Shown piece after piece: positions 1-24,720 of a stretch of DNA of 24,720 bases. Source of the stretch: a virus; IMG/VR virus record IMGVR_UViG_3300015245_000074, positions 1 through 24,720 of that record, one strand, 5' to 3'. The notes beneath the pieces were generated by a model. It ran no database searches and was not told where the DNA came from. It saw only the letters and a list, made by a program, of their open reading frames with translations. A program made the translations under genes and the position numbers. Positions within the stretch are counted from its first letter, which is position 1, and every line of letters starts with the position of its first letter.

Positions 1-716
1 GTCAGGTCTACGTCGCCCATCTCCAAACTGAAAAACAGCGTGCGGTGCCCGCCGAGGCCGAAGTTCCGCGCGATGCTGAGAGCCATGGCCGACTTGCCCA
101 TGCTGGACCGGCCGCCCACGACGATTAGCTGCCCAGGCGCCGCCCCGAGTGTTCTGGCGTCCAATTCCCGAAGGCCGTAGGAAAGGCCCCGTATCTTGCC
201 ACCACGCTCATAGGCCGTCGCCGCGGCGTCTACGGCCCGCACCAGCGCCGCATCCATGTCCAGCGCAGGCGCCCCCGACATCGACTGCGCCGCCACGATG
301 CCGTCGAGATAGTCTACCGCCCAAGCGGATAAAACGAGGTTGTCCCGCTCGCCCGATTGCTGGAGTTCCTGCCCGACCTCGATTATCAGCCGGCGATCGG
401 CAAGGTCGCGGATGATGCGGGCGAAGTCCGGGCTATTTATCACAGTGGTCGCGTCGGCCGCTAAGGCCGCGACATATTCGGATATTGTCAGCGTTCCGAC
501 ATTTGCATCCGGCAAGAATGACCGAATGGTAACCGGATTGCAGAGTTTGCCAGCACCGATCAGTGATGCCGCCACCTCCCAAATTCTCGCGTGAACAACT
601 TCAAAAAAGTGGTGCGGCTGTATGATATCATCAACTACCGCGAAAGCGGCATTGTTCATGAGCACGGCCCCAATGAGCTGCTGCTCACAACTCAGGTCAT
701 GATATTCAATCGACAT
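1..716 (-). CDS. dnaB: Replicative DNA helicase, DnaB-like (3' end cut by window edge)
   Basis: This is the phage replicative helicase, which would unwind the fork as a hexameric ring. The start ATG at 716-714 gives an N-terminal domain with the DnaB hallmark CEQQLIGAVLMNN (residues 10-22). Near residue 200 there is a RecA-fold Walker A, GGRSSMGKSAMA, followed by FFSLEM. The frame is open to base 1, so about half of the ATPase domain (Walker B, arginine finger, DNA loops) lies outside the window. The start overlaps the end of the upstream HNH gene by 11 bases, which suggests coupled translation at the end of the leftward early operon. No intein or frameshift is seen in the visible part. Confidence 0.93.
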   Translation of the reverse strand, partial: MSIEYHDLSCEQQLIGAVLMNNAAFAVVDDIIQPHHFFEVVHARIWEVAASLIGAGKLCNPVTIRSFLPDANVGTLTISEYVAALAADATTVINSPDFARIIRDLADRRLIIEVGQELQQSGERDNLVLSAWAVDYLDGIVAAQSMSGAPALDMDAALVRAVDAAATAYERGGKIRGLSYGLRELDARTLGAAPGQLIVVGGRSSMGKSAMALSIARNFGLGGHRTLFFSLEMGDVDL

Positions 717-1275
717 GCTTCCAGGTCTTTCCGCGCCTTGCGCAGCAAATCGTGGATACCGTGACGCCGAATAATTCCGACAATTCTACGCCTGTTTTTG
801 AAGATGATCGTATCGTCCTTACGTCTCCCTCGGTCAGCAATGAATTGCCATTCTCCGAACCCCGCAGGATGTAACGCCTTCCTTTGGCATCCATATCTGC
901 GACGTTATCGGCATCTGTCCCGAGAAAAAGGTGGCTAGGCCGCAAGCACGGGCGATTGTCGCAATGGTGCAAAACATGCAATTCGTCTGGGATTGGGCCA
1001 ACATAAATTTCGTAAGAAGATCGATGCGCGCGATAGTCGCGACCTTTGCACTTTACGACCCCATAACCACCTATCGGGTCAAGTGTATGCCGCCACTCCC
1101 AACACCCATTCGGCATTACCTCCCATCCGCGATAAAAAAACCAATCATAAACCGTCATCGCCATGCGGCATTTCAAAGAGCAGTGCGTGGCCCTTTCCTG
1201 TCTATATGGCTTTGGCTCAAACTCCTGTTCACACTTAATGCAAACTTTTTTTATCCGAGGGATTTTGGCGTTCAT
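706..1275 (-). CDS. HNH endonuclease with N-terminal zinc finger and C-terminal HTH
   Basis: This 189-residue protein looks like a free-standing homing-type endonuclease. It has a zinc knuckle (C12, C15, C32, C36), then an HNH_3-type core with LHVLHHCDNRPC (residues 99-110) and H115, followed by the usual HLFLGTDADNVADM stretch. A helix-turn-helix segment of the kind that follows such nucleases is at about residues 147-187 (LLTEGDVRTI, ELFGVTVSTI). Its ATG overlaps the methyltransferase stop (ATGA), and its end overlaps the DnaB start. It is therefore wedged between two replication-related genes, a common location for phage homing endonucleases. The family call is firm; homing activity is inferred. 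Confidence 0.88.
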   Translation of the reverse strand: MNAKIPRIKKVCIKCEQEFEPKPYRQERATHCSLKCRMAMTVYDWFFYRGWEVMPNGCWEWRHTLDPIGGYGVVKCKGRDYRAHRSSYEIYVGPIPDELHVLHHCDNRPCLRPSHLFLGTDADNVADMDAKGRRYILRGSENGNSLLTEGDVRTIRSSSKTGVELSELFGVTVSTICCARRGKTWKHVD

Positions 1276-2315
1276 TCTGCGGCCTCTAATTCGTCGTCGA
1301 AGTCGCCGCGAGAAACCTCCAACTCTGGGAACGGCTGGCGGTCAGGGTCATCGAGTTCGAGCGCCCCTTGTTCTTCTTCCTTCCGACCCTCGTAAGCGAC
1401 CTGAATATTCTTGATCGCTTGCCGGTAATAGGATGGCTTGAGTTCGATACCGATCGATCGCCGCCCGTTTTGCAACGCACCGTAGACCTCGCTCCCCACG
1501 CCCATAAATGGCGTCAGAACGGTTTCGCCCGGGTTGCTCCACAGAACGATTGTCCGGTCGATAACGTCAAGCTGCAGCGGATGAACGTGCTTCTCGTCCT
1601 CATCGTCTTTGGCTTGCCTGAACGGCAAGACGCGGCCGAGGCGGATATCATCCCAGAATGCCGAGGCGTATTGTCGCCAAATCCAATGGGAATAGCGGTT
1701 TTCGATTTGGTTGCCTTGGTGGCCGCGATATTTCAGCAATTCAGCCGGGACCGGCCGAGCGCCAGCATATTCCATCAGTCCCGTAGGGTGCGTGATCGGG
1801 ACCTTGTTCTGCCCGTCACGACGAAACACCAGCATGTAATCCGCCGACGCCACGCTGCAGCGGGACGAATCCTCGACCAATGATCGATGGGCCAGGTTCT
1901 TCGCCATCGTCCGGTTGCGCACTGCCAGCGGTTCTTTCCATACCGCATACCGCGCGATGAACTTGAACCCGTGCTTTTCGTGCAGGCGGATGATGTCGCC
2001 GGGGAAGTCGATCAGATGGTCCGTGCCGCTGTTGCCGGATGGAACATCCATGCAGTGAACCGCCGTCATCCGGCCCGGCACCGTCAGCCGCGCCAATTCC
2101 TTCACCACAAACCCGTAATGGGCAAAAAACTGGTCATAGTCGGCACAGTTGGAAAGGTCCCGCTCCGAGCTCGAATAGCAGAACAGTCCGCCGAACGGCG
2201 GCGAGTAAACCGACAGGTGAATGGATTTTGCCGGCAACTGTCGCATCACCTCGACACAATCGGCATTGTATGCCGCGAATCGGTCGGTCAGCTTTTGGTC
2301 AATGACTAGAGCCAC
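1272..2315 (-). CDS. DNA methyltransferase, beta-class, N4-cytosine/N6-adenine type
   Basis: This 347-residue protein is an AdoMet-dependent amino-methyltransferase. Catalytic motif IV is SPPF (residues 38-41), close to the N-terminus. The AdoMet-binding motif is near the C-terminus: TPFMGVGS (268-275), followed by GIEL (289-292). HPLQLDVIDR (245-254) precedes it. This order (IV before I) defines the beta class. SPPF/Y is more typical of N4-cytosine enzymes than the DPPY of adenine enzymes such as CcrM, but specificity cannot be read from sequence. It starts at GTG, overlapping the helicase gene by 10 bases. No cognate restriction endonuclease is adjacent, so it is probably an orphan enzyme for anti-restriction or regulation. 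Confidence 0.9.
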   Translation of the reverse strand: MALVIDQKLTDRFAAYNADCVEVMRQLPAKSIHLSVYSPPFGGLFCYSSSERDLSNCADYDQFFAHYGFVVKELARLTVPGRMTAVHCMDVPSGNSGTDHLIDFPGDIIRLHEKHGFKFIARYAVWKEPLAVRNRTMAKNLAHRSLVEDSSRCSVASADYMLVFRRDGQNKVPITHPTGLMEYAGARPVPAELLKYRGHQGNQIENRYSHWIWRQYASAFWDDIRLGRVLPFRQAKDDEDEKHVHPLQLDVIDRTIVLWSNPGETVLTPFMGVGSEVYGALQNGRRSIGIELKPSYYRQAIKNIQVAYEGRKEEEQGALELDDPDRQPFPELEVSRGDFDDELEAAE

Positions 2316-4657
2316 GAGGGTATCCCTTTCTGTTCTGTGAATTTCATACTGCGATCGACCTCGACCGCCCCATTCATGTGGCGGATCAAATCCGCGAACA
2401 TCTTGTCGGCAGCGACAGCCTTCCGCTGCAGGTTGGCGAGAACACCCTTCTCACCCTCCGTCGTCACGATATCGGAAATCACCTGATGCTTCTGACCGAA
2501 GCGCCAGCAACGCCGGATGCTTTGATAGTAAGCCTCAAAGCTGTGCGTCGGGAAGGATACCGAATGCGCACAATGCTGGAAATTCAGGCCCCATGCGCCA
2601 ATCTTTTCTTTCGTCACCAGCACGCGAGCGCGACCCTCGATAAAGGCCAGAAACTTTTCTTCCTTGGCTTCGTCGCCGTCCTGCCCGCTGATTTGGATAG
2701 CGTCCGGGATCATCTTTTCAAGGTGATTGCCCTCATCATTGAGCGAGCACCACAGGATTGCCGGATTGCCGGTTTTGTTCACCAGCGAGGCGGCTTTTTC
2801 GCAGCGTTCTACGATAGTTCGCCGCCGTTCCTCGCGTTGTTCGGTAAGCCCGAAGGCCGGCAGGGCGAACAGCATCCCATCCGGGTTGGTTTGGGCATCA
2901 ACCATATGCTGGCGCTCGACCAATGGCGGGAGATTGAACGGGCCATCCTCAAATCCGAGGTCGGAGGGTTTGCGCACCGCCCGCGCCCATGAACACACCC
3001 ATTGCCAGAACGGGTCCTCAGCGTGACCCTTGAACCGCCACTTAGCGTTGTCGTCGAGTTGGGAAAACTTCCGGCCACCGTGGCGATAGACCGATGGCTT
3101 GATCGAATTTCCTTGGTTGTTTTTGAAGAACCGCGCCAGCATATCCATGTACCCGAGATACCCAAGCGCCTCGCTGCTGGTGCCGAGTTCGATGTATTCG
3201 TTTGGGCTTGGCGTAGCCGTGCAAAGCAAGCGGTACCGCATCTTGCGCATGAAGTCGGTTATCTGTTGCCGTCGCACGCCATCGAACGATTTCAGAATCG
3301 CCGAATTGTGGACGAGCAACCCACCGACCGAGAAACTTGGATGCCGTGTTGCGCCAATGTCATAGAAATAAAGTTTTCCATCGGCATCCCGGTATCGATC
3401 CAAGTCAGGATGTCCCAATTCCAAAACCTCAATACTGTCCACCCGAGTGAAATCAGCATCTCGTCTTTCTTCTGATCCAGATGCTTCCGCGATCTGTGAG
3501 AGTGACCATCCACCTCGATTGCGATTTTCAGTCCTTCGTTCGCCAAATCTATTTTGTAATTCGTCGGATACCCCGGCTTTAATCGGCCCAGTGACAAAGC
3601 ATATTCCGCCGTCCAATTCCCTGACATCACAGCTTTCAAAGCGGCCTGAGCCTCGGTCATCGGATGACCATTCCCCCCACGCACGGAAGGTTTGTGGTTC
3701 CTCTCTTTCAATGCGCGGGACAGTTTCGCGCGGGTTTCCGGAAGGTGCATGCGATTTATCGTGGAAAACCTCGCTAACTCCGCTTGAGCTTTTGGCTTCC
3801 CAGAATTCAGCCACGACGATCTGGATTGCCCGCGCCTCGCAGCCACCTCCGGAGTATGCACCTTGGCCAGATGCTCTGGCCGGCTCATCCGCCATTTCGC
3901 TGAGCAAGATCGTCCGCAAAATCTCGTTTTCGCCGCTTGGACACAACGAGGGGCGAAGTCCTTCTTGCACCATTCGCACGGCCGCAGCCGTTGCCAGTAT
4001 TTTTGATCCTGGCCACAAATCCATCGCCCCGCGCCATCCCGATTGGGTGAAGAATGGATGATTGGGGCTACAGACGACGGATTGACCGCCAACAGAGACT
4101 TTGACCGCATAAGGAACTTCTCTCCTGTGAACCTCTGAAACGCGATCAACTCCAACTGCATTCAGAATGTAGTCCCCCTCTCGAATGTTTTCAATATCGC
4201 TCTCCGAGCGCCGGCCATCGCAATCAACGACATCAATCTTCGTTCCGGCAGCAAAGCATTCGTCGCACACCATCCCTGAAAAATCCTTCGGGTCGAAAAG
4301 GTGCAGCTTCTCGTAATTGGCGACGATAATTCCCGGCTTGGCGCCGCCGGTTTTGGATATCTTGCACTCAACCCCGAACTTCTCGCCCTCCCGAACCGTC
4401 TGCGCCCCGACCGCCAGCGGCGTCAGCACCAGCACCGGCTTATTCGTCTTGCGGACCACGTTCTCGGCCCAGGTCAACTGCATCAGCGTTTTGCCAAGGC
4501 CAGTATCCGCGAACAGAGCGCTACGGCCCTTCAATACTGCCCACGAAACCAACGACCGTTGGAAATCAAACATTTCATCGGGAAAATACTCGGCCTCGAA
4601 CCCGTCATAGGTTCCGAGTTGCGTTTTCTTGTCGAGAAAATCCTCATATTTACCCAT
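2306..4657 (-). CDS. SNF2-like DNA helicase interrupted by an intein
   Basis: The 783-residue ORF comprises an SF2/SNF2-type helicase of about 465 residues plus a 318-residue intein (residues 134-451). The extein shows Walker A ADTGLGKT (50-57), a DExx box VCDE (130-133) continuing as SAILKSFDG after the intein, motif III LLCTATPSPNEY, and motif VI QSIRRCWRFGQ near the C-terminus. The intein splits the DExx box directly after DE, so ATPase activity would require splicing to VCDESAILK. The gene overlaps its neighbours by 8 and 10 bases, next to the DNA methyltransferase. Helicase-methyltransferase pairs are common in phage early operons. The exact substrate is unknown. Confidence 0.9.
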   Translation of the reverse strand: MGKYEDFLDKKTQLGTYDGFEAEYFPDEMFDFQRSLVSWAVLKGRSALFADTGLGKTLMQLTWAENVVRKTNKPVLVLTPLAVGAQTVREGEKFGVECKISKTGGAKPGIIVANYEKLHLFDPKDFSGMVCDECFAAGTKIDVVDCDGRRSESDIENIREGDYILNAVGVDRVSEVHRREVPYAVKVSVGGQSVVCSPNHPFFTQSGWRGAMDLWPGSKILATAAAVRMVQEGLRPSLCPSGENEILRTILLSEMADEPARASGQGAYSGGGCEARAIQIVVAEFWEAKSSSGVSEVFHDKSHAPSGNPRETVPRIEREEPQTFRAWGEWSSDDRGSGRFESCDVRELDGGICFVTGPIKAGVSDELQNRFGERRTENRNRGGWSLSQIAEASGSEERRDADFTRVDSIEVLELGHPDLDRYRDADGKLYFYDIGATRHPSFSVGGLLVHNSAILKSFDGVRRQQITDFMRKMRYRLLCTATPSPNEYIELGTSSEALGYLGYMDMLARFFKNNQGNSIKPSVYRHGGRKFSQLDDNAKWRFKGHAEDPFWQWVCSWARAVRKPSDLGFEDGPFNLPPLVERQHMVDAQTNPDGMLFALPAFGLTEQREERRRTIVERCEKAASLVNKTGNPAILWCSLNDEGNHLEKMIPDAIQISGQDGDEAKEEKFLAFIEGRARVLVTKEKIGAWGLNFQHCAHSVSFPTHSFEAYYQSIRRCWRFGQKHQVISDIVTTEGEKGVLANLQRKAVAADKMFADLIRHMNGAVEVDRSMKFTEQKGIPSWL
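3292..4161 (-). CDS. Endonuclease (zinc finger + NUMOD3-like + DUF559/Vsr-like) nested in the intein in another frame
   Basis: This 289-residue ORF is on the same strand as the helicase but in a different frame, and almost all of it lies within the intein DNA. It shows a zinc finger (C62, C65, C82, C86), then a basic linker with NUMOD3-like repeats (PETRAKLSRALKERNHKP). The C-terminal domain looks like DUF559/Vsr-like nucleases: YKIDLA with D205, IAIEVDGHSH with E216, D218 and H222, D229, and LGWTVLRFWN. It is probably the homing endonuclease of the intein. A second ATG at 4110 has an AGGAG about 11 bases upstream and may be the real start. Its stop falls just beyond the intein end, inside extein sequence. 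The domain call is good; expression is inferred. Confidence 0.72.
   Translation of the reverse strand: MQLELIAFQRFTGEKFLMRSKSLLAVNPSSVAPIIHSSPNRDGAGRWICGQDQKYWQRLRPCEWCKKDFAPRCVQAAKTRFCGRSCSAKWRMSRPEHLAKVHTPEVAARRGQSRSSWLNSGKPKAQAELARFSTINRMHLPETRAKLSRALKERNHKPSVRGGNGHPMTEAQAALKAVMSGNWTAEYALSLGRLKPGYPTNYKIDLANEGLKIAIEVDGHSHRSRKHLDQKKDEMLISLGWTVLRFWNWDILTWIDTGMPMENFISMTLAQHGIQVSRSVGCSSTIRRF
3305..4258 (-). mobile_element. Intein (Hint domain) in the helicase Walker B motif
   Basis: This is a protein-splicing element of 318 codons. Block A is CFAAGTKI, starting at the nucleophile C134 of the host ORF. Block B is SPNHPFFT with H200. Block F is RHPSFSVGGLLVHN, ending in H450-N451, and the next extein residue is S452. 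All residues needed for standard splicing are present. The roughly 170 residues between block B and block F do not resemble a LAGLIDADG or HNH domain. They are hydrophilic and rich in R, E, S and G, as expected if this stretch is constrained by another reading frame. The insertion point lies in the most conserved ATPase motif, a typical intein site. Confidence 0.93.
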
Positions 4658-5162
4658 TTGCCGCCGCCTTTTCCGGAACGTGGTATCCGTGGCCGGTGGC
4701 GTCGAGTTGGTCGCGGATGGCCCGCATTTGTTCGGAATTTTCGATGGCCTTGCGTTTCATGCCCTTTTGCTTTGGGGACATCAGACCATGCTTTGTGCGG
4801 TATGCCTTGCATAGCGCGCGCCGTTTCTTTTTGGGAATGGCTTTGATGGCCGCCGCCATGTTGCCCACGATCGATATTCGATAAATCTCAGCCGCCGCAA
4901 TCCTGATGCCCTCGCTTCCGCCGGGGAGTTCGGACGGCGCAACCCCGGCGCTCGCCACGAACGCCTTGAGGGACATCCAGTCCTTGGCCTGCATTGTGCG
5001 TTTGGCTACCGGCTTTTTGTAAGCCAGCATTTCGTCGGCGCGAGCCGTCAGCCCATGTCGACTACCGACAACCACGCGGCCATTCCTCAACACGGTTCCC
5101 GGATCATATTTTTCCTCATATCCGGAATATTTTCGGGCTTTCGACCAATTCATCCGCGCCAT
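4650..5162 (-). CDS. Conserved-looking phage protein of unknown function, basic
   Basis: I do not recognise a family for this 170-residue protein. It is rich in K and R, with a run IPKKKRRALCKAYRTKHG near residue 110 and a charged C-terminus, which would suit nucleic-acid binding. The ATG at 5162 is preceded by AAGGA eight bases upstream. The gene ends inside the helicase start (8-base overlap), so the two are probably co-translated. It is the first gene after a 530-base non-coding interval and could be the head of a sub-operon with the helicase, methyltransferase and DnaB genes. Confidence 0.72.
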   Translation of the reverse strand: MARMNWSKARKYSGYEEKYDPGTVLRNGRVVVGSRHGLTARADEMLAYKKPVAKRTMQAKDWMSLKAFVASAGVAPSELPGGSEGIRIAAAEIYRISIVGNMAAAIKAIPKKKRRALCKAYRTKHGLMSPKQKGMKRKAIENSEQMRAIRDQLDATGHGYHVPEKAAANG

Positions 5163-5692
5163 TTATAGGGTCCTTAATTCCTGACTTTTGACATAACAAG
5201 GCCAGCACTTCCCCTTAGATATCCCAGACCCGTGCCACCGGCATCCGACCTGAGAGGGGAAGCGAACTTCATTGGGGCGGGGCGCTCAGCTGGAAGAACG
5301 TTGATCCCCTTTTTTGGACCCGGCGCGTCAGATGCCGACCATCTCGAATATCCGAAGGCTTCTATGGGGAGGGACAACCGAGCAACCCCAACGGCTCAAC
5401 CGATAATCGGGACCCGGTAGGAACTTGGGAGAGGGGTGTAATTGGAACCAAAATTTGCAGACCGTGTTGACTAAAAGCACCGTAGCGCATATCAACAAAT
5501 CTACTTTGGTCCGATCACGCCCCGCCAAGAGCTATTCTCGGATCACGCCGGCCTCGCAACGCGGGGCCGTTTGCGTATATGGACGGGATTTCACATTTCC
5601 GTCAAGTACAAGGTATTGCGTGAGCGACGTTCACGAACAAGGGCTAGAGCATCCCGCGCTTTTCGGAGTACCAGCACGCCATCAGGCCGGCG
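5163..5692. other. Non-coding interval within the early operon
   Basis: No convincing gene is seen here. The short ORFs on either strand start at TTG, lack ribosome-binding sites and have unconvincing composition. Three weak signals are present. A rightward promoter-like pair is TTGACT (5467-5472) and TATCAA (5490-5495) with 17-base spacing. A leftward pair is TTGACG (5605-5600) and CATATA (5581-5576) with 18-base spacing. Between them a GC-rich hairpin lies at 5549-5569. The interval may hold a promoter for the downstream leftward genes, a small RNA, or decayed sequence. Confidence 0.4.
5549..5569. repeat. GC-rich hairpin CGGCCTCGC-AAC-GCGGGGCCG
   Basis: The inverted repeat has 9-base arms with one mismatch and a 3-base loop. 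On the + strand it is followed by TTTGCG, a weak U tract. Its minus-strand form (AACGGCCCCGC...GCGAGGCCG) resembles hairpins at 7119-7142 and 18008-18034. It could be a terminator or an RNA-stability element. Confidence 0.4.
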
Positions 5693-6346
5693 TCAAACCT
5701 TTCCGTTCATCAAATTCGATATTGTTGCCTGCGATACACCGTAGATCACGGCTATAGCAGTCTGAGATAGGCCGTGCGTTGCGCAGATTTTTTCACGCTG
5801 TTCAACAGTCAGTTTGGAGCAGGGAGATGCTGCGCCACGCGGTTGACGATATCCCGTTTCCGCATACGAGCGCCTGTTCTCAACCTGCTGCCCTTGCGTC
5901 GCCCATCGGCAGTTTGATTTTTCGTAATTTCCATTTTTGTCGGGGAAGCGGTCAATCGACTTGCCCAGCGGCGGGTCGCCCATATCTTCATGGAAGTTCT
6001 CGAATACCATCCATCGCTCACAAACCGAAATGCCACGGCCGCCATAGTAAGAGAAATCATCGTTATTTTCGTTTAGGCATCGGCCTTTCATATGCTTCCA
6101 GATGGTGTAGGCACGGGATTTCGTCCTGCGCTGGGAATGTCCGTGGCGCAATTGGCGGATAATTAAATCCGCATATTGTCGACAGCCGCAGCCAGTCGAC
6201 CGCCCGCTATGTAGCGAATTGGCCAGAACTAGACGGGTCATCCCGCAGGAACATTTGCACAGCCAATAGATGGGCTTGAACGATCCCACGCGCATAACTT
6301 CCCAATCGCCAAGAATGCGACCCGTCAAATCGATAAAAGCTGGCAT
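5693..6346 (-). CDS. YGGRG-type endonuclease-like phage protein (copy 1)
   Basis: From ATG 6346 this is a 217-residue protein. That start overlaps the resolvase stop as TGATG and is preferred to a start 45 bases upstream that would run into the resolvase gene. It has a Cys-rich N-terminal segment (C30, C32, C34; C53, C55) and a core YGGRGISVCERW (101-112), FENF, DMG, SIDR (130-133) and NCRW (145-148) followed by QQVENRRS. The C-terminal end is a helix-turn-helix (GLSQTAIAVIYGVSQATISN). This layout recurs in phage proteins treated as HNH-like or homing-type nucleases. A relative lies at 13602-14228. Nuclease activity is not demonstrated by the motifs alone. Confidence 0.78.
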   Translation of the reverse strand: MPAFIDLTGRILGDWEVMRVGSFKPIYWLCKCSCGMTRLVLANSLHSGRSTGCGCRQYADLIIRQLRHGHSQRRTKSRAYTIWKHMKGRCLNENNDDFSYYGGRGISVCERWMVFENFHEDMGDPPLGKSIDRFPDKNGNYEKSNCRWATQGQQVENRRSYAETGYRQPRGAASPCSKLTVEQREKICATHGLSQTAIAVIYGVSQATISNLMNGKV

Positions 6347-6864
6347 CAGAACATCCCCATTTTTTCCGCATGATAGAGGGCAAGGCAGCATGCGTCAGCC
6401 AGTCCATGATGTTTTTTTAGTGTGATGAATTTTCGGGCCTCTGGATATCGATGTTTGATCAGTTCCACTGACATCTGCTTATCCGGCCCTTTCAGGCCAA
6501 AGTGCCGTTTCCAGCTTTGCGGGTGAACCATCACCACAGGCGTTGTGTAGACCGCCACGACGCCGCGAATCATCCCGCAGGCCAATCCGAACCGAAACGA
6601 GCTCGCCGCGCCCATGGACCGCCGCGCGCCGTCTGGCCCAGGTATCGACGGCATCGGCTGGACGTTCTCGATCACCACCACGTCCGGAACCCACTTTTCC
6701 ATCAGGTCGCAGATAAAGCTGGCGTCAAGCTGGCGCTTCTCGCCGTCGGGAATGGTTGCCAGATCGACCATATCAAGGAACCGCGGCGCGGGGTCGAAAT
6801 CGCCCCCACGAACTAGCAACGCGGCGCTGCCGTTAATTCCGGGATCGAATGCGGCTATTCTCAC
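6346..6864 (-). CDS. RuvC-like Holliday junction resolvase
   Basis: This 172-residue RNase H-fold protein has the usual resolvase length. Acidic catalytic residues are at D7 (AAFDPGING), E66 (VVVIENVQ) and D157 within KKHHGLADACCLALY. The enzyme would cut four-way junctions during phage recombination and debranch DNA before packaging. The start is GTG at 6864, overlapping the upstream small gene as GTGA, so it belongs to the leftward early operon. The next gene (YGGRG type) starts within its stop codon. Confidence 0.92.
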   Translation of the reverse strand: MRIAAFDPGINGSAALLVRGGDFDPAPRFLDMVDLATIPDGEKRQLDASFICDLMEKWVPDVVVIENVQPMPSIPGPDGARRSMGAASSFRFGLACGMIRGVVAVYTTPVVMVHPQSWKRHFGLKGPDKQMSVELIKHRYPEARKFITLKKHHGLADACCLALYHAEKMGMF

Positions 6865-7055
6865 TTCGGTTTATCCCACGGCGTCGGAGGCAGCGTGATC
6901 GGCTTCCGCGTGTGGCCTGCACCCTTGGGAAGGCCGCCCATTCCATATTTATATTCGACGGCGGTTTTAGCTCCACGCATCAAGCGGATTTTAGGGTCGC
7001 GGTTTGCGCCGCTGCCCATGACGCCTTTGGTGATTCGCTTGTATCCAGCCACCAC
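6861..7055 (-). CDS. Small hypothetical protein
   Basis: This is a basic, Gly- and Pro-rich protein of about 64 residues of unknown function (YKRITKGVMGSGANRD..., ending PPTPWDKPK). Three GTG codons compete as the start. AGGAG at 7065-7061 is best spaced for GTG 7055 or 7052; GTG 7061 would overlap the ribosome-binding site. Its stop overlaps the RuvC-like start (GTGA), supporting a real, translated gene. About 200 bases without a gene lie upstream, including the hairpin at 7119-7142. Confidence 0.6.
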   Translation of the reverse strand: MVAGYKRITKGVMGSGANRDPKIRLMRGAKTAVEYKYGMGGLPKGAGHTRKPITLPPTPWDKPK

Positions 7056-7118
7056 ATGCACTCCTGAAAGTGTATTCCAGAAAAAGCCATCTCACGCCAA
7101 GTAGATTGCAGAAACGAA

Positions 7119-7142
7119 CGGCCCCGGTTTTACCCGAGGCCG
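7119..7142 (-). terminator. Hairpin, possible weak terminator or attenuator
   Basis: CGGCCCCGG and CCGAGGCCG form a stem of eight pairs with one mismatch around a 6-base loop. On the minus strand, the direction of the operon, it is followed by TTCGTTTCT, a poor U tract. It lies in the 200-base gap between the PD-(D/E)XK gene and the small gene before the RuvC-like gene. It may reduce read-through or mark an mRNA end. Confidence 0.4.
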
Positions 7143-7258
7143 CCGTGCCCGTCCGCCCGGGCCAGCCTACTTACAACCCAGTTCCGGTGGTTGATTGTCT
7201 TACGGGGCCTTTGACCCCAGCCGTTCCGGGTTTGCCTCTGGTTGCTTTCGCTCTGGGA

Positions 7259-7699
7259 TTACGCGGTTCCCTTCGATTTAGACGCAACGCGCTTCTCCAA
7301 CTTGAAAGCATTCCATCTTGCCGACCGGCATTCCGGAGAGCAAAACTTCGTATGAGCCTTCCGAGGAGAAAATACCGTCTTGCACTCCGGACACTCCACA
7401 TCTTTTAAATTACCCCACGTCCGGTCCGCTATAGCTATCGACCCATCAGGAAGCACCATTAATCCCAAAACGCCGATCCTGTGTTGTTCTGGGGTAAGGG
7501 ACGGAGGGAATATGCTGCCGTCCGCCGCGAGCCGGGCGGATTTCACATCAAAATAATAAACCTTCCCATCCTTGATGCCGATAACATCAATTGATCCGTG
7601 GGCGCTGACGTTACGAAATACTTCGTATCCGGAACTGAGCAAATAAGAGCATGCGCGCAGCTCAGAAATTGCGCCCCTGTGCTTGTCTATGACGGCCAT
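7259..7699 (-). CDS. PD-(D/E)XK nuclease-like protein with C-terminal zinc finger
   Basis: From ATG 7699, one base after the upstream stop, this is a 145-residue protein. A longer reading to 7765 would overlap the upstream gene and is disfavoured. The N-terminal part looks like a resolvase/Mrr-like fold: HRGAISELRA with E13, HGSIDVIGI with D38, and YYFDVKSA with D51 and K53. These supply the E-D-DxK site of PD-(D/E)XK nucleases. The C-terminal part has a zinc-binding CPEC...FCSPEC (C103, C106, C120, C124), like the fingers attached to phage HNH enzymes. It probably acts in DNA recombination or repair. The substrate is unknown. Confidence 0.75.
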   Translation of the reverse strand: MAVIDKHRGAISELRACSYLLSSGYEVFRNVSAHGSIDVIGIKDGKVYYFDVKSARLAADGSIFPPSLTPEQHRIGVLGLMVLPDGSIAIADRTWGNLKDVECPECKTVFSPRKAHTKFCSPECRSARWNAFKLEKRVASKSKGTA

Positions 7700-7700
7700 A

Positions 7701-8495
7701 TCAGGCGTTCCCGGCAGGCTTGGTTTGAGTAAAATAACTGTCGGCTTCCTCGCGCGTTTTCTCACGACTCGCGGCCAGCGTAGCTCGCGTCACCGGGGTT
7801 GCTACCGGTTTCCGGGGCGGCGCATCGGCCTTGGGCGCCTTCGCATCCGCCTTGGCGTCCTTATCCGCCTTCTTGATCAGAACGCGCTCAGCGGGCACGC
7901 CAGCGGCTTCCAGAAGGTCCGGCGTCTTGGGCTTCGCGGGCCGGCCGCGCCTGCCCTTGGGCTTGCCGACCTTCGCCGCAGCCTTTTTGCCACTCTTGTT
8001 CGCCTTCGCGGCCTTGGCGTCCAGCTTGCCGATGCCGGCCTTGACCTGGCGCTCCTGTTCCGCGTGGTAGCCATCCATGAAAGCGGCGTGCTGGGGCGTC
8101 GATGGATCATATTTCGGAACCGCAGCCTCATTCTTCATGGCCATGCTCTGACCCTCTCGGAATGCCCGATCAACGGCTGGCGTCCGGTCGCCATCGAGGA
8201 ACAACGAAAGCTGGTCGCCGATGTCGGCGTCGGAGTATGCGGCCGCGAGCAGACGGTTCGCCATCTCGGCCTTGAACTCGGCCTCGCCCTCGGGGGTTTG
8301 CAGCAACAGCGAGATTTTGATCTGCTGCAGGGAGAACCCAGCCTCTTTGGCCTCTTTCAGGTACTGGCGCCGCTTGGCCGCCGCCGACTTCGCCCGCTCG
8401 TCCAGCGAGTAGAAGTGGTCGCGCATCTCAATGAAGGTTTTCTTCATTTCTGGGTCAACGATGTTGTCGGTTTTCGCTACTTTGGTTCGGGCCAC
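7701..8495 (-). CDS. GapR-like / RMF-like phage protein with Lys-Ala-rich tail
   Basis: This 264-residue protein has a GTG start with AGAGG seven bases upstream. Residues about 15-95 (FIEMRDHFYSLDERAKSAAA, YLKEAKEAGFSLQQIK) resemble the DUF2312/GapR pattern of alphaproteobacterial nucleoid-associated proteins. Residues about 105-155 (AFREGQSMAM, then AAFMDGYHAEQ) resemble RMF-like segments seen in rhizobial phage proteins. The rest is a long K/A/P-rich, probably disordered tail containing GRRGRPAKPK, an AT-hook-like sequence. A DNA-binding role is likely. Both domain assignments are by eye and only moderately certain. Confidence 0.55.
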   Translation of the reverse strand: MARTKVAKTDNIVDPEMKKTFIEMRDHFYSLDERAKSAAAKRRQYLKEAKEAGFSLQQIKISLLLQTPEGEAEFKAEMANRLLAAAYSDADIGDQLSLFLDGDRTPAVDRAFREGQSMAMKNEAAVPKYDPSTPQHAAFMDGYHAEQERQVKAGIGKLDAKAAKANKSGKKAAAKVGKPKGRRGRPAKPKTPDLLEAAGVPAERVLIKKADKDAKADAKAPKADAPPRKPVATPVTRATLAASREKTREEADSYFTQTKPAGNA

Positions 8496-8498
8496 GGG

Positions 8499-8720
8499 TT
8501 ATCCTCTCGGTTGATACGATATTTTGGAGCACTCCGAACAATAGACGCTCCCGGAGGCGGCGTCTTTATCACAAAACCGGAAATCGGGCGCGCGGGTATC
8601 GCCGATTGGGAAACGGCACTGCGAATTATCCCCGCCGGGTGCCCCGCGCAGGGCCACGACCGCATCGAATACCTCGGATGGCACGACCTCGCCCTCGCAG
8701 TAAAACCAGACCTTGTTCAT
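8499..8720 (-). CDS. Small protein with GcrA C-terminal (sigma-interaction)-like domain
   Basis: This 73-residue protein carries the pattern of the C-terminal domain of GcrA, the alphaproteobacterial cell-cycle regulator: CRFPIGDTRAPDFRFC (C35-C50), then VYCSEC (C61, C64) and ISYQPRG at the end. In GcrA the last ligand is usually His (YCxxH); here it is Cys. The GcrA N-terminal DNA-binding HTH is absent, replaced by about 30 unrelated residues. In GcrA this domain contacts sigma-70. The phage protein could therefore bind the host sigma factor and compete with or mimic GcrA; that function is inferred. It begins immediately after the upstream stop (TAG-ATG). Confidence 0.72.
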   Translation of the reverse strand: MNKVWFYCEGEVVPSEVFDAVVALRGAPGGDNSQCRFPIGDTRAPDFRFCDKDAASGSVYCSECSKISYQPRG

Positions 8721-8894
8721 CTAGGCATCCAATATGAGAACTGCCGCTCTTTTGCGGCATCGGGCGATTTGCTCTGAGGATAATTCATCCATAAGGCACT
8801 CGTTCTCAAGAACGATCTTCGTATTTCCAGATCGGAGAGCGTCAAGATTATCCTGCAATTCCGGACAAATCCAAAGAGCTATTGTACGCCTCAT
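8721..8894 (-). CDS. Small hypothetical protein
   Basis: This 57-residue protein begins MRRTIALWICPELQDNLDAL and ends CRKRAAVLILDA. The ATG at 8894 overlaps the stop of the repressor gene (ATGA) and is preferred over an upstream start inside that gene. No family is recognised. It is the second gene of the leftward operon, in the position where many phages encode small regulators or host-takeover proteins. Confidence 0.65.
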   Translation of the reverse strand: MRRTIALWICPELQDNLDALRSGNTKIVLENECLMDELSSEQIARCRKRAAVLILDA

Positions 8895-9109
8895 GACGGG
8901 ACCTTCCATATATCGCCGAATTCGAGGCCGGTCAGCTTTTTGAGCTGCTCGGCGTATTTCAGGGGAATGCCAAGGCGCTCCCATGCGTCCACGGTCGCCC
9001 GGCTTTGGCCCAATGCCCTCCCCAGTCGGCTTTTGGCCCCGTGGCGCTTTCCATCCTCATAAAATTGCTTGAGGATTTTCTCATACCCAATCGTCCTGAT
9101 CTTTGCCAT
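8891..9109 (-). CDS. Cro/YdaS-like helix-turn-helix repressor
   Basis: This 72-residue protein is almost entirely one HTH domain: LGRALGQSRATVDAWERLG is the helix-turn-helix, followed by IPLKYAEQLKKLTGL as in YdaS/Cro-type regulators. It is the first gene of the leftward operon and is divergent from the rightward operon, the classical location of a phage switch repressor. No Shine-Dalgarno sequence precedes the ATG. The predicted promoter places the transcript start at or next to the ATG, suggesting leaderless translation. It probably binds the inverted repeats at 9114-9125 and 9156-9168. Confidence 0.85.
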   Translation of the reverse strand: MAKIRTIGYEKILKQFYEDGKRHGAKSRLGRALGQSRATVDAWERLGIPLKYAEQLKKLTGLEFGDIWKVPS

Positions 9110-9113
9110 GCAC

Positions 9114-9125
9114 GGTTTCTAAACC
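9114..9125. promoter_or_regulatory. Putative repressor operator overlapping the -10 box
   Basis: GGTTTCTAAACC is a perfect inverted repeat (5-base arms, 2-base centre) that covers the -10 element of the leftward promoter. Binding here would block transcription of the repressor's own operon. It shares GTTT...AAAC arms with the repeat at 9156-9168. Confidence 0.6.
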
Positions 9126-9144
9126 ATCCCCAATAAAATGTCAA
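9116..9144 (-). promoter_or_regulatory. Leftward early promoter
   Basis: Reading leftward there is a perfect -35 TTGACA (9144-9139), a 17-base spacer, and a -10 TAGAAA (9121-9116, four of six consensus bases). The ATG of the repressor begins seven bases after the -10 box, so the transcript is predicted to start at about the first base of the start codon. Confidence 0.7.
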
Positions 9145-9155
9145 AATAACTATTG

Positions 9156-9168
9156 CGTTTCCGAAACG
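9156..9168. promoter_or_regulatory. Putative second operator
   Basis: CGTTTCCGAAACG is a perfect inverted repeat with 6-base arms and one central base. It lies upstream of the leftward -35. It also lies between a weak rightward -35-like TTGCGT (9153-9158) and -10-like TATTGA (9176-9181), so it could control rightward transcription. Confidence 0.55.
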
Positions 9169-9231
9169 ACGCGATTATTGATAGGGGCACATTCACAAGG
9201 GCACGGCGCCCTCGCCCAACGGGAGAATAGA

Positions 9232-9429
9232 ATGATTATCGAAACCTCAGACAACCGCTTTTACGACGTTTGGGAAGTCGGCGCGCATGGCCTTGAGCAT
9301 TGCTGGTACGGCTATAGCGTCAAGAAAACCCGCGAGGGCTTCAAGCCCACCGCCGCCGCAATCCGCGCTCGCGCCGCCGCCCGCCCCGAATTGATCCGCA
9401 AGGCCGCAACCCGCGTGGTGGAGGCGTGA
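9232..9429 (+). CDS. Small hypothetical protein, first gene of the rightward operon
   Basis: This 65-residue protein begins MIIETSDNRFYDVWEVGAHG. GGGAG lies eight bases upstream of the ATG, which decides this start over a longer reading through the control region. The first half is aromatic-rich (FYDVW, CWYGY). The second half is a basic Ala/Arg-rich helix. No known family is recognised. Its end overlaps the next tiny gene (GTGA). Confidence 0.72.
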   Translation: MIIETSDNRFYDVWEVGAHGLEHCWYGYSVKKTREGFKPTAAAIRARAAARPELIRKAATRVVEA

Positions 9430-9515
9430 CCTCCGCCGCCCGCATCCAGTCTTTCATCATCGCCGCTGCGGCCCTCGCCGTGGCTTGGCTCATCACAATG
9501 GGAGTGTTTCTGTGA
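9426..9515 (+). CDS. Tiny single-pass membrane protein
   Basis: The 29-codon ORF starts at GTG and overlaps the previous and following genes by GTGA on both sides. The product has a short N-terminus (TSAARIQS) and one hydrophobic helix (FIIAAAALAVAWLITMGVFL). The strict overlap pattern argues that it is translated. Function is unknown. Confidence 0.55.
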   Translation: MTSAARIQSFIIAAAALAVAWLITMGVFL

Positions 9516-9670
9516 TCATCGGATGGCAGATACTCTCGGGGTTTTTGGTGTCAATTATATTTATGGCGCTCACCAACCCCGAAGATTTAAGCCATCCGGG
9601 AATAGTTCTCGCAGGCGCTTTCTGTTTTGGTTCAATAATTGGAGGTCAAATTGCCATCTACTTCAAATAA
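9512..9670 (+). CDS. Small membrane protein
   Basis: This is a 52-residue product from GTG 9512, which overlaps the upstream stop. Two hydrophobic segments (ILSGFLVSIIFMAL and IVLAGAFCFGSIIGGQIAIY) are joined by a short polar loop with NPEDLSHP, giving a two-helix hairpin. It could be a small holin-like or host-membrane-acting protein, but its early position gives no direct support. No family is recognised. Confidence 0.6.
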   Translation: MIIGWQILSGFLVSIIFMALTNPEDLSHPGIVLAGAFCFGSIIGGQIAIYFK

Positions 9671-9860
9671 AAATACGGGCACATGGCCCGACGAAATGGT
9701 CCGGCTTCTCAGCGACGACCCGCCGCGACCGGAAAGAGAGCCGAACGCGCTTGATGCGGCGGCCAGCGTCGCCATGATGATCGCCGAATACGCATCCTAC
9801 GCGATCATCTTCGGCGCAATCGTCGCGGCTTGGTTTCTCACGCCAGCGGGGATGCAATGA
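9651..9860 (+). CDS. Small membrane protein with polar N-terminus
   Basis: The 69-residue product starts at TTG 9651, chosen because GGAGG lies five bases upstream. This places the start inside the previous gene. The first 35 residues are polar and acidic. One hydrophobic helix follows (YASYAIIFGAIVAAWFL). The end overlaps the next gene as ATGA. Function is unknown. Confidence 0.55.
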   Translation: MPSTSNKNTGTWPDEMVRLLSDDPPRPEREPNALDAAASVAMMIAEYASYAIIFGAIVAAWFLTPAGMQ

Positions 9861-9976
9861 TCTACGTTCTGTCGGGTATGTGCGCGATTGCGCTGTCTTG
9901 GATGATTTTGTTTGGTTGTGCACCAAAGGTTGTCGGGGGCACATTGGCACAATGCTTCGCGAAATGGACAAAGTGA
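9857..9976 (+). CDS. Tiny membrane protein, possible lipoprotein
   Basis: This 39-residue product has a hydrophobic N-terminal segment (MIYVLSGMCAIALSWMILFG) followed by Cys (LFGC), which resembles a lipobox although no basic n-region precedes it. A short polar tail ends AKWTK. It overlaps the upstream gene by ATGA. The lipoprotein reading is tentative. Confidence 0.5.
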   Translation: MIYVLSGMCAIALSWMILFGCAPKVVGGTLAQCFAKWTK

Positions 9977-9985
9977 GGCGAGCTA

Positions 9986-10147
9986 GTGAGTAAAGACATC
10001 GGCCCGCGCGAGGCGCAACTCAAAATACTGGCCGCGCAAACCCGCGCCGGTAAAAACGCGCGGGCCAAGCCGACGATTGAAGCCCTCAAGGCAATGGTCG
10101 CAGAGGCGGCGAAGAAAACTGGAAAAGGTCGAAAGGCCAAAAAATGA
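9986..10147 (+). CDS. Small basic protein
   Basis: This 53-residue product starts at GTG 9986, with GAGGCGA upstream. It is a single highly basic helical protein (AQTRAGKNARAKPTIEALKA, then a KKTGKGRKAKK tail), suggesting nucleic-acid binding. It ends in an ATGA overlap with the next gene. No family is recognised. Confidence 0.55.
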   Translation: MSKDIGPREAQLKILAAQTRAGKNARAKPTIEALKAMVAEAAKKTGKGRKAKK

Positions 10148-10230
10148 AATATCCGACGGTCGGCGGATTTATAATGGGGCTTGGCATTGGGTTTGGCATC
10201 GCCCTAGTTTTGGTTGGCCATTGCTCGTGA
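10144..10230 (+). CDS. Tiny membrane protein
   Basis: This is a 28-residue product with a glycine-rich hydrophobic helix (GGFIMGLGIGFGIALVLVG) ending HCS. It overlaps the genes on both sides by four bases (ATGA and GTGA), the main evidence that it is real. Confidence 0.5.
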   Translation: MKYPTVGGFIMGLGIGFGIALVLVGHCS

Positions 10231-10640
10231 GCCAAGTCCGCGCGCGCCAACCCAGGTTGCTGGATTCCGGCTTTCTCCGCTTCCTGCGGAGGCTGCCATG
10301 CTGTTGCGGGTGCAACCGCGCGGCACCGAGCGAAGCCGCCCATATTCGGCTAGGGTTTTTCGCTATGGGCATCAAGCCCCACGACAAGGACGCCGTGCCG
10401 CTCAACGGATGGTGCCATCGGATGGCCCCCGACAGCCAGCACGCCGACGAGACCGCATTTTGGGAACGGCGCGGGATTGACCCGTTCGACATCGCCGCCA
10501 CGCTCTACGCTGAATACGGAGGCGACGGGGGCCACGCGAGAAAACCCCGCACCACTATCAAGCCGCGCTTGCCGAAAGAGGCGCGGACCAAAATCAAATC
10601 CCGAGGATTCGGGCCGCAGAAAAGGAAGTTTTCAAAATGA
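10227..10640 (+). CDS. HNH-type putative nuclease (DUF968-like)
   Basis: From GTG 10227, overlapping the preceding stop, this is a 137-residue protein; longer readings pass through upstream genes in the wrong frame. It carries a Cys cluster (PCCCGCN, 24-30), EAAHIR with H39, KPHDKDAVPLNGWCHR with H64, and QHADETAFWERRGIDP followed by a helix. This is the pattern of small phage HNH proteins that accompany recombination genes. It probably acts in recombination or repair. It overlaps the DUF6283 gene by ATGA. Confidence 0.7.
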   Translation: MSQVRARQPRLLDSGFLRFLRRLPCCCGCNRAAPSEAAHIRLGFFAMGIKPHDKDAVPLNGWCHRMAPDSQHADETAFWERRGIDPFDIAATLYAEYGGDGGHARKPRTTIKPRLPKEARTKIKSRGFGPQKRKFSK

Positions 10641-10963
10641 CATGGAAACTCAAGCGCACCGTGCAGTGCGAGAAATGCCCGTGGCGCGTTGACGTGGACC
10701 CGCACGATATCCCGAATGGTTATTGCGAGCGGAAGCACGCTACCCTAGCCGAAACCATTGCGGCCCCCGGCGACTTTCGCGGTTCCGGCAAAGCAATGGC
10801 CTGCCACGAAAGTCACGACGCGCACTGCATCGGATGGCTGATGAACCAGCTTGGCGACGGCAACAACATCGGCCTGCGCATCCGAATGATATCTTGCGAG
10901 AATGCTGGAAAAATCCGCCTTAAAGGCGAGCAACACCCCACGTTTGAGGACACATTGCCATGA
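10637..10963 (+). CDS. DUF6283-like zinc-binding protein
   Basis: This 108-residue protein has CEKCPWRVDVDPHDIPNGYC near the N-terminus, ETIAAP, then MACHESHDAHCIGWL and a GLRIRM strand. This is the arrangement of DUF6283 proteins found in phages and actinobacteria. Conserved Cys and His suggest a metal site. Function is unknown. It is translationally coupled on both sides by ATGA overlaps. Confidence 0.68.
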   Translation: MTWKLKRTVQCEKCPWRVDVDPHDIPNGYCERKHATLAETIAAPGDFRGSGKAMACHESHDAHCIGWLMNQLGDGNNIGLRIRMISCENAGKIRLKGEQHPTFEDTLP

Positions 10964-11955
10964 GCGACCCCACAACCACTGTTATCCGCGATAACGATTC
11001 GTTTGAATGGTGGCAGAATGCCCTCGCCGGCACCCGAGGCCAGATATCGGCCGACTCGCCCGAGAGCGGCTTTTACCGCCAGAAGCGCAAGGACGGCACA
11101 TTCGAACCCGTCGCCTACTGGAAAGACGCCGAGACCGGCGAGCAACGGTGCCATATCAACGGCAAGCAACCGCGCGACCCGCTTCGCATATACGAGGTCT
11201 GGGTTCATGCTGCCCGCAATCCCATCCCATCGGAATGGTACTGGTCCAAAATCGACGGCATGGGCTGGCCTGACAACGATACTAGCGCCGCCGCGACCGC
11301 CAAAGGCCCCGAGGTCGACCCAGATGCGGACCCGGCCGGTTCTCTCAAGGCCGAGATCGCCGCCGCGCGGGCTGGCCTGGACGCCTACAAGGTCATCGAG
11401 AGCGACGAAGCCGCAGCTCGAGCTCAGACCCTCCGCAGCGCCCTCACCGGATTGAGCGGCAAGGCCACCAAGGCATATGAAGCTTTGAACCGGCCGCTGC
11501 TGGACGAGCAAAGGCGCATTCGGGAGGTCTGGTTTCCAATCCGAGATGACGCCGCGAATGGCGCGGACACCATCCGGAAGGCTTTGGGCGCGTGGGAAGA
11601 TACGAAACGCGAGGCCGCCCGCAAGGCGCAGGCCGAAACCGATCGGAAGGCCGCCGAACACGCTGCGGCCGTCCGTAGCGCGGAGGAGGCGAACCAGCCC
11701 CCGCCTCCTCCGCCACCGCCCCCAGTCGCGCCGAACATGCCAGCACCATCCGCGCAGATCAAAGGTGGCAGCGGCCGTACGGCGAGTGTCCGCACCAAGA
11801 AAGTCGTGACCAAAATCGACTTGCTCAAAGCATGGGAGCAATTCGGCGGAATGCCCGAAGTCTACAACGTGCTTTTGAACCTTGCACAGAGGGCCGTAGA
11901 CGCAGGGATAGATACACCGTGCGCAACCGTGGAAGAAAAGGCAGATGTGAGATGA
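10960..11955 (+). CDS. Phage protein with coiled coil and polyproline linker
   Basis: The first ~110 residues of this 331-residue protein (EWWQNALAGTRGQI, VHAARNPIPSEWYWSKIDGM) look like a folded domain. Residues about 125-240 are Ala-, Glu- and Arg-rich and probably a long coiled coil (KREAARKAQAETDRKAAEHA). A run of nine prolines follows, and then a C-terminal segment with KVVTKIDLLKAWEQFGGMPE. It lies upstream of the annealing-protein gene and may belong to the recombination set. No family is recognised, and a structural role cannot be excluded. Confidence 0.75.
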   Translation: MSDPTTTVIRDNDSFEWWQNALAGTRGQISADSPESGFYRQKRKDGTFEPVAYWKDAETGEQRCHINGKQPRDPLRIYEVWVHAARNPIPSEWYWSKIDGMGWPDNDTSAAATAKGPEVDPDADPAGSLKAEIAAARAGLDAYKVIESDEAAARAQTLRSALTGLSGKATKAYEALNRPLLDEQRRIREVWFPIRDDAANGADTIRKALGAWEDTKREAARKAQAETDRKAAEHAAAVRSAEEANQPPPPPPPPPVAPNMPAPSAQIKGGSGRTASVRTKKVVTKIDLLKAWEQFGGMPEVYNVLLNLAQRAVDAGIDTPCATVEEKADVR

Positions 11956-12278
11956 GAGCCAAGTATGTCAGCATAGAAGTGGCAAGCGCGCGTGGCATAG
12001 CCCAGCGATGGGAACGCGAGCGCGTCAGGGGCGGTAAATGGATTCGTGAAGGCGACCAAGGTATTTGCGAAAATCTCTGCGCCCTCGGCGACAATCCATC
12101 TATCAGCGCCGCTGCCGATATCATTGGGAACAAGTCTTGGACCTATTTGTCGTGCGCTGGATGCTCAGACTACATTGAGCGCGGTGTTCGCATGGGTGCA
12201 GACTACGAAGAGGGCAAAATCTATTGCTCCACGTGCATAAACGAGGCTCACCAAATCATTTCCGGTCTAGGGGCATAA
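11952..12278 (+). CDS. Small zinc-ribbon-like hypothetical protein
   Basis: From ATG 11952, overlapping the preceding stop (ATGA), this is a 108-residue protein. The N-terminal half is basic (ASARGIAQRWERERVRGGKW). The C-terminal half has paired cysteines LSCAGC and IYCSTC, which could bind zinc. Its neighbours are recombination genes. The function is unknown. Confidence 0.65.
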   Translation: MRAKYVSIEVASARGIAQRWERERVRGGKWIREGDQGICENLCALGDNPSISAAADIIGNKSWTYLSCAGCSDYIERGVRMGADYEEGKIYCSTCINEAHQIISGLGA

Positions 12279-12279
12279 A

Positions 12280-13602
12280 ATGCCTAGGCCAAAGGGTTCC
12301 AAGAACAAACCGAAGGACGCATCAATGACCAAGAACGAAGTCGCCATCGTTGACCATGTGCCGCAAGGCAAGATGATGCTTCTCGACTATATGGCCGACA
12401 AGTACTCCCTCAACCCGGACGAATTCAGCAGGACAGTTCGCGCCGTGTGCGGGATGCCGACCGCCACGCCGGAACAGTTCGCGGCGTTCCTGCTGGTCGC
12501 CAAAACTTACGACCTCAACCCTCTCATCAAGGAAATCTACGCATTCCCAGCCAAGGGCGGCGGCATCGTCCCCATCGTGTCAATCGATGGGTGGGTGAAC
12601 CTCGTCAACTCGCACCCGATGTGCAACGGCTACCAGTTCGAGCCGGAGCATACGGCGGACGGCAAGCTGGTTTCCTTCACTTGCACCATGCACCGCAAGG
12701 ACCGCGAATATCCCGTCAACGTCACCGAATACCTGAGTGAGTGCAAGCGCGCCACGGACCCGTGGAAGATGGAGCATCGGATGCTGCGCCACAAATCCAT
12801 GATTCAGGCGGCACGATACGCATTCGGCTTTGCCGGCATCTACGACCCTGATGAAGGCGAGAAAATCGCCGCAGGCGGCGTCATTCATGACGCGGGACCT
12901 CCCCGTCAGGTTAATGTGCCGCCCGATCAACCAAAGCAAATCGAGGCCACGGCGAACAAGCCCGAGCCGGAGCCCGAGGAAGCCCGCGACGGCACCCCGC
13001 CGCCGCGTCAGCCGAAGGAGGCCAAGTCCGACCCGATCAGTTCCGGTCCGCCGCGCACCACGGCGCCGAAAGCGGCGACACCGAAGGACGATGGGCCGTC
13101 CGATCTGGGACCGCAGCCGCACAAAATCCCAGGTACGGGCGAGACATTTGAAACGTGGACTGAAAAATTCATCACGATGATAAACACATCGCCCGATAAG
13201 GCTACACTGCTCAAGTGGTCGGATTTGAACGCCGACCCTCTAGCGCGGCTGGCAAAGGGCAAGCCGAGTTGCAATGCGAAGGTGAATTCGGCACTCAAGC
13301 GAGCGGCAGAACAGTTCGCCTATGAACAGGGAAAGGCCGACGCCAAGGCCGCGAAGAAAGCCGCGCCGCCTGCCGATATGGACGCGCCCGGAGATATGGA
13401 CGGCGACGCGACCGACGCACCGACCGACCCCGAGGCAATCTTGAAGGCCATCGACGGCGAACTTGATGCCGTTGACGATCCTGACATGCTTCAAAGCGTA
13501 TGGGACGAAGTTTGTGAACCGCTGGTAGCGAAACTCGACTTCCCGCCGGACCAAGACGCGGCTCAAGGGTTGTACCGAAAGCATGAACAGAGGCTGTCAT
13601 AA
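12280..13602 (+). CDS. bet: Bet/RecT-family single-strand annealing protein
   Basis: This 440-residue protein would anneal complementary single strands during phage recombination. The core (residues about 20-215) shows the Bet signature: FLLVAKTYDLNPLIKEIYAF, GGIVPIVSIDGWVNLVN, a beta strand with YPVNVTEYLSECKR, and PWKMEHRMLRHKSMIQAARY. Residues about 220-280 are Pro- and Lys-rich and probably disordered. The C-terminal 150 residues are acidic, with a small folded segment ETFETWTEKFITMIN. The start at 12280 has a weak ribosome site. ATG 12325, preceded by GAAGGA, is an alternative that removes the basic AT-hook-like PRPKGSKNKP. A DnaQ-like exonuclease lies 1.1 kb downstream. Confidence 0.88.
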   Translation: MPRPKGSKNKPKDASMTKNEVAIVDHVPQGKMMLLDYMADKYSLNPDEFSRTVRAVCGMPTATPEQFAAFLLVAKTYDLNPLIKEIYAFPAKGGGIVPIVSIDGWVNLVNSHPMCNGYQFEPEHTADGKLVSFTCTMHRKDREYPVNVTEYLSECKRATDPWKMEHRMLRHKSMIQAARYAFGFAGIYDPDEGEKIAAGGVIHDAGPPRQVNVPPDQPKQIEATANKPEPEPEEARDGTPPPRQPKEAKSDPISSGPPRTTAPKAATPKDDGPSDLGPQPHKIPGTGETFETWTEKFITMINTSPDKATLLKWSDLNADPLARLAKGKPSCNAKVNSALKRAAEQFAYEQGKADAKAAKKAAPPADMDAPGDMDGDATDAPTDPEAILKAIDGELDAVDDPDMLQSVWDEVCEPLVAKLDFPPDQDAAQGLYRKHEQRLS

Positions 13603-14228
13603 TGCCAGGACAAATCAAAAGACTGGAAGGCGAGAAGTTCGGCCGACTGACTGTTTTGTCCTTGGCGGGCATTGACGACCACGGGGCTATATGGTCCTGC
13701 GTATGCTCGTGCGGCGGCATCAAGGAAGCGGCGTCAAGGCATCTGCGCTCTGGCAATACCCAATCCTGCGGATGCATGCAGGTAGAGGCGGGTAGGGCGA
13801 CCGCAACCCACGGCATGTCAAACACCCCCACCTACAATTCATGGGTCGGGATGCACGACAGATGCAAGCGAGAAGATCACAGGTCATGGAAAGATTACGG
13901 AGGCCGCGGAATATATGTATGCGCTAGGTGGGAGAAGTTTGAAAACTTTCTTATCGACATGGGGATAAAGCCGAGTCCCAAGCATTCCATCGACCGCATA
14001 GATAATAACGGAATTTACGACCCGAAGAATTGCCAATGGTCTCTGATGGTAGATCAGCAAAGGAACAAGCGGAGCAACCGCTTGATAAATCTACATGGCA
14101 AAGAAATCCCCATAACCGTTGCGTGCGAGATTTTGGGTATTCAGAGGGGAATGGTTTACCAGAGAATCCGCCATGGATGGCCCGACCATGACGCCCTGCA
14201 TATTCCTCCGCACGGCACCAGAGGTTAG
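13602..14228 (+). CDS. YGGRG-type endonuclease-like phage protein (copy 2)
   Basis: This 208-residue protein has the same architecture as the one at 5693-6346: a Cys-rich start (WSCVCSCGG, SCGCM), YNSWVGMHDRC, YGGRGIYVCARWEKFENF, DMG, HSIDRIDNNGIYDPKNCQW and QQRNKRSN. Its C-terminus is a different HTH-like segment (ITVACEILGIQRGMVYQRI). It begins within the annealing-protein stop codon (TAATG), just as copy 1 begins within the resolvase stop. It is probably a mobile homing-type gene. The two copies are diverged, not recent duplicates. Confidence 0.78.
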   Translation: MPGQIKRLEGEKFGRLTVLSLAGIDDHGAIWSCVCSCGGIKEAASRHLRSGNTQSCGCMQVEAGRATATHGMSNTPTYNSWVGMHDRCKREDHRSWKDYGGRGIYVCARWEKFENFLIDMGIKPSPKHSIDRIDNNGIYDPKNCQWSLMVDQQRNKRSNRLINLHGKEIPITVACEILGIQRGMVYQRIRHGWPDHDALHIPPHGTRG

Positions 14229-14230
14229 CC

Positions 14231-14731
14231 ATGGCAGAACTCGACGGCCGCAATTTTCGTCGTATTGGCAGCCATTTCGAGCCAGCCGACCTCGCAGCCC
14301 AAGAACTACTCGAAACGGTGAAGGATGGCGATACCGTCGTCCTCACCTATCGCAAGTCCCGTTCGGCCAAGAACCTTGCGCATTGGCATGTGCTGTTGCG
14401 CGCGGCCCTCGACCATCTGGAAGGATTTCAGGATGCCGACGCTTTGGGTGATGCCGTCAAGGTCGCGGTCGGGCACGTCAAACCGCTGCAAAAACTGGAT
14501 GGCGGGATAATCTACATGCCGAAAAGCATCGCTGAATTGGCCATGAACGAGGACGAATTCAAGCGGTTCAAAGCCAGAGGCGTTTATGTTCTCAATCAAC
14601 TACTCGGCTTCGATATCGTCGAATATTGCGAAGAAAACTACAAACGACGCAACGCCAGCCGATCAAACCTGCCTACGCCGCCAGACAACCGCCCCGAACC
14701 ACCCACAGAAAGCTACGAGGACTTCAAATGA
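14231..14731 (+). CDS. DUF1367-like phage protein
   Basis: This 166-residue protein begins MAELDGRNFRRIGSHFEPAD. The central pattern fits DUF1367: VKDGDTVVLTYRKSRSAKNL with AHWHVLLRAAL, a KPLQKLDGGIIYMPKSIAEL strand pair, and MNEDEFKRFKARGVYVL. The tail is Pro-rich and disordered. DUF1367 genes are found near recombination genes of lambdoid and related phages, but their biochemical role is not established. The end overlaps the exonuclease start as ATGA. Confidence 0.65.
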   Translation: MAELDGRNFRRIGSHFEPADLAAQELLETVKDGDTVVLTYRKSRSAKNLAHWHVLLRAALDHLEGFQDADALGDAVKVAVGHVKPLQKLDGGIIYMPKSIAELAMNEDEFKRFKARGVYVLNQLLGFDIVEYCEENYKRRNASRSNLPTPPDNRPEPPTESYEDFK

Positions 14732-15378
14732 GCGACATGGACGATACCCCCGCGATCATCGATAGCCGCCCCACCTACATAGTGGCCGACACAGAATCAA
14801 ATGGCCTTTTCGATTATAAATTGCCAGCCGATGCCGACGGCCAGCCTCGCATGGCATCGCTTACCCTGATCTATGTCGACGCCGATTTGAACGTTGAACG
14901 CGAGTATTCGGTCTACATCCGGCCGGATGGATGGCAGATGACGGAAGGGTCAACCAAGGTGAACGGCATCACCGACGAATTTCTCAATGAGCATGGAGTG
15001 CCAGTCACCGAAGCGCTGAACGAATATTCCAGCGCCGTCGATAACGGACGCATCATGGCATGTCACAACAGCCAACATGATGCAAAAATGTTGAGGGCGG
15101 AGCTCAGACGCGCCGGCATGGATGACCGTTTCGAGCGCGCGCCGAACATCTGCACCATGCGAGCGCTGACGGACATTTGCAAAATCCCGCCACGGGGCAA
15201 TCGCGGCGGCTACAAGTGGCCGAGTCTGAGCGAGTGTTGCGTGTTCTTCCACATGGAGGAATTCGGCGACCATACCGCGAAGGCCGACGCCTATGCGTGC
15301 CTGGCGCTTCTGCGCAAGTTGAAGGAAATGGGCCAGATGCCGGAGCCAAAGGTCCACTATGCCAAAGACCGAGATTGA
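14728..15378 (+). CDS. DnaQ-like 3'-5' exonuclease
   Basis: From ATG 14728 this is a 216-residue DEDD-type nuclease. ExoI is YIVADTESNGL (catalytic D and E). ExoII is IMACHNSQHDAKML. ExoIII is HTAKADAYACLALL, with H and D placed as in DEDDh enzymes. It would trim DNA or RNA 3' ends and could supply ends for the annealing protein or proofreading. No polymerase domain is attached. A start at 14626 would read through the previous gene and is rejected. Confidence 0.87.
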   Translation: MSDMDDTPAIIDSRPTYIVADTESNGLFDYKLPADADGQPRMASLTLIYVDADLNVEREYSVYIRPDGWQMTEGSTKVNGITDEFLNEHGVPVTEALNEYSSAVDNGRIMACHNSQHDAKMLRAELRRAGMDDRFERAPNICTMRALTDICKIPPRGNRGGYKWPSLSECCVFFHMEEFGDHTAKADAYACLALLRKLKEMGQMPEPKVHYAKDRD

Positions 15379-15559
15379 TTGGACCCCTCGCCAACCGAAA
15401 TGGGACTGGCGCGCCTTCCTATCCAGAACCGAAAAGGAAATTCTAGAAGCCGCCGACGTTACTAAACGCGAATGGCTGCGCCTCAATAAAGAGCGCGCGG
15501 CAATCACCAATCGAGCAATTCAGAGAGCAAAATATGCCGCAAAAAATCCCCCGAGGTGA
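15359..15559 (+). CDS. Small hypothetical protein
   Basis: This 66-residue protein is rich in W, K and R (EIDWTPRQPKWDWRAFLSR, ITNRAIQRAKYAAKNPPR) and probably mostly helical. It starts at ATG 15359 within the last codons of the exonuclease gene, with AAAGG upstream. Its end overlaps the next gene by 26 bases. The function is unknown. Confidence 0.6.
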   Translation: MPKTEIDWTPRQPKWDWRAFLSRTEKEILEAADVTKREWLRLNKERAAITNRAIQRAKYAAKNPPR

Positions 15560-16103
15560 AAAACCATCCATCACGATCCGCTGGCAGCGCCGCCAGATGG
15601 CCCAGATGGAACGAACCATTGTCACCCTCCGCAACATGGGCGACGAACTGAGGTCGAATATCGATCGTTCTCAAGTCGACAACACAGATATCCAAATTGA
15701 ACTGATGGATGTGGCGCGCCGGTTGGATGATGCAAATTACGAGATCAACAATATGAAGGCCATCGCCCGCCGCAATGCCGAACGTCTCGCCTATCTGGAA
15801 GGGTATTTCTATGCCAAAGAAGCGGCCATTCAGCAAACGCCCATACTCGCCACGGGCCGGACTATCCCCCGCTATCAATCCCAAACTTACGCTGGAACAG
15901 GTCCGAGAAATCCGCAAGGTTTTCAAGATGGCCGACAAGCTACAGAAAGCGCGGGGTTCGACGCGGGCGCCGCCGGGTTTGGCGAACCGGCTGGCGATCA
16001 AATACCGGGTGAGCGAACGGACTATTATTCACATTCGGGCAAACGATCGGTGGAGTACGCAGAAGTAGCGCGGGACGGCACCACGAAATGGGCGGCATGG
16101 TGA
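15534..16103 (+). CDS. Coiled-coil protein with out-of-frame C-terminal extension
   Basis: The ORF encodes 189 residues. The first ~95 look genuine: a basic start and a long heptad-like helix (MERTIVTLRNMGDELRSNID, IQIELMDVARRLDDANYEIN) ending near GYFYAKEAAIQQ. From about 15811 on, the same DNA encodes an HTH protein in another frame, and this ORF's tail (Gly-, Thr- and Gln-rich) looks like a read-through shadow. An ancestral stop near 15811 may have been lost, or the overlap is tolerated. Trust the N-terminal half only. Confidence 0.5.
   Translation: MPQKIPRGEKPSITIRWQRRQMAQMERTIVTLRNMGDELRSNIDRSQVDNTDIQIELMDVARRLDDANYEINNMKAIARRNAERLAYLEGYFYAKEAAIQQTPILATGRTIPRYQSQTYAGTGPRNPQGFQDGRQATESAGFDAGAAGFGEPAGDQIPGERTDYYSHSGKRSVEYAEVARDGTTKWAAW
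15811..16068 (+). CDS. Small helix-turn-helix protein
   Basis: This 85-residue protein starts at ATG 15811 and overlaps the coiled-coil ORF in a second frame. The N-terminus is basic (PKKRPFSKRPYSPR). It is followed by LTLEQVREIRKVFKMADK and a turn LANRLAIKYRVSERTIIHIR with RW near the end. The same type of domain is found at the C-terminus of HNH homing nucleases, for example the one at 706-1275. It may be a DNA-binding regulator or a detached homing-nuclease module. Confidence 0.65.
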   Translation: MPKKRPFSKRPYSPRAGLSPAINPKLTLEQVREIRKVFKMADKLQKARGSTRAPPGLANRLAIKYRVSERTIIHIRANDRWSTQK

Positions 16104-16384
16104 TGGCCAACGCCCCACAGATTGTAGACCTCATCAACGCGAAACGCGCCAGCGGATACGACGGCGAATTCGAGGTGCTGATGCGACAGCCGTGGTACTG
16201 TCCCAACTGCAAAGCATCCAAAACTATTCTGGATACGGTAATCAATATCACAGTTCCGGGCAGTCCGATGCTGTGCCGCGATTGCCGACTTGAAGGAATC
16301 AATCATATCGCGGGCGACGGCACCAAGCAATTTCGCAAGATGCTCAACGCACTCGCGCCATTCAACCGATCAGGGACCGCATGA
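16088..16384 (+). CDS. Small zinc-ribbon protein
   Basis: This 98-residue protein has WYCPNCKAS and MLCRDCR (two CxxC pairs about 27 residues apart), typical of a zinc ribbon, flanked by helices. A second ATG at 16100 (MANAPQIVDLIN) is an alternative start. It overlaps the next gene by ATGA. Function is unknown; nucleic-acid binding is plausible. Confidence 0.65.
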   Translation: MGGMVMANAPQIVDLINAKRASGYDGEFEVLMRQPWYCPNCKASKTILDTVINITVPGSPMLCRDCRLEGINHIAGDGTKQFRKMLNALAPFNRSGTA

Positions 16385-16674
16385 TGGCTTACCACGAACG
16401 CGACGTAGCGGAACTCATCGACGCGCTATCCCAGCGATACCGCGACGGTGAATTTACGTCCGAGGTCTATCTCGCCAGTCTCATCCAATTCATGCCGAGA
16501 GACGAAGCAATCGCCATGGTCCGCCAGCAAGAGACCATTCGGCATCAGTTTCTCGGCTCAGACGTCCGCCTGCGGTCCCAGCAAACCGCAGACGATATCG
16601 CTGCTGTCATCAATTCAATGCTGCCAAAACATCCAGCAGTATCGGGCTATTGGCCACCATTCCCCAAACGATAG
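16381..16674 (+). CDS. Small helical hypothetical protein
   Basis: This is a 97-residue, mostly helical, charged protein (HERDVAELIDALSQRYRDGE, MPRDEAIAMVRQQETIRHQF). No family is recognised. It starts in an ATGA overlap with the zinc-ribbon gene, supporting translation within the rightward operon. Confidence 0.65.
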   Translation: MMAYHERDVAELIDALSQRYRDGEFTSEVYLASLIQFMPRDEAIAMVRQQETIRHQFLGSDVRLRSQQTADDIAAVINSMLPKHPAVSGYWPPFPKR

Positions 16675-16683
16675 GAAACCTAA

Positions 16684-17148
16684 ATGAACGACGCCAGCAC
16701 CGCCGCCCGATTCATGGACGAGTACGACGGCATCAAAAGCGACCTCGCCCACGCACGGCAGGAAATCCTCCTGATTTCCAACCAACTCCGGGACGCGAAT
16801 ACCGAGAACGAGAAAATGGCCTATAAGGTCGATTTTCTCACTGCGGAAATCACCCGCATCAGCGCGTCGCGGGAACAATACGAGCGCGTTGCCATTCGGG
16901 TATCGGCCAAGATGGAGGGCGCGGTCGCCATGATGGTCAGCCAGCTCGGGGACCTTCATGCCGAGATACGCGACGCAGCCTTTACGCGGGTCCCAGGTAC
17001 GATTCCTTCGCCAGAGCCACCGGACCCCCCAAGCGAGGAAATAAACGCTGAGGAAGTCGGCAAGCGCTTTGGGGCCGGGTTTGAGGCGGAGCCAAGCGTC
17101 ACCAGCATCACGCTGCCGGCGCCAAGATTTGGCGGAGGGTCACGGTAA
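16684..17148 (+). CDS. Coiled-coil hypothetical protein
   Basis: This 154-residue protein has AGGA upstream of ATG 16684. Residues about 10-65 form a clear coiled coil (IKSDLAHARQEILLISNQLR, ENEKMAYKVDFLTAEIT). The C-terminal third is Pro-rich (PSPEPPDPPSEE) and probably disordered. It overlaps the MazG-like start by one base (TAATG). The function is unknown. Confidence 0.68.
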   Translation: MNDASTAARFMDEYDGIKSDLAHARQEILLISNQLRDANTENEKMAYKVDFLTAEITRISASREQYERVAIRVSAKMEGAVAMMVSQLGDLHAEIRDAAFTRVPGTIPSPEPPDPPSEEINAEEVGKRFGAGFEAEPSVTSITLPAPRFGGGSR

Positions 17149-17354
17149 TGAAAGACACAGTTGATACAGTCGTTGAATCCGTCCGCGCCGACCTTTTGAA
17201 GCGGTCGCAATTTGGCATCCAAAAATACGGTATGACCCTTGATCGCACCGACCTGACGCTCCGCGATTGGCTGCAACATGCCTACGAGGAATGTCTTGAT
17301 CAAGCCAACTACCTCAAGCACTCAATTATGGAGATAGACAATGGATCGCGTTGA
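17148..17354 (+). CDS. MazG-like small protein
   Basis: This 68-residue protein has LLKRSQFGIQKYG, LTLRDWLQHAYEECLDQANY and a terminal helix. The R..xGxxKYG and E..D..NYL pattern resembles MazG-like/dATP-pyrophosphohydrolase-like phage proteins, though it is short and lacks a complete EExxE set. Its 14-base overlap with thyX suggests a role in nucleotide metabolism. The catalytic call is uncertain. Confidence 0.55.
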   Translation: MKDTVDTVVESVRADLLKRSQFGIQKYGMTLDRTDLTLRDWLQHAYEECLDQANYLKHSIMEIDNGSR

Positions 17355-18000
17355 CGTTCTTGACCATGGCTTTGTACGGCTGGTCGACTATATGGGCAGC
17401 GACCTGTCCGTGGCGCGTGCTGCACGGGTCTCCTATGATGCGGCATGGCGGGCTGGTGAGGATCAGGGGTCCGACGCCAAACTGATTAATTATCTCTGGA
17501 AGAACCACCACACGACGCCGTTCGAGGCCGTGTCATTCACGTTCGAGGTCAAGGCTCCTATCTTCGTCTTCCGACAGTGGCACCGGCATCGAACATGGTC
17601 CTACAACGAATTGAGTGCCCGCTATCGGGAACTGCCCGAGGAATTCTATGTGCCTGCGCCCGACAAGATTGGCTTGCAGAACAAGGACAGCAAGCAGGCC
17701 AGAGATATCAGCGGCGAAAATACCGTGGCAGCCGCCCACATCAATGCAACGTGTGAGCATGCATTCCGAGCGTATCGAATGCTGCTTGAAGATGGTGTGC
17801 CCCGCGAATTGGCACGATCCGTATTGCCGGTGGCGACCTACAGCCATATGTTTGCATCGGTCGATCTGCTGAACCTACTCAAGTTCCTGACGCTCCGCTG
17901 CGATGGCCACGCCCAATATGAAATCAGGGTCTACGCAGACGCCATGCGTGAATTGATTCGGCCAATCGTTCCCGTCTGCGTCAAGGCTTGGGAGGGATAA
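17341..18000 (+). CDS. thyX: Flavin-dependent thymidylate synthase
   Basis: This 219-residue ThyX would make dTMP from dUMP using methylene-tetrahydrofolate, FAD and NADPH. It carries the family motif RHRTWSYNELSAR (82-94; RHRxxSxNExSxR), ARVSYD early in the chain, and the C-terminal segment DLLNLLKFLTLRCDGHAQYEIR, all at normal positions. Length is typical. The ATG lies within the end of the MazG-like gene. ThyX is common in phages and supports phage DNA synthesis. A pair of hairpins follows the stop. Confidence 0.95.
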   Translation: MDRVDVLDHGFVRLVDYMGSDLSVARAARVSYDAAWRAGEDQGSDAKLINYLWKNHHTTPFEAVSFTFEVKAPIFVFRQWHRHRTWSYNELSARYRELPEEFYVPAPDKIGLQNKDSKQARDISGENTVAAAHINATCEHAFRAYRMLLEDGVPRELARSVLPVATYSHMFASVDLLNLLKFLTLRCDGHAQYEIRVYADAMRELIRPIVPVCVKAWEG

Positions 18001-18007
18001 ACGCCAA

Positions 18008-18034
18008 CGGCCCGAGCGATTCCCACTCGGGCCG
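18008..18034 (+). terminator. Hairpin after thyX
   Basis: CGGCCCGAG and CTCGGGCCG form a perfect 9-base stem with a 9-base loop directly after the thyX stop. No U tract follows, so it is at best a partial terminator or an mRNA 3'-end protector. It resembles the hairpins at 5549-5569 and 7119-7142. Confidence 0.45.
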
Positions 18035-18056
18035 AAGGTGAGGACTACAAAGCGCG

Positions 18057-18080
18057 GGTTGGGGGCATTCGCCCGCAACC
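18057..18080 (+). repeat. Second hairpin after thyX
   Basis: GGTTG-G-GGGC and GCCC-G-CAACC form a nine-pair stem with one internal G-G mismatch and an ATTC loop. Together with the hairpin at 18008-18034 it fills the gap between thyX and the next gene. Confidence 0.4.
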
Positions 18081-18120
18081 GGAACCTACGACCAACCCGA
18101 ACTGATCCGCAAGGCCCAAA

Positions 18121-18417
18121 ATGAAATCCGCCGCCGTTATCCTCATCGCCGCCCATCTGGCCGGCGGAACCGCCAAGGGATACGAATGCCGCCCGACTGT
18201 GACTGTGGACGGCCTCCCAATCTACGACTGCAGCAAATACCAGCCCGAACAAATCTTGACGCCGCAGCCAGAGAAATGCACGTTCAACGTCATGACCCGC
18301 GACGGTCTGGTAACGACGGTCAGCGCGCCGTGCGATAACCGCCCATCTGGCATCATTATCTCAACACCACCGCCGCGCGAACGGCCATCGCCGAAATATC
18401 AAAAGCGAATGGAATGA
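18121..18417 (+). CDS. Small exported hypothetical protein
   Basis: This 98-residue protein has a short signal peptide (MKSAAVILIAAHLAGGTAKG). The mature part has four Cys (YECRP, IYDCSK, EKCTF, APCDN), likely forming disulfides in the periplasm, and a Pro-rich tail. It may alter the host envelope, but no family is recognised. Its end overlaps the next gene by ATGA. Confidence 0.62.
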   Translation: MKSAAVILIAAHLAGGTAKGYECRPTVTVDGLPIYDCSKYQPEQILTPQPEKCTFNVMTRDGLVTTVSAPCDNRPSGIIISTPPPRERPSPKYQKRME

Positions 18418-18615
18418 CCGTGCGTCTAATTAAACAGAGCGAACTTCTATTCTTGCACGAGCTTTTGGCGTTTGGCGGCATTGCGACGACCAAAGATATG
18501 AAAAATGCTGGCGGCGGCCCGGAAAACCTGCAAGCGCTGGGGACTCGTCACTTATGACGGCACTGGAACTAATAATGGTTACTGGCGCATCACAGATGCT
18601 GGCAGGTCCGCATAA
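18414..18615 (+). pseudogene. Winged-helix-like small gene split by a +1 frameshift
   Basis: ATG 18414 overlaps the previous stop. The first frame encodes ELLFLHELLAFGGIATTKDM and then goes to a stop at 18555-18557. In the +1 frame the DNA continues with ARKTCKRWGLVTYDG, NNGYWRITDAGRSA and a stop at 18613-18615, which reads as the natural wing and C-terminus of a small winged-helix DNA-binding protein. The switch would occur around the GGCGGCGGCCC run near 18510-18520. It may be a mutation, a sequencing error or programmed frameshifting. The +1 part could also start alone at ATG 18505. Confidence 0.55.
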
Positions 18616-18635
18616 GCGAACACGGAGAGAACCCC

Positions 18636-18836
18636 ATGGGAAAAATATTATTTCTCATCACCTATAATATGATGAAGCTAGCAATTGCTTCTACGGTCGT
18701 CTGCCTTTGCCTCTACGCCTATTATCATGGCATATATTTTAGATGGCTCGGCGCCGCCTTGGCGTCGCTTCTTGTTGCCGCCGCACTCAACCGGCTTGCG
18801 TGGCTCGCTCTAGGAAGATGGATTCGCGCGCCCTAG
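18636..18836 (+). CDS. Small membrane protein, last gene of the rightward operon
   Basis: This 66-residue protein has a GGAGAG ribosome site seven bases upstream. Two hydrophobic helices (LAIASTVVCLCLYAYYHGIY and LGAALASLLVAAALNRLAWL) lie behind a basic start. It ends just before the convergence hairpin. Function is unknown. Confidence 0.65.
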   Translation: MGKILFLITYNMMKLAIASTVVCLCLYAYYHGIYFRWLGAALASLLVAAALNRLAWLALGRWIRAP

Positions 18837-18853
18837 CGGTGTTGGCCAATAGC

Positions 18854-18874
18854 CATCAATGTTTCCCATTGATG
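18854..18874. terminator. Hairpin between convergent operons
   Basis: CATCAATG-TTTCC-CATTGATG is a perfect 8-base stem with a 5-base loop, placed where the rightward and leftward blocks meet. It includes the stop codon of the last leftward gene. There is no long U tract on either side, so termination strength is uncertain, but the position fits a bidirectional terminator. Confidence 0.5.
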
Positions 18875-19068
18875 ATCTTACCCAGCCGATCTATCTCGGA
18901 TTTGGACCGGATCAGGTCGTCATGCTCTTCTGCGGAAGCTATTTGATGCTGCTTGAAATTGTTCTTCAAATGCTGGAGTTCTTTTTCCAGACCGCCGATC
19001 GAGAGATCATATTTGATCAGAAAATTCCGGTCCTGAATCTGCCGCCGAGGAAAATCAGGATCGCCCAT
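18856..19068 (-). CDS. Small coiled-coil protein, last gene of the leftward late block
   Basis: This 70-residue protein has a heptad-rich helix from about residue 25 on (GLEKELQHLKNNFKQHQIAS, HDDLIRSKSEIDRLGKII). There is no membrane segment. AGGGA precedes the ATG. It follows a membrane protein with a similar helical tail and may partner with it. The function is unknown. Confidence 0.65.
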   Translation of the reverse strand: MGDPDFPRRQIQDRNFLIKYDLSIGGLEKELQHLKNNFKQHQIASAEEHDDLIRSKSEIDRLGKIINGKH

Positions 19069-19086
19069 TCGACGGTCCCTGACATT

Positions 19087-19440
19087 TCACCTCTGGCGAG
19101 CCGGTCGTAATGCATTGTCGTTCAAAATATTTTCCAGCAGCCGATGGGTATGGATCATGTTGCGGTTCGAATCATCCAACCCTTTGCAGATATCCCGCAA
19201 AATAGCGTTCGTGGTTCGGCTTTCCTCCGCCATATCATGCAACGCGCCCATGGCATCGTGCACCGGGCCGCCCATCAGAAACATCGGAATTTCCATGCTG
19301 GAACTACCTCCGTTTTTGCGCTCCTTCTCGCCCCGGCGCATCATCATGATAGAAAGGAATGTGATCACGATAATGAAAAACCCGTTAACTACAGGCCATG
19401 ACGACAACACCCGCGATGCCTCAGTGACCAGTTCTAACAT
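19087..19440 (-). CDS. Single-pass membrane protein with helical tail
   Basis: This 117-residue protein has one transmembrane helix (VVNGFFIIVITFLSIMMM), a basic stop-transfer RRGEKERK, a short linker and a helical tail (AMGALHDMAEESRTTNAILR). It overlaps the next upstream gene by 20 bases. It is in the lysis/late block, but no known family is recognised. Confidence 0.65.
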   Translation of the reverse strand: MLELVTEASRVLSSWPVVNGFFIIVITFLSIMMMRRGEKERKNGGSSSMEIPMFLMGGPVHDAMGALHDMAEESRTTNAILRDICKGLDDSNRNMIHTHRLLENILNDNALRPARQR

Positions 19441-19843
19441 CGAGGACCGCCCGATAGGAGATGTAGACTTCGGCTAAAGTGAACATACTCCAGAAGAATA
19501 CCATCGGAGACGGGAAGCCTTGATCGAATGAAACACGCGCCATGGAAAGCGCAAAGGTAGTCCATAGCGCCGAAGTGAACATGGCGACGAAAGATCGAAT
19601 GCGGGGACCTATTTGCATGGATCGACCGTTCGCAATGAGCGCAGCCAGTCTCAATAACCCCAATGCAAAGAAAATAATCCCCATCGCATAGCTGTTGAAA
19701 ACCGCCGATAGGATCGACAGAATACTGCCATGCGCCATGCGCGGAAAAACCAGCATGGCGATGCCAAAAAATATCATCGCCGCGCCCATTACCCATTCAT
19801 ATAGGCGCCCATCGAGATAATAGGTGAAAGCCCTGGTCGTCAC
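19421..19843 (-). CDS. Multi-pass membrane protein
   Basis: The start is taken as GTG 19843, which overlaps the previous stop (GTGA), giving 140 residues; a longer reading to 19882 would run inside the upstream gene. Four hydrophobic segments are visible, including WVMGAAMIFFGIAMLVF and YAMGIIFFALGLLRLAALIA. It looks like a small four-helix membrane protein of the phage late region. Function is unknown. Confidence 0.65.
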   Translation of the reverse strand: MTTRAFTYYLDGRLYEWVMGAAMIFFGIAMLVFPRMAHGSILSILSAVFNSYAMGIIFFALGLLRLAALIANGRSMQIGPRIRSFVAMFTSALWTTFALSMARVSFDQGFPSPMVFFWSMFTLAEVYISYRAVLDVRTGH

Positions 19844-20151
19844 GCCGCATCCGGGTCCAGTTGAGCCTCGATCGCGTTCCATGCGTCGTCTACCTGCTTA
19901 TCGAACGCGCGCAACGCCGCCATTTGATCGGCCGTCGTGGCAGGGTGCGCGCTGACCGATGCAATGATGTTCTTGATGCCGGTGTAGAGCGTGCCAACCT
20001 GATCCGTCACGAGAGGTTCAAGTTTGATGATCGTGTCGACTACCGTTCCCATGGCGGTACTTCCGGCACTGCTCTTGTGGATCAGCGGCAGCACGGTGTT
20101 GATGAGGCTGATGACGCCGCCGACGGCGCTGATGATGAGTGTCGGGTCCAT
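19840..20151 (-). CDS. Hypothetical protein with hydrophobic N-terminus
   Basis: This 103-residue protein has an N-terminal hydrophobic stretch (LIISAVGGVISLINTVLPLI) and an amphipathic helical remainder (AALRAFDKQVDDAWNAIEAQ). The ATG overlaps the lipoprotein stop (TAATG). It sits in the lysis cassette next to a lipoprotein and a holin-like gene and could be a membrane accessory of lysis or a host-range modifier. No family is recognised. Confidence 0.65.
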   Translation of the reverse strand: MDPTLIISAVGGVISLINTVLPLIHKSSAGSTAMGTVVDTIIKLEPLVTDQVGTLYTGIKNIIASVSAHPATTADQMAALRAFDKQVDDAWNAIEAQLDPDAA

Positions 20152-20543
20152 TATTTTGCTCCAAATTGCGACGACGCGGCAGGCGTCCCCTGTAAACCCT
20201 GCACGGCCGCCACGAGGACGTTATAGACCGATGCCGCAGCCGGCGTGCCGCTCGTTACGCTATCCTCCAGTTGACTGCGCGCCGCCGTGCCCGAACGGAC
20301 GAACTTGACGACCACGCGGCGGTTGCTCGCCGAGCAGATCGGTTCCGGCATCTTGTTGGCGCAATACCTGCCATAATTCGTCGCCGTGCCCTTCAAGATA
20401 TCGAATGCGTTGGCGGCGGGGATAACGACACTGGCCGGGACGGCCGCCGTGGCGACTTGCTGGATAGTCCCCAACAGCGCCATCTCTTTGGCGCAGCCAC
20501 CGAGCGATAGCGCGATCAGGATAATTGATGCGATGCGTTTCAT
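20151..20543 (-). CDS. Lipoprotein of the lysis region
   Basis: From ATG 20543 this is a 130-residue protein with a type II signal peptide and lipobox LGGC (C17) after MKRIASIILIALS. The mature part is Ala- and Thr-rich with two Cys (RYCANKMPEPICS). A longer reading to 20624 overlaps the upstream gene and lacks the signal at its start. As an outer-membrane lipoprotein next to a holin-like and an endolysin gene it may function in lysis or superinfection exclusion. Confidence 0.75.
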   Translation of the reverse strand: MKRIASIILIALSLGGCAKEMALLGTIQQVATAAVPASVVIPAANAFDILKGTATNYGRYCANKMPEPICSASNRRVVVKFVRSGTAARSQLEDSVTSGTPAAASVYNVLVAAVQGLQGTPAASSQFGAK

Positions 20544-20544
20544 G

Positions 20545-20841
20545 TCACTGTGCCTGCTTGATGGCGGCCACGATCGCCGGGGTTGCTGCGACCACATCCT
20601 TGTTGTCGGGGAGAGCCGCAGCACTCGCTGCGTCGGTAACGACAGTGGTGTTCTTCATGCCGCCCACCGTATTTTTGAGCGACGTAGCCCGCGTAACGAT
20701 GGCGGGCCAAATAGCGATTCCACCGGCAATGATGGCGGTCCACGCTCCCAAGTCTAGCCCAAGCCAGCCGTGTCCGGCGGCATAGCCGGCGAGCACGCCA
20801 GCAAGTGTTGCTGAAGTCGTCTGAACCTGTGTGCTATTCAC
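20545..20841 (-). CDS. Putative holin
   Basis: This 98-residue protein, with a GTG start behind AAGGG, has two hydrophobic segments (ATLAGVLAGYAAGHGWLGL and WTAIIAGGIAIWPAIV) in the N-terminal half and an Ala-rich soluble tail. It lies immediately downstream of the endolysin gene, the usual holin position. Size and topology fit a class II-like holin, though no family motif is diagnostic. Confidence 0.6.
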   Translation of the reverse strand: MNSTQVQTTSATLAGVLAGYAAGHGWLGLDLGAWTAIIAGGIAIWPAIVTRATSLKNTVGGMKNTTVVTDAASAAALPDNKDVVAATPAIVAAIKQAQ

Positions 20842-20854
20842 GATTGATCCCTTT

Positions 20855-21328
20855 CTAAGATGAAACGAATTCGAAGTGCATCGGGTCTTTCCGCCCCTTA
20901 TAGTCGCCGCCCCACCGCGCGCCTTGTCGCTTGAATGCGTCGATCACCACCGTTGATAGCGTGGTTTTCATATTAAATCCATTCGTACCAGGGGAGAGGT
21001 CAATCGCGCAGGCCCACGAATGATTGGAGTAATTGTTGCTCCCGGCAATCTTCCGGATATTGAAGCAACCGGCATAATCAGAGGCCCCGGCCTTATCGAC
21101 CTGTTTTTGGTCGTGGCCACACTTCTCCCAAATCTCATCAAATGCCGCCTGCATAGCCGCAGCGCACTTCTTGTTGAGAAGGACGCCAGCCGGCATCGGC
21201 TTCTTGGCATAGTAGATGACGAACTGCGGATGAATGCGAACCAGATACTGGCTCGCCCAAGCCTTCTCCAAGAAATTGCCGTAAAATGCGTTCTTCGCGG
21301 CTGTGTTGTCTTTAGGCCAGATGGTCAT
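20855..21328 (-). CDS. Endolysin, M15-type D-Ala-D-Ala carboxypeptidase / L-Ala-D-Glu peptidase
   Basis: The start is ATG 21328, chosen because GGAGAG lies just upstream, giving 157 residues. The catalytic zinc motif is present: SNHSWACAIDLSP with H103 and D110 (SxHxxGxAxD-like, with A replacing the usual G) and DPMHFEF with H151. IRKIAGSNNYSNHS matches the family's substrate-binding stretch. It would cleave peptidoglycan cross-link peptides for lysis. No signal peptide is present, so release would need the holin. Confidence 0.87.
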   Translation of the reverse strand: MTIWPKDNTAAKNAFYGNFLEKAWASQYLVRIHPQFVIYYAKKPMPAGVLLNKKCAAAMQAAFDEIWEKCGHDQKQVDKAGASDYAGCFNIRKIAGSNNYSNHSWACAIDLSPGTNGFNMKTTLSTVVIDAFKRQGARWGGDYKGRKDPMHFEFVSS

Positions 21329-21351
21329 TGATGCTCTCCGGTTGCAGTCCT

Positions 21352-21533
21352 TTATGGTATCTCGAATGCGTCGCAAGAAATATTGCTGACGGTCGCCGTC
21401 GTGCCCGTCGCGATATTGCTGACGGCCAGATCAAACCAATATGCCACTCCAACGGTCAGGCCGGTTATATTGCCTCCGGCGCGGAACATCACGGCCTCGC
21501 TCGCTGACGATTGGAGCGAGTGCGGCTGCCACC
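21352..21533 (-). pseudogene. C-terminal fragment of a tail-fibre/structural gene
   Basis: In the frame ending at TAA 21354-21352 the DNA encodes LQSSASEAVMFRAGGNITGL, then VGVAYWFDLAVSNI and an ISCDAFEIP end. This pattern is typical of the extreme C-terminus of phage tail-fibre proteins. No proper start exists; the frame is blocked upstream by a stop within the truncated hydrolase gene. An internal ATG (21489) forms TGATG with that gene's stop and could allow a 45-residue product. It is best read as a remnant. ATATTGCTGACGG occurs twice within it (21380-21392, 21413-21425). Confidence 0.6.
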
Positions 21534-21737
21534 GCCCTCAATGATGGGTTGCATGCTGTGATCAGTTTCCCATTTCACGGTGCCGAGCATGTAGGCAAGC
21601 CACCGCAGATCGGTTAGTTTGCGCCTCTCCCACTCGTCAATGATGGCCGACGTTCCGGAGACTTGGCCCGAGGTCAATTTGCCAGGGAATGGGCTTTGTC
21701 GGATGCCAGAGAAGAATAACTTTCGATCAATGGCCAT
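21489..21737 (-). pseudogene. Truncated N-terminus of a phage lytic hydrolase
   Basis: The 82-residue ORF begins MAIDRKLFFSGIRQSPFPGK and continues LTDLRWLAYMLGTVKWETDHSMQPI. This resembles the N-terminal start of phage muramidase/chitinase-like lysins (lysozyme-superfamily fold with the E of WETD in the catalytic position). After MQPI the normal sequence is lost and the frame reads EGGGSRTRSNRQRARP to a stop. The tail is out-of-frame DNA of the tail-fibre fragment. A deletion seems to have joined the two. The M15 endolysin next door probably replaced its function. Confidence 0.6.
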
Positions 21738-21740
21738 GAA

Positions 21741-22070
21741 TTATTCCTTTGGCTTTTCAGTCTTTGCTTCCGGCTTTGGCTCGAGCTCCTTGATCCGGGC
21801 TCGCGCCTTTTCCAGTTCGTCGGAAAGAACATCCACCTTGGCCTGTAGCCCGGCGCTTTGATCCATCGCCGAATTGCGCTGCGCCTGCAAAGCGCCCGCG
21901 ATACGGTTCATCGTAGTGGCGTCAGGCGTTTGTGCGAACACTGCTGACGCCCACACCGCCATGGCGAGATAAGTCAAAGCTAGAACGATCCACGGCCAAA
22001 ACCTTAGCCGTGGATGCGCCGGCTTAAGCAGAGGGACTTGATAAGTCATCAGGGGTGCAATTTTCTTCAT
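21741..22070 (-). CDS. Membrane-anchored coiled-coil protein, possible inner-membrane spanin
   Basis: This 109-residue protein has a basic N-terminus, one transmembrane helix (FWPWIVLALTYLAMAVWASAVF), then a periplasmic coiled coil (LQAKVDVLSDELEKARARIK) and a charged K/E/P tail. This topology matches Rz-type i-spanins, and it lies in the lysis region. No Rz1-like gene is seen overlapping it. The lipoprotein at 20151-20543 could be the partner; this is inference. Confidence 0.6.
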   Translation of the reverse strand: MKKIAPLMTYQVPLLKPAHPRLRFWPWIVLALTYLAMAVWASAVFAQTPDATTMNRIAGALQAQRNSAMDQSAGLQAKVDVLSDELEKARARIKELEPKPEAKTEKPKE

Positions 22071-22073
22071 GGT

Positions 22074-23396
22074 CTAGTTGATCCTTATGCCGCGGATGGT
22101 GCTGTCCAGAGAATTCGCCGACGAGTTAAACAGTATTTTGCCGGTAACCGCGCTGGGGTCGCCGCAGGACACGCGCAAATTCGCGACCGGATTGGCGATG
22201 ATGCCGGCCAGCGTCAGCGTCGAGACGAAGGTTGCCGCCGACGTATAGGCCCGCCCGCTGTCGATGATAGTCGTGCCATCCCACAGCTTGCAGGCCATCG
22301 CAGCCGCAGCTCCGGTATCGACCAGGGCCACCTTGCCAACGACGAACCATGTGCCGCTGGTGCCTTGCGCCATCGAAGGCCCGTCGAAATAGAGCCCGGT
22401 ATTATTGAGGGCGACGTCGGCGCCGAGCGCGCCGCTTGCGGTTGAAAGCTGCGTCAGGCACGCAACGTTGTTGACGAAACAGCCAGTCATATTGATGGTG
22501 CCGTCGCCCTTGTTGCCGCCGGTCGGCGCGCCGATCGTGAATCCGCCGCCAGCGCCCAGAACCGCCCGGTCGACGTTGAATGTGCGAAAGTTCACCGCAT
22601 GGTTGGTCGATGATCCTAACACGACCACCGTAGAGGCCGCCGCGAAAAATTCCGAATGGTTGACCATGTCGCGGATCGACATCGAAGGATTCGCACTGAT
22701 GGGCGCGACCTGAAAATGCGATCCGTATACCGGCGTATCGGTGCCAAGACCGACTTTGAAAAGACCATTGGTATCGATCGAGGCCTTGATCGCGGTCCCC
22801 ATCCCGCTACCGACATTGAACAGGATGGGTGTCTGCAGCCCGCCGTTGAAATTGACCATGCCGATCGTTGCCCCCTGCGATGTCATCCCGATACGGGCGC
22901 AGCGAATAGGAGTGAGATCATTGACCTGCAAATCGGCGTCGCAGGAATCGACCCAGGTAAAGCCGTTGCCGGAAGACTCAACCGGCGTCGGTCCGGACGG
23001 CCAAATGTCGAGCGCGGTCGGACTATTGGCTTTTGACGATCTGAATCGTGGAACCGCATAGCCAAGTGCCGCAGTGGTCCGCGCCTGCAACGTAAAGCCG
23101 TGATCCGTGGTGGCGTTCTCTTCATAGTAGGAGGAACTGCGGACGAAACCCAAAGTATCGAGGTTGACGTCCCATTTGCCCGCACCGTTGAAATAGGTGT
23201 TTGCCGTGCCGGCAGCGGCTCCATTAACGATGCTGGCACGGTCCAAGATGGCATTGATTGCGGCGGCGCGGCCCAGCCGCGCCGATGCCGTATCGTTGCC
23301 GAATGTTTGGCCGGGCGAAAACTGGATACCTTGCTGCGCCAGAGCAGGAACAACAATAAATGCAGCCAGAACTGCGGCAATCAGTTTCTTAAACAA
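22074..23396 (-). CDS. Tail-fibre-like structural protein with signal-peptide-like start
   Basis: This 440-residue protein begins MFKKLIAAVLAAFIVVPALAQ, a textbook signal peptide, followed by Gly-, Asn- and Thr-rich beta-structured sequence (NTYFNGAGKWDVNLDTLGF, TINMTGCFVNNVACL) and a C-terminal beta domain (FVVGKVALVDTGAAAAMACK). Composition and position next to other fibre genes indicate a tail fibre or receptor-binding component. The export signal is odd for a virion protein assembled in the cytoplasm, although similar starts are seen on other phage fibre-region proteins. It overlaps the next gene by 8 bases. Confidence 0.72.
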   Translation of the reverse strand: MFKKLIAAVLAAFIVVPALAQQGIQFSPGQTFGNDTASARLGRAAAINAILDRASIVNGAAAGTANTYFNGAGKWDVNLDTLGFVRSSSYYEENATTDHGFTLQARTTAALGYAVPRFRSSKANSPTALDIWPSGPTPVESSGNGFTWVDSCDADLQVNDLTPIRCARIGMTSQGATIGMVNFNGGLQTPILFNVGSGMGTAIKASIDTNGLFKVGLGTDTPVYGSHFQVAPISANPSMSIRDMVNHSEFFAAASTVVVLGSSTNHAVNFRTFNVDRAVLGAGGGFTIGAPTGGNKGDGTINMTGCFVNNVACLTQLSTASGALGADVALNNTGLYFDGPSMAQGTSGTWFVVGKVALVDTGAAAAMACKLWDGTTIIDSGRAYTSAATFVSTLTLAGIIANPVANLRVSCGDPSAVTGKILFNSSANSLDSTIRGIRIN

Positions 23397-23814
23397 TATC
23401 GTAGCCTCCAGTCACCGGCGCAAACTTGATCGCGATGGATTTGGAATCCATCAATATCGAAGTTTTGCCATCAATCAATTCAGCGCCATTACGATTGACG
23501 GTAATCGCATTGACATCGGCATTTTCCTTGTCGTCTTTCACAATGAGGGGGAGGCCGTTGCGCGACGCCGATGCGGTCAAATTGATGACAACCGGCCCTC
23601 CGGTGGTATCTACCGCCAAAAATTTATCCGTAGCCAAAGGCGTATAAGGCGACTGGCCGAATACAACGATGGTAGGTGTTATTGCCGCGCCAAGCGCAGC
23701 AGCCTGCTCAATCGCATCCTGCACGTTGTTCGCCGTGATCGGTGCGGCAGCCTCATAATAGATATTCCGCGCCGCCGCCGTCGGATGCGTCCTGAGATCG
23801 GTTTGAACAAGCAT
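23389..23814 (-). CDS. Tail-fibre-associated beta-rich protein
   Basis: This 141-residue protein begins MLVQTDLRTHPTAAARNIYY, then ITANNVQDAIEQAA, a short module common in phage fibres, and a beta-rich part (PVVINLTASASRNGLPLIVK, ITVNRNGAELIDGKTSI) that resembles virion fibre-shaft or needle domains. It starts directly after the stop of the upstream fibre gene. It is probably a fibre subunit or adaptor. Confidence 0.65.
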   Translation of the reverse strand: MLVQTDLRTHPTAAARNIYYEAAAPITANNVQDAIEQAAALGAAITPTIVVFGQSPYTPLATDKFLAVDTTGGPVVINLTASASRNGLPLIVKDDKENADVNAITVNRNGAELIDGKTSILMDSKSIAIKFAPVTGGYDIV

Positions 23815-24720
23815 TTAAATCACCCGGAGGAAGGGAACGAGACCAATCGTCGGCTGCACGCTCGGGCGCGCCGTGCCGCTCGTGTTGTTCGATGTAACCG
23901 ACGCGCTGCCGCCGCCGCTCATTCCATTAGCCAGCGCCCAGTTGTTGCCAGCGCTGTATTGAGAGACGAAGGCACCGGCACCAGCAGAAGAATAGGCCAG
24001 CAAATCGCCATTGGTGGAGTAGGCAAACCGCGCCGCGCCGCTGGGAAGAGTGACCGTGACGGTGGATGTCCCGCTCGATGTGATACCGGTTGGCAATTGC
24101 GCTAAAGTGACGGCGAATCCTTCCACGCCGTTGGCGCATACCGCACCAACTGTCGTCATGGCCGTGCCGCAACCGGTAGATGCCGATGTTAGGCGTCCCG
24201 CCGCGGCCGCGCCTGGCAGCGTATCCAAGCCAGCCACGACGCGGCCGCGCAGGTCAATAATCTGGAAAAACCCGCCAGAGCAAATCCCGCTCGCTGGCGA
24301 TCCCATCGCAACCCAATAGACCGCGTAAGTCGTCGTCGAGATGCACTGTCCATTGGCAACGAGGAAATTCGCATTGGGCGGCGTCGATAACGTTGACCAA
24401 AGAATGCTCCCAAGCGGGGTATTATACGGGTTGTTATAGACCCCGTGCAGTCGATAAAGGCCGCTCGTATCCGTGACGGTGTAGATGCCGCCCGCCGTAA
24501 TGGTATTTGCCGGAATGGGGCCGGTAACGCCATCAATATAAATCGGAAGAGCGCCGGTCCCGTCAATATTGAGCGTCGCTCCGGCAGCGTTGCTCGTCCC
24601 TGCAATAAACGTGATCGCCTGCCCATTCAAAGCCGACGTGCTGGGAAAAACGGTATTCGTCGTCAAGGTCAGCGCCGAGGTTGTGCCGGCCGATATAATC
24701 TGGCCGTTGGTATCCTTGAT
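23815..24720 (-). CDS. Tail-fibre protein with collar-like C-terminus (5' end beyond window)
   Basis: The frame is open from the stop at 23817-23815 to the right edge, so the start lies outside. A TTG at 24666 is not needed. The visible ~300 residues show fibre modules: DTNGQIISAGTTSALTL, GQAITFIAGTSNAAGATLNI, then a tail-collar-like part with LGSILWSTLSTPPNANFLVA, IIDLRGRVVAGLD and a Gly/Ser-rich C-terminus ending RPSVQPTIGLVPFLRVI. Such proteins form the distal fibre that binds the host surface. Confidence 0.82.
   Translation of the reverse strand: MKDTNGQIISAGTTSALTLTTNTVFPSTSALNGQAITFIAGTSNAAGATLNIDGTGALPIYIDGVTGPIPANTITAGGIYTVTDTSGLYRLHGVYNNPYNTPLGSILWSTLSTPPNANFLVANGQCISTTTYAVYWVAMGSPASGICSGGFFQIIDLRGRVVAGLDTLPGAAAAGRLTSASTGCGTAMTTVGAVCANGVEGFAVTLAQLPTGITSSGTSTVTVTLPSGAARFAYSTNGDLLAYSSAGAGAFVSQYSAGNNWALANGMSGGGSASVTSNNTSGTARPSVQPTIGLVPFLRVI

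Follow-up and report, generated by a model that had tools for sequence, protein, structure and literature searches.

A putative homing endonuclease gene nested out of frame within an intein of a viral DNA helicase gene

Introduction

Classical large inteins carry a LAGLIDADG or HNH endonuclease as an in-frame domain, placed between the two Hint halves and made in the same frame and the same polypeptide. Vsr-like (EDxHD) nucleases reportedly occur in another setting: Dassa et al. are said to have described them in 2009 in fractured phage genes, as free-standing nucleases located between split-intein halves. I-Bth0305I (PDB 3r3p, named there 'Mobile intron protein') is a nuclease that we take to be encoded in a group I intron. 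Finally, the ShiLan element is an out-of-frame HNH endonuclease found in actinophage DNA methylase genes (Arsenault, Gosselin, Gogarten 2025, PMC11855218). It is without a detectable splicing domain and is thought to remain in the protein; its nuclease has a GTG start, for which internal initiation was proposed and no ribosome-binding site was found (PMC11855218). The same authors report that overlapping frames are frequent in actinophages, citing Gorbalenya 1998 and a 2025 preprint in which Gosselin et al. treat actinophage inteins of 'non-canonical architecture' (doi 10.1101/2025.01.02.630785; cited in PMC11855218). Judging from the terms in which it is cited, that preprint may already describe the nested architecture for actinophages.

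Here we analyse a virus record of 24,720 bases (IMGVR_UViG_3300015245_000074), called the window throughout, in whose numbering all coordinates are given. Its helicase gene resembles classical large inteins in having a homing endonuclease between both Hint halves. However, the intein contains no in-frame endonuclease; the nuclease lies in the +1 frame and would be a separate protein. With fractured genes the locus shares the nuclease superfamily, the place between Hint-N and Hint-C, and an occurrence mainly in phage replication and repair genes. There the host gene is split into two ORFs, whereas in the window no stop interrupts the intein frame across the nuclease and a single 783-codon ORF spans the intein, which would thus be expected to splice in cis. 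The nested arrangement is a second way of accommodating this kind of nuclease in that place, with the gene unbroken. The catalytic fold and the conserved E-x-D, H and D are those of I-Bth0305I, which resides in an RNA intron, in contrast to the overlapping intein frame used here.

Among the accounts compared, ShiLan is the nearest published precedent. Both have a homing-type nuclease in another frame of an insertion that is open in the frame of a phage host gene, with an internal start proposed. ShiLan, however, is an HNH nuclease lacking a splicing domain and a ribosome-binding site, whereas the window has a full Hint domain around a DUF559/EDxHD nuclease, with Shine-Dalgarno-like signals. 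The idea of an out-of-frame nuclease, whose novelty a preliminary description of this DNA had left undecided, is therefore not wholly new (PMC11855218). We consider it very probable that the window element is a mobile intein with a homing endonuclease gene nested out of frame and internally initiated.

Results

A complete intein interrupts the helicase gene

On the minus strand, the helicase ORF (4657..2306) encodes 783 aa uninterrupted by stops and matches a PHROG DNA helicase (E=6e-43). It comprises the following features.

2306..4657, minus strand: phage DNA helicase gene of SF2 type, with the intein between its N- and C-exteins (ORF; PHROG)
3305..4258, minus strand: intein of 318 aa, with C1 in CFAAGT, block-B-like SPNHPFF and C-terminal LLVHN, then S+1
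3467..3880, minus strand: middle of the intein frame, no predicted fold (pLDDT 35-45; no stops over the nuclease core, where 9.1 are expected)

The intein is an in-frame insertion right after the Walker-B DE of the helicase (DE|SAILK), with an N-terminal cysteine, a block-B histidine and a terminal HN followed by serine. C1, the block-B histidine and the terminal HN are invariant across 38 sequences. Taken as a single sequence, the helicase frame matches Pfam Vint, Intein_splicing and PT-HINT, all below cut-off; Intein_splicing is matched by 42 of 42 family members. The preliminary description had read the helicase frame as open through a complete Hint domain, which these results bear out. The limits it gave, 3292-4258, are here corrected to 4258..3305 for the intein, with the extein S+1 at position 3304 by coordinate count.

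In the predicted model of the intein both Hint halves exceed pLDDT 90, and Foldseek matches it to the gp41-1, BIL, DnaB and RecA inteins (E 5e-6 to 1e-3); model and matches together indicate a Hint fold. About 140 central residues stay at pLDDT 35-45. By this model the central part of the intein frame seems to be an unfolded linker, present because this DNA encodes the nuclease, in agreement with the earlier suggestion that it is a by-product of the other frame.

The second frame encodes a predicted EDxHD endonuclease

A second ORF of 289 codons (4161..3292), on the same strand as the helicase and in the +1 frame of the intein, was correctly recognized at the outset. Its features are as follows.

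3292..4110, minus strand: nested homing endonuclease gene, 272 aa from the likeliest start, ATG 4110 (DUF559; model; fold match)
3904..3978, minus strand: treble-clef-like zinc finger, C45, C48, C65 and C69 of the 272-aa protein (conservation; FCS/L24e-type profile matches)
3394..3561, minus strand: EDxHD/DUF559 nuclease core, D188, E199, D201, H205 and D212 of the 272-aa protein (conservation; profile matches)
3294-3292, minus strand: stop codon of the nuclease (ORF end)
4121..4126, minus strand: Shine-Dalgarno-like AGGAGA, 10 nt before ATG 4110 (duplex -7.4 kcal/mol)

The separate profile search of this ORF that had been proposed found DUF559 above cut-off (E=9e-12), and a search of PDB sequences matched 3hrl (E=2e-13) and 3r3p (E=0.019). 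In an alignment of 58 sequences, D188, E199, D201 and H205 are invariant and D212 nearly so, and the four zinc-finger cysteines (C2-C2) are at least 90% conserved. The zinc finger and nuclease domain named in the preliminary description are thereby upheld; the NUMOD3 repeats it also named are unsupported, with a match below cut-off (E=0.18).

The nuclease model built from the same alignment has a mean pLDDT of 87, with the core mostly above 90. Foldseek ranks the catalytic domain of I-Bth0305I (3r3p) first (prob 0.99, TM by target 0.61, E=0.027), followed by 3hrl and, lower down, Vsr. The protein thus combines the E-x-D, H and D core of EDxHD homing endonucleases with a predicted PD-(D/E)xK-like fold related to I-Bth0305I. 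The final codons of the 289-codon ORF extend into the extein and are unconserved; in relatives the nuclease ends just before the end of the intein. If translation starts at 4110, the nuclease overlaps the intein frame by about 806 bp, so that the double reading stands at slightly less than the roughly 850 bases first estimated. One relative (L004:470-1549) has a tandem duplication of the zinc finger. A search with the nuclease gave no match in plasmids.

Long spurious ORFs are common in GC-rich genes and the window itself has long antisense ORFs, which raises the alternative that the second open frame is a by-product of coding bias and that only the intein or only the nuclease is real. We judge this highly unlikely. 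All 63 family members examined match DUF559 in the nuclease frame, for which the model gives a confident predicted fold matching I-Bth0305I, while the other frame yields a predicted intein fold. Moreover, that intein frame contains stops in free-standing relatives (L023 and L079).

The double reading is beyond chance and its phase is conserved

A stop in the intein frame requires T at the third codon position of the nuclease, followed by AA, AG or GA. As a null we shuffled synonymous codons of the nuclease core, keeping protein and codon usage. Recoded versions of the window carry a mean of 9.1 Hint-frame stops; none is observed, and 0 of 50,000 recodings were free of stops. The double-frame arrangement of the window is real and far beyond chance.

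Searches based on the nuclease, across viral contigs, bacterial and archaeal genomes and cultured phages, yielded a non-redundant set of 98 loci that match Hint, counting the window. Beyond the window, the double-reading design recurs in well over 100 viruses and bacterial genome bins. Relative to the nuclease, the offset of the Hint frame is identical in all 98 loci, and 97 of the 98 combine this phase with zero Hint-frame stops. In total, 5 Hint-frame stops are observed against 685 expected, all 5 in one decayed locus (L023), whereas in the third frame the recoding null predicts 1076 stops and 1194 occur. Loci were ranked by similarity, and thus decayed versions are under-sampled. The preliminary description had singled out homologues with a broken alternative frame as evidence against nesting; in the homologues the frame proved open and in the same phase.

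A further search used Hint-N and Hint-C alone, without the nuclease as bait, and gave 60 loci, many of them on contigs already found. The EDxHD nuclease lies in the same phase in 53 of these and in frame in none. A search of cultured phages with the intein as protein query gave no match.

A single genome would look identical if an in-frame nuclease had degenerated or been mis-sequenced through two compensating indels, with the intein frame left open by luck, and a related nuclease core does stand in frame with Hint in L123, the sole in-frame case of the nuclease-based search. We give this explanation next to no credence. About 97 non-redundant loci, drawn from cultured phages and from different samples, share the phase, which rules this explanation out for the family; additionally, intein-frame stops are nearly absent, and the nuclease is under purifying selection (see below). 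The in-frame core of L123 (2339-5018) lacks the zinc finger and lies in a UvrD-like helicase from an archaeal genome bin. In another locus (L106:3431-4079) the nuclease overlaps an open frame with a Hint-C-like end, and no Hint-N was found upstream; this is possibly a split (fractured) intein whose C half is overlapped by the nuclease.

Selection acts on the nuclease frame

Frame-specific selection, another check proposed earlier, was assessed by comparing sequences in 24 disjoint pairs. Counted per codon, the first, second and third nuclease positions show 0.24, 0.21 and 0.43 differences, respectively. In every one of the 24 pairs the protein read in the intein frame is less conserved than the nuclease. 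These substitution patterns indicate that it is the nested frame on which purifying selection acts.

Identity in the middle of the intein frame is 0.48, as against 0.32 after recoding, and nears the recoded value in the most divergent pairs. Because shared ancestry explains much of this excess, we set aside amino-acid-level selection on the intein-frame middle and limit our claim to the avoidance of stops.

The decayed locus (L023:3312-4151) retains an intact nuclease, 59% identical to that of the window over the core, and is surrounded by Hint(-C) remnants broken by stops. Its sequence is compatible with either a decayed intein or an escaped nuclease.

Probable internal initiation of the nuclease

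Both 4161 and 4110 had been proposed as starts of the nuclease. From 4161, the upstream part would be Hint-N read out of frame, and we reject this start; the AGGAGA 10 nt upstream of ATG 4110 and the closest relatives both point to 4110. Approximately the same position of signal and start is used in L018, L027, L031, L097 and L034, the last with AGGAGG there. ATG 4110 is, on this comparison, most likely the start in the window.

In five relatives (L034, L057, L063, L068 and L105) a stop in the nuclease frame directly precedes the Shine-Dalgarno signal and ATG, and at several loci this series stands immediately ahead of the zinc finger. The sequences upstream of the nuclease are AAGGAGGTAAAGT-ATG in L034, GAGGAGATTCTGACC-ATG in L063 and AAGGAGTATATACTA-ATG in L105. 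As a stop, a Shine-Dalgarno signal and an ATG lie just before the nuclease in many relatives, internal initiation is likely. Across the 98 loci, the best combined energy of start and Shine-Dalgarno signal favours the nuclease frame over each of the other frames of the same stretch (p=2e-11 and 8e-5).

A strong signal (<= -6 kcal/mol) lies within the scanned region at 43 of 98 loci, leaving more than half without one; in those relatives initiation may be weak or of another kind. This shortfall, together with a nuclease frame that is open well upstream of the zinc finger in the window and some relatives, would also fit a programmed frameshift (+1 or -2) out of the Hint frame, producing a helicase-HintN-nuclease fusion with no internal initiation. 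Such a frameshift appears unlikely to us, given that signals and starts are enriched in the nuclease frame over the other two, that in the five relatives above a stop is followed at once by signal and ATG, and that the HNH family described below has the same enrichment.

Insertion sites and intein-free alleles

The family insertion point is nearly always just after the Walker-B DE, or one to two residues past it. Host genes with this insertion are helicases, clamp-loader-like genes and terminase-like genes, the non-helicase names being read from the flanks. The arrangement also occurs in cultured phages of Vibrio, Pseudomonas and Corynebacterium, within genes whose annotation is helicase or hypothetical, with the nuclease in the +1 frame of the annotated gene (in part by coordinate arithmetic).

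Intein-free alleles exist for the cultured relatives. At the position where CP-T1 has VTDE|intein|CHH, the Vibrio phage vB_VchM-138 has an uninterrupted VTDEAHH, the flanks being about 93-98% identical over longer windows. The pair 142E35-1 (intein-free) and 159E43-1b has the same exact insertion, at DE|A, with A changed to C. The change from DEAH to DECH at the insertion supplies the cysteine required for splicing. In the otherwise close alleles L013 and L316, and L010 and L317, this change is seen in the codon of the +1 extein residue, where GCT or GCG has become TGC; the spliced helicase would retain the altered residue beside Walker B.

Read together, these features suggest how the element would work. 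Translation in the helicase frame would give a helicase-intein precursor, whose Hint halves would fold together and self-splice out to restore the helicase, the nuclease-coding stretch forming a disordered, stop-free linker within the intein. Separate ribosome initiation at ATG 4110, in the +1 frame, would yield a free zinc-finger EDxHD endonuclease. This enzyme would cut intein-free Walker-B sites, and repair would copy the intein in. Splicing, translation from 4110, cleavage of empty sites and homing are steps that we infer. Since close phages with and without the intein are available, a clean test is possible.

A second nested family carries an HNH nuclease

In the Hint-only search, 6 of the 60 loci have an HNH nuclease in the +2 frame of the intein; two of these nucleases were checked and match Pfam HNH_3 (E=7e-14 and 4e-17). 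A scan for such nucleases gave 86 loci, 74 of them nested in the +2 phase, two (L279 and L299) in the other out-of-frame phase and none in frame; the remaining 10 are without a Hint-N match, some on truncated contigs. Nested loci thus total 76 of 86.

L208, L211, L213, L216, L218, L219 and L236-L315: HNH_3-type nested loci

At non-redundant nested loci 4 intein-frame stops are observed where 100 would be expected, and a single truncated contig holds all 4, whereas HNH loci without Hint have 17 observed and 17 expected. Shine-Dalgarno enrichment is found in this family too (p=5e-4 and 9e-5). Among cultured phages, Highwayman, TJE1 and LS06-2018-MD07 carry an HNH nuclease in the +2 frame of a gene annotated only as terminase, as determined by coordinate arithmetic. 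Both the HNH and the EDxHD families were sampled by similarity, so the counts describe these families and not inteins overall.

The same nesting in the HNH family makes out-of-frame nesting a recurrent architecture, and the occurrence of two unrelated nucleases in three combinations of family and phase argues for repeated origin. The phase may follow a rule based on which stops can be removed silently. In the EDxHD phase, a silent change from NNT to NNC removes any intein-frame stop. Methionine followed by K, N, T, I or M occurs in 0 of 82 cases in nested HNH nucleases, 180 of 557 in EDxHD nucleases and 1 of 20 in non-nested HNH nucleases, a control that is too small; as the zero is a consequence of there being no stops, these counts illustrate the phase rule without proving it.

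We lean, with some reserve, towards a broader reading, that out-of-frame nesting is a general solution, reached in evolution, to the problem of keeping a nuclease in an intein while the host gene stays unfractured. Nesting would then have arisen at least three times (EDxHD in +1, HNH in +2 and HNH in +1) in phage P-loop ATPase and terminase genes, with the nuclease having its own translation start and the phase being set by stops that can be silently removed.

In these loci the same DNA specifies a splicing element when read in one frame and a mobile nuclease when read in a second, repeatedly and also in cultured phages. They offer a route to the open question of how free-standing homing endonucleases enter inteins, and of how large, split and fractured inteins are related. 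Additionally, they provide a system for studying overlapping genes, in which the overlap is long, the phase is fixed within the EDxHD family, and the free-standing nuclease of L023 represents the second frame released.

Neighbouring genes

Upstream of the helicase gene in the window, a 232-aa ORF (5693-6391, minus strand; GGRGISVCERW...SIDRFPDKNGNYEKSNCRWAT) resembles, by eye, phage homing proteins of HNH/AP2 type; its sole Pfam match is a weak one to HTH_3. Directly downstream of the helicase gene lies an N6/N4 DNA methylase (1272-2315, minus strand; Pfam E=3e-16). In two relatives, L002 and L004, the helicase ORF itself continues into a methylase-like stretch.

Follow-up and report, generated by a model that had tools for sequence, protein, structure and literature searches.

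A stand-alone GcrA sigma-interacting domain encoded near a Cro/YdaS-like gene in a phage

GcrA acts at m6A promoters; its sigma-interacting domain (SID) binds region 2 of sigma70 and a separate N-terminal domain recognises the methylated promoter DNA (PMC7403470). What would a phage protein do that consists of the sigma-interacting part only? The question is raised by a gene for a 73-aa protein at 8499..8720 (minus strand) of the window, by which we denote the whole stretch of DNA analysed, one complete IMG/VR record of 24,720 bases. Since its close relatives have 63-70 kb, the window is probably a genome fragment. The initial annotation had described the protein as a GcrA C-terminal domain in an early phage operon and had stated that GcrA contacts sigma70 through this domain. 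The latter statement agrees with the title of PDB entry 5YIX and with PMC7403470, which place the contact at region 2. The annotation further proposed that a free copy made early might titrate or redirect host sigma70 or block GcrA.

Domain assignment and predicted fold

A Pfam profile search assigned the protein to GcrA (PF07750) with 41.4 bits and an E value of 2.4e-10, which is significant against the gathering cut-off of 26.9 bits. The match pairs protein residues 32-72 with profile positions 108-148 of 155 only. As it begins at profile position 108, the N-terminal m6A-GANTC DNA-binding domain (residues 1-45) and the linker are absent, and residues 1-31 of the phage protein form a family-specific N-terminus. 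The NCBIfam model of GcrA (NF050816) gave 36.6 bits, far under the equivalog cut-off of 280 bits that denotes a full-length, functional GcrA. When all 24,720 bases of the record were searched for the family, no second GcrA match appeared, and thus no separate DNA-binding half was detected. Sequence searches of the PDB with the protein matched GcrA chains only (5yix_B, E 3.3e-5; 7ye1_G, E 9.2e-5), and a profile of 27 SID sequences matched the same chains at 2.4e-22 and 9.7e-22, respectively.

The SID core (residues 32-72, QCRFPIGD...FRFC...YCSEC..ISYQPR) is encoded at 8505..8627 on the minus strand. All six residues that are invariant among the 27 SIDs (C35, P38, G40, D41, C50 and C61) are present, and Cys35, Cys50, Cys61 and Cys64 are putative zinc ligands. 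Position 64 is His in most of the 27 SIDs and Cys in the window protein, L053, L009 and L010. The pattern quoted in the initial annotation, CRFPIGD..PDF.FC...YC..C...YQP, is essentially correct, with its final Cys occupying the position of the GcrA His, so that the putative ligand set becomes C4 instead of C3H; this His/Cys swap suggests a zinc site. In the C[RK]WPIGDP motif, W is replaced by F and the subsequent P is lost.

In the AlphaFold2 model, residues 31-70 are fairly to very confidently placed (block pLDDT 83-92), and the first 30 or so residues are poor (block pLDDT 55-61). The SID of 5YIX ranks first in Foldseek (prob 1.00, E 0.021, TMt 0.69) and aligns in VIA-align with a Z score of 3.7 and an rmsd of 2.9 over 42 residues. 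Values of Z of at least 2 came from GcrA chains only, the best structural matches being 5yix_B, 7ye2_G and 7ye1_G, and no unrelated chain came near the GcrA scores. The modest scores reflect the very small size of the domain (about 48 residues). Model residues 24-70 align with residues 111-152 of 5yix_B; as this chain holds just 48 residues, the C-terminal tail that the phage protein lacks lies largely outside the ordered unit. The closest solved structures are thus two GcrA transcription complexes and 5YIX, a complex of the GcrA SID with sigma70 domain 2, and the protein is predicted to have the SID fold seen in 5YIX. Judged from the sequence and profile comparisons, the protein is the C-terminal, sigma-interacting domain of GcrA and lacks the DNA-binding half, and both parts of this description in the initial annotation were borne out.

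Relatives, gene slot and host

Three phage relatives of the stand-alone protein are 90, 68 and 56% identical to it. The closest, found in a protein scan of viral contigs (L001, on the same contig as L053), is 90% identical over the full length. Together with L057 and L058 (the latter on the same contig as L006), the window and L053 make four stand-alone orthologues in a common gene slot, and the ORF is intact in all four. Comparison of the window with L053 gave a dN of 0.057 and a dS of 0.148, a dN/dS of about 0.4; dN is 0.23 against L057 and 0.51 against L058, with dN/dS well under 1, but dS is saturated for both. These comparisons indicate that the SID gene is a real gene under purifying selection. 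A chance match is ruled out by the profile scores, the orthologues and dN/dS. We also rejected a frame-broken full-length GcrA: the SID ORF begins with a start codon of its own, directly against the stop of the preceding ORF, its first 31 residues are conserved across four phages, and the family search detected no DNA-binding half in the record.

The first gene of the leftward operon (8891..9109, minus strand) encodes a small Cro/YdaS-like HTH protein, which matches the transcriptional regulators of phrog_409 (2.7e-4) as well as phrog_8008 (4e-5), and YdaS_toxin with 19.2 bits, under the cut-off. It is followed by a 57-aa ORF (8721..8894, minus strand) in ATGA overlap with the HTH gene, whose TAG directly abuts the ATG of the SID gene in an arrangement of translational coupling; a different small ORF takes this place in L001. 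Three bases (TAA CCC GTG) separate the SID stop from the GTG start of a gene for a 264-aa protein directly downstream (7701..8495, minus strand), a conserved neighbour with homologues in 11 viral loci. This protein has an AT-hook-like RGRP motif in the window and in L001, where AT_hook reaches a sub-threshold 14.6 bits. It had matches in 0 of 385 genomes, in a search that ran without a positive control.

Scanning with the aligned 264-aa neighbour gave the eleven loci, of which two had been found before. In four phages, the window among them, a stand-alone SID has a small Cro/YdaS-like HTH gene on one side and the 264-aa gene on the other; one more small ORF separates HTH and SID in the window and L053, and the SID and 264-aa genes are very closely spaced or overlap in all four. 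In two more distant phages (L062 and L063; 37% over 105 residues), the SID slot holds a 198-aa full-length GcrA with an N-terminal WTDERVSRLKKLW...RGAVIGKIHRLGL followed by CRWPFGDP...YCEFH. In the phage of L060, a full-length GcrA is encoded beyond the divergent region, on the opposite strand, and there is no GcrA or SID in L054-L056, L059 and L061. The SID gene is missing from about half of the related phages and is thus dispensable. The full-length GcrA in the same slot of L062 and L063 makes the stand-alone form look like a reduced phage GcrA and a GcrA-derived function likely. We infer that the stand-alone form arose when a phage GcrA lost its DNA-binding part; independent capture of a SID is a possible alternative origin.

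Upstream of the operon, direct reading gave a sigma70-like promoter at 9116..9144 (minus strand) with TTGACA, a 17-base spacer and TAGAAA, which a stricter automatic scan did not report. TTGACA/TTGTCA stands at the equivalent place in L055, L056, L057 and L058. Two operator-like palindromes were also read directly, namely GGTTTCTAAACC at 9114..9125, overlying the -10 element, and CGTTTCCGAAACG at 9156..9168. The early operon proposed in the initial annotation stood as regards position, with the SID gene after a Cro/YdaS-like gene and downstream of such a promoter with its palindromes. Its early expression, together with the Cro-like regulator, is a reasoned inference from gene order and from a promoter that the stricter scan missed. 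Full-length GcrA genes also lie near Cro-like or repressor genes in L062 (2666-3262) and L069 (2620-3216), and early operons of alphaproteobacterial phages may commonly include GcrA.

GANTC is the site that CcrM methylates and that GcrA reads. The window has 34 GANTC sites compared to 80 expected from a Markov model and 114 in shuffles, and in the window as in its relatives GANTC is the most depleted of the 16 palindromes of its form. The ratios are 0.57-0.65 in the window's relatives and 0.04, an extreme avoidance, in a Rhizobium phage; the site is not avoided in a Pseudomonas phage (0.88) or an Alcaligenes phage (0.90). The avoidance fits hosts with CcrM and thus an alphaproteobacterial host. 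No GANTC site lies near the operon promoter of the window, and the relatives vary in this respect. The window also encodes an N4/N6 DNA methylase with an SPPF motif (1272-2315, minus strand). As a CcrM-like GANTC partner it is unsupported, since it matches CcrM over about 60 residues only, and it is probably not a GANTC methylase. The adjoining gene (2306-4657, minus strand) encodes an SNF2-like helicase with an intein/Hint-like domain at about residues 134-451 (sub-threshold in Pfam). Nested in it on this strand, but read in a different frame, is a 289-aa ORF (3292-4161) that has homologues in Vibrio phages and whose DUF559 (Vsr-like) endonuclease domain scores 45.2 bits (cut-off 20.6); the helicase may carry an intein whose homing endonuclease is encoded out of frame.

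A domain scan gave 31 phage loci, nearly all full-length with the GcrA N-terminal domain, the exceptions being L006, L009 and L027. A DNA-pattern scan gave 80 stretches, of which 71 had a SID-like segment, 58 of these together with a recognisable DNA-binding domain. Complete short SIDs without the latter were found in L084 (the same as L006), L127 (L001), L138 (L009) and L130, with a 136-aa frame in L114 as a further candidate and several other SID segments incomplete at the end of the stored stretch. Stand-alone SIDs are thus a recurrent minority form. Most matches in cultured phages belong to the phiCbK group, of which phiCbK itself has a full-length protein. No prophage copy of the stand-alone form was seen among the matches listed from 385 alphaproteobacterial genomes, which all lay in frames of at least 119 aa; the first genome scan gave full-length GcrA paralogues only. 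No described stand-alone SID was found in the openly licensed literature searched.

Several observations were made alongside. L027 (3869-4330) encodes a 153-aa SID protein of another architecture, with no DNA-binding domain and a long Lys/Ala/Pro-rich, histone-H1-like tail. Rhizobium phage RHph_N65 (MN988536.1), whose genome has 4 GANTC sites compared to 107 expected, encodes a 74-aa protein annotated as hypothetical (gp40; L079 29098-29322, minus strand), a weak GcrA-SID candidate below the threshold (19.0 bits, cut-off 26.9) with four cysteines in the order of the SID. GcrA-family genes also occur in phages whose recorded host is Synechococcus (L004 1084-1695, OM868079.1; and PP438432.1); as GcrA is an alphaproteobacterial protein, this host assignment may be doubtful, perhaps owing to non-axenic cultures. 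In a control genome, that of the archaeon Sulfolobus acidocaldarius, the PF07750 model scored above its cut-off.

Proposed function and alternatives

The gene product is the sigma70-binding domain of GcrA only, and it would be made early and alongside a Cro-like regulator. It would fold as a small SID, probably stabilised by zinc, and dock inside RNA polymerase on the primary sigma factor of the host, at region 2. Binding to sigma70 region 2 seems probable to us. Without a DNA-binding domain, the protein would not be targeted to m6A-GANTC promoters, and a free SID that still binds the surface used by GcrA would compete for that site. The occupied sigma70 site would keep host GcrA off the polymerase and reduce GcrA/CcrM-dependent cell-cycle transcription, and ordinary sigma70 promoters, including the GANTC-poor ones of the phage, would stay working. 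We hold competition with host GcrA to be tentative, at somewhat under an even chance, and the whole explanation, in which the SID would displace host GcrA by binding sigma70 region 2 within the holoenzyme, is put forward with the same reserve. Slightly more tentative still is the idea that such a region-2 binder, descended from a phage GcrA that lost its DNA-binding half, is a natural dominant-negative GcrA that uncouples the methylation-dependent cell-cycle programme of the host during infection. We counted in favour of displacement the Pfam match restricted to the SID, the fold matches, the six invariant residues, purifying selection, the slot in L062 and L063, GANTC avoidance, and the binding of GcrA itself to sigma2 with its action at m6A promoters (PMC7403470). 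Against it we counted the change of W to F with the lost P, the new and poorly modelled 31-residue N-terminus, and the absence of the gene from about half of the related phages.

An activating role would begin with the same contact. The protein may be a Crl-like cofactor that binds sigma70 region 2 and stabilises the holoenzyme or open complexes to the gain of phage promoters, without touching DNA. Crl is an activator that binds sigma region 2 but does not contact DNA (PMC6917491), the sigma2 binders known so far activate transcription (PMC7403470), and full-length GcrA, itself an activator, occupies the same slot in L062 and L063. However, GcrA, unlike Crl, activates by means of an extra DNA-contacting domain (PMC6917491), which is absent here, and Crl is not among the sequence or fold matches, although this is weak evidence. 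We consider this role unlikely. Because the phage avoids GANTC, a pure blocker would cost little at its own promoters, and we therefore prefer the competitor reading.

It is likewise improbable that sigma70 binding has been lost, leaving a repurposed zinc ribbon or the decaying remnant of a phage GcrA. Cys replaces His as the fourth putative zinc ligand in two of the four members, WPIGDP has become FP[IL]G and lost its final P, and L058 has not retained the ISYQP segment. However, the W/F position varies in full-length phage GcrAs too, a Cys/His exchange preserves a zinc site, and the SID remains the best fold match; purifying selection and the four intact ORFs speak against decay. A split GcrA, in which the SID would recruit RNA polymerase to phage promoters jointly with another phage protein that binds DNA (the Cro/YdaS-like or the AT-hook-like 264-aa protein), is the least credible and very doubtful: the SID gene does adjoin the 264-aa gene in the four stand-alone phages, with the RGRP motif in two of them, but the 264-aa gene occurs without an adjoining SID in L054-L056 and L059-L061 and beside a full-length GcrA in L062, and is thus independent of the SID, and the AT-hook match is sub-threshold.

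Full-length phage GcrAs were already known, and the stand-alone SID form may be the new aspect. If it binds sigma70, the 73-aa protein would be a genetically encoded GcrA inhibitor, a tool to separate the polymerase-binding from the DNA-reading role, and would offer a testable route by which alphaproteobacterial phages could seize control of the host cell cycle.

Comparison with known systems

GcrA of Caulobacter crescentus (PDB 5YIX, 7YE1 and 7YE2) and the phage protein share the CRxPIGD...FxFC...YC..[H/C] core and the predicted fold. The phage protein differs in having 73 instead of 173 aa, in its C4 instead of C3H ligand set, and in lacking the m6A-GANTC-binding domain, the linker and the C-terminal tail. 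GcrA homologues have been reported in phages (PMC3556154, PMC6630229, PMC9437464) and were proposed to act as GcrA. The full-length ones of the phiCbK group (Gill et al. 2012, PMC3556154) and of Agrobacterium phage Atu_ph08 (PMC6630229) are likewise phage-carried members of the family; the phiCbK, L062 and L063 proteins keep the DNA-binding half, whereas the window protein lacks it.

Like T4 AsiA, P23-45 Gp39 and P7, the SID protein would be a small early phage protein acting on the host primary sigma factor, and sequence searches with the 73-aa protein returned no anti-sigma or appropriator (AsiA-like) homology. Those three proteins target sigma region 4, as do all phage sigma-repressors in the review PMC7403470, whereas the known target of the SID is region 2; if it binds sigma70, the window protein would be a phage binder of sigma region 2 that has no DNA-binding domain, in contrast to the region-4 binders described there. 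Crl of E. coli is likewise a single small protein for which, as here, region 2 binding without DNA contact is proposed, but it acts on sigmaS and activates, and no relationship to the SID protein was detected.
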